The notes beneath the pieces are model-generated. The model saw nothing but the letters and a program-made list of their open reading frames with translations. It had not been told where the DNA came from and made no database searches. Below, piece after piece: positions 1-64,000 of a stretch of DNA of 64,000 nt. Position 1 is the first letter of the stretch; each line of letters begins with the position of its first letter. The DNA comes from Aphrocallistes beatrix (taxonomy: Eukaryota; Porifera; Hexactinellida; Sceptrulophora; Aphrocallistidae), in the NCBI GenBank assembly GCA_963281255.1, contig OY725494.1:4663934-4727933 (forward strand). The letters run 5' to 3'. The position numbers and the translations under genes are program-made.

Positions 1-71
1 TTCCATTTTCGGATGAGTCATATGGGCTAAAATCAAGACATCTACAGGCAGTACAAGCTTGTCATAATTGA

Positions 72-399
72 ATACCGTATTTCCCTGAATAAGCGCCGGG
101 GCTCGAAAAACCGTCGGACGCCGGGACATTTTAGTTCTCTGAACATCATATCAAACTAGCATTCTCAGTAGTGGCATAGATACTGTGCTTTTTGAAACAT
201 TACATTATCCTTTTTTAATAGAACTAACATTCTCAGTTGTGGCAAAAATAAAAGTGCCAGTCAATGTAGTAAACAAAAAAAAGAGCGCCGGGTCAAAATA
301 GCGAATGAAAAAAATAAGCGTCGGTTTGAATAAGCGCTGGGTCTAAAGGGTGCACGAAATAAATAAGCGCCCGGGCGCTTATTCGAAGCAATACGGTAT
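72..399. mobile_element. MITE with ATACCGTAT inverted ends
   Basis: The outer ends ATACCGTAT (72) and ATACGGTAT (391-399) are inverted copies. Each is followed inward by an AATAAGCGCC-type subterminal repeat, which recurs several times inside. No coding capacity is seen. The structure fits a non-autonomous DNA transposon; the superfamily is not determined. Confidence 0.55.
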
Positions 400-671
400 G
401 TGGAATTGTACGTACTACTAATCTGGAAATAAACAATGGACAATTAACGAAAAAAAAAAATACTTCATTACAAACTATGCTAAATTATTGAGACTGTGTC
501 TGCATATTTTGATCAGAAATTTGGAATTTGTATTAATTAGTATTGAAATTCCACAATTCTGATCAAAATATACATACAGTCTCTTTATTATTTAGTCTAA
601 AGTTCTGGTTCATTGGAATTTACAATGAACAATGTCGTATCACGGTTCTGGCTGGCAATACTACGTATCAT

Positions 672-860
672 GGGATTATCTAGGAGCGCGAGACGCTTCT
701 TTAGGCGTATGATTTTAAGCCTCAAAGTGTTTAGGAGCGTGAAAATCCAGAATAATACCCAATTTACCCTAATTTATTATGCAAATTATAGATTTAGGCG
801 TATGAAAATTTAGGGATTTTAGATTAGGAGCGTATCTCTGGAGGGCTGTATAATACCCTG
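672..860. mobile_element. GGAGCGT-type MITE, copy 1
   Basis: About 190 bp bounded by ATTATCTAGGAGCG and CGTATCTCTGGAGGGCTGTA. The same sequence recurs at 26693-26884, 51283-51373, 59404-59590 and 62697-62877 in both orientations. The arms are inverted (GGAGCGT/ACGCTCC). There is no open frame of its own; small ORFs across it are chance. Confidence 0.6.
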
Positions 861-883
861 CTACGTATATGATTGCTACTCAC

Positions 884-3800
884 CCTCTCAGTGTACACAG
901 GTGTCTTCTTGGGATCGTTGATGCAGATGAAACTATCTGAGTCACTGCTCTCCTTACTCCAAGAGGAATTCTTAATCACATATTCGTTGCTAGGATTTCT
1001 AACTGCAACTGATTCCGCTATAGGCTCAGTCTCGAGCTCTGGACTGGTGAAGGGAGTGGAGTGGAGCGCTGAGTACAGTTCTGTGGATAATGGAATGACC
1101 GGACAGCTCAGGATGTCTGTCTTTGATTTCAAATCGTCTAGCTAAGAGAAATATAAATAAAATAAACCACAGCATTCTATACACTAAGGAAGTGGTTCCC
1201 AACCTGGGGTCCATGGACCCCTTAGTGGTCCACAGAAGATATCAAGGGTCCACAGGATTCTTAAATTTTGTATTACGGTAAATAGGAGGGGGTCCACAGA
1301 ATGTAGGGAAATTTTTATAGGGGTCCACAGCCCAAAAAGGTTGAAAACCGCTGCACTAAGGCAATGGTACACTCTATCATTTTTGGACCATGGATGGAAG
1401 GTATAGTTTGAGGATTTCTTGACATAGAAATGGATTACCAGCATATTGCGCAACAAGTCATTTTTAAACAAATGACCGTTATATAAATAATGTGGTATGC
1501 TATGATGATATATATTGATAGATGTTAGATATGTAGTGTGAATGAAACAATTTGGAAAGGGAAAGACATTGGCAAATGTTCCATGACATATGCACTCAAT
1601 AACTCCAGCAAATCTTATTTCGTCCAGCGATAAGTATTAGAATTTACGCCTAAAACATCTCTGATTATTCTCATAGGCTTAGACTATGCATTTAATACTA
1701 CGGTGAAACCCTGCATCGAAGTGCGGGTGTATATAATCTGTAGATATAGTGGGATATATGGAATTAGTACCATATGGATAATCGTATAATGACATTACTG
1801 AAACAATGAAAGAAGAAATAAGATACATTCCAAACCTGTGAGCGCGTATCTCCAATCATGGTTCTGTATTCCTCGTTAGCAGACTCCAGCTGTGAGACGT
1901 GTCTCGCTACTCTGGACTGAGATTCGTGGGAGGAGCGTAGCTGCTGTTTCAGCTGACTGTTCTCGTGCCACAAGCTCTGCTGGTGCTCCTTCATCTCCTC
2001 CACAGCGACAGACAACTCCTGGACTCGATCTTCTACAGTCGTAGAGATGCTTAGGGGCGAGTGGAATGTGAATATATTACGAGTAGTACCAGTTATTCAC
2101 CATTTATCGTAGAAATTGAGATTAGTTAAAAATAGAACCCATATTGATTATAAAGACAGTGGAATTTGCTTATTAGCAACTTGGGTTTTGCTCACAAAAT
2201 GGTTGTTAAAAGGGAACAAAAATTTTTAAAAATCTACGCTTGGGACTTGAAAATTGGTTATTAATAGAGCAAATTCCACTGTAGTTACGTACAACAATCA
2301 ACAAAGTATTATAGGAGTTTCCCTATTGAATGAGTAAACAGCACACAAATGATTACAGTAAACTACCCATAAATCACTTCATTTTACATACAAATATGGT
2401 TTCAGACATTTCCTCGAGAACGTAACATGAATGTTGCAACTCTGCTCGGTTATTTATTGGTTGATAAGTGCACAGGAAATTTTGTATTAATGATTATTTT
2501 AGTAATTATAAATATGTATCATTCATTACTCAGTATTACTCAGTCAGTTTAGTTTGATCCAACATATCCTTACTTATAATATGTAATGTTTATTGCAAAT
2601 TAAGTGAAGCCTATCCAAGACACAAATATATATATATAGATAAAATATCAAAATGTATAGAATAAAAATGTTTTCCTTTTTAAAAAGTAGGATAAGTAGA
2701 AAATTTGGAAAGAAAAGTTGCGATCTTCAAGAGAGAAATGTGATTTTCGCAGAAAAGAAAGGCTATTATTGTAATTTAGAATCTTCTCTTCTGAAAAATG
2801 AGAACACTACTACTTGTAGAGCTGTGAAAATACACTCTTGTGCCTTCAATCTAAACAAACAACTTGTAGTAGTCAACAAATTCAGTCGTGAAAACAATTG
2901 CTGTTTCCACATATTCACACTAGAAGGATACCATGTCACATCTTTCGAGAAAAGTCCGTACAAAGTCCCTCTCACCAAAATGACCGCCTTGGCATTCACA
3001 GACAATTCAATAACTGGAATCAGGAGGAGTACAAGAGGATTGAGCTATTCCGACAATGGTGTAGTAAGATCTAAATTGTATACAGAGATTAGAGGGAAGT
3101 TTGTTGATACAGATAGTGAGGGGCACATATATACAGATACGTATAATCATGAAATTATTGTTTACTCTCCTAACTTTGAAATAGTCAACATCTTCCGCGG
3201 TTATAAACAAAGATATGGATCTGTTGGAGGAATTCGGATTCAAAAAGATTTGATGATTGTTTTGTCAAATGAAAATTCCATCCATCTTTTCAATTTAAAA
3301 ACAGGCGATGAAATACATTCAGGAAATACACAACTCAACACAAAGAATCTCACTACAAACACTTGCATGGATAAATTCAATAATATCATCATTTGCATTT
3401 CAAATGGTAACAGAGTTACTTTGAATTATTACCGTCATGGATTCGGGAACAAGGACATTGCATGTGAAACTCCATTCAAAAGTTTACTGTCCAGGAACTT
3501 GTGCGTTCAAGCAATTGCAATCACAGATAACTACCAACTAATGCTAATTTCCAATATGTCTACACATAACATATAATCTTATAATGATAATGGTCAACTT
3601 ATTTAATATTGTGTATTAGGATATCTGCTCATTAAGTTTAATGTAAGAGGATGCTATTGAGGAATGATGAGTTAATTATAGTAATGGATCACGTGTTAGT
3701 AGTAATGTTTTAACGTTAATCAGCAACTCACACAAAATGGTAATGTTTGTAGGTAGATTCTCGACAATTATGCAACAGTTGAAACAGAGTTTAATGCTTA

Positions 3801-6800
3801 CTTTCGAAGAAGTAACAATCTTCATAATTAACCTTGGAACAATGGAGCAATTTCCTAATTATGTTCAAATTAAATTACGTTATTTGAGGTTGTAGTCAAA
3901 AGTTTTGACTCGATTTTTAGTAGCCTTTGTAGAGAAGTATTCACAAGAAACTGCAAGTCTTTCCTCTACAATTGATGCGTATGTAACGTATGCACTCAGA
4001 CAAGTAATTTAGTCATTATTTTATGGTTATAACTAAGGGGGAATCTTTGAGATTTAGTATAAGTGCCTACTCATAGGCGTAACTAATTGGATTTTTTCAC
4101 GGTCAGTTGGGGTGCTGAGATTTGTGAACATATATCAAACTAATGTAGCATGCGGTATGGTGGAAATAGTTCGCAAAAAAACGGAAATAGTTCGACTTTC
4201 CAAAAAAGGAAATAGTTCGCAAAAAAAAAACACCACTAATCCTAATGATAAAAAGTCGAACTATTTCCTAAATCCGCAATTCGAACTATTTCCTTTTTCG
4301 AAAAGTCGAACCATTTCCACATTACCGTGGCATGCCACCCCTGGAGTTACGCCTATGTGCCTACTCTTAATGGCGTTGCATCTTGGAGGTGCCTGTAAAC
4401 ATACAATCAACTCCGCTTATTAATCAGGACAAGTCTCCAGGAACGGAATGGTTTCCGCACTTAAAAGCTAATACTAAATTTCATCGGTTAATTGGGAACT
4501 CTGCTTAACCGGACAAAATATCCGAGAACAAAGTGTCCCGATTAAGCGGAGTCACCTGTTTATTAAATATAGAGATTAATTATTGTCCTGTCGCTACATA
4601 AATATTCCCCTCAGGAAGGGGAGAGCGAAAGAAATTAATAATATAAATATTTCATGAGATATTAACATTAGTCTCCAATATAAATACAATATACAGTGGA
4701 AGCCGCTTAATCGGGAGACGGATAATCGGGAAATCCGCTTAATCGGGACAAGTTGAAAGGGAACGGATTTTTTACATTATAAATTGATCGGTTAATCGGG
4801 ACAACAAATCGGTTAACCCTCGGTTGGCTAGGAATGTTGAAAGTGAAAATGAAAGTACATTGAAAGTGAACATGAAAGTGGGGTTTTCTCTATTTATACT
4901 TTTGAGACGTAGCCAGGCGAGGGTTAATCGGGACAATAATTCCCGTTTAAGCGAAGAAAAACTTTATTTTCCTCCGCTTAATCGGGAATTATTGTCCCGA
5001 TTAAGCAAAGAAAAACTTTCTTCTCCTCCGCTTAATCGGGAATTATTGTCATGTCATGTTAGAAATTCAAAGAGAAAATTAGGAAAGAAATATTCGCTCT
5101 TGAAAAGAAAATGCAAAAATTCTGAGCGAGCGGGTGCAAAATTACATATGCGAAATTTCTCACGAATGGTCAATCGAAACTATGTACATTATGTATATCT
5201 TGAAAACCATAACTCAGAATTAAATAATTAACATTCACAGCTGTTTTGAAAACACTTGATTAATTGGATAAGAGCTAGGACTTCAATCAAACATACATAT
5301 GTCACACCCTTACGCGAATTTATCATCTAAAAAGAAAATCTTGAAAGATAGATAAACGTAGAGTATTGTATTACATACAGGATCCCATATCGAATTTGAA
5401 AATCAGAATATTAGCTAACTTTTAAAATAACAAGGTCCTTTCAGAAGGAGTCCCACATTATTTATTTATTTTTTATTATCATAAAGAATTATTTTATTTA
5501 TTTATAAATTAAATTTCAGGGTTGATAAAAATCGGATTTTTTTTATTTAAATCAGATTTTTTTTAAAAAATTGCTTTTTGTAATCCATTTCACATTCTGT
5601 TATTATTTTGCTAATAAATCCACAATATTGAGATTCAGATAGTTTAATACTATATTATCCATTTAATTTTGCTTGAATTCATGTTATGATTAATTGCAAT
5701 AGAAAAATGTAGAAGAGAAATTTAGTACGCAGTTTTATATAGATAGATTGAGCATTCTGTAGATAAAAACAATCTTAGCCACCTTATCGATTCCAAGTCT
5801 ATTCTTTATGCTGGAATGTATATAGCCAAATGTTGAAAACATGTTGAATGTTGAAAACCGCTCAACTCTTGGCCATGCTGAATAATCTAATTTTTGATAG
5901 TAAGAAAGCCATTGATGAACATTGTTCACAATAATATGTGTGATCATTATAATTCGAATAGAGTCGAGTCTCGTTAATAAGAACCAGGGAATCTTCAAAA
6001 CTTGTACATATTATCCGGAATTCGTATTACCTGAAGTTAATTGCGTGCATTTGTACAGGGAATCAAACCTTGTTCGTCTTAGCGAGAGGCTACATTACTT
6101 TATCAATTGATTTAAATCATTTAAATCAAACAACCCTGCCCACATATTGATCAAAAACTTTCTAGAAGATGTAGTCTTTCCTTATACTTGTAATTATAAA
6201 CAAACAAACATGAATGGAGATTTAGAATAGAAAAGATAAATATCAAGAATAGCAAAAAGTACCCAAATATGGGCAAATTATGATCCAAACTATGTCTGAA
6301 ATAATTTTGTTTAATTTTTCTAAAGTAAACTGACTCTCTATTTTCTCAATTCTCTCTTCGAGGTTTAAGAGTTTATCATCCATTCCCTGGAATTTATTTT
6401 CAATCTTCTTTTCAAGGTTCAATAGTATTTCATCCATACTGTTGAATTTATTCTCAATCTTCTTTTCAAGATTCAATAGTATTTCATCCATACTGTTGAA
6501 TTTATTCTCAATCTTCTTTTCAAGATTCAATAGTATTTCATCCATACTGTTGAATTTATTCTCATTCTTTTCAAGGTTCAATTGTACATTGTCCATTCCC
6601 TGTAATTTATTCTCAAAATTATTCTTGAAAACGGTCAATTCATTTTCAAATTCTCTCTTCAACATCTCGATTTTGTTGTCATTTTGTGTTTGATAATGAA
6701 CAAACACTGAAATTGCCAGCACAATAACTGATAACAGAATCCATACACTACTTAATCCAGTATTTTTCTTCACACTTCTCTGTTCATTGTTCCCAATCAA

Positions 6801-9800
6801 TTTCTTCAGCAACAGCTGTTGGTGGAGAATTTGAAACTCTTTCAGATGTTTATCTATTTCTCTCCTCTTTAGTCGGTTTACCGCACACCCTATTACCTTA
6901 TAAGGACATTCCACACCGCCATTAGGACACACACGTCCTACATGCATATCCATCTCTTCTCTTATGACATCTTGACCACACCCAGCTACACACTTGATTG
7001 GTCGCTTCTTACAGGTGTTGAGATGCTCCATTTGTACTCTCCACTTCACTCCATCGTTACAGTATTGGCATATAGTTATTCTCTCTGGACATTCGTTATT
7101 TTGATGATCTAACACGAATTCTCTTTCCATTACTAATGCACACTTGAGAGAACATTCCAATAACAATTTCTCACACTTTTTCATATGTTCAGTTACATCG
7201 CCGAGTTTTCCTGCCCAATCACATCCCTTTCCTGATAAGGGACATCTGCATTTCTGTTGTGAGACCATTTGCTGTACATTCTCTATGGTTGGGCCTATCG
7301 GATTGTTGGTACAGTAGCGACAAACCATAGCTCGAGCAGTTTTGCAATAAATTCCTTCCCTGATTATACCCTTACACTCAGGACATACCAGGATAAGTTC
7401 AAATTCTTTTGACACCTCTTTCAGCAGTTCTTGCTTGTATCCCCTGGAAACCCCACCCTTTTCTATATATAGTAACGCTGGAATGGAATGTGGAGCTAAC
7501 TTTTCAGTCATTATTCTGCCAATGATAAAGCAAGTGAGGACACCATAGTAGTTGTACACGGTATATGGTGACTATGAACTCGTGCTCTATGGGTACTTAA
7601 TATCCGCATCAATTTCAATACACCGTATATACTACAAGATAGCCTTGATGGTTAAATCTTGAATGATAAAATAATGAATAATCTTTTGAGATTCTTTGCT
7701 CTCGTAGGAGTTATATGGTAGAACAAATACCTTCACTAATCCTTTATTCTAGAATCTCAAATGTCCCCTACTTTGATATTAATTAATACAGGTGACTCTG
7801 CTTAATCGGGTCACTTTGGTCCCGGATATTTTGTCCCGATTAAGCGGAGTTCCCAATTAACCAATGAAATTTAGTATTAACTTCTATGTACGGAACCATT
7901 CCGTTCCTGGAGACTTATCCCGATTTAGTGGAGTTGACTGTATTTTACGATAGAAATTATATTTGAACGGTGCTACGAAGTATTTCATTACTCCCAGGTA
8001 GACTTCTAAGTTTAAACATAGATAGATCCAATATGAATATTTCTCAATGTTATAGTACAGTGGTGTTAGAGCTGTGGCAGCTATGGACGACACATTTTTC
8101 TGTCTAGTATTGTTTAGTATGGGTGGAATGGTCGTACTATTTTGTAATTAAAACACAAAAGTATGGTTAAATAACACTCTGTGCCCTCATATTTAAACTT
8201 CCGTACAAAAATTGTATCCAACAATAGGTGAGCTAATACAGTAGAACTCGGCTAGTACGTACTCATTTCTCAAACCAAAATTCCATTTAATGTATATCTA
8301 GATTCCTATGTAATATCAACTCGGTTAGTACGTATATACGGATAGTACGTACTTTTTTCCGCTTCCCGGAAGGGTACGTCTTATCTGAGTTATACTAATG
8401 CTGAGCAAACCTACTAAATTACCTAAACTATCTTACACACTGGTCACACAATGTTACACATACAATTAGTCAGTAACTACATTCCTGTACAAGATGATTT
8501 GTATTGGCAGTCTGATCCATAAAAACTAAATTTCTTTGGAATTTTCAAGACTTGTTGATTTTCTTACGAGTGCGAAAGAAAGAGCTAAAAACACTCCCAC
8601 ATGTTTCACACATTCTTTCAAATTCAGTTTCCATCTTCTTTGTAAGATCAAATATTTTTTCATCCATAAGGTTAGGCAACTTAAACAAGTAATCTTCAAT
8701 TCTCTCTTTGAGGTTTAAGAGTGCATCATCTTTACTCTGGCCTTCAATTTCAATTTTATCATTGAGGTTCTTCAGTAGCCTGTCTATGCCCTGTAATTTG
8801 TTCTCAATATCATGTTTAAAACTCGTCAGTTCGTCTTTCAAAATTTTGTTGTCATTTTGTGTTTGATAATGAACAAACACTGAAATTCCCAACACAGCCA
8901 CTGATAATACCACAAATAGAGCTGATAGAATCCACACCCTTTCCAATTCATACTTCTTCTTCACACTTCTTCTCTGCTCATTGCTCCCAATCATTTTCTT
9001 CAGCAACAGCTGCTGGTGGAGAATTTGACACTCTTTCAGATGTTCATCTATTTCTCTCTTCGCTATCAGGCCTATATCACACCCTATTACCTTATATGGA
9101 CATTCTACATCTATCAACGACCTTGGACACACATTCATATGCTCAGTTACATCTTCGAGACTTCCTGTCCAATCGCATCCCTCTTCTGATAAGGGACATC
9201 TGCATTTCTGTGTAATGGAACGTGGAACTGACTTCCTAGCCATTTCGATCTAAGATTTGAAGTAAGTAGTATAGTTTGATCATGGAATAATACTTATAGA
9301 ACTGTAGTCCTGTGTGAATACATTCGAGTATCAGTTACATAGCATGATGTAAAGTAACATAGCTATGTAATACGTATTGTATTATATTAAACTATGTGTA
9401 GAAGGATGTTTTGATGGTCTAGCACGAATTCTCTTTGCATTACTAATGAACACTCGAGAGAACATTCCAATAACAATTTCTCACACACGTTCATATGTTG
9501 TTACATCGCCGAGTGTTCCTGCCCAATCACATCCCTTTCCTGATAAGGGACATCTGCATTTCTGTTGTGAGACCATCTGCTGTACATTCTCTATGGTTGG
9601 GCCTATCGGATTGTTGGTACAGTAGCGACAAACCATAGCTCGAGCAGTTTTGCAATAAATTCCTTCCCTGATTATACCTTTACACTCAGGACATACCAGG
9701 ATAAGTTCAAATTCTTTTGACACCTCTTTCAGCAGTTCTTGCTTGTATCCCCTGTAGACCCCGCCCTTTTCTATATATAGTAACGCTGGAATGGAATGTG

Positions 9801-12800
9801 GAACTTTCTAGCCATTATTCTGCCAATGTGATAAAGCGAGTGAGTGACACCATAGTAGTTGTACATGGTATATGGTGACTATGAACCATAGGTTAGTCTA
9901 GGATTTTCTAGTCCAGCACTTTTTTTCGAATGTGACAAAAGTTATATGGCACCCAAACAGGGGTTTATCTTGAAATTCTAGGGGAGGTGGCAACCCAGCA
10001 CCAAAATCAAATCACACTGCGAGCAGGGGAGCCGAACTTTTCGAAATCTATGAGTAATTTAGTTCTAGGGGGGCTCAGCCCTAGAATTTGTATTGTGTCT
10101 ATGGGCCATCTTCGAAACCAGGGGAGGCTCGAGCCCCCTCGGGTTTGGCGCCTATGACTGCAAAACACCTTGGCTCCTCGGACGATACCAGGCTGGCACC
10201 TAGATAAACCCCTGCTATGAACTCGTGATCTATCCTTACTATCAAAACTCGATTAATGTGTATATATGTGTGTGTATATATATATATATATACAGTCTGT
10301 CTCAGAAAAATCTGGAATTACTTAACTAGGCGTAATTAATAAAGTTTTGAAGATACAATTTCAAACGAAACCTATAATTCAAATAAAACTATTTAACTTT
10401 AATATTTTATTTTATAACCAGTCTACCACTGCCTACTTTCCTTTCGCAAGATAAAATTTTCTTCAAACGTGACAAAATCTCATAAATAGTCGATAAGGAT
10501 ACGCCCACAATACGTGAAATTTCTTTAGCTGAATGCTTTTTACCATCTAAACGTATCATGACGTGTTTACGCAACTCAATTTTTGACATCTCGATTGAAA
10601 TAAACTAGTCAGTAAGCAGAAAAATATAGATTATTGAATATGTTCAATAGATAGGAGCAAAAATAATTTATGATGACGTAATCGCAATTAAAGAGCAAAT
10701 ATTTTGGGAAAAAAAATTTCAAAATGTTGGCTAAAATGATGCTTAGAATGAAGACTACTCTTTACACGCATATTCGAAGAGAGAATTAACCTATATCACT
10801 ATCTTTGATAAAAGGAATATTATGGCTGTATATAAACCGAAATTCCAGATTTTTCTGAGACAGACTGTATATATCCATATTAAAACTCGATTAATATTTA
10901 TATACAGTCAACTCCCGTTATATCGAACACGGATATATCGAAATACCCGCTTATATCGAAGTTAATTAACAACCCCAAAGCAATCTCATTCAATCTAATT
11001 TATATGAATTCGCTTATATCGAAATTCCGCTTATATCGAAAGAAGGAACTTTCCCCAGTGATAATATACAGTTTTAATCCGGTTATATCGTCGAACACAT
11101 AAATTTAATAGAATCTGTATACTAACATATCTCACATATGATGCAACTATCATCAAAAAATGATTACTCATCACTTTGTTATGATGTCATTATTACGCAT
11201 CAAAATTTTAAAAATTGACAATTTTGGTGATTTTTCGTGCGATATCGATCATAACAGTAGGACAGACATATTTAGAGATGCTATCTCCCTTATAATTTAC
11301 CAATGTGATCCCAGCTGCGCAGCGTAAGCAGGCGAAGCGCGCTTGTGGGTATTTAATATCCGTATCAATTTCAAAATATTACTACAAGATAGTCTTGATG
11401 GTTAAATCTTGAATGATAAATTAATGAATAATCTTTTGGGATACTTTGCTCTCGTAGGAGTTATACGGTAGAACAAATACTTTCACTAATCCTTTATTCT
11501 AGAATCTCAAATGTCCCCTATTTTGATATTACTTAATACAGGTGACTCCGCTTAATCGGGACACTTTGGTCCCGGATATTTTGTCCCGATTAAGCGGAGT
11601 TCCCAATTAACCGATGAAATTTAGTATTAACTTCTATGTAGGGAACCATTCCGTTCCTGGAGACTTGTCCCGATTAAGCGGAGTTGACTGTATTTTACGA
11701 TAGAAATTATATTTGAACGGTACTACGAAATATTTCATTACTCCCAGGTAGACTTCTAATTTTAAACTTAGATAAGTCTAATATTAATATTTCTCAACGT
11801 TATAGTACAGTGGTGTTAGAGCTGTGGCAGCTATGGACGACACACTTTTTCTGTTCAGTATGTTTAGTATGGGTGGGATGGCCGTACTATTTTTAGTAAT
11901 TAATATTAACACTAAAGTATGGTTAAATGACACTCCGTTCCCTCATATTTCAACTTCCGTAAAAAGTATCTAACAATTGGCTAGCCAATAACATGCATTA
12001 ATGCTGACAAACCTAATACTAAACTATCTAATACATTAAACACACAATGTCACACATACAATTAGTAGTCGGCAGTCTGAGCCATATAAACTAAATACTT
12101 AAATTTCAAAACATTCCGATTAAATGCTTAGTAGTGCTGCCAAAAACATAGCCAAGTATGTCCATTATAACGCCTTGGAAAGATCTGGATTCAGTTTTTT
12201 CATACATTCTTTCAAATGCACTTCGCATCTTATTTTCAAGAGCAGATATTTTTTCATTGAAAAGGGTACGCAAATCAAACACATTCTTTTCAATTTTCCC
12301 TTCCAGTTTTAAGAGTGCATTGTCTTTACTCTGGGATTCAATCTCAATTTTATTTTTGAGGTCTTTCAGCAGAATGTCTTTCTTCTGGAATTCAATTTCA
12401 ATCTTATTTTTGAGGTCTTTCAGTAGATTGTCTTTATTTTGGGATTCAATTTCAATTTTATTTTTGAGGTTCTTCAGTGTATTTTCCATTCCCTGCAATT
12501 TTTTCTCAATATTATTTTTAAAACTCTTCAGTTCGCCTTTCAAAATCCCGATTTTGTCGTCATTTTGTGTTTGATACTGAACAAACACTCCCAACACAAT
12601 CACTGATAATACCACAATCACTGATAATAGAATCCACACACTTTCTAATCCACACATCTTCACACTTCTTCTCTGTCCATTGCTCCCAATCATTTTCTTC
12701 AGCAACAGCTGCTGATGGAGAATTTGACACTCTTTCAGATGTCTATCTAACTCTCCTCTCATTAGCCGGTTTTGCTTACATCCTATTACCTTATATGGAC

Positions 12801-15800
12801 ATTCTACATCTCCCGACGATCTTTCACATACACTCATATGCTCAGTTACATCTTCGAGACTTCCTGTCCAATTACATCCCTCTTCTGATAAGGGACATCT
12901 GCAATTCTGTGGATTTAACTTCCTAGCCATTTCGATCTAAGATTTGAAGTAAGTAGTATAGTTTGATCATGGAGTATACTTATAGAAATGTAAGTCCTGT
13001 GTGAATACATTCGAGTATCAGTTACATAGCATGATGTAAATAACATAGCTATGTAATACGTATTATATTATATCAAACTATGTGTAGAAGGACGAGTTGA
13101 TTGTTGTAGTATAGCAGAACTATAAATACTTTTACCTTCAATGATGATTCTGCTATCCAAACGGATTCTATCCTATTCTCCTATTTGAAAATCTCATTCA
13201 TTCTCAACTATGACAGTTAAAGGCAAAGTAGCAGTTATTAGCTAGTCGGGAATTGATAGTTTAATTAAATTTCTGTGGGAGATAATTCTGTTTTACTGGT
13301 AGAACAAGCGCGCTTCGCTTGCTTGCGCTGCGCAGCTGGCGACACAAAGTGTTCGCAGAGGCGTTCTTTGAGCGCCTAGGCTCACATTGAATAATTACTT
13401 AGGGCATTCAAAAAGTTCTCATCCCATATTTGTCCATTGTATTCCTTAGGGGATCAACTTCCAATTTCTACATTGGTTTATTTTAAGAGGATAATTATTG
13501 TGGTTCCTATTTTAGATTTTTGGCATCAGTTTAGGGTAGCGTCGAAAAGTTGGAATCTTCCCATTGAAAATGGCTAAAAACTAAATTTGGAAGAATAAAA
13601 GTTGTGAAAATCCGAGTTCTACTGTATTTATTTCAGTATTACGTACATATCACTCGACTCTTTCCAGTTTTGATAATTTGGCCTTATTCCAGTCTTGAAT
13701 TCGGTTTTATTCAGTCAACACATCTAGATTAGTATGTAGAACTCCATTTTAGACTCATTATTATTTTCCTGTGTGCCAAATTTCACATTCCTAGCACCTC
13801 CCAGCTCTTCAATCAACTTGCACAAACAAACAAACAAAAAACATTGTTTTAATATATAAAACTGTTGGCCGTACTATTCTTGGTAATTAAGAATAACACT
13901 AAAGTATGGGGAAAGGCCGACTGGACATTAAATGTCACTCTGCGCCCTCATGTTTCTACTTTCGTATGAAAATTGTATTCAGCAATTAGTTAGCTAATAT
14001 TATGCATCAATGCTGACAAACCTACTAAACTATCTAATACACTGAACACACAATTAGTTCACAACTGTACTCCTGTACAATAGGATTAGTAGTCGGCATT
14101 CTGATCCATATGAACTAAATTTCACATGTCGATAAAACGCTTCGTAAAGCCAAAAAAATAGGTAAATATGTCCTCAACCTTGAAATATCTAGATTCATTA
14201 TGTTCATACATTTCTCTAAATGTCATTTCCATCTTCTTTTCAAAAGCAAATATTTTTTCGTCGAAATGGTCACGCAAGTTTAACACGCTACTTTCAATTT
14301 CCCTTTCGAGGGTGATTAGTGTATCATGGATAGTTTGTAATTTCCTTTCAATTTTCCCTTCGAGTTTTAAGAGTGCAATGTCTTTCCTCTGGGATTGAAT
14401 TTTAATTTCATTTTTGAGGTCTTTCAGCAGATTGTCTTTACTCTGGGATTCAATTTTAACCTCATTTTTGAGGTCTTTCAGCAGATTGTCTTTACTCTGG
14501 GATTCAATTTTAATCTCATTTTTGAGGTCTTTCAGCAGATTGTCTTTATTCTGGGATTCAATTTCAATTTTATTTTTGAGGTCTTTCAGCAGATTGTCTT
14601 TATTCTGGGATTCAATTTCAATTTTATTTTTGAGGTCTTTCAGCAGATTGTCTTTATTCTGGGATTCAATTTCAATTTTATTTTTGAGGTTCTTCAGTGT
14701 ATTTTCCATTCCCTGCAATTATTTCTCAATATTATTTTTTAAACTCTTCAGCTCGCCTTTCAAAATTTTGTTGTCATTTTGTGTTTGATAATGAACAAAC
14801 ACTGAAACTCCCAACACAATCACAGCTAATAGAATCCACACACTTTCTAGTCCACACATCTTCTTCACACTTCTTCTCTGTTCATTGCACATTATTCCCT
14901 CAGCCTAAAACTAGAATACTTTAGAGAAGTCAATATACAGTCGACTCTCGTTAATACGAACACGGATAAGGAGTACAATCGGATAAGAAGTACAAGTTTT
15001 GATTCCCCAACCTAATCTATGGCAAAATATATACAAACGAACTCCGGTTAACACGAACACGGATAAGACGAAATATCGGATAATAAGTACGATTTGTGGG
15101 TCCCCTTCAGTGCGTTTTCAATACTAAATACATCAGTTAATACGAACACGGATAATACGAACAGGTGTGTGCCTACGAGCATTTTGAATATGGTACGTAG
15201 TATGTACGTAGATAGATACTAGACAGATATTTCTCAATGAAAATACAGTCGAATCTCGTTAATACAACATGGATAATGAGTTCTCTATTTGACAAGTACA
15301 ATTTCATGCTCTCACGTAGTTATCACTATGTATATTAAGTATTTTGGACAAATGTGGCTATGTACGTACTTCGGTTAATACGTATTCCGGATAAGGAGTA
15401 CAAATCTCCACGGTCCCTTGGTGTACGTGTTAACGAGAGTCGACTGTATATGTTAGTTGATGCGTAGAATTCGATGGAGGGATCAGTTTTAATCTAAATT
15501 TGCTCAGAACTGAAATATACTTGTATCAAAGGGAAAACCAAAATCACGTTCAAAGGGACTACCTTAAACCGATGCGCACAAAAATCTAATGTAGGAACCA
15601 CAATAATTGTCCATCAATAGGCAAAATACAAATTTCAATTATGAGTAATTAGAATGTGTAGTTTACGGATTTGAAATAAAAAATTATTCCTTACAGTTTG
15701 AGTACATATTCCTTTATGAATAGACCCACTTTAATTCTATTTGCATGGCGGTTTCTGTGGTGGTTGAATACTTTTGTCCGGGTACTGTCTATATGTACAC

Positions 15801-16942
15801 CAACCGGACAAAAGTATTTCAACAATTGATTCTTTCCCATACAAATAATACTAAAATGGGTCTATTCATGAAGAGGTTACTTCTAAACGGTATGGGATAC
15901 AGTTAATCGGGTTCCAGATTCGAATAATACGCATTGGAATTAGTCACAGGTTAATTTTTCTAATTAATCAGTCATTCCTAACTTTTTGTAATTATCAATC
16001 AGTGCCACTTTATGCCACATACACCCATTTTGACCACTATCCATGATGGCAATGAATTACCTATGGTGACTCAGGCTGATAAGATTGTTCATTGAGTTGA
16101 GTAATTTATTAAATATGTTCAACTATGACTAATTCGAATGTGTAGATTTCGAATCTGAAATCAGGTTTTAGTATCTCTTAGAATTTGAACGTATTGCCCT
16201 TCATGAAAAAATCCGGTTTACTATTATTTGTATGGGAAAGAATCAAGTGTTGAAATACTTTTGTCCGGTTGGTGTACTATATACACACACATATACACAT
16301 TAATCGAGTTTTAATAGTAATAATATATATATAATGTAACGAATTGATTGGAGAAACGGTAGGCGATTTTGGGCATGTGCGAGTATTTTGGCAATGGTTC
16401 CACTAAGTTCTGAGCTCAGACGAAAATGTCAACTCATCATGGAATTATGACGTCATTGTCACCTTTGTATAATTACAAATTTCAGTTTTTCGACTATAAC
16501 TCAGCCATTTTAGGTGATAGAAGGCTGAAATTTTAATAGAATGTGTATATTAATATACCTCACATATGATGCAACTATCATCAAAAAATGACTCATTACT
16601 CTGTTATGACGTCATCATTACGTATCAAATTTTTTAAAATGGACAAATTTGGTGATTTTTCGAGCGATATCGAATATAACAGTAAGATAGACGTCTTTAG
16701 AGATGTTATCTCCCATATAACTAAATAATGGTGACTACAGGCGCCCAAAGGGCGCCTCCGGCGGGCATAGTGTCTGCCAGCCGCACAGCGCAAGCAAGTG
16801 AAGCGTGCTTGTATATATATATAATATTATTCGCTTACATATGATACTGTATCAAAAAATAATGACTCATCACTGTTATGACGCCATCCTTACGCATCAA
16901 AATTTGATAAATTTCCTGCAAAGCGGAAGCAAGCGAAGCGCT

Positions 16943-16987
<45 letters not shown>

Positions 16988-19900
16988 GTGCCTCCGTGCG
17001 CCAGAGTTGCACGCGGGCCGATATAATAGGTTGCGAGCTCTGCAGGCCGGAAATCTGGGCAGAACTCCCCGCGATCACAACCGAGACGACGAATTGTCAC
17101 AAGGTACCAATCAAGGAATACTTACGTAAATGGAACTTTATTAGTTTCCACTTATTTGTGTTTGCAGAAACTCACTCCCATAAAAGGATTCCCTAAGTGT
17201 CTCTCTATAGTTAGTAACTTACAAAGCGGGCCAAAAATATTTATGCGGGCTTCTTGCGGGCCGCGGGCAGGGTTAATTTAAAATTGCGGGCCGTGGTTAC
17301 AAATTTCGGCCCGCGTGCAACTCTGGCGTACCCAATTATTTCAACTTTCGTACAAAATAGTACAGTATCTAATAATTGGTTAGCTAATATTATGCATCAA
17401 TGCTGAGCAAACCTACTAAACTATCTAATACACTGAATACACAATGTCACACACACAATTAGTTCATAACTGTACTCGTGCACAATAGGATTAGTAGTTG
17501 GCATTCTGATCCATATCAACTAAATTTCTTGATGTGCCGATAAAACGCTTCGTAGAGCTAAAAACATAGTTAAGTATGTCCATTATAATGCCTTGGGAAT
17601 ATCTAGATTCATTGTGTTCATACATTCTTCTAAATGCCATTTCCATCTTCTTTTCAAAAACAAATATTTTATCGTCAATACGGTCATCCAGTGTATTTTC
17701 CATGCCCAGTAGTTTGTTCTCAATATTATTTTTAAAACTATTCAGTTCGTCTTCAAATTGTTTCTTCAATATCTCGATTTTGTTGTCATTTTGTGTTTGA
17801 TACTGAACAAACACTGAAACTCCCAACACAATCACAGCTGATAGAATCCACACCTTTTCTAACCCATACTTCTTCTTCACACTTCTTCTCTGTTCATTGC
17901 TCCCAATCACTTTCTTCAGCAACAGCTGCTGGTGGAGAATTTGACACTCTTTCATATGTTCATCTATTTCTCTCTTCACTAGCAGGCCTACCTCACACCC
18001 TATTACCTTATATGGGCATTCTACATCTATCAACGATCTTGTACACACGCTCATATGCTCAGTTACATCTTCGAGTCTTCCTGCCCAATCACATCCCTAT
18101 TCTGATAAGGGACATCTGCATTTCTGTGTAATGGAACGTGGAATTAAATTCCTTGGTGGAATGGGAGGTGGAACTAAATTCCTAGCCATTTCTATCAAGG
18201 ATTTTGTGTCAAGTAAGTAGTTTGATCATGGAGTGATACTTATAGAACTCTAGTCCATGTGAATACATTGACAGTATTAGTTACATTGCATAATGTAAAG
18301 CAACCTACGTATATTAAACTATGTGTAGAGGGACGATAATTATTGGTTGAAGTACAGCAGAACTATAAATAGTTGTACCTTCAATGAATATTCTGTATCT
18401 AAACGGATTCTATCCTATTCTCCTATTTTACAAACTCATTCACTCTCAACTATGGCAGCTAAAGGCAAAGTTGCAGGTATTAGCCAGTTAGGAATTGATA
18501 GTTACTTTAATCTCTGTGGAAGATAATTCTGTTTTACTGGTAGAATGTAAGATATCGAGGATAACTCGCCTAATTTAAACGCGCTCGCTTGCTTGCGCTG
18601 CGCGGCTGGCGGACACTTTGTGTCCCCTAGAGGCGCCTCGACCCACATTGATTAATTATAAGGTAATTAACATCTCTAAATACATCTGTCTTACTGTTAT
18701 AATCAATAGCACTCGAAAAATCACAGAATAAGTAAATTTTTAATTTTTGATGCGTAATGATGACGTCATAACAGAGTAATGAGAAGTTTTATCATATTTA
18801 TGATATATTAATATACACATTCTATTAAAATTTCAGCCTTTTATATATATATTCAGTGTTGGCTGTGTTGATTTTGTTTATTCGACAGGAACCACTTTGA
18901 CAGCGGATGACTACCTCAAGAATGAGGGTTGGGTGCAACGAACAGAAGCCGCCTTTACCCAACTTGATCGAGACAAAGATGGAGTTATCTCTATTACCGA
19001 CGTTGTCATAGAATCGAAAAAATTTGCACATTTAAATCCAGATCCGGAAGTTATTGAGAGATATAGAATTGCACAGTGCGAGTTTGCAGCAGAAATGGGT
19101 ATAAAACCAGGGATTTCCGTGACTAAGGAAGAATATGTGAAAAACCTAGCAGCGATTGCCCCTCGAGAAGTTGCGAAAGTGAGGAGCGGAGAGGGATCTA
19201 TGATGCACAAGGGGAACAACAAACTGTTCGATGTTATCGATAAAAATCACGACGGAACTGTCTCAAAGGAAGAATACCGTGCATTCGCAGAAGCAACTGG
19301 CGTCTGGGAGCCAAGCTTTGTTGATAGTATATTCGATCTAATAGATACGAATAAAAATGGGAAATTGGAAAGGAAGGAACTGAGTGATTACGTGTACAAG
19401 CTAACCTTTACTCTTGACAGTGTGGCAGGAATGGACCAAGTAATGGAACTAATAAAACCTGCGGAAAAGTGAAACCTATATTGTTATTAGTGTGTTTAGT
19501 GCTAGGTTAGAAAGAATATTTTCTTATTAGAATTGTCGTGAGTTAATATAGGATTTATTCTGTTTGATAGTTGCAGATAGGAGTGAATAGGCCGTATATG
19601 TAATAAAATATACAACTAAATTATACATTTGTTTTCTTGATTTCCATTGGTTAAATTAATAAAACTGTAAGAGGTGTGAATTTATTTTTGGGCGATAATG
19701 TACAGGTATCATTATTTTGTAAACTTTTTCATTTCAACCAATCAGATTTCAAGTTGAAGAGTGATTACAACTTACTTAAATACATTGAGTTAGATATAAT
19801 CCATATTAACCAATCCATTCAACCTCAGCTGTAAATTAAAACCCTGAAGTTTCACTGGTCAGCACACTTCGCCACATTTTGTCACATTATGTAGCAAGGT

Positions 19901-21768
19901 GTGAAAATATGAATAATCGTTAATATTCGCTTAATTAAAATCGTTTTCATGGTTCGTACTACAGTATACATTTTAAATGATTACAATTGTACAACTAATA
20001 TAAACCATATCTCTATATATCTATATATCTATATATCTATATATATATATACACATACCTAACTTCGTGTTAGCTTGCTGCCTTTCTAGGTGGTCTAAAT
20101 TTAGAAGCTCTATCTTCTTATTGGCAGATCCCAGCTGTTCGAAGCACTGACGAATCAACTCTCTCTCTTTCCTCTCCTGATCTGCTTCTGCCCTGAGAGA
20201 GGTTGCCTCGTCCAATAGCTGTTGGTTCTCCTGCTCCAGGTTGGCTCTATACTTGTCCGCGTATCTGATAATTATATTATTAATCAAACCATGGATATCA
20301 ACAGGAAATCCTAAGTGGTTCTTGTTAATATTATTTTGTTGAAATACAGTGGAATTCGCTTATTAGCAACTCGGGTTTTGCTCACATTACTAATAATATG
20401 CGAAGTTGCTAATAAGGGAACAGAATCAATGCAAAATCTACACTTGGATTGAGAATTGGTTGCTAATAGAGCAATACTGCTAATAAGCGAACTCCACTTA
20501 TTGAATATCTGAAACAGGAAACAGTGGATTCGACTCATGTTGGAGGATTGACTGTTATTTGATAATCGCATATTTACTAATGTTAATCCTGAAAGAAAAT
20601 GGATGATACATATTTGCTTGATTTCGTCCATCAAGTTAATGATAGAAAGTAAGCCTAAATGCAATACAGTGAGGAGCACTTATCAATCTGAGTTCATTTC
20701 CCAAGCATTATCTAATTCAGTAATCCTCACTCATTTCTATGAAATAATTAGAGATATTAAAAATAAGATTTCGATGAGTTAATAATATGTCAGTGATGTT
20801 AGTGATAATTTTAGAAATCCGTCTACCTTTCATGCTCCAACAGCTGTTTTTCTCTCCCGTACTTGCTCTCTAACAGCTGATTGGCGTCATCTGCCTCCCT
20901 CATGACTAGTTCCAGCTGTTCCCTCATCCTCTCTAGCTCGTGCTCCAGCTGTCTGCTCCTCGTCTCGTGGTCCTCTCTGGCCTCCACGGCATCACTGAGA
21001 CTGGAGTCCAGACTCTGATTCCTGTTCATCAGGTCTGAGACTAACAGCTTCACTTGACTGAACTCATCGTCTGATTGGACCAGACGCACTATGCTGTTCT
21101 ATAAATAGTACGAGGTTATGAAGTGCAGATGTCTCCGCTTATCGGGACACTTTGGTCTCAGATATTTTGTCTCGATTAAGCGAGTTCCCAATTAACCGAT
21201 GAAATTTAGTATTAGCTTCTATGTATGGGAACAATTCCGTTCCTGGAGACTTGTCCCGATTAAGCGGAGTTGACTGTAGTTGTAGAAATAAAATGAGAAA
21301 ACAGCAAGTCAACAATCAATAATAAACAGCAAAAGTATGTACTCATACAGCCCCGAGCAAAACTCCACCACCTCGATATTTCCTCTAACCCTTCTAGTTA
21401 TTCGAATTGAATATGCAACTAGCACATGACCTACGTACACTTGTTGATTCCAACAAATAAACAAATAAACAAACAAACAAACAAACAAATAAACAAACAA
21501 ACAAACAAACAAACAAACAAATAAACACATTAAATCGGTACCTCTACATGTTCCATATCAGTTCCTGACTGGATAGCTCTTACTCTGACGGAATCCAAGA
21601 ACTCCATAAAGCTAGTCTCCATTCTCTCCCACGTGTCCAGGGGTTGACCCTGGCAGTCCACTCGCTTAGCTACGTGGGAGGGACTGTACTCCAACACCTC
21701 CTCCTTACTCAGCTGGGATGTGACGTCACTCATTGGAATGCTATTCTCATCTAATATAGACTCTACCA
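884..21768 (-). CDS. Large coiled-coil protein gene, 5 exons seen, both ends incomplete
   Basis: I do not recognise the family. Five exons can be joined by GT/AG sites with matching phases: 21768-21542, 21098-20827, 20264-20059, 2032-1836 and 1141-884. The first encodes an acidic segment rich in Ser, Glu and Asp. The next three are Glu/Gln/Arg-rich heptad coiled coil. The last is a Ser/Thr/Pro-rich linker that ends on an AGG|GTGAGT donor, so the gene continues off the left edge. The 5' start was not found between 21769 and the myosin stop at 22531. The third intron would span about 18 kb and contain the TRAF-like cluster and the EF-hand gene. Joining across it rests on phase (TTA-G|AA) and composition only. 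The right-hand and left-hand exons could instead be two genes. A scaffold, motor-adaptor or Golgin-like role is possible but not shown. Confidence 0.55.
1190..1353. mobile_element. hAT-like MITE with 8-bp target duplication
   Basis: The ends AGTGGTTCCCAACCTGGGG and AGGTTGAAAACCGCTG are the typical hAT-type inverted termini. An exact 8-bp direct repeat CACTAAGG flanks the element at 1182-1189 and 1354-1361. At 164 bp it is non-coding. A sister copy is at 35832-35955 and a reverse partial copy at 45247-45383. Confidence 0.8.
2157..2281. mobile_element. pogo/Tigger-like MITE (TTAGCAAC family)
   Basis: Starts CAGTGGAATTTGCTTATTAG and ends with the inverted GCAAATTCCACTG. Related copies lie at 20347-20499, 34108-34253 and 36337-36405. 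CAG-type ends with TA-like flanks suit pogo/Tigger non-autonomous elements. Confidence 0.6.
2653..3576 (+). CDS. NHL-like beta-propeller protein, single exon
   Basis: A 307-residue open frame starting at ATG 2653, about 15 bases after an AT-rich TATATATATAGATAAAA stretch that could hold the TATA box. The N-terminus is basic (KSRISRKFGKK). From about residue 60 the chain is made of short beta-strand segments of the type 'D..G.IY..D..N..I.VYSP', the signature of degenerate NHL blades. It resembles the C-terminal halves of the coiled-coil/NHL genes at 38.0-39.2 kb and 40.7-42.0 kb but lacks their coiled coil and any RING or B-box. Such propellers bind protein or RNA; no partner can be named. A second in-frame Met at codon 6 could also serve as start. 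The sequence is divergent, so relic status cannot be excluded. Confidence 0.55.
   Translation: MYRIKMFSFLKSRISRKFGKKSCDLQERNVIFAEKKGYYCNLESSLLKNENTTTCRAVKIHSCAFNLNKQLVVVNKFSRENNCCFHIFTLEGYHVTSFEKSPYKVPLTKMTALAFTDNSITGIRRSTRGLSYSDNGVVRSKLYTEIRGKFVDTDSEGHIYTDTYNHEIIVYSPNFEIVNIFRGYKQRYGSVGGIRIQKDLMIVLSNENSIHLFNLKTGDEIHSGNTQLNTKNLTTNTCMDKFNNIIICISNGNRVTLNYYRHGFGNKDIACETPFKSLLSRNLCVQAIAITDNYQLMLISNMSTHNI
3577..4072. other. Intergenic, nothing recognised
   Basis: AT-rich sequence downstream of the NHL-like gene. I see no open frame, structured RNA or repeat that I can support. Confidence 0.5.
4073..4357. mobile_element. CATAGGCGTAAC-ended MITE, copy 1
   Basis: Begins CATAGGCGTAACTAATT and ends CTGGAGTTACGCCTATG, forming inverted ends of about 13 bp. 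Its interior has a second inverted structure built from GGAAATAGTTCG repeats, so another small element may be nested inside. Other copies are at 32385-32497 and 46754-47176. The 103-codon open frame across it is a by-product of the repeat. Confidence 0.6.
4404..4558. mobile_element. 152-bp pogo-like MITE (CTTAATCGGGAC family), reverse copy
   Basis: Reverse orientation of the family also seen at 7789-7940, 11539-11690, 21126-21276 and 44601-44753. The ends are CAATCAACTCCGC and GCGGAGTCACCTG with TA on the outside. Confidence 0.65.
4694..5050. mobile_element. Cluster of decayed CTTAATCGGGAC repeats
   Basis: CAGTGGAAGCCGCTTAATCG starts a run of direct and inverted CGCTTAATCGGG segments up to about 5050. 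This is probably several nested or rearranged pogo-like MITEs. A 135-codon frame across it has no recognisable domain and is rejected as a gene. Confidence 0.5.
5230..6240. other. AT-rich intergenic stretch
   Basis: Mostly A/T runs and poly-T tracts. No gene, RNA or transposon end that I can support. Open frames near 5.7-6.1 kb on both strands overlap each other and show no domain. Confidence 0.5.
6243..7511 (-). CDS. TRAF-like zinc-finger, transmembrane, coiled-coil protein, full-length copy
   Basis: About 422 residues from ATG 7511. An in-frame ATG lies 16 codons upstream at 7559, but the sister copies start at the position of 7511. Order of parts: a degenerate RING-like Cys cluster (residues about 43-67; CPEC then CRYC, with the usual His missing); four or so TRAF-type zinc fingers (about 88-210) with spaced Cys/His pairs; a basic stretch ending RSVKK; one hydrophobic helix (about 255-273); then a coiled coil built from 18-residue repeats with the core FNSMDEILLNLEKKIENK. 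Canonical TRAFs place a coiled coil and MATH domain after the fingers and have no membrane helix, so this architecture is unusual. By the positive-inside rule the fingers would be cytosolic and the coiled coil luminal or extracellular. No introns. It is the only copy in the cluster that keeps the whole N-terminal half. Confidence 0.8.
   Translation of the reverse strand: MTEKLAPHSIPALLYIEKGGVSRGYKQELLKEVSKEFELILVCPECKGIIREGIYCKTARAMVCRYCTNNPIGPTIENVQQMVSQQKCRCPLSGKGCDWAGKLGDVTEHMKKCEKLLLECSLKCALVMEREFVLDHQNNECPERITICQYCNDGVKWRVQMEHLNTCKKRPIKCVAGCGQDVIREEMDMHVGRVCPNGGVECPYKVIGCAVNRLKRREIDKHLKEFQILHQQLLLKKLIGNNEQRSVKKNTGLSSVWILLSVIVLAISVFVHYQTQNDNKIEMLKREFENELTVFKNNFENKLQGMDNVQLNLEKNENKFNSMDEILLNLEKKIENKFNSMDEILLNLEKKIENKFNSMDEILLNLEKKIENKFQGMDDKLLNLEERIEKIESQFTLEKLNKIISDIVWIIICPYLGTFCYS
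7596..8170. repeat. Segmental duplication arm (pairs with 11345-11930)
   Basis: The sequence upstream of the first TRAF-like gene, including the MITE at 7789-7940, is repeated nearly base for base at 11345-11930. The MITE sits at the same point in both, so it was inserted before the duplication. Confidence 0.75.
7789..7940. mobile_element. 152-bp pogo-like MITE (CTTAATCGGGAC family)
   Basis: Ends CAGGTGACTCTGCTTAATCG and GGAGTTGACTG, with TA on both outer sides. Contains an internal palindrome around GGTCCCGGATATTTTGTCCC. Near-identical in length to the copies at 11539 and 21126. Confidence 0.75.
8239..8396. mobile_element. pogo-like MITE (TAGTACGTACTC family), decayed copy
   Basis: Starts CAGTAGAACTCGGCTAGTAC. 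The right end is degraded (GAGTTATACTAATG). The better copy at 52498-52651 keeps both ends. Confidence 0.6.
8545..9243 (-). CDS. Short TRAF-like zinc-finger, transmembrane, coiled-coil protein
   Basis: A 232-residue open frame from ATG 9243. It lacks the RING-like cluster and central fingers of the 6.2 kb copy and opens directly with one TRAF-type finger (Cys14 to Cys39). A second half-finger with the motif ECPYKVIGC follows at about 48-55. Then come the conserved ILHQQLLLKK segment, a basic RRSVKKK, a transmembrane helix at about 103-124 and a coiled coil. The 18-residue repeats are not amplified here. The sequence 5' to it (9244-9405) matches the promoter region of the 12.1 and 17.5 kb copies, so this shortened form is a transcription unit that was duplicated as such. 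Probable membrane-bound signalling adaptor or receptor; function not shown. Confidence 0.75.
   Translation of the reverse strand: MARKSVPRSITQKCRCPLSEEGCDWTGSLEDVTEHMNVCPRSLIDVECPYKVIGCDIGLIAKREIDEHLKECQILHQQLLLKKMIGSNEQRRSVKKKYELERVWILSALFVVLSVAVLGISVFVHYQTQNDNKILKDELTSFKHDIENKLQGIDRLLKNLNDKIEIEGQSKDDALLNLKERIEDYLFKLPNLMDEKIFDLTKKMETEFERMCETCGSVFSSFFRTRKKINKS
9400..9814 (-). pseudogene. Truncated, frameshifted N-terminal copy of TRAF-like gene
   Basis: Closely matches the N-terminal part of the 6.2 kb gene (the start region, RING-like cluster and first finger). A short deletion right after the start codon at 9814 puts the message out of frame into a stop. A second break after the first finger (around 9493-9500) changes frame again. 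The copy ends at about 9405, where it joins promoter DNA of the 8.5 kb gene. The open part (9481-9723) keeps CPECKG and CRYCTNN. It is probably dead. Confidence 0.8.
10293..10867. mobile_element. Tc1/mariner-type relic with 27-bp inverted ends
   Basis: The first 27 bases (CAGTCTGTCTCAGAAAAATC and on) are repeated exactly inverted at the right end, and TATA lies outside both ends. At 575 bp it is far shorter than an autonomous element but retains the transposase DNA-binding domain on the minus strand. Confidence 0.85.
10407..10589 (-). CDS. Transposase N-terminal helix-turn-helix remnant
   Basis: 60 residues. Residues about 18-45 read as a paired/Tc1-type helix-turn-helix (SAKEISRIVGVSLSTIYEIL). 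The catalytic DDE/DDD domain is absent and the frame stops in the short element. It could still make a DNA-binding peptide that recognises the ends, but it is more likely a deletion product. Confidence 0.65.
   Translation of the reverse strand: MSKIELRKHVMIRLDGKKHSAKEISRIVGVSLSTIYEILSRLKKILSCERKVGSGRLVIK
10906..11100. mobile_element. pogo-like MITE (TTATATCGAA family)
   Basis: Starts CAGTCAACTCCCGTTATATC. Several direct and inverted TTATATCGAA units fill it. The right end is not clean (CCGGTTATATCGTCGAACAC). Confidence 0.5.
11120..11345. mobile_element. GCGCTTCGCTTGCTTGCGC repeat family, copy 1
   Basis: The block from ACTAACATATCTCACATATG to GGCGAAGCGCGCTTG recurs at 16545-16815 and, reversed, at 18590-18840. 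Partial copies lie at 13310-13385 and 16860-16945. All share ATGACGTCATNATTACGCATC and a palindromic GC-rich end. Non-coding; class unknown. Confidence 0.55.
11539..11690. mobile_element. 152-bp pogo-like MITE (CTTAATCGGGAC family)
   Basis: Almost identical to 7789-7940 and part of the same duplicated arm (11345-11930). Ends CAGGTGACTCCGC and GGAGTTGACTG, flanked by TA. Confidence 0.75.
12106..12930 (-). CDS. TRAF-like zinc-finger, transmembrane, coiled-coil protein, repeat-bearing copy
   Basis: A 274-residue intact frame from ATG 12930. It has one TRAF-type finger (Cys10 to Cys35), the ECPYKVIGC half-finger at about 43-51, a hydrophobic helix at about 97-118, and a coiled coil with about four 18-residue units of the form KNKIEIESQNKDNLLKDL (18 residues). 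The repeats are tandem at DNA level (54 bp), which explains the long overlapping shadow frames on the other strand. A hydrophobic patch near the C-terminus (MDILGYVFGS) follows the coiled coil. Same promoter block as the 8.5 and 17.5 kb copies. Probable single-pass membrane protein with cytosolic fingers. Confidence 0.75.
   Translation of the reverse strand: MARKLNPQNCRCPLSEEGCNWTGSLEDVTEHMSVCERSSGDVECPYKVIGCKQNRLMRGELDRHLKECQILHQQLLLKKMIGSNGQRRSVKMCGLESVWILLSVIVVLSVIVLGVFVQYQTQNDDKIGILKGELKSFKNNIEKKLQGMENTLKNLKNKIEIESQNKDNLLKDLKNKIEIEFQKKDILLKDLKNKIEIESQSKDNALLKLEGKIEKNVFDLRTLFNEKISALENKMRSAFERMYEKTESRSFQGVIMDILGYVFGSTTKHLIGMF
12931..13209. promoter_or_regulatory. Divergent promoter block, duplicated copy
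   Basis: Lies between the minus-strand TRAF-like gene and a relic EF-hand exon 1 on the plus strand. A plus-strand TATAAATA is at 13121-13128. The block is homologous to 18190-18451 and, in part, 9244-9405. Confidence 0.6.
13210..13234 (+). pseudogene. Orphan copy of EF-hand gene exon 1
   Basis: ATGACAGTTAAAGGCAAAGT matches exon 1 of the gene at 18452. The donor GT after GCAG has become TT, and no second exon follows. The adjacent intron-like sequence is also conserved up to about 13315. It was carried along when the TRAF-like gene and shared promoter were duplicated. Confidence 0.7.
13316..14121. other. Intergenic, repeat scraps only
   Basis: Begins with a partial GCGCTTCGCTTGCTTGCGC repeat. 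No gene is seen. The last part (from about 13900) resembles the sequence 3' of the 12.1 kb and 17.5 kb TRAF-like copies and belongs to the duplicated unit. Confidence 0.5.
14122..14885 (-). pseudogene. TRAF-like copy, 5'-truncated with nonsense codon
   Basis: Begins abruptly upstream of the basic SVKK segment; the zinc-finger part is missing and replaced by unrelated sequence from about 14890. The transmembrane helix (SVWILLAVIVLG) is present. A TAA follows just before LQGMENTLKN, where the sister copies have AAA. After the stop, 198 codons remain open, with six or seven tandem 18-residue coiled-coil units, the longest run in the cluster. The open stretch therefore reflects repeat expansion rather than a whole gene. 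Confidence 0.8.
14938..15447. mobile_element. pogo-like element (TTAATACGAACACGG family), nested
   Basis: Outer ends CAGTCGACTCTCGTTAATAC and AACGAGAGTCGACTG are inverted. Inside are further CAGTCGAATCTCG and GGATAANGAGTAC units, so at least one copy is inserted in another. No transposase frame. Confidence 0.7.
15712..15875. mobile_element. Foldback element
   Basis: TTTATGAATAGACCCACTTT is inverted at about 15845-15873, with inner arms AATACTTTTGTCCGG and CCGGACAAAAGTATT. A half copy is at 16196-16285. Non-coding. Confidence 0.6.
16545..16815. mobile_element. GCGCTTCGCTTGCTTGCGC repeat family, copy 2
   Basis: Homologous to 11120-11345, ending in a GC-rich palindrome CAAAGGGCGCCTCCGGCG... 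and AGCGCAAGCAAGTGAAGCG. Followed by a partial copy and a (TA)n tract at about 16945-16982. Confidence 0.55.
17491..18189 (-). pseudogene. TRAF-like copy with nonsense codon in first zinc finger
   Basis: Translation from ATG 18189 gives a start MARNLVPP... and enters the first finger. A TAG at 18097-18099 stands where sister genes have GAG (CPLSE-stop-GCDW). Downstream, 187 further codons are open from 18054, covering the second half-finger, a basic segment, the transmembrane helix and a short coiled coil without amplified repeats. A single base change explains the loss. Either a recent pseudogene, or translation could restart downstream to give a fingerless membrane protein. It is divergent from the EF-hand gene and shares its promoter interval. 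Confidence 0.75.
18190..18451. promoter_or_regulatory. Divergent promoter between TRAF-like copy and EF-hand gene
   Basis: 262 bp separate two start codons on opposite strands. A TATAAATA at 18364-18371 lies 81 bases upstream of the EF-hand ATG. The same block occurs at 12931-13209. Confidence 0.6.
18452..19472 (+). CDS. EF-hand calcium-binding protein (sarcoplasmic/calexcitin/photoprotein-like)
   Basis: Two exons. Exon 1 (18452-18476) encodes MAAKGKVA plus one base before a GTATTA donor. Exon 2 starts at 18889 after TTCGACAG, restores GGA, and runs to the stop at 19472, giving 202 residues. Three canonical EF-hand loops are seen: DRDKDGVISITD (about 35-46), DKNHDGTVSKEE (about 126-137) and DTNKNGKLERKE (about 161-172). 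The second EF-hand site is degenerate. Three working loops out of four in about 190-200 residues is the pattern of invertebrate sarcoplasmic calcium-binding proteins, calexcitin, coelenterazine-binding proteins and calcium-regulated photoproteins. It could buffer calcium or bind a small ligand; the sequence does not say which. The intron carries a repeat element. Its promoter is divergent to a TRAF-like copy. Confidence 0.85.
18590..18840. mobile_element. GCGCTTCGCTTGCTTGCGC repeat family, reverse copy in EF-hand intron
   Basis: Reverse complement of the block at 11120-11345 and 16545-16815, lying entirely in the EF-hand gene's only intron. Confidence 0.55.
19602..19607 (+). terminator. Poly(A) signal of EF-hand gene
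   Basis: AATAAA 130 bases after the stop codon. Confidence 0.6.
20347..20499. mobile_element. pogo-like MITE (TTAGCAAC family)
   Basis: CAGTGGAATTCGCTTATTAG at the left, CTAATAAGCGAACTCCACTT at the right, in an intron of the coiled-coil gene. Confidence 0.65.
21126..21276. mobile_element. 152-bp pogo-like MITE (CTTAATCGGGAC family)
   Basis: CAGATGTCTCCGCTTATCGG to GCGGAGTTGACTG, flanked by TA on the right, in an intron of the coiled-coil gene. Confidence 0.7.
21451..21528. repeat. (AAAC)n microsatellite
   Basis: Tandem AAAC/AAAT units immediately inside the intron after the 21542 donor of the coiled-coil gene. Confidence 0.9.
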
Positions 21769-21779
21769 CTGTTGTACAG

Positions 21780-22470
21780 GATTCCAGGATTATACGTTTA
21801 TGATACGCGGAGTATTTCTATAGTTAGTTAGTTGTGGGAGCTACTTTGTTAATTGTTCATTTGTATAATAGCAAATTGAGGCACTGAAAATATGATCCTA
21901 ATATTCTAGCAATTCAAATTTTTTATAGTTAATACCCCATTGAATTAGTGTTATTTCACTAATTAGCGAGGGTGTACTGTACTTGATCTTATCAGTTATA
22001 AACATATTTAAATAACGAATAAGTGAGTCATATTTATTCGGACTTTTCAAAGAAAACTTTTTGAATTATACAAGTAGAAATTGCTCTTAGTATAAATATT
22101 AATTTCTTTTGTGAAATGGCAACCAATGAAACTTAAGGAATGTTCTAAATAAATCAATCAATACATCACCAATTAACATATGAAATGGCAAATTCGGAGA
22201 TCCTAAACATATGACAACTCCGTGAGATGGCATATGATTGAATCACAGAACTGCTACGCTACTCAGAATTCCTGAAAATAAAAGGAATATTTGAATGAAA
22301 TATTCAGAAACCTTTGTATTGGTTTATTACACGAATTCGAGTGATGATGAACTACAACAGATCTAATCCAAAAAGTCAATACTAACATTTTACAATATCT
22401 AATTTTTAAAAAAGGTTTGATAAAATGCAAATTACAGGTGAAGAATTTGGTATAATTATGCTAAAAAGTT
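21780..22470. other. Gap between coiled-coil exons and myosin
   Basis: AT-rich. Contains a fragment of a GCGAGGGTGTACTGTAC-type MITE near 21968. The missing 5' exon of the coiled-coil gene may lie here, but none could be defined. Confidence 0.4.
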
Positions 22471-22476
22471 TTATTG
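22471..22476 (-). terminator. Poly(A) signal of myosin gene
   Basis: TTTATT on the plus strand, so AATAAA on the gene strand, about 55 bases after the stop. Confidence 0.6.
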
Positions 22477-22530
22477 ATAAACGATATAACATAAATAAAC
22501 TTCCGAGAAGTGTTCAGGGTTCAAAATGCG

Positions 22531-25500
22531 TCATAAAATAAAAACCAATCTGTTACCGTTTCTCTTAGGATGAGCTAGAAACTGTCCCCCTTTCGCGAAC
22601 TGAAACTCAACAATAATTTTCTCGCCGTCTTTCCCTTCCACTTCAATCTCATTACGTATTAGCACCGGCAAATTCCTATTGGTTAATTCACGGACAGCTA
22701 AAGTGGTCTTGGCGATGACTTCAATAATATGCGGACACATGAAAATGATGTCTCCTTTGGCAGTGGAAGGCTTTCCAAAGATCTGAGGCCCGCTGTTAAT
22801 GTGGAAAATAAAGCAACAGTCTGAGTAGGTAGAGACAGAAATCTGTCTTAGAGTGTGAAGTGTGAACTGTTGGAGGAGCTTAAAGTTTGACGGATCAATC
22901 AGTAGTACGTCCTGTCGCGTAACAACCAGAATGCGGTCCTGGAATTTCCCGTTGTTCCGGTTGACTTTCAAGACATTCGAGTCCCAAACAATCGGCGTAA
23001 AGCCCCCGGTCTGTAGAGCGATGCGTTTCCACTTGGGATTGGACAATAGGCCCAGCCGGTCGCCTTGAAAGAAGACAGGTATCGATTTGAGATAAGATGC
23101 CTTCTTCTTGCGGAATAAGTTATTTGCGATCAATTTCTCTTTCATTAATTGGAACTGTGCGGGGTTTTTAGCCAGAATTCCTCTGTAGCGTTTACATCTC
23201 CAGGCATGGAATATGGTGAAGAGAAGTTCAGAGGTTTGCTGCATAATGGTGGGGAACTCTGGCCAATCAAATCTGACCGGAGAGAACGAGGGTAGATTCC
23301 TTGCAAGCCGCATCAAGTATAAATAGCGGATGGAGTTGAGAAAAAATCTTTTAATTAGGCATTTCGCATTTGAGCTGAATTTAAGTTTGAATTGTTTCCG
23401 CACTTTCCAGCCGCGAAAATAACACGCAATAATAGTGACAGCGAAGATCCTCTCCCTCTCTTCCAGAATCCACAGGTACCAGATCCTAGTCTGATACCCT
23501 CGGACATATTTGGATATAACGGTGGCCGCAAGGCGAAATCTCAAAAATTTCTTCCTTTCCTTTTGTCCACGGAAGTATTTGGCTATTACAATCTGACTTT
23601 GACGCATGTTTTGGAAGTTTTTACGGACAATCCACGTTTTGGCGTATTTTTGAATTATAATGGCAGCTCGCAAGTTAGAAATGTCTCGAACCTGTCGGAA
23701 TGTATCAATAATATCAACAGATGTGAAGAATATTTTAGTTTTCCCGATGACGTATTCTGATTCAGGGACAGAGAACCCCACCATGAGTCTTTTGCAGGTG
23801 TGATGTGGTTTCTCGTTCGGATAGACTCCAGCTAGACTCTGATACTTCTCTAGAAAATCGGACAGTTTCTCAGAATATTTGAATCCGCATTTCTCCAATT
23901 TGATCAACTCAGTCAAGTTCATATACTTAACCTGCTCCGTCACGAACTCAGCATCAAACAGTTCCATTTCCAAGCTAGAGTTCGGCTTAATGCAGTGAAT
24001 GGTGAATATCTCAGTGTCTTTCACAGCGTTGATGACGTCATTGATTACCTCACGAGTCTGCCTGATAGCAGATTTCAGCTTTTCCCGTTTGTTGAATTTG
24101 CCGGTCAAAGCAGGATGTTGGCAGTTACAGAGCATTTCTATTGAGTTGATGGACAGCCTGTCAATGTTATGGGATTTGAAGTTTGTGACGTCATAGGTGA
24201 CAGGTGACAAGTAATGCTTTATTTTGAAGCAATTCCCGGATTCGCGGACTCCAATTGCCATCCCACTCGCGAAAAAGTGAGAATTCCCACAAGCTGTGTT
24301 TAGATTCCGCAGAATTACTTTGGAATCTGTCGCTTTCTGGCAAGTTTCGTCGATTATCTGCAAAACACCTCTGAAATTGTCCGTTAAAAGATGACACACA
24401 CCGAAATTATCCAAAAGTTCGAGAGATATTTTCAAAACTCCTTCATTGTCCAGCTCAACTTGTCTATCTCTCACAGTTAATGACGTCATCATGTGATTAA
24501 CCTTCTCAAAGGTCATATTAACTATCAGAGATTCCAGTCCGTTTTCCATCGCATTCTCAAACCCAGGGAAATCCAAGAAGTTCAGCACTTTCGCAGAGCT
24601 GGCTTTATCGCTATCTCCTTCATTCACGACACTCACAATCCAGTCCAATGTCTTACTGTACAATCCTCTAGCCAGTGCGTCTCTCATCATTCTCGCCTGC
24701 TGTACGGTTAAACTATTCTTAACTTGGCCACCTGTTTTGGACAGTAACGTGACGTGTGTTAGTGACTCACTCAGCTTAGCTTTATCAGCGCCCAACAGAG
24801 TAGACACATTCTCTAAACAGCAGCCACTTGACACCTTACACGCGGTTAGGCTGGTCTCTGTGAATTCGACATTCCCGATGAGCAGAATGGCTGCTAGGGC
24901 TTCCAACACACTAGCGATGACGTCATCAGAAAGCCCGGACTCTTTCAGCGCACACATCATCATCTTGTATCCCTTTTTAGCATCAATTTCGGCGCCATAA
25001 ACCGGTTCTAAGTATTTGGCGCGTATATCGGATAAGAATAGCTCTCTGAGCGTATCAGATGGCGCGCCTTCACGCAGCAAGTAGAAACAGTGGAAGTTGG
25101 CGCCAGAACAGGAAGTGAGTCTGAATGTATCTAATAATAGCAACCGCTTCACTTCGAATCGAGATACGCGCCCGTTTGTATCTAAATATAGCGCACTCAG
25201 CTTAATGGCGCGCGTGGCGTTGAAGTTGGAAGGCGTGATGGAATGTGTGAACGCGTCCAGGAGAGTGAGCGCGTGGGTGTGGGAGGAGTGCAGTTCCTGT
25301 ACGAGACTCAGAGATATCTCAGACTTCCCGGACGCGGTAATGCCGGATACTAACAGTGTTATGGCGGGGTTGGGCGAGGAGATGATGTGATTGGCTAGCT
25401 GGCTGGTGGCAGATTGGTAGTGGTTTGAAGTGGCAGAGTTGGAAGCCACACTGACCAATGAGTTAGCTCCGATCCAAGAGAGGAGGACACCTTCTAGGTA

Positions 25501-25566
25501 TCTCTCCTCCAGACAGGAACACAGGTCCGAAAGTCTAGACTGAGTTAGCTCTTGGTTGGAAGGCAT
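22531..25566 (-). CDS. Divergent class I-like myosin with TH1 tail, single coding exon
   Basis: 1011 residues, close to the usual length of a short-tailed myosin I. The head has a P-loop GITASGKS (75-82), which keeps the GxxxxGKS rule but differs from the near-universal GESGAGKT. Switch I is reduced to NATR (116-119), where NSSR is usual. Switch II is DFPGFE (332-337) with the key Gly and Glu kept. HCIKPN marks the end of the actin-binding region. About four IQ-like segments with IxxYxRGxxxR spacing (roughly 630-725) would bind calmodulin-type light chains. The last about 200 residues form a TH1 membrane-binding tail. Coding is uninterrupted although neighbours have introns. An upstream acceptor (TATTTTAG) just before the ATG suggests a 5' UTR intron. 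It should act as an actin-linked membrane motor or tether, but altered nucleotide-site motifs make its ATPase uncertain. Confidence 0.85.
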   Translation of the reverse strand: MPSNQELTQSRLSDLCSCLEERYLEGVLLSWIGANSLVSVASNSATSNHYQSATSQLANHIISSPNPAITLLVSGITASGKSEISLSLVQELHSSHTHALTLLDAFTHSITPSNFNATRAIKLSALYLDTNGRVSRFEVKRLLLLDTFRLTSCSGANFHCFYLLREGAPSDTLRELFLSDIRAKYLEPVYGAEIDAKKGYKMMMCALKESGLSDDVIASVLEALAAILLIGNVEFTETSLTACKVSSGCCLENVSTLLGADKAKLSESLTHVTLLSKTGGQVKNSLTVQQARMMRDALARGLYSKTLDWIVSVVNEGDSDKASSAKVLNFLDFPGFENAMENGLESLIVNMTFEKVNHMMTSLTVRDRQVELDNEGVLKISLELLDNFGVCHLLTDNFRGVLQIIDETCQKATDSKVILRNLNTACGNSHFFASGMAIGVRESGNCFKIKHYLSPVTYDVTNFKSHNIDRLSINSIEMLCNCQHPALTGKFNKREKLKSAIRQTREVINDVINAVKDTEIFTIHCIKPNSSLEMELFDAEFVTEQVKYMNLTELIKLEKCGFKYSEKLSDFLEKYQSLAGVYPNEKPHHTCKRLMVGFSVPESEYVIGKTKIFFTSVDIIDTFRQVRDISNLRAAIIIQKYAKTWIVRKNFQNMRQSQIVIAKYFRGQKERKKFLRFRLAATVISKYVRGYQTRIWYLWILEERERIFAVTIIACYFRGWKVRKQFKLKFSSNAKCLIKRFFLNSIRYLYLMRLARNLPSFSPVRFDWPEFPTIMQQTSELLFTIFHAWRCKRYRGILAKNPAQFQLMKEKLIANNLFRKKKASYLKSIPVFFQGDRLGLLSNPKWKRIALQTGGFTPIVWDSNVLKVNRNNGKFQDRILVVTRQDVLLIDPSNFKLLQQFTLHTLRQISVSTYSDCCFIFHINSGPQIFGKPSTAKGDIIFMCPHIIEVIAKTTLAVRELTNRNLPVLIRNEIEVEGKDGEKIIVEFQFAKGGQFLAHPKRNGNRLVFIL

Positions 25567-25734
25567 AGTGACCGGGTAGTTCTAAAATATGCAATCAACT
25601 AAGCTGTACATACATGGGCATTAATTAAAATGTAAATATAATCTTGTACCTAAATATGATTGATCAGAACATATTGCATTGGACTGTAATGCTAGGTCAG
25701 TTTCAGAGCAAAGTCCAAAATTTGATTCTTACTT

Positions 25735-25980
25735 TTAGCTTATTTCGAATGCCGAATACATTATTTTAAATACCTTCCAATGGCTTGGAGCATTGGGATG
25801 TAAGACCCTGTATTCGTATGGCTTCCAAGCAAAAATGACAGGAAATGAGTTAGCAAAATCCATAGTCCATAGTTGGTTATTAATAGAACAGAAGACTCTT
25901 ACACTACCAGTTTCATTATAACAGTGGATAGTGTTGTAGACGAATTTCCGCCGCTCTTTTGGAACATTCAATAATTCCAT
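25735..25980 (-). other. Possible Tc1/mariner-like helix-turn-helix fragment
   Basis: An 81-codon frame whose first about 27 residues (VPKERRKFVYNTIHCYNETG) resemble the second helix-turn-helix of mariner-type transposases. The rest matches nothing I know. Part of it (25700-25910) is repeated at about 30470-30640. More likely transposon debris than a host gene. Confidence 0.35.
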
Positions 25981-26241
25981 TATCTCACACTGACGCTTTC
26001 CATTCTGAAATAATTCAATTATCGTTGACCTTCCATTCTAGCTATCGAAGAATTTTGATGAACCCAAACCTTAATTCGAAGTAAAACTTACGCTACACTA
26101 CATGAAGTATCATTTATTTGAGGTAAATCAACTGAAGAAAGTATATATAATGGATGAATAATAATTGCGTATATATGGGTATAGTGAGAATCGCACTACA
26201 ATTGCAGTGTAACAGCTAACTCAGTGATATCTTATGAATGA

Positions 26242-26562
26242 ATGGGAGCCTTCGTATCACGCCGTGATCCTGGTTACATATATATCATTCGGGAATGCTA
26301 TCCTCAATATACAACACAGCAAACAAAATTCTATAAAGTTGGAAAAACGAAAGATCACATATCAAGACTCGCCAACCTTCAAACAGGAAATGTGAGGAAG
26401 CTAGAGTATGCATATCTAGTCGGTGTTAATTCCATGCGTCTAGCTGAGAATATAGCTCACCAGAGGCTGAATAAGTACAGAGTCAATTACGGTGGAGGGA
26501 GGGAGTGGTTCGAGATCCCAAACAATGAAATCAATGAGGTAATTTCCAATCTAGAACGATGA
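26242..26562 (+). CDS. T5orf172/GIY-YIG-like protein, copy A (truncated)
   Basis: 106 residues. GYIYII begins the GIY-YIG-like strand, FYKVGKT is the YIG-equivalent, and an Arg-bearing helix (ISRLANLQTGN) and the C-terminal EWFEI supply the conserved Arg and Glu of the T5orf172/MUG113 domain. The N-terminus MGAFVS fits the N-myristoylation pattern (Gly2, Ser6). Against copy B at 31033, a one-base insertion around the last codons gives an early TGA. The membrane tail seen in copy B is still recognisable at about 26925-27010, separated by extra sequence containing a MITE (26693-26884). Copy A is therefore a shortened soluble form or a pseudogene. Two other ATGs directly upstream are out of frame; the same arrangement occurs in copy B. 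Confidence 0.65.
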   Translation: MGAFVSRRDPGYIYIIRECYPQYTTQQTKFYKVGKTKDHISRLANLQTGNVRKLEYAYLVGVNSMRLAENIAHQRLNKYRVNYGGGREWFEIPNNEINEVISNLER

Positions 26563-26692
26563 TATGGAGGAAGAGTCCGAGACTAATAGTAATATATTTA
26601 GACAATACAATAAATAACAATTAAGCTGTGAACTACTGTATTCAATTCCTAAACACGCCTACTTATTATAATAGCTATCTGCCAACTAGCAG

Positions 26693-26884
26693 CCAAGGAA
26701 TTATCTAGGAGCGAGAGACGCTCCTTTAGGCAAATGATTTTAAGCCGCAATGTGTTTAGGAGCGTAAAAATTCAGAAAAATACCCAATTTACCCAATACT
26801 ATAATGTTATTTAGCGATTTAGGCGTATGAAAATTTAGAAATTTTAGATTAGGAGCGTATCTCTGGAAGGCTGTATAATACCCT
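26693..26884. mobile_element. GGAGCGT-type MITE splitting copy A of the GIY-YIG-like gene
   Basis: Same family as 672-860. It lies between the truncated frame and the orphaned transmembrane-coding tail of copy A and is absent from copy B. Confidence 0.7.
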
Positions 26885-27099
26885 GCTAGCTGCCGATTAC
26901 TTGCAGTCTAGACTATATCCGTAACTTTAGCATCATTCTGGTAATAGCCATTCTGAATTGTCTAATTTTATGTCTGATTTTGTATGTTGTTTCTAATGCA
27001 ATAAAACTCTATACAACGTAACACGAAGAATAATGCCCTACGTACAAGTAGGTAAATAGTCTCAAGCAAGGTTGAAACCGATTGAACCGAATATCAATA

Positions 27100-28824
27100 A
27101 TCACGAATACTTCCTGAACCGAATACTAATACTGATGTTATCCGGTACTCTAACCGAATACGAATACTGATCATATTCGGTACTCTAACCGAATACGAAT
27201 ACTGATGTTATTCGGTACTCTAACCGAATACGAATACTGATGTTATCCGGTACTCTAACCGAATACGAATACTGATCATATTCGGTACTCTAACCGAATA
27301 CGAATACTGATGTTATTCGGTACTCTAACCGAATACGAATACTGATGTTATTCGGTACTCTAACCGAATACGAATACTGATGTTATTCGGTACTCTAACC
27401 GAATACTAATACTGATCATATTCGGTACTCTAACCGAATACGAATACTGATGTTATTCGGTACTCTAACCGAATACGAATACTGATGTTATTCGGTACTC
27501 TAACCGAATACGAATACTGATGTTATTCGGTACTCTAACCGAATACGAATACTGATCATATTCGGTACTCTAACCGAATACGAATACTGATGTTATTCGG
27601 TACTCTAACCGAATACGAATACTGATGTTATTCGGTACTCTAACCGAATACGAATACTGATGTTATTCGGTACTCTAACCGAATACTAATACTGATCATA
27701 TTCGGTACTCTAACCGAATACGAATACTGATGTTATTCGGTACTCTAACCGAATACGAATACTGATGTTATTCGGTACTCTAACCGAATACGAATACTGA
27801 TGTTATTCGGTACTCTAACCGAATACGAATACTGATCATATTCGGTACTCTAACCGAATACGAATACTGATGTTATCCGGTACTCTAACCGAATACGAAT
27901 ACTGATCATATTCGGTACTCTAACCGAATACGAATACTGATGTTATTCGGTACTCTAACCGAATACGAATACTGATGTTATTCGGTACTCTAACCGAATA
28001 CGAATACTGATGTTATTCGGTACTCTAACCGAATACTAATACTGATCATATTCGGTACTCTAACCGAATACGAATACTGATGTTATTCGGTACTCTAACC
28101 GAATACGAATACTGATGTTATTCGGTACTCTAACCGAATACGAATACTGATGTTATTCGGTACTCTAACCGAATACGAATACTGATCATATTCGGTACTC
28201 TAACCGAATACGAATACTGATGTTATTCGGTACTCTAACCGAATACGAATACTGATCATATTCGGTACTCTAACCGAATACGAATACTGATGTTATTCGG
28301 TACTCTAACCGAATACGAATACTGATGTTATTCGGTACTCTAACCGAATACTAATACTGATCATATTCGGTACTCTAACCGAATACGAATACTGATGTTA
28401 TTCGGTACTCTAACCGAATACGAATACTGATGTTATTCGGTACTCTAACCGAATACGAATACTGATGTTATTCGGTACTCTAACCGAATACGAATACTGA
28501 TGTTATTCGGTACTCTAACCGAATACGAATACTGATCATATTCGGTACTCTAACCGAATACGAATACTGATGTTATTCGGTACTCTAACCGAATACTAAT
28601 ACTGATCATATTCGGTACTCTAACCGAATACGAATACTGATGTTATTCGGTACTCTAACCGAATACTAATACTGATGTTATTCGGTACTCTAACCGAATA
28701 CTAATACTGATGTTATTCGGTACTCTAACCGAATACTAATACTGATCATATTCGGTACTCTAACCGAATACGAATACTGATGTTATTCGGTACTCTAATC
28801 GAATACGAATACTGATGTTATTCG
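27100..28824. repeat. 35-bp satellite array, about 49 units
   Basis: Unit GGTACTCTAACCGAATACGA followed by ATACTGATGTTATTC, 35 bp in total. Two main variants differ at TGATGTTA versus TGATCATA, and a third has CTAATACT for CGAATACT. The CTAATACTGATCATA variant ends at about 27420, 27700, 28050, 28365 and 28610, spacings of 8, 10, 9 and 7 units, which points to a higher-order structure. Every unit contains inverted CCGAATA...TATTCGG, able to form a hairpin. Confidence 0.95.
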
Positions 28825-28879
28825 GGTACTTCATAAATTCTAATACTGCGCAGCTGAAATAAATAATATTTAATAGATG

Positions 28880-30345
28880 ACTGATCCTAGTCTGATTCTC
28901 TCGGTGCCAACTGATATAGTTCGTCCTCTGCTTCTATAGCTATCCACAAACTCCCGAGGCGAATGTACCCGCTTTCCAACGCAATCTCAAAGATACGCAT
29001 CTATCCGTGATGTAGGTTGTCTCCCAAAACACAATAAGTGTGGTGAACTTCCTGTAGATTCGTTTTCCACATTATTACAATAAAAATTTATTTCGGGGAG
29101 AATGCTGGGCCACGATCCCTTGCTAAGTTCCCGATCGAGCATGAGGCACCTGGAAACCTGTTTCACCCACTCTATACTCCGTTCAGCCAAGCTGTCGGCC
29201 TGTGGGTGATAAGGAGTTGTATAAATTAGGCCTTCGGCTTAAGAGATCGGCTAGCATGTTCTGACTCCAGGGCCGATACGTGATAACATAAGGCATTTCT
29301 TCAAGTTCGATAATCCATCGAGCAAAGCTATGTCTAGAGTCCCTCTGCTCCCTCATCCATCGTAGCGGATTGTGGTCAGTAATAATTTTCACCTTTCAGC
29401 AGCTCTTAGATATACTCTCCACTTTCGAACTGCTGCTACTATGCCCAGGATTCGAGCTGACCTATAAATAGTTTCACTCAGAGCCGAAGAATAAAAGTCA
29501 ATCGGCTGCAACATACCGTCTTTATTTCGCTGAGATAGTATCCCTGCTATGCCTGTTACGTTGCATCAGTCTCGACTACAAACTCTTTATCTCAATTTGG
29601 AAAAGAAAAGCTAGCGTTACTGCCTTTTCTGTTAATTTCTTGGTTGAATGCCTCACTGCAGCTCTCTTTCCATCTTCAAGGTGCGCCCTTTTTCGTCAGG
29701 CCGTATAATGGTTGAGCTATGTCGCCAAGTCGCGGTATAGAGCTCTATAATAGTTCAAGATCCTAGAAACGCTGTAGCTCTTTAACCGAGCTTGGAGGTG
29801 GGACTTCTCTATTTTATGAATCGTCGTTTGTATGTGTTGTCTTCCTTGTGACGAAATCAACTTCGTATTGGCCGAACTTGCATTTCGATATTCTTAATCG
29901 GAGGCCAGCTTTGCGAAGTCTTTGGAAACCTCACGTAAGTGACCCACGTGCTCCGAAAAGGACTTAGAGAAATAATGCAATCGTCAATGTAAGACTCCAC
30001 CTGTCTTAACCCTTGCAATGTGGAATCCATCAGCCTTTGAAAAGTTGCTTGTGAGTTTGCGAGGCCAAATGGCATCACCATCATCTCATAGAGTCCCCTC
30101 GGCGTGTTGAACGCCGTCTTTCTAATATCTTCTTCCTTCATTGGGACACACCAGTAGCTGCAGCAATGTCAATGACTGAGAAATACTTACATCCATGCAA
30201 TTAGTCCAAAATACTTGCGATGTTCGGGATATTATATGCGTCCTTCTTTGTAATAACTTTCACACGTCGATAATCAATTGCAAATCTTTTCCGTCCTTTT
30301 TAGATGCCAGAACCACATTGCTCGCCCAAAGAGAGCTGAAAGGCC
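28880..30345 (-). mobile_element. Decayed Ty3/Gypsy-type retrotransposon pol
   Basis: On the minus strand, in order: reverse transcriptase pieces (about 30340-29857, with MPFGLANSQATFQRLM and the YIDD active-site box), RNase H (29392-29183, opening TDHNPLRW) and an integrase piece (29190-28987). Frames are broken by several stops and shifts and parts are missing. No long terminal repeats, gag or protease were seen. Order RT, RNase H, integrase indicates Ty3/Gypsy type. An inactive remnant. Confidence 0.85.
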
Positions 30346-30379
30346 TGCAAATGTTCAGAGCAATCATTTCATCTAACTA

Positions 30380-30640
30380 TTTCCGCGCCCGTTTGAATCT
30401 AAATATAGCGCGCGTGGCTAGACGTGATGGAATGTGTGAACGCGTCCGAGAGGGTCAGTTTCGGAGCAAAGTCTTAACTTTTAGTTTATTTCGAATGCCG
30501 AATAAATATTTTAAATACCTTCCAATGGGTTGGGTCTATTCTATTTATAGTAGAGTAAGATCATGTATTCGTATGGCTTCTATGCAAAAATGACAGGAAA
30601 TGAGTTTGCAAATCCATAGTCCATAGCTGGTTATTAATAG
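30380..30640 (-). pseudogene. Duplicated scrap of myosin exon and following DNA
   Basis: 30384-30470 matches parts of the myosin head coding sequence at 25167-25265, with internal deletion. 30470-30640 matches 25700-25910. The order is the same as at the source, followed further on by the GIY-YIG-like copy B. It is the left part of a tandem duplicated block and cannot code for a myosin. Confidence 0.75.
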
Positions 30641-31032
30641 AACAGGAGTAAGGGCACTGAGCAATCCTGAGAGCAGAACTTAGGGAATTATTCTCGTAAA
30701 TTTTAGACCTTAACTGAGTAATAAACGACAATTTTCTAAAATCCTAATATTTAAAGAAAATTACAAAGTACATAATTACAATCTCTGAATAAACTTGGAT
30801 AAAATCCGGCCTACAGTTCTCCAATTAGATTTATGTATTAGACTGAGTTACTCCTTGGTCTTAAGGCATTTAATAAGCATATACTGTAGTGTAGTGTATC
30901 ATGGCTCAACCACTTGAAGTTGTGCTAGACACAATACTGAGAAATATTAGCATCACGACACACTAGGCACAGTATATAGTGAGAATGGCACTCAAAGTGG
31001 AACAGCACAACTCAGTGATATCTTATGAATGA

Positions 31033-31491
31033 ATGGGAGGCTCCGTATCATCAATTTCTCCACGCCCTGATCCTGGTTACATATATATCATTCAGGAATG
31101 CTCTCCTCAAGATCCAACACGGCAAACTGGATTCTATAAAGTTGGAAAAACGAAAAATCTGAAATCAAGACGCTCCACCCTTCAAACAGGAAATGTGAGG
31201 AAGCTAGAGTATGCACATCATTTCAGAGTGAATTCCATGTGCCAAGCTGAGAAGAGAGCTCACTGTGCGCTGATTCGCTACAAAGCCAATGGCTGTGGAG
31301 GGACTGAGTGGTACGAGATCCCAGACAATGAAATCCAGCAGTTCACTTCCATCGTAGACGATGCTATCAAGGAAGTTAAGAAGTCTGAGTCTAATATTAG
31401 TATCATTCTGGTAATAGCCATTCTGAATGGTCTAATTTTATGTCTGATTTTGTATGTTGTTTTTAATGCAATAAAACTATATATTACGTAA
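31033..31491 (+). CDS. Membrane-tethered T5orf172/GIY-YIG-like protein, copy B
   Basis: 152 residues, intact. Start MGGSVSS fits N-myristoylation (Gly2, Ser6). Domain: YIYII (16-20), FYKVGKT (34-40), an Arg-containing helix (KSRRSTLQTGN), AEK..H in the middle and a closing EWYEI around Glu92. A lysine-rich linker leads to one transmembrane helix (about 123-144) and a short tail. The catalytic-type residues Tyr, Arg and Glu appear present, so nuclease activity is possible, though many T5orf172 proteins are uncharacterised. Lipid plus helix would hold the domain at a membrane, an odd place for a nuclease. Upstream sequence is shared with copy A at 26180-26241. Similar domains occur in large DNA viruses and fungi (MUG113), so transfer is one possible origin. 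Confidence 0.75.
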   Translation: MGGSVSSISPRPDPGYIYIIQECSPQDPTRQTGFYKVGKTKNLKSRRSTLQTGNVRKLEYAHHFRVNSMCQAEKRAHCALIRYKANGCGGTEWYEIPDNEIQQFTSIVDDAIKEVKKSESNISIILVIAILNGLILCLILYVVFNAIKLYIT

Positions 31492-31611
31492 CATAAAGAA
31501 ATAATGATATACATACAAGTAGGTAAATAAGTCTCAATAATATTTCATTAAGTATTTGCTTCCAATTATATAGAAGTGGTGGTTCCACTAGCAACCAAAA
31601 TCATAAAAAAG

Positions 31612-31790
31612 GGCATGCCTAATTTTTGGGACGGGACAGAAAAGGTACCTAATTTCCGGACGGGAAGAGGCAAGATGCCTAATCTCTGGGACGGGGCAGA
31701 AAAGGTACCTAATTTCCGGAACGGGACGGGTTAAGATAGCTAATTTTCGGGATGGGATTCTGTCCCGTCCCGGAAATTAGACATGTCCAT
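31612..31790. mobile_element. CCTAATTTCCGGGACGGGAC foldback repeat, copy 1
   Basis: Tandem imperfect units of CTAATTTCCGGGACGGG end in the inverted TCCCGTCCCGGAAATTAG. The bigger copy is at 39438-39740. Confidence 0.6.
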
Positions 31791-32008
31791 AAAAAAGTGG
31801 TACGATAACACCACTAAATGTTGATTTTGCCGAGTACATGTAAAGTATACAAAACTATACCTCTGAGTGCAAGATCAGATTCTGAATACCAATACTCGTA
31901 TCAGCTGTGAGATCCATCAATAACTTAAACACAGCTAAGTATTAGTTATCATCGTCAATATTTCGCATTAGATAGTCCAATACATAATTTATACAAGGAA
32001 ATACATAG

Positions 32009-32894
32009 CTAATACTCCCAGTTATGATAAGCTCTCGCAGTAGCTTCTTCAAGGTAATCCTCAATCTTCTTCGTGAGGTCATCCTCGAATATAATGTCAA
32101 GCTGCAACTCAACCATGAGTGTGTAGAAGTGGTAGGCTTCGAAGTGCATGTCTGCCCGTATCATCAGATCGAACCACTCCCTGTAGAACTTCATTCCGGG
32201 ATACACGGGGGGTTCCGTGAACATTGTCATGATACGCCACTGAATGTTGTACTCGCCTGCCTTGGCAATCAGTTCCATGTCCTTCTTCTCTAAAGTCACA
32301 AACGTTTATTTTGCTTGTAAACGGGAGAGTTTTGAAACTACAGTAGAACCTGGTTAATACGAACAGATATTTTACCCCTAGGGACATAGGCGTAACTCCT
32401 TATGTTGACTTGGGGTGGCATGCCACATTAGTTTGATATGTTTACAAATCTCGCCACCCCAGCTAACCATGAAAAAATCAAAATAGTTACGCCTATGCCT
32501 ACGGAGGAAAACGCATGCAAATAGATCGCTTCAGTTAATACGAATTCCGGATAATACAAATAAATTTCGACTATCCTTGGTGTTTGTATTAACTGGGTTC
32601 TACTGTATATAACTTATTATTAGGCGAAATTATAAGTAATAAACAATGAAACTGTTTTCTAAAATTACCTTCTGGAAGGCAGAGCCATCGCCAGTAACTA
32701 TGTCTCCGCTTGAATTTCTCTCCCGCTATCGTGATGACGTCAGTGTTCTCTGCTTCATTCTCCTCTATCTCCACGGGTGGGTCTAGTGGGTAGGCGCGTT
32801 CGCCGCGCCACGTGGTACGGACAACAGGGGGGACTGTACGGAGATAGAAAGTGGAGCTGGAGAGCTTCACGAGTGAGTGAGCTAACCTGAACAT
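32009..32894 (-). CDS. Unrecognised protein with mitochondrial-type N-terminus, two exons
   Basis: Exon 1 is 32894-32669, ending GAAG|GTAATT; exon 2 is 32289-32009, after GACTTTAG. The join restores a GAG codon and gives 168 residues. The N-terminus MFRLAHSLVKLSSSTFYLR is basic, hydroxylated and free of acids, as in mitochondrial presequences. The rest is aromatic-rich (SYWRW, MFTEPPVYPGMKFYREWFD) and ends acidic and helical. I could not place the family; a mitochondrial ribosomal or respiratory-complex subunit is a guess from size and composition. The intron (32290-32668) holds two nested transposons. Confidence 0.65.
32341..32605. mobile_element. pogo-like MITE with a second MITE inside
   Basis: Ends CAGTAGAACCTGGTTAATAC and ATTAACTGGGTTCTACTG are inverted and flanked by TA. 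A CATAGGCGTAAC-ended element (32385-32497) interrupts it. Confidence 0.75.
32385..32497. mobile_element. CATAGGCGTAAC-ended MITE, nested copy
   Basis: Ends CATAGGCGTAACTCC and GTTACGCCTATG, inserted in the preceding element, so it is the younger of the two. Confidence 0.7.
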
Positions 32895-33109
32895 AGCTAA
32901 TGCTAGGGTTAGACTATAAATAGATTAACTGGTGACGTAAGTGTATAAATATAGAATTAAATTTAACCCGCCTAATATGAGTATTCGTCCATTATGAATT
33001 AACCGAGATAGTTTCACACTTATAGTGAGTTATGATATATTCTTTAAAAGACTAATTTGATGGCTAAACATTCAAAAAATTCGTCTTAAAATTCGCAGAT
33101 CTTTTTCAG

Positions 33110-33115
33110 TTTATT
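33110..33115 (-). terminator. Poly(A) signal of SARS1
   Basis: TTTATT on the plus strand, AATAAA on the gene strand, about 130 bases past the stop. Confidence 0.5.
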
Positions 33116-33242
33116 AATTCTACTAAATCGTTTTTCTCCCAGCAGCTGAAGTATGTAGAAAAGTGGAAAATAATTGTCTAATTCAGCTAAGCTATTAACA
33201 AAACCTAAACATTGCTAACTCATAGAATCTAACCGCTGCTAT

Positions 33243-36200
33243 TCAGTCACTCTTCCCGCCCGCTTTCTTACTCCCTGACTCCTGATTGGTTGATTTCTCC
33301 TTCGCAATGAATGGCAGTAATTCCTTGTACTTAGTAGGCATATAGGGCTTTAGAGCTTCCGGGACTTTGATCCCTTCTTCCGTCTGGTAGTTCTCCAAGA
33401 TGGCACAGATGGTACGGGTGGTGGCACACATCGTGGCATTCAGCATGTGCACGTAGGTAGCTGCCTCATTCAACTTCTTCTGTCCGAACCTAGCACAATG
33501 AGCAAAAATAAAATTAGTAACAATTAATTAGTGTCCGATAAGAACATTCCGGATATAAGAACCATATCCTGGGTAACAGAATTTTTCTCATATAGTAGTG
33601 TTGAAGTATTCCGGTTATAAGAACATCTTTATTAACGCTGGTTATAAGAAATTAAGAACATGTTGTTACAAAATGATGAGAAAAGTGCTACTTTTGGGGA
33701 TATTTCTAAAGATCTGGAAAGCAAAATATAATATTTTTCTTATTTTCATGAAGTTCACTGAGTATCGTTATGAAAATGTAAGAATCTGATGTTCTATAGA
33801 TCATAGAATAGTTTTGTACTGTCAAAACACTGTCAAAGTTGGTGTTAGTACCCAGTTAGTACTGCCATAAGAACAGACCGGTTATAAGCTTTCAGTAGCA
33901 TGTAAGACAAATACCTGAAGGACTAAGGATTGAAGATAATGTTAGAGTTACAGGACCGTAGCCACCCGTCCGGTTGGTCCGGTTTCAACCTGACCACTTT
34001 TGACCAATTTAGCCTCAAAAGGGATCATTTTGTAAGATCGGACTGGTTTCAAACTGACCACTTCACACCTTGTGACTACGGCCTTGGTATATGTTCCAAC
34101 TGATGTACAGTGGAATTTGCTTATTATCAAAATTGCTCGTCTTCAGGACCAGGTGAATATTGTGTGTTAATTCTGTTTCCTTAAATAGCAACCTCGCGTA
34201 TTAGCAAACATTTAATGAGCAAAACTAGAGTTTCTAATAAATGAATTCCGCTGTATGTCAGCAGAATTTCAATCTGAACTCACTGACCTGATCAGCAGTC
34301 TTCTACTCTGCCAGTCCGTGCAATTGCTGCAAGAGACCAACTCTCTGAACTTCCCGCTCCCAGGGAACCAAGCCTCCAGGTCGTACTTCATGGCCGCCGC
34401 GTTGTTCAGCTCTCCTGACACGATGTTGACTATCTTCAGAGAGAGAGAATGGATCAAACTCTGATAACAGCTGGAACCATGGATCGTATAATCTTAATTA
34501 TATTTGCTTTTCGCTCATTCATTAATCTCATAAGTCTTAAAATTTCGATAATAAAGTACTCCAGAATTTGTCCTGCTACAGTATTTCTCAATAAAATCAA
34601 CATCAGTAGTTTAGAACGCAGGAAATTACTTCAATATTACTTCAATTCCTGTTTTTGGTGGGATGTCCCGCTTTTTTCACTCTTCTATTGAGCTAATTTT
34701 CACGAGTGTCCCGCTTTTATAGGAAACTTCCCCCATTATGTCTCGCTTTGGATTCTATGTATAATACTTTTCTATTGCGTCCCGCCATGTCCCGCGAAAT
34801 TCAACACTGCGTCCTGCTTTTATCATGACTCAAGTTGGCATGTGTGTAGGAATGTGAATATTACAGTTGGGAATAAAGCAGAACTATCCAATCCTTCAGT
34901 ATAACTCTTGGTGGAATCTTAGCTATGAGTTATAACAGACTAACCCTATACGGTATCCCTAGCATCTTATAGAAGGACTCAGCATTGCCAATCATCTCGT
35001 GGAACATGTCCCATGATACGTCAGGCGCTGTTATGGAGAACTGCTCTATCTTGTTGAACTGGTGCACGCGGAATATCCCCCGCGTGTCTCTGCCATGAGC
35101 TCCCACTTCCTGTCTGAAGCAGGTGGAGATACCCGCGTAGCGAAGTGGCAGGGATTTGGCGCTCAGCCACTCGTCTCTGTGAAAAGCCGCGATGGTTTGT
35201 TCGCTGGTGGCGATCAGGTATTTCTCCTCCAAATCTTGCTCCTCTTTAATTTCACTTCGCTTCCCCACAACCTACAACAAGCAAACGTAAATAAATACAA
35301 CAAACACAAGGAAAGAGAGTGAATGGAAATGGCAGAATTAGGTCGAACGAATGGTTAGTTAAACAGTTACCGTAAACTGGGGCGACTTTGGCCCTAAGAG
35401 ATGACTTTGTCCCACAATAGCAATTTTAATAAAATATACTCAACTTAGAAATATTGTGGGACAGTCACCTCTTAGGGCCAAAGTCGCCCCAGTTTACGGG
35501 TACAACAAACACAAGGAAAGAAATAAAGTTAATGGAAATGACAGAAATTCATATAAACCAATTCAAGCAATCCCTTCAGCTAAAATGCCTTAAAACCCCC
35601 ATGCCACTTAAAAGTGGTGATATGTCAGTTCACGAAAACGCCCATTTGATGGTCACTATATAGTACAGTAGACCTCCATAATCCGACATCGTTTCTAACA
35701 TAACTAGCGTTGGACGGTATAATTATACAATTTGGTAATTTGACAGTTTTCCCGACGGGTGGCGGATTATGGAAGTTCTACTGTATTGATATTTTCACGA
35801 ATTTCCGTGTATTACACTGATGCAACTAGAGCAGTGGTTCCCAACCTGGGGTCCACAGGATTATAAATTTTGTGTTACGGTTAATATGAAGGGGTCCACA
35901 GAATATAGGAAAATTTTATAGGGGGTCTACAGCCCCAAAAGGTTGAAAACCGCTGAACTAGAGCAATAGCTAATTTAAGAACACTGTCCTTTAAATAGCT
36001 ATCTTATAGCGTTATATGTGTGGAATAGTTTCCAGACGTTGTACCTTATATAGCTCCTCATCGAACTGAGAGAGCTGAGCTACTTGCTGCATCACGTCCT
36101 TCTTCATGAAGAAGGGAGTGGAGAGGAGTTGGAATCCTTTCTCACTCAATTCTCTCAGAGCAAGCTGTATCAGCGCCTGCTCTAGGAACACGCCAGCTCC

Positions 36201-37806
36201 CTTCAGGTAGTAGCATCTGTACACAAGTAAACATAAACAACAACAACAACACACATATAAGTAAACAGACGTAAATAATAAATGGGATAATTATAGACCT
36301 CACACCAATCAAAACGCAGTTAGGAATTTGCAAGTACAGTGGAATTCGCTTATTAGCAACTCGAGTTTAGCTCACAAAATTGTTGCTAATAAGAGAACTC
36401 CACTTTCGCACTTACTGATTTCTCAACCAAAATGCCTCATTTTCACCTTTTTTTTCAAACATACTCCACTCCAAAAGCCTCACTTTCCGTTCCTTACATA
36501 TTAGTGCCTATTTAGTCTCTAATGAGACAAAAATTCAAGGGACGAAGTGTCCGATTACCATAGTGATAGACTAGACAGGAAAATATGCTACCTAGATCCT
36601 GACACCAGAGTGCCTCTGTGCAGGTCCACTGCGTCTATCATCTCTATGAGGTCCACGTGCGAGAGGGGATGTCTGGCAGTGCAGTCCCCGTACGTCCTCT
36701 CCACTCTGTTGTTGTCCTCGTTGTCTGATATCACCACGTCGGGGTGTAGGAGGTTTCCGAGCTCTGCGAACAACACGTCTCTCTCATGCTCCACTTCCTA
36801 GACGAGTAAATAGGTGTCCATGGTATCTCACCTCTATGTAGTACAGTCGACTCCGCTTAATAGGGTCACATCGGTCAGAGGACATTTTGCCCCGATTAAG
36901 CGGGGAACCCTATTAACCGAAAATACAGTCGACTCCGCTTAATAGGGTCACATCGGTCAGAGGACATTTTGCCCCGATTAAGCGGATGACCCTATTAACC
37001 GAAAATATTTTGTATTAGCTTCTATGTGAGAGCTATTCCAGTCCTGCCAAAAGTGGACCGATTAAGCGGTTGACCCAATTAAACAGAGACCCTGTTAAAC
37101 AGTGGCCCTATTAAGCGGAGTCGACTGTATCTGTAAACATATTAAAGACATGACGTCAGAGTTATTTTGTGTAACATTTTACTTTCAGAGGAAAACCAAT
37201 TATAAAATAATACTTGGATTATTATTAGACAACTGTCAGTATGTATCTAAAAATAACTTTGTTCAATCTTCTACTGATCCTTGGACCAGGGAAGAGAGAC
37301 AATTGAAAAGTGGTATATTTACAGCCAATCAGAACTGATGGAGTGGAGTGGCACCTGTAGTTCTTTATTATTGGCACTCATCTCCTTGTCGATGGCAGCC
37401 ACTATTTTCTTGAGAATGGACACATTCAGAACTGAAACCATCTCCTTATTCAGTTCCGATAGCTTCTCCTTCACTTCCTGTGGAATCTCATCCCCCTCAT
37501 CCCCCATTGGTCCTTTCTTCTTCATGAACTCCCCGATCTATAAATAGATACACTAACACTCCATGATTTGACCAATAGAAACGAGACATTTGACAGAACC
37601 TGAGTGCTGGCAGTCCGTTTCACTTTGTTCCAATTGTCTCCTTTGAATCTCAGCTGTCTCCAATGCTTGTCCAATGAAATGATCTTCTCTACCCTCTCCA
37701 CACCTCTGTACCTCTTCTTCTCGTTTTCCCGCACTAAATCTGGTTGCCCGCCCTTCTCTCCACGTAGGAGGTCTATGTCCAGGGACAGAACGGTGTTGGT
37801 TGCCAT
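33243..37806 (-). CDS. SARS1: Cytosolic seryl-tRNA synthetase
   Basis: Attaches serine to tRNA-Ser (and tRNA-Sec) in the cytosol. Seven exons join with consistent phases: 37806-37600, 37537-37355, 36797-36592, 36216-36045, 35271-34945, 34433-34288, 33489-33243; 495 residues, against about 514 in vertebrates. The N-terminal coiled-coil tRNA-binding arm spans exons 1-3. The class II core follows: FLEQALIQ and [20 protein letters not shown] in exon 4; motif 2 ([21 protein letters not shown] without its last residue, about 20 long) in exon 5; [21 protein letters not shown] (first 20 as shown family-wide) in exon 6; and motif 3 ([15 protein letters not shown]) in exon 7. The C-terminus is short and lysine/serine-rich, as in animal cytosolic enzymes. 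All catalytic motifs look intact. Introns carry MITEs of five families. No mitochondrial presequence is seen. Confidence 0.97.
34108..34253. mobile_element. pogo-like MITE (TTAGCAAC family) in SARS1 intron
   Basis: CAGTGGAATTTGCTTATTAT to AATGAATTCCGCTG, flanked by TA. Confidence 0.6.
34650..34847. mobile_element. GTCCCGCTTTT repeat element, copy 1
   Basis: Repeated GTCCCGCTTTTNT units ending in CTCAAGTTGGCATGTGTG. The related copy at 59831-60015 has both ends (GCATACTTGCCAA and TTGGCATGTATGC). Confidence 0.5.
35370..35499. mobile_element. Foldback element with 31-bp perfect arms
   Basis: CCGTAAACTGGGGCGACTTT (first 20 of the arm) is repeated exactly inverted for 31 bp at 35469-35499, and the match continues imperfectly for about 18 bp more. 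Only some 30 bp separate the arms. It lies in a SARS1 intron. Confidence 0.85.
35666..35783. mobile_element. pogo-like MITE (CCATAATCCGAC family)
   Basis: CAGTAGACCTCCATAATCCG and CGGATTATGGAAGTTCTACTG are inverted; flanked by TA. It lies in a SARS1 intron. Confidence 0.7.
35832..35955. mobile_element. hAT-like MITE with 8-bp target duplication
   Basis: CAGTGGTTCCCAACCTGGGG to GGTTGAAAACCGCTG, with exact AACTAGAG on both sides (35824-35831, 35956-35963). Internally deleted relative to 1190-1353. Confidence 0.85.
36337..36405. mobile_element. Short pogo-like MITE (TTAGCAAC family)
   Basis: CAGTGGAATTCGCTTATTAG to CTAATAAGAGAACTCCACT, only about 68 bp, so an internal deletion form. Confidence 0.6.
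36844..37127. mobile_element. pogo-like MITE (CTTAATAGGGTC family) with duplicated left end
   Basis: CAGTCGACTCCGCTTAATAG occurs at 36844 and again at 36926, and the inverted end GCGGAGTCGACTG closes at 37127. It lies in a SARS1 intron. Related copies: 48110-48231, 51854-52036, 54968-55131. Confidence 0.7.
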
Positions 37807-38030
37807 GCTAGTAGCTTGGAATGTGGATAATATAACACTTTCTATTGTCTCGCCATACCTTCAAGATTCAAATCCTCGCCATCATGGCTTAGTGGCATAC
37901 ATGTGGCACTATCGTCTTAAATACTGTGTAATGGAATATATGCAATTTAATAATAATAACTTTATACAACAACAACAACAACAACTTCATTAGAAGCATT
38001 GCAAAGAATATCCATGGTGGGGGCATTTTT

Positions 38031-39179
38031 TCATGCAACAGGTCTATAGAACTCTCCTTTCTCCCTTCCCTTCCCTCCAATGGTGTGGAGGAGCTTCCCA
38101 GAGTCAGACACTATCTTGATGTCGTGGTGATCACAGTCACTCACGATGAAATTCCGCCTAGCGTCCAGACAGAAGAAGTAAGCCTCATTCACGAGACAAT
38201 CCCGTCCAATTCCCTGTGACGCACAGGAGGTAAGGAGGTCTCCACTTCTGGAGAAGAAGTGGAGACATTTCGCACTCCAGTCCAGTACCATCATTTTATC
38301 TGGAGTCAGTTGTACGTCTTGTGGGTAGCTAAGATATTTCTCTCCCAGACAGGATTTGAATCGGAGTTGTTCATTGAACACGGACACTCTGTGGTTACCA
38401 GTGTCTGCTATAAACACGTCTCCATTCCTGTCTACACACAATCCATGAGGACGAATCAGCTGTCCTTTATCCCTTCCCACCCCACCAGCTGTGGCAATGA
38501 GCTCTTGGCTAATCTTACAGAACTGAAACAGTTTGTGTTGACTAAAGTCTGTGACGAAGATGTGACTATTCGTGACTGCTACCCCCCAAGGTCTATTGAG
38601 TATTTCGCTCCCAAACTGAGAGAGGAACTCTCCTTGGAAGGATAACACCTGGACTTTACCGTTGCTATAGTCCGCTATGTACACTTTCTGATTCTGCTCG
38701 TCGAGTTTCAGTCCGGCGCCTTTAAGTCCTTCCTTCCCAGCTGTTAGGATGGGTTTGCGTATCTTTGAATAATCCGTTACTTGCAACTCTACTAACTCTC
38801 CGAACTGGGAGAGCTGAGTCTGAAGGAGGGAGAGGGTGGGACAGCTGAAGGAGAGGTTGGGGGGTGGGGTAGGAGAAGACAGCTGCTCTTTGGCTTGTTG
38901 GTACGTGAGCTCTGCGTTCAGAGTGAGGTTAATGTTGAACTTGGAACTCAATCGATTGAGCTGGAGTTGTGTCTTCTCCAACTCTTCTAAAGCGGCGACA
39001 CGAGTAGCTTCCTTGTCTTGGAATTCCTCTCTCAGCTGGCGGACTCTTCCCAGGAGATTGTCTCTTCTGGCGATCAGCTGATCGATTAACTCACCAAACG
39101 TTTGTTCGATTTCAGCTGCGACACCATCGAAATGTGCCATCGTATCGACGCCTGGAATTTGTGGCATATTCGTAGCCAT
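38031..39179 (-). CDS. Coiled-coil/NHL-repeat protein, RING-less TRIM-NHL-like
   Basis: 382 residues in one exon from ATG 39179. Residues about 20-100 form a coiled coil (FGELIDQLIARRDNLLGRVR and on). From about 135 come six NHL-type blades with the usual D..N..VYIADY.N.KVQV, RPHGLCVDRNGDVFIADTGN and VSDSGKLLHTIGGKG motifs. There is no RING or B-box, so it is not an obvious ubiquitin ligase. The propeller would bind protein or RNA and the coiled coil would dimerise. It resembles the 40.7-42.0 kb gene in layout and is adjacent to it, in opposite orientation, about 1.5 kb apart. Confidence 0.85.
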   Translation of the reverse strand: MATNMPQIPGVDTMAHFDGVAAEIEQTFGELIDQLIARRDNLLGRVRQLREEFQDKEATRVAALEELEKTQLQLNRLSSKFNINLTLNAELTYQQAKEQLSSPTPPPNLSFSCPTLSLLQTQLSQFGELVELQVTDYSKIRKPILTAGKEGLKGAGLKLDEQNQKVYIADYSNGKVQVLSFQGEFLSQFGSEILNRPWGVAVTNSHIFVTDFSQHKLFQFCKISQELIATAGGVGRDKGQLIRPHGLCVDRNGDVFIADTGNHRVSVFNEQLRFKSCLGEKYLSYPQDVQLTPDKMMVLDWSAKCLHFFSRSGDLLTSCASQGIGRDCLVNEAYFFCLDARRNFIVSDCDHHDIKIVSDSGKLLHTIGGKGREKGEFYRPVA

Positions 39180-39437
39180 TTATGGATTAATTTGTTTTTG
39201 AAGAGAAATAGAATACTTCCACCAACTCGGCTGTATAAGTAACCTGAGAATGCCATAGCATGCTAGTGGTTGCTATGGTTGTGCCCAGTGGATAAGTCAA
39301 AAGGTTGAGATCCTGGATAGAAATTCCGATTAAGGTGACCTGTGTCCTAGTGCTATGATCCTGTCTCCACTGGGAGAAAGTTCTCTGATCCTTGAGATGT
39401 CAGATCAGATTTGGTAACTGTGATACACAATTTGGAC

Positions 39438-39740
39438 GGGCATGCCTAATTTCCGGGACGGGACGAGTCAAGATGCCTAATCTCCGAGACGGGACAGAAA
39501 AGGTACCTAATTTCCGGGACGGGACGGGTTAAGATACCTAATTTCCGGGACGGGACGAGTCAAGATGCCTAATTTCCGGGACGGGACGAGTCAAGATGCC
39601 TAATCTCCGGGACGGGATGGGTTAAGATGCCTAATCTTCGGGACGGGACAGAAAAGGTACCTAATTTCCGGGACCGGACGGGTTAAGATGCACAATTTCC
39701 GGGAGGGAATCCCGTCCCGTCCCGGAAATTAGGCATGCCC
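39438..39740. mobile_element. CCTAATTTCCGGGACGGGAC foldback repeat, large copy
   Basis: Eight or so imperfect direct units (about 30 bp) of CTAATTTCCGGGACGGGACG are closed by one inverted unit GTCCCGGAAATTAGGCATGC. Outer ends GGGCATGCC and GGCATGCCC are inverted. Confidence 0.75.
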
Positions 39741-39749
39741 AATTTGGAC

Positions 39750-40541
39750 TGTCAAAACGAGTCAGACTAGGTTGCATGCCATTGGTCGGATACTACCGGG
39801 TCATCATATCAATATCATTAGCTAGTGTCCGGTCAATTGAGTTGATTTTGAAAGTTTAAAAAAAGCCTTGTTTTGTACAAACCATTTGTTAAATTTTTCT
39901 ATTCTCCATCTAAAAGCCCCAAAAGGGTTTTTGGAGTACGAAAATCGTCACATGGAGCAACAACTTATAACGGAGCTTTTTGCAAAATTTGCAACAGTGA
40001 AGAATTGTAAATTTCAATATTATTTCAAAAGTGGGCTTTTAGCTAGTATTTTTAAAATTTGATCCTTGCTGTGTAATTTAACCTTAATAATTGATTATTT
40101 ATTTTGGCTCATGAATCATGATTAGAGAATTTGATACTTAGTATAGGATATGCACTGGTTGATAAGTATCTCTATATCTCTTGATGCTCTACCATTATTA
40201 TCCACCTTATCATTCTATTGAATCTTTTACATTGATAGAAAATTGTCAGTTCTAGTCCATTATAACTTCACAAGGTAAGTCACATCCTAGTTCTATGGTC
40301 AAGGGTACTTTTCATAACTGGTTGGATTTAAAAAAATATTATTTTGAAAATGTTCAGATTCCGATTCATTGGAATATTAATAAAATTCAACAAGTTTATA
40401 AAATTCGAAAATAACAATCTCGGTATCCTAAACTCGCTAATCCGATCCATTTGGATTCCGGTCAAATCAATTAAATTAGCGAGAGTCCAAACAGTGAGAG
40501 TTGGCGAATAATGAAAACTTATTTCATTTTAAAACTTCAAA
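39750..40541. other. Intergenic between two NHL genes
   Basis: AT-rich with scraps resembling pogo-like ends (CTCGCTAATCCGATCC near 40432). No gene supported. Confidence 0.45.
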
Positions 40542-40670
40542 ATGAGCTTTATTATTTCACACTCCAAAGCCGATGGAGCTCTGCTATTTGAAACACTAAC
40601 TTTTTCTACAAATGCCAAATATTTCAAAGTAGAATGCAACTTACATTCATTTATATTTAGAAAGAGCACG

Positions 40671-41954
40671 ATGGCCTCCATAAAGGAAGCACAAGATGTT
40701 ACTGGTGCAAGAGAAAGTAGCGTTAACTCTCTCAGAGAACAGGTCCAGTTAGCTAAACAAGAATTGAGCCATCATTTCCAGAGCTACCACTGTATGCTGT
40801 ATGAGAAGGAGCAAGCACTGGTAGTGGAATTGGATGCTATTCTAATGTCGAATAATGATCTGGAAGAGAAGAAGAGATAGCTCAGACGCAATTAGATCTG
40901 GAAGAGAAATGAATTCCAAGCGATGAAAAGTAAACTTTTGGAAGTAGTTAATGCCGAGTTGTCTGAACTAGAGCGGATGAATACTAATGAGGTAAAGGTA
41001 GTAGAGTTTGAGTGGAAAGATTCCGAACTGTTAGCAGCGATCCAAGAGAGTTGCACTGTCTTAAACAGAGATCCAAATATTGTTTCCAAACCTACCCTTT
41101 CTCCGATTCAGTCTAATGTACCTTATTCAGATAGACAACTAGCTGTGTGGAGTGTTGGGATAAAAGGAAATAAAGACGGAGAGCTTTCTCGTCCAGAAAA
41201 CGTAGCGGTTGATGCAGAGAACGAAGACATTTATGTAGCGGATAACGAAAACAAAAGAATTGCTGTTTTTAATAAAAATGGTAGTTTTTTGAGGAATTTA
41301 AAAGCTGAAGGAATGAAGTGGCCTCATGGAATTGTGGTATTTTTAGAATGCTGCTATGTCTCAACCTCACAAATTCGAGGTAACATTCTAAAGATGAAAA
41401 AGGAAACTGGTGAAAAGCTATTTTCTCTAGAACCGGGCTTAGAAATGAAAGCTCTCACTCTAGACAAAGAAACTGGAATGCTGTTTGCTTGCCCTTGCCT
41501 TGATGCGTCCATTTGGCAAATTCAACCTGACAACCTTGAGAAGGTTTCGGAATTAGTTCTCCACACACCTCATTTCACAAAAAAGTCCTCCAAAATCTAC
41601 GATGTAAAGACGCTGAAAGCTGAGATCTACATTCTATTTTTCAGGTCTCAGTTCCCTCTACAATCCTTCAGTCGAGATGGACATCTCCTTAGGACAATTA
41701 TTGAAAAAACTGGTTTTGAAACGCTATTGCATTTCTGCATTGACTTAGAAGGCAACTTTCTTGCTACTGACAACCAAACCGACAAGACTGTGATATACTC
41801 ACCCTCAGGAGATGTCATAGTAAAAATTGGTAACGATAAACGCGAGAAAAGAGATCCTGGAGACTTATATGGACCTAGAGGTATCTGTCTCACGAAAAAC
41901 GGTAGTATTGTAGTCTGTGATTGCAAATTGAAAAACATTCTGCAACTTTTCTGA
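40671..41954 (+). pseudogene. Coiled-coil/NHL gene interrupted by in-frame stops
   Basis: The first part, from ATG 40671, encodes a coiled coil (SLREQVQLAKQELSHHFQS) up to a TAG at 40878-40880. The second part from 40923 is in the same frame and encodes the end of the coiled coil and NHL blades (ENVAVDAENEDIYVADNENK, YGPRGICLTKNGSIVVCDC). Between them the best protein continuity (IAQTQLDLEEK) runs in another frame, so a frame change at about 40877 is reversed at about 40913. No GT/AG mini-intron fits. Either a recent pseudogene, two sequence errors, or two separate translation products, the second being a 343-residue propeller protein. The rest of the propeller is undamaged. An upstream in-frame ATG at 40542 is less likely. 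Confidence 0.6.
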
Positions 41955-42760
41955 ATTGATATCTTGAATCCAATTCGATTTTTCTTTAGTTAATATTTGT
42001 AAGAATTTATTTCGTTTGTTCCCCTTTGGACATTTTAATTTCTAAATTTGTCTATATTCAGTTTTGTATGAAAGTTGTCAATTCAATGGGTCTTCATTTT
42101 GATTGGCTAAATTATTGCAACTGTACTATCATTGCTGTTAAGAGCAGTTAGTTATGTTAAAATTATAAAAATAGAAATAGACATTTGCATTCAGTCAGAT
42201 TAGAAAAGTTTCAAAATAGTTTGACTCTAAATATTATTGAAAATATGAAATTCCTGTTTAACAGCATTGTTGATTCCATCCCTGATCATTGTCTATTTTT
42301 GTTTACTTATCTGTACAAACTAGCTAATACATTATTTTTAGTTAATTAAATTATATTTATAATTGTAGAGATGTTTGTGACGTGAAGGAATGTTTTGTTG
42401 CAGATAGCTTTGTTATTGTTTACTTAATCCAGCGTTGGTTGCAAGGCGCCATTCTATATTAAGACAGGTGTGAGTATGTGTGTTATGATTCCAAAATTAG
42501 AAACAACATACATAAGAATAGAGTAGCAGATAATCAATCACATTAGCTTAGAAGGAAAGGAATGGGAGTGGATTCGATTTCGATAGGAGTAATCAGACAG
42601 AATCAGCTAGGTGGATGAAGTGATCGGTTAGTGGAAGTAGTAGGAGTGGATTCCGTGGATGTTGTGTCGCTTGGCAGAAGGGTATCTAAAAATAGATTTA
42701 TGAAATAACAAACCGATGTCTCAAAAATTCAGGGGAGAACACTGAAATTTTTGATTTCCG
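41955..42760. other. Intergenic, nothing recognised
   Basis: AT-rich after the NHL gene, then a GGAGTGGATT-containing purine-rich stretch (42550-42670). No gene, RNA or transposon supported. Confidence 0.45.
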
Positions 42761-42775
42761 TTGACAAAAAACTTT

Positions 42776-42950
42776 CTGGAACAATTGATGAGATTTGCAG
42801 GATACTTAATTAAAACCCCCGGAAAGGCTTGGGTTTTTTATATTTATAGTAAATACCCCGAATTTTTATGGCTTCCCCGCCCAAAATGGCTTAAACCGGA
42901 AATGACGCGACACATTCCAGGGGCAACGGAGGGTTTAAAGGATGCGTAAA
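42776..42950. repeat. Dispersed repeat with GGCTTCCCCGCCCAAAATGG core
   Basis: The same sequence recurs at 50957-51085, including TTTATATTTATAGTAAATAC and GACACATTCCAGGGGCAACG. Weaker matches occur near 25770-25850 and 30520-30600. Class unknown. Confidence 0.55.
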
Positions 42951-43093
42951 TGTGTTGATTTAACATATCAGTGAAACCTTGGAACCAATAGGATATGAGC
43001 ATTCGCAATGTGGCCCATGGCTGCTAATGTACAAAATCAAATCAATCGGTGACACAGAGTTTTGGCGGGTAAAATGAGTGGAGTCCACAATAG

Positions 43094-43524
43094 TCAAATC
43101 GCGAACCTTGCCAGCTGTCTGAGATCAGGCGCCACTTCTGGGAATTCTTGGTGGAAGCACTTTCGGATGTCTGACTTGTTGAAGGTGTATGCCTCCATCA
43201 GGCGCTTGGAGGAGGAGATGCTACGAGGTGGCAGAGTGGCAGAGGAAGGGGCAGAGCTAGGTCTCTCTGAGATCTGCACATGCTTCAAACTCGACTTCAG
43301 GCGAGGAGACACGGGGAGCGACACCTCAGTGGTGCCAGTTCTCTCTGTGTCGAGGGGCTCCAAGGGGTCGTAGAGGTGCTCCGTAACTTCGGGGGTGTAG
43401 GATAGGTCAGAGGGGATCGTTGGGATGTGGTGTCGGGGGGTCTCTGTGTCTGGGGAACTTTTCCTGTGTCTGAAACTCACTCGACGACTTGAACTCGGCT
43501 AAACAAGTTACATGAAACTGTAGT

Positions 43525-43585
<61 letters not shown>

Positions 43586-43587
43586 GT

Positions 43588-43618
<31 letters not shown>

Positions 43619-46600
43619 GTAACAACAACAACAGCAACAACAACAACCTTGTCGGGAGTAGATTCCTCATCACTGCTGGATTCAGAGTGTGAGTGGTTGG
43701 TGGCTGCTGTGGTGCTGTATGGGTTCTGTCTCAGGAAGTGAGCGGCTGAGGCAGAGTGTCTGCCTTCCCACGCCACGGCTCTGTAGTGCGCCGAGGGAGG
43801 AAGCGAGGAGCGCACACTCACAGCCGAACCACGCTCCTAGCAACACACAGGAGCAATAGGAATGCGCCCATATAGATAAGCCAAATAACTTACATAACGT
43901 TGTAAATATAATAATAAAAAACAATGGAGATCGGAATTCTCAGTATTTTAAGGTTCTGAAAATATATTTGTGTGCACAATCAATGGATATTTGAAATGTT
44001 CCAGAATAATCTCCAGAATCTTCACACCTTTTCTTAAAGATCATTCATTTTCTGATGAAAATCCTGACTTCTATCACAAAGGATAACCAAATTTGGTTAA
44101 GTTGGTTTATAGTCCAAATTTACTAAATCTTTCATTGATCAATGCAAAAGTCATTTTGGTCAAATACCAGGACGCCTTTTTAGAACCATATTCCCTTAGT
44201 AACTATACTGAGAAAAGGAATGTTGAGAAGAGCGTAGGAGAGGTACCTACAGCGGAATAGGGTCTGTATCCGGGGGTGTAGTCGTCTAATCGCGCCTCCC
44301 CTTGAGGCCCAGTCCCGGTGAACTGTCTCTGATAGGTGCTCTGTAGGTAGGACCTCTGGAGGTTCTCTAGCACGTGATTGGTCCGAGCACTGGCCACTCC
44401 TCTCACCTCTGCCACTGGGACACCAGACCCGTAGCGGGACCAATCCCTGCCCCCTTCGAATATCAGCCTGGGAGATGGGTACGTCACTACTCGCTAGAGA
44501 ATAGGGTACACACTCAACTAATGTTAAGTGATGGGAGCTAATAATAAGTATTGTGAAGTGGAGTTATATTCAGGGATATTTCAATGTTATATCTAACAAA
44601 CAGTCAACTCCGCTTAATCGGGACAAGTCTCCAGGAACGGAATGGTTCCCATACATAGAAGCTAATACTAAGTTTCATCGGTTAATTGGGGACTCCGCTT
44701 AATCGGGACAAAATATCCGGGACCAAAGTGTCCCGATTAAGTGGAGTCACCTGTATGCATATGAGACGTCTCATAATAGACTCCAAGTTTCAGAGCGAAA
44801 TACACCAAAATTCCAAGTAATTTGCCTAATCGAACTTTAACCATAAACCCATCATAGGTATTTACTATACAGTTATACAGTAGAGCCATGGACCATGGAT
44901 TCGTTACGTGAGTAGATTGCACATACCTCCCTAGCAGATCTAGGCACGTCCCAGACCATGTTCCCCTCAGGCCTGTTCAGCACCTCGTCCAGCTCCCAGT
45001 TCTCTGCGGCAGACCGCACACGACGACTGGCGCTCACCTCCCTCCTCAGGCCCTGCCCCTTGGTCTTGGCCACCACGACAGGGGGCGGCGCCCTCACGGC
45101 GGGATCTGGGTAGACGCTGGCGCCCGAAGATGAATAGGTCGGATTCCCGCTGGGAGGTCGAGCTGATGCCAGACGTTTTGTCAAGGATTCTGAGCAGTTC
45201 GCTGAGCCTACAAACACAGCAAGCTTTCTGATTGGACAACTGAGTCTTTTTGGCTGTGCCCCTATTGCAATTTTTCTATATTCTGTGGACCCCTCCTATT
45301 AACCGTAACACAAAATTTCTAATCCTGTGGACCCCTTGATGTTTTCTGTGGACCACTAAGGGGTCCCAGGTTGGGAACCACTGAACTAGGGTGTTGATAT
45401 ATACTTGTACGTATGTAAACAACTATTTTCTAACTTAATTTAAACTCCCACAACTTTATCATAAATCTTTATTTAGTAACGGTCATAGCCACGCTTTTCC
45501 TGACCAGTATTGTTCGGCATGCCAAGGGGATAATCGACCACTTTGGGCCACTAAAGTATGGGCTTTGGTGCCACTTAGAGAGTACTCATACAGTTCACCC
45601 TCGCTAATCCGAACAGCTCTGTTCCAATGTTCGAAAAAATCGTTCGGATTAGTGAATTTGTTCCGATTCGTGAAATAACACTAATTCAATAGGGCATTAA
45701 TTATAATAAATTTGTATTGTTAGAATATTAAGGATATTATTTCGCTATGATCGCTTATTTAACGCGGTTTCTCAATCTTATTGATAGATTTAGGTTTATA
45801 AACGTTTATTCAGAGCATAGAGGCGAATAAAATCATATTTTGGGTGTTCGGATAAGCGAGGGTGTACTGTACTGACACACGAGTGCATGAACTGACTGGG
45901 TCTAGAGCATTCCTGTGGGGTGGACGGTTGTATTCCGGGGAAGAGAGAGAAGCGAGCTGTGTGAGAGTAGAAAGGGTGCTCTGCTGGAAACGGAGACCGC
46001 AGTTCTTTGATCCTATAAATAGACACAGCTCTATACACGGGATAGGATCATGTTTCGTATTTGGTAATTCTACTAATGTCCTGTGGAAGCTACATATCCA
46101 TGGTCAGTGTTTAAGAGCCTAGAGCTAGACCACATACCTGTCCTTCCTTTCAGAGATAGGAACAGGTCCGCTAAATAGAACAGATAAACAGAGTTAAATC
46201 AGTAAACAACAACAAATATACTCACAGACAATCATTGGTTGAGTTCACCATTATGAAAATATCTATAAATAGCTACAAAAGTATCTATAAATAACTACAA
46301 AGTATCTATAAATAGCTACAAAGTATCTATAAATAGGTACAATGTATCTATAAATAGCTACAAAGTATCTATAAATGGCTACACTCACAGGCTGTCATGT
46401 GCCCTGAGGTCGCTCTGTCTCAGAGGAGTTCTGCTGTACAGCTGTTGGATGGACTGGGACCTACAGCGATGACCTTAGTAACAGGTATGCCACAATGGAA
46501 TGTAGAACACTAGGCTACCTAGGGTAGGGGTAGATCCCGCTACTGAAGTGTCTGTGGGACCGCGGGAACTCAGCTCCGAGCTGGATTGGCTGCGGTTCGG

Positions 46601-46719
46601 TCTTGGTCCTCATCCCGACACCCCCGTACCCGTGTCTCCGCCCCCAGATGCTCTCATCCAGCTGGGTGGCCACCGTCCCGCCGCCACTCCTGGACGAGTC
46701 TGTTCGGTATCCCTGGTAC
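43094..46719 (-). CDS. Unrecognised Arg/Ser/Pro-rich protein, multi-exon, 5' end missing
   Basis: I do not recognise the family. The 3' exons join well: 44493-44251, 43836-43649 and 43498-43094 (stop) are all phase 0. Upstream exons appear at 45207-44927, about 46170-46138 (33 nt), about 46460-46395 and 46719-46513, but the join into 45207 is not phase-clean, so this part is tentative. The protein is disordered in character, rich in Arg, Ser, Pro and Tyr. Ordered-looking patches are WELDEVLNRPEGNMVWDVPR and a C-terminal FNKSDIRKCFHQEFPEVAPD. Such composition is common in microtubule-binding ciliary and sperm-tail proteins, but that is only a hint. One intron is almost entirely a GTT repeat that starts at the donor itself. 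Confidence 0.55.
43518..43647. repeat. (CAA)n microsatellite filling an intron
   Basis: Plus-strand CAA, gene-strand GTT repeat of about 40 units with a few CAG interruptions. On the gene strand the donor AAG|GTTGTT opens the repeat, so the splice site is part of the array. Confidence 0.9.
44601..44753. mobile_element. 152-bp pogo-like MITE (CTTAATCGGGAC family), reverse copy
   Basis: CAGTCAACTCCGCTTAATCG to GTGGAGTCACCTG; TA on the right. Confidence 0.7.
45247..45383. mobile_element. hAT-like MITE, reverse, one end worn
   Basis: Ends in CAGGTTGGGAACCACTG; the left end TTTTTGGCTGTGCCCC has lost the CAGCGGTTTTC terminus. Homologous to 1190-1353. Confidence 0.7.
45592..45869. mobile_element. 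pogo-like MITE (CTCGCTAATCCGAA family)
   Basis: CAGTTCACCCTCGCTAATCC and GGATAAGCGAGGGTGTACTG are inverted. About 278 bp, non-coding. Confidence 0.65.
46261..46384. repeat. 21-bp tandem array around CTATAAATAG
   Basis: Six units of ATCTATAAATAGCTACAAAG plus one base, lying in an intron of the 43-46.7 kb gene. On the gene strand each unit contains CTATTTATAG, which looks like the 3' splice-site sequence used elsewhere in the window. Confidence 0.85.
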
Positions 46720-46753
46720 CTGTGAGGGAAATTAAATGAGATATTAATCCCTG

Positions 46754-47176
46754 GCATAGGCGTAACTATTTAGATTTTTCCATGGTTAGCTGGGGTGGCG
46801 AGATTTTTGAATATTTGTATATCGAAAATATTCGACTAATTGTGTTCCGAAGGGGTTTAAATGTGATTTAACAAGAAATACAAATTAGTGGAGGTCAGGA
46901 GGGCAGGTAAGTCAACATAATATTTCGTGACGGGGTGGCATGCTACCCTGACACCTCCAAGAATGTCTCCAATTCTACAATTTTGCCAATCTTCGTCGAT
47001 CTGGATTCTAAATTTATAAAGAAGAATATGTTTATCATGTGGATAGAGTTGGTTAATTATTACTAAAACACTGATGATATATTTTAAAACTTATTTGGGG
47101 TATGCCACCCCAAATCAAAATAACATTTAGGTCTGGGGTGGCACGCTACCCTTGCCACCCCTGGAGTTACGCCTAT
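46754..47176. mobile_element. CATAGGCGTAAC-ended MITE, long copy
   Basis: CATAGGCGTAACTATTT to CTGGAGTTACGCCTATG with repeated GGGGTGGCATGC segments inside. About 420 bp. Confidence 0.65.
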
Positions 47177-47199
47177 GATCCCTGGTACCTGTAAGGGAG

Positions 47200-47920
47200 A
47201 ATTTAATGAGTCAATCCCTGGTCTAGAAAGGAATAAAATGGTTCATGCCTCCAGAATCAGTTCTGACTCATAAGAACACAAAAAAACAAATCCACTTGGA
47301 TTCTCATTGGATGAACAGTCAAGAAGAAACAGATTGGTCGAGGTTCCTTAAAAACGAAGGTCTATTGGTCCATTTTCTCACAGATTTTAGAGAACTAACA
47401 ATATTAGATCGCAATATTGCATAGTGAATTAGAAATGAATAGATTTAGAAATTAAAGTCATTACAACCAACTGAGTGAATAGATAATAACGGACTTATTT
47501 TCGTCGATGGTGATCCTGCTGAGATGTCTCGGAGTGTGAAGTTGGGAGGATTGGAATGTAGGAGTGAGAACCGCGTTGCTAGGGGGAATCAAATCAGTTG
47601 GACCTGTTGTCTGATAGCTTAGTACCTTGGATACCATTATAATGCTAAGGAATGCTATACAAAATTAATATTGATTGCATAATATAGAGTAGAAGGACAT
47701 AGGTTATCGAATACAGGTTATTTATACGAAACTTATTATAAAGATTAATTGTTACAGCTGACACATGATAGTACGTGCTAATACGTGTATAGGAATAATA
47801 CTGAGTTGGTTTAGTCTAATGCACTTGTATCAATGCAATTATCTCAGCAATCAATGGAACAGATAAGTACCAGTAATTATCTCCCAAGGGAAAGTTATTT
47901 AGTATATACAATATACTCAG
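47200..47920. other. No clear gene
   Basis: A short minus-strand Ser/His-rich open stretch (about 47585-47500) after a CCCCCTAG acceptor-like site ends in TAA and might be a terminal exon, but nothing joins to it. The remainder shows no feature. Confidence 0.35.
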
Positions 47921-48109
47921 CTTATTAGGACCACACCCGTTAATGGGAACAGCCGCTTAATCAGGTCATTTTATTCAGAATCATGCCAATAGCAGAATCG
48001 GTCAAACTCTCTCTGACCGATGTGGTCCTATTAAGCGGAGTCAACTGTATATCAATCAAAATGTAACTAGAACAAATCTTAGAACAAATTAGAACAAATC
48101 CATGGTATA

Positions 48110-48231
48110 CAGTTGATTCCGCTTAATAGGGGTGAAATTATTTTGTATTAGCTTCTATGTGTGAGAGCTATTCCGGTCCTGCCAAAAGTGCCATCCAATT
48201 AACCAGTGACCCAATTAAGCGGAGTCGACTG
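48110..48231. mobile_element. pogo-like MITE (CTTAATAGGG family)
   Basis: CAGTTGATTCCGCTTAATAG to GCGGAGTCGACTG with TA outside. A decayed relative lies at about 47920-48050. Confidence 0.65.
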
Positions 48232-48245
48232 TATACACACAATAT

Positions 48246-48566
48246 GTGCGTATGTGTATGTCCCGAATTGAAGAAACTGAAAAGCTGAGAAAGCTTATTT
48301 TGGTATACTACAGGAATATTTGGATTCTACCTCGGGAGATTTCGGACAAAAAAATGCTCTTCGTAGATTATGACGTAATTGTCAAATTATCTTCCTATGA
48401 AATTTCTGATTATACATTTCCATTCTGTGAAGGAACATTTTTAATAAATTGCGGTTCGCTCAATGGCACACTTTACAGGCTAGAGTTCAATTACAACCGA
48501 AATCCCCAACCAATCTTGAGCAGTGCACCTCATCTCACTAATAAACTACGCTACACTACAGAATGA
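48246..48566 (+). other. 106-codon open frame, possible NHL-family fragment
   Basis: Starts beside a MITE and ends against the NACA stop on the other strand. Residues 30-106 have beta-strand-like alternation and an 'APHLTNK' segment reminiscent of 'TPHFTKK' in the 40.9-42.0 kb NHL protein. Probably a gene scrap; it could be chance. Confidence 0.3.
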
Positions 48567-50169
<1,603 letters not shown>

Positions 50170-50370
50170 TGCTAAGATTGCTACAGTGATACCAAGGGTA
50201 ATATCCTTAGTCAATCAGATCGAGATAAGTCGTGAGATTGTGACACACGACGAGATCGTGAGAGCTGAGGCCTGAAGTATCCCGTTATTTTATGCGTTGC
50301 CGAGTAACGGAGCACATCTATGCTGCACCCCTGATCAAACCCATACTCTGATTTACAGACCTCGGGCCAG

Positions 50371-50589
50371 GACATACCTAATTTACGGAACGGAACGGAA
50401 CCATTCCGGGAAAATCTGAATACCTAGTTTACGGAATATCCCACTCCGGTTATTATAAATACCTAATTTACGGAATACTCTGTAAAATAGGCATTTGAAA
50501 TTCCGGAACCGTTCCGTCAAGTTCCGTAAATTAGGTATTCAGATTTCCCGGAATGGTTCCGTTCCATTCAGTAAATTAGGTATGTCCCT
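50371..50589. mobile_element. ACCTAATTTACGGAA foldback element
   Basis: Left GGACATACCTAATTTACGG mirrored by TTAGGTATGTCCC, with inner arms GGAACCATTCCGGGAAAATC. It lies upstream of NACA. Confidence 0.65.
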
Positions 50590-50787
50590 CGGGCTAGTTA
50601 TGGCAGTCATAACTTGTCGAGCTGTAACTGCTCCCACCCACTACAAATACTTTAGTAAAAGTGCAGCGTCATTCTGGATTTTTTGGTGGGAGACTGGGAG
50701 AGATTATTGGAGTCATTTAGGTATTAACAAAAACCATTTCATGATTCTTCAAAATTATTGGGGATCAGTATCGAATGACACTTCGGA

Positions 50788-51173
50788 ATAGGGACATACC
50801 TCATTTACGGAATGGAACGGAACCATTCCGGGAAATCTGAATACCTAATTTACGGAACTTGACGGAACGGTTCCGGAATTTTAAATGCCTATTTTACGGA
50901 ATATTCTGTTAATTAGGTATTTACAATATCCGGAATGGGATATTCCGTAAAATAAGCATTTAAACCCCCGGATGGCTTGGGGTTTTTTCTATTTATAGTA
51001 AATACCACGAATCTTTTATGGCTTCCCCGCCCAAAATGGCTTAAACCGGAAATGACGTGACACATTCCAGGGGCAACGGAGGGATTTATTAAAATTCCGG
51101 AACCATTCCGTCAAGTTCCGTAAATTAGGTATTCAGGTTTCCCGGAATGTTTACATCCCGTGAATTAGGTATG
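50788..51173. mobile_element. ACCTAATTTACGGAA foldback element interrupted by another repeat
   Basis: GGGACATACCTCATTTACGG at the left and TGAATTAGGTATGTCC at the right. The middle (50957-51085) is the GGCTTCCCCGCCCAAAATGG repeat, so one element was inserted into the other. Confidence 0.65.
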
Positions 51174-51282
51174 TCCTCGGAACAGTGTCACTCGATACTG
51201 GTCCGCGGGACGTGTAGAGACTAGGGAGGAGAGAGAAATAAAATATCTCTAAGAAGTCCATAAACTGAATATATTGGATACA

Positions 51283-51373
51283 GGGTATTATACAGCTCTC
51301 CAGAGATACGCTCCTAATCTCAAACCCATAAATTCTCATACGCCTAAAGGAGCGTCTCGCGCTCCTAGATAAT
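51283..51373. mobile_element. GGAGCGT-type MITE, short copy
   Basis: TATACAGCTCTCCAGAGATACGCTCC to GGAGCGTCTCGCGCTCCTAG, internally deleted compared with 672-860. Confidence 0.65.
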
Positions 51374-51853
51374 CTTTTGTTTGAGACATAGTTATGTGAA
51401 TAAATACATCCCGTAAAAAAGTTATATGTTTTTTCGTGAAACTTTAATCCCCTGATGGCAGGGGCGGATACCGGGTTTAGACTCAGGGGTGGCCAAAAGC
51501 GAGCGGAGCGAGCGCAGGTAATGGGGGGTCTGGGGGGTAACCCCCCAGAAAATTTTTTAAACTTAAGGTGGTCAAATATCATTGTAGATCAATTCTTATC
51601 AAATCTCATACGGGATTTGAATTTCCTTCCTGTAACCTGATTACCACTATGTGCTTCGCGCCAATTCATCACAAGCGTTTGCGAGTATATTTAGGTTTTA
51701 GTCAACATAGTGATAATGATACAATGTAAAAAAGTGGGGGGCAGCGCCCCCCCGCGCCCCCCCCCCAAAACACCACTGACCTTTTATAATTATTCTTGGA
51801 TTGCCCAAGATAAATAATGTAATGTTAACCCAACGCCTATAGTACTGTATATA

Positions 51854-52036
51854 CAATCGACTCCGCTTAATGGGGTCACTGTTTAATCGGGTCAACCGCT
51901 TAATCGGCCCACTTTTGGCAGGACCGGAATAACTCACACATAGAAGCTAATACAAAATATTTTCGGTTAATAGGGTTCTCCGCTTAATCGAGGCAAAATG
52001 TCCTCTGACCGATGTGACCCTATTAAGCGGAGTCGA
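51854..52036. mobile_element. pogo-like MITE (CTTAATAGGGTC family)
   Basis: CAATCGACTCCGCTTAATGG to CCTATTAAGCGGAGTCGA. Confidence 0.65.
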
Positions 52037-52039
52037 ACT

Positions 52040-52490
52040 TTGTTGTTACCTCTTGGAAAAAAGATTAATGGTTGATTTTTCCCTTCTCCCAATTCTTGAT
52101 TCACTCGTGCGGTTATATTTATTGAAGAGTCTTATTTCTGAATTCTTAATTTTTCATCAGGTGGTAAAATTAAAATCGCCTCTGCTACTATTCGAGGATA
52201 GAACGGCATTTAGAGGAATAAAATTATAAAAAATATACCTAAAACTTCAAATCGAGCTGGAAATGGTTGGATACGAATCGTTTGCTTAGTTATGCATCAA
52301 ATGTTGATTGCTCAACCAATGAGCTACAACCCAATCTCACATTGAGACCTCACAGGTCGAGAGAGTTGTTCTAAATCCGGGACAGATCCGAATATTCTGG
52401 GTTTGCGAGTCTCCCGAATTTATGAAGAACCGTTGAGAACCCTGTGATACGTCGACTCCGCTAGTCTGGACGTTTGTCCCAAAGAGATCT
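52040..52490. other. Intergenic, nothing recognised
   Basis: No open frame with a domain, no repeat matching elsewhere in the window. Confidence 0.4.
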
Positions 52491-52497
52491 CAAATAC

Positions 52498-52651
52498 AGT
52501 AGAACTCGGTTAGTACGTACTCATTTCTCTGAACCAGTATTCATTTATTATATAGATTCCTATGTAATCTTAACTCGGTTAGTACGTACTTACGGATAGT
52601 ACGTACTTTTTTCCGCTTCCCGGAGGGGTACGTACTAACCGAGTTCTACTG
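52498..52651. mobile_element. pogo-like MITE (TAGTACGTACTC family)
   Basis: CAGTAGAACTCGGTTAGTAC to GTACTAACCGAGTTCTACTG, perfect ends flanked by TA. Better preserved than 8239-8396. Confidence 0.8.
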
Positions 52652-52804
52652 TATGTAACACCGATGCAAATATGAACGCTATTTTCCTTACTGAGTCCGT
52701 CTCTACCGTTTCCAGACTAGGAGAAAATAAGTTCAGGACTGATTTAGATAATTTTGTATAATTTATCCTGATTTACTATTTTTCTGATATATAACACTAG
52801 CATT

Positions 52805-55800
52805 ATGCTGCATCTACCATCCATCACTGCAACATCCATCTCTTCTCTGGTGAGCAACCTAGTAGCCTAATCGGTACATTGGCATTTACTCGAAAACCTT
52901 CTTTGTGTGGAAATGATGTAGTAACAGCATCAGTGTAAATATTTGGTTGTTCCTCTACAACTTTAAATTATTTTCAGATTCGTTCCACAGCTTCAATGAA
53001 CTTATAAGTATACAACTTTACTACTGAATCGACCAGAAAACAGTTATTTACCTTTCCTCTTTAAATCTTACATCCCCTATAGCTATTTATAAACTCTGCC
53101 TATTATAATACAGTCCTTATAAGGAGTGCGTACATACGTACACGAAATTATATTCTTATTGTCACACTTTGTTGTTTTGAAGCGCCACTATCTTGTTGAT
53201 AAATCTATTTTTAGGATTTGTTTATTTTAACTTCCATACTTTGCTTATGAGTTGAATGAGTTCTATTTTTAGGTACCGTCTTTTCTCGGAGACATATCTG
53301 GCTCTCTACAAGCACTCATCAGTTCTAAGTTCTACAGATATAGATCAGCATTCCGATACTCCCATTCTGTTGCTAGTCTACACAAATCTCACATATACAA
53401 TGTAAGTGTATCTACTCTCACTGCCTGAAGGAAATATCTAAGAGCAAGAGACGCTCCTTTAAATGCATACTTTAGTGGATTTTATGGGATATTAGGAGTA
53501 TGGTATATGTTGGGAGTTGTGTGCTTGATTACATCAGGCACAGAAATAGCTAAGTGTACACGCTAACATGTTATATGATAACGATCAATCAATCAAAAGA
53601 TCGCTTGATTATTATTGGGGAATGAAGTTACGTTCCAAGTATATATGACACCTCAAGGTACAGTCAGGGTCGCTTAATATAAACATTCGTTTATTATGAA
53701 CTAACCTCCTGGTCCCAATTTCATTTTTAGATAGGATTTGTATTGAATCAAGTTCGCTTAATATGAAGTATCTCTATTATGAACAGATTTTTTGGTCCCC
53801 TGGTGGTTCACAATAAGCGACCCTGACTGTACTTACTATTAGAGGAATTCATAACTTAAAGATGTAGCCGTACCCACTTTCCACTTTTTTCCACTTTTTA
53901 TCGGAATTTAGTCGTAACCTGACCATCCAAACTCATAGCTGTGATATTTTCCTTTCCTTCTCCTACATCCATAATGGTAGCATTTATATAGAAGGGGTTT
54001 CGTTATCAAATACCATACTACCATTCTGGTTGCTATGCTCCTAGATAAACTCCTTTCTCCGTGATGTGGGGATCCCAGTGCTCTCTCAAGGACAGCTGCG
54101 TAGGCTTACGACTCTACTCACCAATAAGAACTCGTCTCCTCTGCCAGCTGCTCCTATTTCCGATGACGTCATCACTCAGTACTTCCGTGTGCAGAAGAGA
54201 CTTCATAGTAGCATCCACAGAGAGAACGAGGTTAAGGAGCTGGAAGATGTGGCCAATGACAATCCTAGAGACGTACAGGCACAGGAGGCTTACCTCCGGG
54301 TTAGTAACTGTCTCAGTTAGACAGGGGAGGGTTTATTTTAATTTTTTATATCTTTTTTTGTATTAGTATAGTAGCATAGCTACTATACTAATAGTATAGT
54401 ATGCACAGTACTAAAATGAGAATGTTCCGGCCGGCCGTCCGAAATTCGTGTCCTGACCAGAGTTTAAGAGATATCGTCTTGAAATTTTTGCAGGAGGTGC
54501 AAAGTGATATAGAGATGTGCACCTCGGCGTTCACACCTCGCCGAGTTCACACCTCTTCGAGATAGGTGACAAAATGTGCTGGCCAATCAAATTCGATTAT
54601 TTTATAGTGCAAATACATTGGAATAAAATAGTATTGACTTTGCATACAATCAAAAGAACTATTTGTGATTGAAATTCATTGGTTCATGTGACAACCAATC
54701 AATTATCAGCCTTTTATAATGCCATTCATACGATTCTATTTCATATAAATGATTGAATACTGCTATTTTGAGTCTATAATTTGATTGTTAACAACAATTA
54801 AAGTGTGTTATATGCTACGATCAATCAATTCGATCATAAAATAACTTTTAACGACATGGACTGGAATTGATTATTTAAGTATAATAAAGGTGACTTAAGG
54901 TGACTTATGAGATTTGGAAGCACACTTCCATCCCGTCTGTGGGGTTTTTAAAAAAATTCTATAAATACAGTCGACTCCGCTTAATAGAGTCACTGTTTAA
55001 TCGGGCCACTTTTAACGGAATAGCTCTCACACATAGAAGCTAATACAAAATATTTTCGGTTGATAGGGTTCCCCGCTTAATCGGGGCAAAATGTCCTCTG
55101 ACCGATGTTCCCTATTAATCGGAGTCGACTGTATAAAACTATTCTATCGCGTTCCGCTTTTATCATGGCCCAAGTGGCAGTATGATTTCACACCTCTTTA
55201 GGCGGTGTTGGAGATGGATCCCCACTACGTGACTCGGCGCTACGAGGCGGGTAGGTTCGCCATCAACAACGCGGTACGGCGCATCTACCAGGACGCTCTG
55301 GTCCTCTCCGGACAGTTCAACTCTCAGTCCCAGCCTCGAACCCCTGCTGCTGCAGCCGTGCACTCCGCTAAGGGTAGCTATTATTAGAACTTTCTATTCT
55401 AAAATTAGTCTTTCCCGTACTTGCCAACTGTCCCGCTTTTTCGGACATATGTTGAAAGGGTATATAAGTATGGTGGAAATAGTTCCTTTTTCGAAAAGTC
55501 GAACCATTTCCGCATTACCTGTTGAAAGTAATGTCCCGTGAAAACGTTCCAAAAAGTGGAATTGTCTCGCTTTTCAGTGTATAGGACTAATACAAATATA
55601 CTATGTCCCACTAAATAACTCAATGTCCAATCAAATACTACTAATATCCCGCTTTTTCCTTGCAGAGGTTGGCATGTATGCATTTCGTGAGTTAGCTGAA
55701 TACATATTTATTCGACAGCTGTGTTTGATTCTGTAGGCACGCACGACTCTCCAATCATCGTAGACATCGCTCAGAAGAAGTACAGATGGCTGCGGGACGT

Positions 55801-56678
55801 GTCTAAGCTCTTCCTCTACCTCTTCATCGCCACCTACGTCCTGCACACCCTGGAGAATGGGTTCAAGGGGGCACTCCCGCACATGAGGAAGTCTGGGTTC
55901 TCTCAGGACTCCGATAAGAAGTACAAGTAAGTGCTCGGGGTATCTCATTGTGTTGAAATTTCGTGGTGGCTTACTTAACCACCATTTTACTTTTTCTAAA
56001 ATTTTTTTCATTTTTAATTTTTTTTCTAAATTAAAAATACACTTTATAAATAGACCAATACAGTTAGCAACCACGCTCAGGAATTTGGTGGCGATAGCTG
56101 CCAAACCTGGTGTTTATGCATAGTTGTAGGTATGTTACTAGTTTCTCTGAGCCTTTCAAGTTTTCTCAACATGTCCCTATAAGGCTAGAGTCAACTCCAG
56201 CTGACTCCCTATTACTTGAATACTTGTTTACATTTTTGTCGGTTGGAAGCGTATTACTGATTTGTTCACTGTTGTTTAAAGGTTTTCGCAATATTAATGA
56301 AATGTTAAAATATGCTCATAACATTCTTTCACACTTCTGAAATTATTTGCACATGATGGCGGCTATGAAGACAAGACTGTGTCTAGGTTCTCAGACGTAC
56401 AGGGAGCGAGAGAAGCGAAAGAAGAGTTGATGGAGGTAGTCGAATTCCTGAGGAACCCAGAGAAGTTCCAACGCCTGGGGGCTAAGATGCCCAAGGGTGT
56501 CCTCCTGGTGGGTAAACCCGGCACAGGCAAGACCCTGCTTGCCCGGGCGGTGGCCGGAGAGGCGAACGTCCCTTTCTTCTTCACGTCGGGGTCTGAGTTC
56601 GATGAGATGTACGTAGGCGTGGGCGCCGCTCGTCTGAGGAACTTATTCCAGACAGCCAAGAACAGCAAGCCCTGTGTG
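52805..56678 (+). CDS. YME1-like i-AAA protease, N-terminal half only
   Basis: Mitochondrial inner-membrane AAA metalloprotease family. Exons with consistent phases: 52805-52849, 53273-53401, 54045-54299, 55202-55373, 55737-55926, 56054-56109 (weaker donor) and 56371-56678. The start [14 protein letters not shown] resembles a targeting peptide. A region [20 protein letters not shown] precedes a membrane helix ([15 protein letters not shown]). The last exon opens the AAA domain: [14 protein letters not shown], Walker A GKPGTGKT, and [13 protein letters not shown] [19 protein letters not shown], typical of YME1L. It ends ...SKPCV at a GTTAGT donor. The exons for Walker B, the second region of homology and the zinc HExxH protease domain are not found before the next gene at 58358. 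Either they lie beyond a rearrangement or the gene is truncated. Confidence 0.8.
53661..53829. mobile_element. MITE with CAGTCAGGGTCGCTT ends, intron copy
   Basis: CAGTCAGGGTCGCTTAATAT to AATAAGCGACCCTGACTG in an intron of the YME1-like gene. Confidence 0.75.
54320..54960. other. Intron sequence without recognised element
   Basis: Part of the intron 54300-55201. Contains TATACTAATAGTATAG palindromes (near 54360-54400) and otherwise nothing supported. Confidence 0.4.
54968..55131. mobile_element. pogo-like MITE (CTTAATAGGGTC family), intron copy
   Basis: CAGTCGACTCCGCTTAATAG to ATCGGAGTCGACTG with TA outside. Confidence 0.7.
55412..55681. mobile_element. GTCCCGCTTTT repeat element, intron copy
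   Basis: CGTACTTGCCAACTGTCCCG to AGGTTGGCATGTATGC. Contains a GGAAATAGTTC segment shared with the element at 4073-4357. Confidence 0.55.
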
Positions 56679-56688
56679 GTTAGTTACC

Positions 56689-56898
56689 GTTCTATTTATA
56701 GCATATCTGTTCTATAGCGTATCTGTTCTATTTATCGCTTAACCGTACTATTTATAGCATATCTGTTCTATTTATAGCTTAACCGTACTATTTATTGCAT
56801 ATCTGGTCTATTTATTGCGTAACCGTACTATTTATAGCATATCTGTTCTATTTATAGCTTAACCGTACTATTTATTGCATATCTGGTCTATTTATAGC
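56689..56898. repeat. Tandem array around CTATTTATAG
   Basis: About ten units near 21 bp, alternating GTTCTATTTATAGCATATCT and GTACTATTTATAGCTTAACC. It begins 11 bases after the last YME1-like donor. The core is the reverse complement of that in the 46261-46384 array. Confidence 0.85.
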
Positions 56899-56899
56899 T

Positions 56900-58300
56900 A
56901 CATGTACATATTTTCATACTCTCTGTCTCTCATTCAATTCATAACAAACTCGTCGTTGTATCTTCAAAAATACAACTATTTATTTATTTTCTAAATTTAC
57001 TAATTTCAGAATCTTTGTCGAAGGAATTGTTGATATAGTGATGCATAGCAACATATCTCTGTTAGAATATGCGGACTCGTTAGAAATATTTAAACGTCTT
57101 TATTGGGTATTGGAGAGTGCAGAATCTATTTTAAAACTTATCCAAATTAGCTCTAGTATTGCTCTACTTTACAGGGAATTATTCAATATTTACATGAGGA
57201 TAGATTTGATAAATATGTACTGTAGTGAAATGTATTTGTTGACATTATTATGTATGTATTTATATTGTATTTGTTAGTATGTAGCACTGTCTATAACAGT
57301 TTTCACACACAATTACAAATTGCTTTGTTTACGAGTGAGCATAAAACACACTTAACACTCTCTACTCACACTTCTCATCTTTACATAACTTAATTCTAGA
57401 CACATTTATTTTAAATGTCCGATATATTATTGTATTCGAGTAGCTACGTAGATTTACTTTACCTGCAATATATAGTAGAGTATTCTTATTCTCTTCCATG
57501 TTTTGAATTGACGTTTATATATTTATCTTGCAATAAGCTCGTTAAAAAGCAATCATAACGAAATATAATGACAAAAAAATTCTAACATTACGAATGTATT
57601 ATCGTTAATTCCTTGTTGCATCAGTGATAACTTATTTCACTAATCTGAAAGAGTTTTTCTATCATTGGTACAGAGGTGTTCGGATTAGCAACGGAGTATT
57701 GCTTATTTTTTAATTAATAAATCCCTATAATATACAGTAAAAAATTCAAATTTAAAATCTCATTTATATATAACAAGCTTTGTAGTTTAAAAACTGCAAA
57801 TAATTTCAGATTGCAATGACGTATTACAAATCCATTTTCCACTAGAATCCTCAAACAATGTCAATGACACTGATAATGGCCTTCTTCTTGAGCGAACATT
57901 CGTACTTCCAATCGTAATAAGATTTCGACAAGATGTACAATCTTTTTGATTTGGCATCTTTGTGTTTGTTTGTTCATAATTAATATAATATACCACCCCC
58001 ATGAAAGCTGAATATTAATATGGATAGAATAATGTTGAATTAGGAGTGAAAGGTCATAGTATATTGAAAGCGATCAATTCATAACAATCATGCACTTGAG
58101 AAATTCTGCAAATCTCTACCAGCCTACAGACTCCCTAACAAGGAGTGTGATATCCCGCTGAGAAATTGACAATGATAAGAATTCTAATAATAGACATAGG
58201 AATTCACTAACAAATCTCATACTATCGAAAATTCCAACCAATCATGATTTATTCAAACTTTCCCACAACTTGGCTACAATCAATTGAGACTAATACGAGA
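56900..58300. other. AT-rich stretch without supported gene
   Basis: After the YME1-like exon. A TTTCAG acceptor-like site at 57004-57009 precedes an 88-codon frame that opens IFVEGIVDIV, faintly like a Walker B strand, but it has no AAA continuation and is in the wrong phase for the upstream donor. A minus-strand 71-codon frame (58002-57787) has no recognisable domain. A GTTCGGATTAGCAACGGAG piece near 57670 is a decayed MITE end. Confidence 0.4.
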
Positions 58301-58310
58301 GATTCGTTGC

Positions 58311-58318
58311 TATAAATA
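58311..58318 (+). promoter_or_regulatory. TATA box of DRAM-like gene 1
   Basis: TATAAATA 40 bases before the start codon; same spacing class as gene 2 (60198). Confidence 0.6.
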
Positions 58319-58357
58319 CAGCATTTAGTCCGAAACATTATCTCTATCTTCCTAACA

Positions 58358-59167
58358 ATGTACATCCCAGCTTGGATTCACATCATCGTGATGTGCCTTG
58401 TATTTTCACTCGGAATGATACTCACATACGCCATAGGAGTCTCACAACAACATTTCAGAGCTATTTTCCCATACATCAGTGACACTGGGTTTCTGTCTCT
58501 AGAAAACGGATTTTTCGTGCTCGTCTTCGGTATTACTTGTCTATTCCTTCTCTTCATCGCTTATATTCGCTTTAAAGATGCACATGTTCACGTGGAAGGC
58601 ATCTGTTTCAAGGTGTTCAATGTAGCCAACCTTATTTGTGCCATCTTATCAATTTTCTTCCTCCTCAGTGTCGCAGCCTTCGAATTTGATGATTCTCCAG
58701 CTTCTAATGATATACACTTCGCCTCTGCAGTCCTGGCTATATTCTTCAACTACTTGTACGCATTCGGGCAGGTATACATTGGCATTAGACTGCCACCAAA
58801 ATGCGTGTGGTGGAAATGGGTTATTTTCACGATACAGCTTGTCATGACAACTTTCGGAATTCTTCTCTTTTTCTATTTCTTCGGATCCAGTTTCTTTCCC
58901 GACGAGATTTTCTTCCTCTCAGTGCGTAACGTGTCTGCAATACAGAACAATGCCACTCTCCTGGAAAGCTATAACAACGGTCTAAAAATAGACTACTCCC
59001 GTGCTGTGGTGGAGTGGATTATTTTCGTGGAAGTTCTGGCGTTCTTTGTCACCTTCGTTCCAGACTTTCACCGCATCAGAGTCGACGTGTCCGTAACTAG
59101 GCCGCTCGATAGTCCGAAGGGACAGGAGAACTCTGTAGCGAATGAGCTAGGTGTGATTAAGAATTAG
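58358..59167 (+). CDS. DRAM/TMEM150 (Frag1/Sfk1)-family membrane protein 1
   Basis: 269 residues, single exon. Six predicted transmembrane helices: about 7-28, 51-70, 88-108, 121-143, 151-175 and 216-236. The family signature in the first loop is clear: FPYISDTG (37-44) followed by the Glu-containing LEN before helix 2. The loop before helix 6 carries two N-glycosylation sequons (Asn191, Asn198), placing it on the luminal or extracellular side. Family members act at the plasma membrane or lysosome in phosphoinositide signalling (TMEM150A/Sfk1) and autophagy (DRAM). The role here is unknown. First of a tandem set with 60237 and 61701; followed by a TTG microsatellite and an AATAAA at 59378. 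Confidence 0.85.
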   Translation: MYIPAWIHIIVMCLVFSLGMILTYAIGVSQQHFRAIFPYISDTGFLSLENGFFVLVFGITCLFLLFIAYIRFKDAHVHVEGICFKVFNVANLICAILSIFFLLSVAAFEFDDSPASNDIHFASAVLAIFFNYLYAFGQVYIGIRLPPKCVWWKWVIFTIQLVMTTFGILLFFYFFGSSFFPDEIFFLSVRNVSAIQNNATLLESYNNGLKIDYSRAVVEWIIFVEVLAFFVTFVPDFHRIRVDVSVTRPLDSPKGQENSVANELGVIKN

Positions 59168-59172
59168 ACTAG

Positions 59173-59244
<72 letters not shown>
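59173..59244. repeat. (TTG)n microsatellite
   Basis: About 24 TTG units starting a few bases after the stop of DRAM-like gene 1. A shorter run follows copy 3 at 62499-62536. Confidence 0.95.
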
Positions 59245-59245
<1 letters not shown>

Positions 59246-59377
59246 ATTTATTATAGTTTGAGTAGGTTTTCTCACTGTTTATTCACATTTATTTATCAAT
59301 ACTCATGAAGTTTCAATGTTTAAATAACGGAATATTTATCTGTATAAGGCGCTGGACTACATTGTCGTTTGAATTTT

Positions 59378-59383
59378 AATAAA
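59378..59383 (+). terminator. Poly(A) signal of DRAM-like gene 1
   Basis: AATAAA, overlapped by a second AATAAA; repeated at 62669 after copy 3. Confidence 0.6.
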
Positions 59384-59403
59384 TAAATATTTGTGGTTGA
59401 AAC

Positions 59404-59590
59404 CAGGTTACTATGCAGTCCTCCAGAGATACACTCCTAGTCTCAAACCCATACATTTCCAACGGCTAAATCGATAAATAACATTATGATATATGGTAAA
59501 TTGAGTAATATTCTAAATTTTCACGCTCCCAAACACTTTCGGGCTTAAAACAATACGCCTAAAGGAGCGTCTCGCACTCCTAGATAATCC
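59404..59590. mobile_element. GGAGCGT-type MITE 3' of DRAM-like gene 1
   Basis: Same family as 672-860, reverse orientation. The same insertion sits at the same distance from copy 3 (62697-62877), so it predates that duplication. Confidence 0.7.
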
Positions 59591-59700
59591 ATTGGTTGAA
59601 ACATGTAGCAATTTTTTCTGTAGTGGTTCATTCCTATTTAATACAAGCAACATCAGAGATGCCAAAGGTTAAGAAACATTTGAGCGAAATTACTTTATTG

Positions 59701-59758
59701 TATCCATCCATCCATCCATCCATCCATCCATCCATCCATCCATCCATCCATCCATCCA
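59701..59758. repeat. (ATCC)n microsatellite
   Basis: About 14 units of ATCC, matching the longer array at 63027-63128 in the second duplicate. Confidence 0.95.
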
Positions 59759-59830
59759 CTGGGTATGGTATATAGATAGAAACGACAGAATAGCTTGCCA
59801 GCAGACAGAGTAAGATCTCAATACTCGAAT

Positions 59831-60015
59831 GCATACTTGCCAATTGTCCCGTTTTTTCACTTTTCTATTGAGCTAATTTTCTCGAGTGTCCCGCTTGTAT
59901 ATGAAATTTCTCCTTTATATCCCGCTTTTTTATTCTATGTATAATACTTTTCTATTAATTCCCGCGAAATTCAACACTGCGTCGCTTTTATAACGGCTCA
60001 AGTTGGCATGTATGC
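59831..60015. mobile_element. GTCCCGCTTTT repeat element, complete copy
   Basis: GCATACTTGCCAATTGTCCC to CAAGTTGGCATGTATGC, inverted ends of about 13 bp. Confidence 0.6.
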
Positions 60016-60197
60016 GAATGACTTATATGAAAGTCCTCAGTTAACTTTGTAAGACTCTCTCCGACAGAGTAATGGCATACCCCACACACAAAGCACAATG
60101 AAAGACTGGCTCACGTGAAACCCCAGGATTAGATCACATGCTGTAGCTTACAAAGCATATATATGTGTGTAATTTGAGAATTAAAGAGTTTAGTCTC

Positions 60198-60205
60198 TAT
60201 AAATA
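60198..60205 (+). promoter_or_regulatory. TATA box of DRAM-like gene 2
   Basis: TATAAATA 31 bases before the start codon. The matching site in copy 3 reads TAAAATAC. Confidence 0.6.
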
Positions 60206-60236
60206 CATCGTTGCCATATAATTATCACTTCACAGC

Positions 60237-61046
60237 ATGTACATCCCAGCTTGGATTCACATCGTAGTGATGTGCCTTGTATTTTCACTCGGAATGATAC
60301 TCACATACGCCATAGGAGTCTCACAGCAACATTTCAGAGCAGTTTTCCCATACATCATTGACACTGGGTTTCTGTCGCTAGAAAACGGATTTTTCGTGCT
60401 TGTCTTCGGTATTACTAGTCTATTCCTGATTTTCATCGCTTATATCCGCTTTAAAGATGCACATATACACGTGGAAGGCATCTGTTTCAAGGTGTTCAAT
60501 GTAGCCAATCTTATTTGTGCCATCTTATCAATTTTCTTCCTCCTCAGTGTCGCAGCCTTCGAATTTGATGACTCGGAGGCTTCTAGTGATATACACTTCG
60601 CCTCTGCAGTCCTGACCATATTCTTCAACTACTTGTACGCATTCGGGCAGGTATACATTGGAATTAGACTGCCACCAATACGCGTGTGGTGGAAATGGGT
60701 TATTTTCACGATACAGCTTGTCATGACAGCTTTCGGAATTCTCCTGTTTTTCTATTTCTTTGGAACCAGTTTTATTCCCGACAGAGTATTCTTCTCCTCA
60801 GTGCGTAACGTGTCTGCAATACAGAACAATGCCACTCTCCTGGAGAGCTATAACAACGGTCTAAAAATAGACTACTCCCGTGCTGTGGTGGAGTGGATTA
60901 TTTTCGTGGAAGTTCTGGCGTTCTTTGTCACCTTCATTCCAGACTTTCACCGCATCAGAGTCGACGTGTCTATAACCAGGCCCCTCGATAGTCCAAAGGG
61001 ACAGGAGAACTCTGTAGCGAATGAGCTATGTGTGATTAAGAATTAG
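60237..61046 (+). CDS. DRAM/TMEM150 (Frag1/Sfk1)-family membrane protein 2
   Basis: 269 residues, intact, collinear with gene 1 and differing at only a few dozen positions (for example FPYIIDTG in place of FPYISDTG, losing the usual Ser of the signature). Six helices and both N-glycosylation sequons are kept, and the C-terminal cytosolic tail is near identical. The 3' flank differs from that of copies 1 and 3: the TTG run is minimal and the downstream DNA is unique to this copy. Confidence 0.85.
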   Translation: MYIPAWIHIVVMCLVFSLGMILTYAIGVSQQHFRAVFPYIIDTGFLSLENGFFVLVFGITSLFLIFIAYIRFKDAHIHVEGICFKVFNVANLICAILSIFFLLSVAAFEFDDSEASSDIHFASAVLTIFFNYLYAFGQVYIGIRLPPIRVWWKWVIFTIQLVMTAFGILLFFYFFGTSFIPDRVFFSSVRNVSAIQNNATLLESYNNGLKIDYSRAVVEWIIFVEVLAFFVTFIPDFHRIRVDVSITRPLDSPKGQENSVANELCVIKN

Positions 61047-61700
61047 ATTTGTTGTTGTGTTTATTATTCTGTTTAGATAGCTTATTCTCACTATTCATAT
61101 TATTATTAATACTTACATGGTGTCAAATAAGTTCTGTAAACTCCGTTAGGTATAAAATTTCACATACTCAAACAATCTTAGTTATTATGGTCTTAGACAT
61201 TGTAATTCGAATATTTTCAATGATTTCAGAATATTTTTCGATTCTAAGACCTGGAACTGTTTTGAGAAGAAAAATGTGTCCTGCCACGCAGCGAAAATCG
61301 CGAATCAGGGCCCACTGCTTCTGTAAAAATGTCTTCATAATCGATGTTCCATGACGATTTAGCACCAGATACCTTTCAATCACCATGATCATAGATGTCA
61401 CAGGTTAAGAAATAGATAATTAGATAGAACGATCAAATAGCTACCAGCAGACAGAGTAGGATCTCAATACCCAAATGACTTATATGGAAGTCCTCAGTGA
61501 AATTTGTAAGATTCTTTCCGATATAGTAATGGTATACCACTACAGTACGTGGAAGACTGGTAGTTTGTAGGTCACATGCCTATAGCATACTAAGCATGTG
61601 TAGGTATGATTTGAGAATTCTAATTAAAGAGTATAGTTGCTAAAATACACTGTTGAAAGTCCGTATCACTACTACACTATTATTCTCTATCTACTTAACA

Positions 61701-62497
61701 ATGTACATCCCAGCTTGGATTCACATCGTAGTGATGTGCCTTGTATTTTCACTCGGAATGATACTCACATACGCCATAGGAGTCTCGCAACAACATTTCA
61801 GAGCTATTTTCCCCTTCATCAGTGACACTGGGATTCTTTCGCTAGAAAACGGATTTTTCGTGCTTGTCTTTGGTATTACTTGTCTATTCCTACTCTTCAT
61901 TATTTACATTCGCTTTAAAGATGGACATATACACGTGGAAGGCATCCGTTTCAAGGTGTTCAATGGAGCCAACCTTATCTGTGGTATCTTAGCGGTTTTC
62001 TTCCTCCTCTCGGTTGCTGCATTCGAATTTGATAACTCGGAGGCTTCTAGGAATATCCATAACACCTCTGCAGTCCTGGCTATATTCCTCAATTACTTGT
62101 ATGGATTCGGGAAGATATACATTGGCATTAGACTGCCACCAAGACGCGTGTGGTGGAAATGGGTTATTTTCACGATACAGCTTGTCATGACGATTTTTGG
62201 ATTTATCCTATTTCTCTATTTCTTCGGATCCAGGTTTTTTCCCGACGAGATTTTCTTCGTAACGTGTCTGCAATACAGAACAATGCCACTCTCCTGGAGA
62301 GCTATAACAACGGTCTAAAAATAGACTACTCCCGTGCTGTGGTGGAGTGGATTATTTTCGTGGAAGTTCTGGCGTTCTTTGTCACCTTCATTCCAGACTT
62401 TCACCGCATCAGAGTCGACGTGTCTATAACCAGGCCCCTCGATAGTCCGAAGGGACGGGATACTGGTGAGAATGAGCTAGGTGTTATGAAGAATTAG
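61701..62497 (+). pseudogene. DRAM-like copy 3, frameshifted by 10-bp deletion
   Basis: Begins like the other copies (MYIPAWIH at 61701; an in-frame ATG 16 codons upstream is not shared). It reads normally through helix 5. At about 62260, the sequence TTCTTCGTAACG lacks the CTCTCAGTGC present between those halves in copy 1. This changes frame and ends the protein about 20 codons later, losing the glycosylated loop, helix 6 and the tail. The lost frame is open to 62497. The upstream TATA box is changed to TAAAATAC. Probably inactive; a five-helix product is possible. Confidence 0.85.
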
Positions 62498-62499
62498 AC

Positions 62500-62536
<37 letters not shown>

Positions 62537-62696
62537 GTTTATTATAGTTTGGGTAGGTTTTCTCACTGTTTATTCACATTTATTTATCAATACTCATGAA
62601 GTTTCAATGTTTAAATAACGGAATATTTATCTGTATAAGGCGCTGGACTACATTGTCGTTTGAATTTTAATAAATAAATATTTGTGGTTGAAACCA

Positions 62697-62877
62697 GGTT
62701 ACTATACAGCCCTCCAGAGATACGCTCCGAGTCTCAAACCCATAAATTTCCATACGCCTAAATCGATAAATAACACTAATATATGATAAATTGGGTAAGA
62801 TTCTAAATTTTCACGCTCCCAAACACTTTCGGGCTTAAACCATACGCCTAAAGGAGCGTCTCGCTCCTTGATAATTC
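62697..62877. mobile_element. GGAGCGT-type MITE 3' of DRAM-like copy 3
   Basis: Duplicate of 59404-59590 as part of the tandem unit. Confidence 0.7.
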
Positions 62878-63026
62878 CTTGGCTGAAACATGTAGCAATT
62901 TTCTGTAGTGGAGTTTATTCTTAGAAGAGTTCGATAATCTTCAGTTGTCAAGATTATTCCTATTTATTACAAGCAACATCAGAGATGCCAAAGTTTAAGA
63001 AAAATTTGAGCGAAATTACTTTACTG

Positions 63027-63128
63027 CATCCATCCATCCATCCATCCATCCATCCATCCATCCATCCATCCATCCATCCATCCATCCATCCATCCATCCA
63101 TCCATCCATCCATCCATCCATCCATCCA
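63027..63128. repeat. (ATCC)n microsatellite, long
   Basis: About 25 units. It ends exactly where a scrap of DRAM-like coding sequence starts. Confidence 0.95.
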
Positions 63129-63178
63129 AGGGACGGGAGAACTCTGTAGAGAATGAGCTGTGTGTGATTAAGAATTAG
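63129..63178 (+). pseudogene. C-terminal scrap of a fourth DRAM-like copy
   Basis: Codes for [13 protein letters not shown] and a stop in the same frame as gene 2, followed by gene 2's 3' flank (TTTATTATTTTGTTTAGATA). Everything upstream is replaced by the ATCC array. Confidence 0.85.
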
Positions 63179-63179
63179 A

Positions 63180-64000
63180 TTTGTTGTTGTTGTGTTTATT
63201 ATTTTGTTTAGATAGCTTATTCTCACTATTTTATTCGAAATCAACACCCCTCAATACCCCATGATACTCGTTGGAAGCCAGCTTCTAGCCTATTTTTGTA
63301 ATTTGTTTACTTTATGTATCTATTGTAAACAAAGTAAACAAATTGATCATCAAATTTACTCGAAAATATGATATTCGAAATCTACACCCTTGAAAACCCC
63401 ATGTCAACCGTTGGAAGCTAGTCTCTAGCTTATTCTTCAAAATTCTTCAAATGGTGTGAAAATATGTATATAAAGGTGTGAAAATATGCTCATAATCTTT
63501 TTTATTGCTATACACAATAATACATTTATGATATCAAACATAAGTTGTGGCTTTGAAGTATTATTAACAATGACGATTTATTGTAGTGTTGTATAATAAT
63601 TTCTATTGTGAAAGTGTAGTCATTTATTTGGTATAGAAAAGGTGTGAAAAATTGTTTTCCATTTTTTTGCAGAGGTGTGAAAATTTCGCTTAGATCTTAG
63701 AACTTAATCGTAGTCATATCATTTGACGCCTACATGCCAATTTTCACATATCTATGACTTCTCAATTCTTCAATCAATTCAGACAAACAAAAAATAAAAA
63801 ATGTCGGTCGACAGACCGAAGTGCAGCTCCAGAAAGTGACTCGAAGGAACAAGAAATGTGAATATCGGAATTCATCGGGAAATACTCATTTTAGGGCATT
63901 CCAAGTGTGAAATTTGGAATCTACATATTAAATATCTATAATAGCCGTTAAGAACTCGCTTTTAGCTTAAAATAATATTTTAATAGAAAGGTGTGAAAAT
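63180..64000. other. AT-rich end of window
   Basis: Two diverged direct repeats (about 63230-63330 and 63365-63440) share TATTCGAAATC, ACCCC and CGTTGGAAGC. Recurrent GGTGTGAAAAT. No gene supported. Confidence 0.4.

What the first reader, a model, noticed from the sequence alone, without database searches (positions are those of the whole stretch)
6243..18189. Cluster of transmembrane TRAF-like proteins with an outward-facing coiled coil
Six related units share TRAF-type zinc fingers, one membrane helix preceded by lysines, and a coiled coil, with no MATH domain. Known TRAFs are soluble adaptors that reach receptors through MATH. Here the fingers appear fused to their own membrane anchor, with the variable coiled coil predicted outside, as in a self-contained receptor. 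Variable length and frequent gene death are what one expects of a fast-evolving recognition family. I know of no described family with this order of parts; the receptor idea is inference.
Basis: partly seen in the sequence, partly recalled or inferred. Interest (0 to 1): 0.75.

Follow-up and report, generated by a model that had tools for sequence, protein, structure and literature searches.

The report
Membrane-anchored TRAF-like proteins of sponges
A probable sponge genome carries a small, decaying gene cluster for TRAF-type zinc-finger proteins with their own membrane anchor; relatives in other sponge sequence records share the anchor and also keep a MATH-fold domain beyond it, so these look like a shortened branch of an undescribed membrane-TRAF family.

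Summary
The cluster is real. Three intact minus-strand genes (422, 232, 274 aa) and three broken ones. The intact proteins have TRAF-type zinc fingers, one strong membrane helix and a coiled coil built on an 18-residue repeat, with no MATH domain. 'No MATH' holds here but looks derived: a profile search found P0007-P0010 (unnamed ENA records) and P0011 (glass sponge Oopsacas minuta), all with half-RING, fingers, a hydrophobic segment at the same place, a coil and a C-terminal domain of MATH fold; P0011's segment is weak. In a tree of the part before the helix, window gene A joins these and the helix-less P0003 at 100/97, apart from all 26 own-genome rows. The genome holds a very large TRAF-like set; 34 of 39 finger ORFs sampled have no helix, and two other loci gained anchors at other positions. 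Best reading: single-pass proteins, fingers in the cytosol, coil (ancestrally plus MATH) on the far side, acting as membrane-held finger platforms; a receptor role is plausible for MATH-bearing relatives, unproven. No description of such a family was found in my literature searches.

The parts
6243..7511 (-). Unit A, intact 422-aa gene: half-RING, TRAF fingers, membrane helix, coiled coil
   Evidence: zf-TRAF 4e-17; tree
7311..7385 (-). Half-RING of A (C-x2-C ... C-x2-C), one zinc site of the two in a RING
   Evidence: by eye; the assignment to RING site 1 is recalled
6822..7250 (-). TRAF-type zinc fingers of A
6699..6755 (-). Membrane helix of A (19-residue core)
   Evidence: -2.1 kcal/mol; 0 of 1000 shuffles; coordinates
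6297..6686 (-). Coiled coil of A with 18-residue repeats (54-nt tandem repeat at 6343-6586)
   Evidence: long helix in a low-confidence model
8545..9243 (-). Unit B, intact 232-aa short form: two fingers, helix (8875-8931), coil
9409..9807 (-). Unit B', dead fragment: half-RING and first finger region, 98% like A over 300 nt, frameshifted
12106..12930 (-). Unit C, intact 274-aa short form: two fingers, helix (12583-12639), coil with 3 repeat copies
14122..14862 (-). Unit D, broken: no fingers, helix (14794-14850), in-frame TAA (14719-14721), coil with about 6 repeat copies
17491..18189 (-). Unit E, broken short form: in-frame TAG (18097-18099) in the first finger, helix (17806-17862), short coil

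Best explanation
The cluster is the shortened local branch of a sponge family of single-pass membrane TRAF-like proteins, ancestrally half-RING - TRAF fingers - membrane helix - coiled coil - MATH-fold domain. Shown by computation: the order of parts, its presence in other sponge records, common origin of the part before the helix, and absence of this family's MATH domain from the window and, at the sensitivity used, from the genome. Inferred: the helix is a signal anchor with the fingers in the cytosol, so that coil and (ancestrally) MATH lie outside or in a lumen; the coil oligomerises the protein as TRAF coils do; the half-RING, with one zinc site, probably has no ubiquitin-ligase activity. 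The intact window proteins would act as membrane-held, coil-clustered finger platforms that bring soluble TRAF-like partners to a membrane; the MATH-bearing relatives would be receptor-like, with MATH as the ligand-binding ectodomain.
Against: No transcript, protein or localisation data. Pfam finds no MATH in P0007 at E <= 0.1, so MATH rests on fold and on distant likeness to cousins. The P0007 model is low in confidence (mean pLDDT 62.9, pTM 0.31) and the A model poor (49.6, 0.24). P0011's segment is weak (+3.0; 139 of 1000 shuffles as good). Charges are undecided in 3 of 9, A among them. N-glycosylation sequons on the far side are not enriched (8 seen, about 9.3 expected over 8 proteins). 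The cysteine pair comes from at most two lineages. P0003 in the same clade has neither helix nor MATH, so parts are lost easily and ancestry could be read otherwise. dN/dS is weakly constrained.
Confidence: 0.55

Rival explanations
1. Self-contained outward receptor in which the variable coiled coil itself is the recognition part.
For: Helix and charge pattern as above; coil length differs between copies; fast turnover of copies.
Against: Coil differences are mainly repeat number of one 18-residue unit. Relatives put a MATH-fold domain at the end of the coil, a better candidate for binding. No sign of positive selection was shown.
Confidence: 0.12
2. Internal-membrane anchor: the helix holds the finger proteins on ER, endosome or another organelle, with the coil in the lumen or packed on the membrane, as a tether for soluble TRAF-like partners without any outside ligand.
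For: No enrichment of sequons on the far side; MATH missing in the window copies.
Against: Nothing in the sequence names an organelle; not tested.
Confidence: 0.2
3. The whole cluster is a relic: all copies are decaying and none does anything.
For: 3 of 6 units broken; dN/dS 0.95 for B-C over 225 codons; loss of MATH and half-RING.
Against: Intact frames of A, B and C are improbable under drift.
Confidence: 0.15
4. The hydrophobic stretch is a buried core helix of a soluble coil, not a membrane helix.
For: It runs on into the coil helix in both models; weak in P0011.
Against: Negative insertion energy in 7 of 8 intact proteins (A, B, C, P0007-P0010), reached by 0-5 of 1000 shuffles in those seven; 34 of 39 own-genome finger ORFs at +4.4 or above; more basic residues before than after it in most.
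Confidence: 0.06

Closest known systems
TRAF family (TRAF2/3/5/6: RING, TRAF fingers, coiled coil, MATH)
   Same: Half-RING and TRAF-type fingers, then coiled coil; relatives end in a MATH fold
   Different: A membrane helix between fingers and coil; only one RING zinc site; no MATH in the window copies
P0007-P0011, sponge records incl. Oopsacas minuta LOD99_12557
   Same: Same clade (100/97) and same order up to the coil; 25-35% identical to A
   Different: They keep a C-terminal MATH-fold domain; window copies have a longer repeat coil instead
P0003 (302 aa, ENA, unnamed)
   Same: Same clade by half-RING and fingers (34% identical), coiled coil at the end
   Different: No helix and no MATH
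Meprins (membrane proteases with extracellular MATH)
   Different: Meprins are astacin proteases with MAM domains and no TRAF fingers
Other anchored TRAF-like genes of this genome (L043-L048, L025)
   Same: TRAF-like genes with one strong hydrophobic helix
   Different: Helix lies after the coil, before MATH (L043-L048) or at the very end (L025), so gained separately

Membership tests
TRAF family | TRAF-type zinc fingers | tested here: met
   zf-TRAF 4e-17 in A; below cut-off in B, C, E
TRAF family | N-terminal RING with two zinc sites (absent in TRAF1, recalled) | tested here: not met
   A has C-x2-C ... C-x2-C only; B and C lack the region
TRAF family | Coiled coil | tested here: inconclusive
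   18-residue repeat and long model helix; no dedicated coil predictor was run, oligomer state unknown
TRAF family | C-terminal MATH (TRAF-C) domain | tested here: not met
   none in the six units by Pfam, by tblastn of P0007-P0011 against the window (no match of the MATH part better than E 1.4)
Sponge membrane-TRAF clade (P0007-P0011) | Common descent of the half-RING and finger part | tested here: met
   100/97 in a 33-row tree; only unit A could be used, the short units lack most of the part
Sponge membrane-TRAF clade (P0007-P0011) | Membrane helix between fingers and coil | tested here: met
   A, B, C at -2.1 to -3.8 kcal/mol
Sponge membrane-TRAF clade (P0007-P0011) | C-terminal MATH-fold domain | tested here: not met
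   lost in the window units; present in the five relatives, fold shown for P0007 only
Cell-surface receptor | Surface display and ligand-triggered signalling | not testable with these tools
   needs experiment

The most novel reading that the evidence does not exclude
Sponges evolved a receptor-TRAF fusion: a type II membrane protein whose cytosolic part is a TRAF half-RING and finger array and whose ectodomain is a disulfide-bonded MATH domain on a coiled-coil stalk, so that sensing and TRAF signalling sit in one chain with no separate TNF or Toll-like receptor; in the window species the ectodomain was lost and only the stalked platform remains.
Probability: 0.35. Interest if true: 0.8.

Novelty: new variant of a known kind. 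Interest (0 to 1): 0.6.

Why it matters
TRAFs are thought of as soluble adaptors that borrow a receptor. Sponge proteins in which TRAF fingers carry their own membrane helix, with a MATH domain on the far side in the fuller relatives, would show that receptor and adaptor can be one molecule. They give a concrete, testable system in an early-branching animal lineage whose genome holds a very large TRAF-like set, and they suggest that membrane anchors arose more than once in that set.

Tried and rejected
The first homology search with the whole 438-aa frame was swamped by coil words (8000 candidates, capped); limiting it to fingers and helix and then using a profile gave the relatives. MATH remnants in the window: no match of the MATH part better than E 1.4. 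Sequon count as topology evidence: no signal. Structure of A: poor model, used only for the long helix. NCBIfam: nothing meaningful. dN/dS of A against the others behind the helix is unreliable because the repeats align arbitrarily. A finder hit of the PDB sequences (2d9k, FLN29, E 1.6e-4) only repeats that these are TRAF-type fingers.

Literature (open-licence PubMed Central only). The phrase search was swamped by 'traffic'; its whole-word version listed 4 papers, none on such a protein by title and abstract start. For the two glass-sponge genome papers, PMC10280926 and PMC10282587, the listing counts no word beginning with 'traf'; I read only passages of both. I read one passage of PMC4772301 (TRAF domain-like domains enriched in the samples called SC and AQ) and passages of PMC8195603 (Amphimedon has 357 TRADD-N proteins of one clade; the authors say that species with such expansions show no matching MATH expansion). 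Other papers: listing only. The word 'sponge' for the window rests on its nearest relatives (P0011) and is an inference; no tool named the species.

Full report
OBSERVATION. On the minus strand, 6243-18189, there are six related units: A (422 aa from the ATG), B' (a frameshifted fragment, 98% identical over 300 nt to A's 5' half), B (232 aa), C (274 aa), D (no fingers, in-frame TAA) and E (in-frame TAG in the first finger). A, B and C are intact. Pfam finds zf-TRAF in A (4e-17) and only sub-cut-off finger matches in B, C and E; no MATH family at E <= 0.1 in any of the six pieces scanned. The short units join the first to the last finger of A and lack the half-RING and the fingers between (alignment).

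THE HELIX. With the Hessa 2005 residue scale (values recalled), the best 19-residue segment scores -2.1 (A), -2.1 (B) and -3.8 (C) kcal/mol; D's is near zero and E's is +3.2, a lysine falling in the frame. Of 1000 shuffles of each intact protein, 0, 0 and 1 reached the observed value. Among 39 finger ORFs of at least 280 aa in the fetched parts of the genome outside the window (rows with the same first 60 residues counted once), 5 score below zero and 34 at +4.4 or above, with none between. K+R in the 15 residues before/after the helix: A 3/3, B 6/2, C 3/2, E 5/3, P0007 4/2, P0008 4/2, P0009 2/2, P0010 3/3, P0011 5/0 (D left out, its upstream part is cut): fingers inside in 6 of 9, undecided in 3, reversed in 0. 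N-glycosylation sequons on the far side are not enriched (8 seen, about 9.3 expected over 8 proteins).

COMMON ORIGIN. A tree of 33 rows using only the part before the helix puts window A with P0003 and P0007-P0011 at 100/97, apart from the 26 rows of the window's own genome; the next neighbour is the C3 locus L025 (98/93, long branch); order inside the seven is unresolved and the root is a midpoint. So the likeness is not one of helix and coil alone. In this genome the TM-coil part of A matches only units A-E plus one opposite-strand match inside A. The MATH part of P0007 has 7 matches at E <= 1, the best in a C15 ORF (1e-6, 29%); six of the seven lie in ORFs that I looked at and that have no helix, the seventh (C20:290259-290468) I did not look at. 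With the whole P0007, no match spans helix and MATH (87 of 436 candidates scored). The simplest history is loss of MATH in the lineage that made this cluster, then loss of the half-RING in the short units, repeat changes in the coil and death of half the copies.

SELECTION. Pairwise dN/dS over all aligned codons: B-C 0.95, B-E 0.81, C-E 0.86, C-D 0.56, E-D 0.66, B-D 1.09; before the helix A-B 0.74, A-C 0.62, A-E 0.87, B-C 0.82, B-E 0.49, C-E 0.95. This is weak constraint or a mixture; it does not show positive selection, and D and E include time as dead genes. Yet the intact frames are not what drift gives: simulated stops average 2.6-5.2 in B, 4.3-6.6 in C and 11.7-19.6 in A (no indels, one base composition, distances taken by me as about half the pairwise dS).

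GENOME BACKGROUND. 118 matches to B (150 of 375 candidates scored), 151 matches to zf-TRAF (150 of 640 scored) and 122 to MATH_2, with arrays on C9 and C6. The cousins that I read mostly follow fingers - coil - MATH-like without a helix. Separate anchors: coil-TM-MATH in 6 of 12 C6 loci fetched (L043-L048; three of these frames are short), a tail anchor in L025, and in L026 a run of isoleucine and valine between fingers.

MECHANISM. Shown by computation: helix, order, clade, absence of MATH. Inferred: fingers in the cytosol; coil outside or in a lumen; coil-driven clustering; no ligase activity from a half-RING. The 18-residue unit has hydrophobic spacings 3-4-3-4-4, a coiled-coil pattern with one stutter (by eye). 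If MATH is outside, the MATH-bearing relatives are receptor-like and the window proteins are stalked platforms without the ectodomain.

NOVELTY. I found no description of a TRAF-type finger protein with its own membrane helix in the searches made, which cover open-licence PubMed Central papers only and show at most 20 rows each. I read passages of PMC10280926, PMC10282587, PMC4772301 and PMC8195603 and otherwise listings. I file it as a new variant of a known kind.

Noticed in passing
window 26242-26559 (+) and 31033-31488 (+): Two T5orf172/MUG113-domain ORFs that start MGAFVS and MGGSVS (look like myristoylation signals, recalled); the second ends in a long hydrophobic stretch, so possibly a membrane-anchored GIY-YIG-like pair.
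   Followed up: no
window 58316-62494 (+): Three tandem similar membrane-protein ORFs; the first matches Frag1/DRAM/Sfk1 (8.5e-17; the other two were not scanned); the third copy is split over two frames.
   Followed up: no
L043-L048 (G000 C6, 4.55-4.63 Mb): Second, separate kind of membrane-anchored TRAF-like gene: coil, then a helix rich in I and M just before MATH; neighbours in the same array have a non-membrane linker at this place.
   Followed up: partly
L025 5842-7035 (-) (G000 C3): 398-aa finger and coil protein ending in a strong hydrophobic tail anchor (-3.6 kcal/mol); the locus is the nearest neighbour of the window clade in the tree (by the other ORF of the locus).
   Followed up: partly
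window 12595-12629 (-): An 18-nt tandem duplication lies inside the membrane helix of unit C and lengthens it without loss of hydrophobicity.
   Followed up: partly
G000 C9 4.03-4.57 Mb and C6 4.43-4.67 Mb: Very large tandem arrays of TRAF-like finger genes, many with open frames of 300-570 aa.
   Followed up: partly
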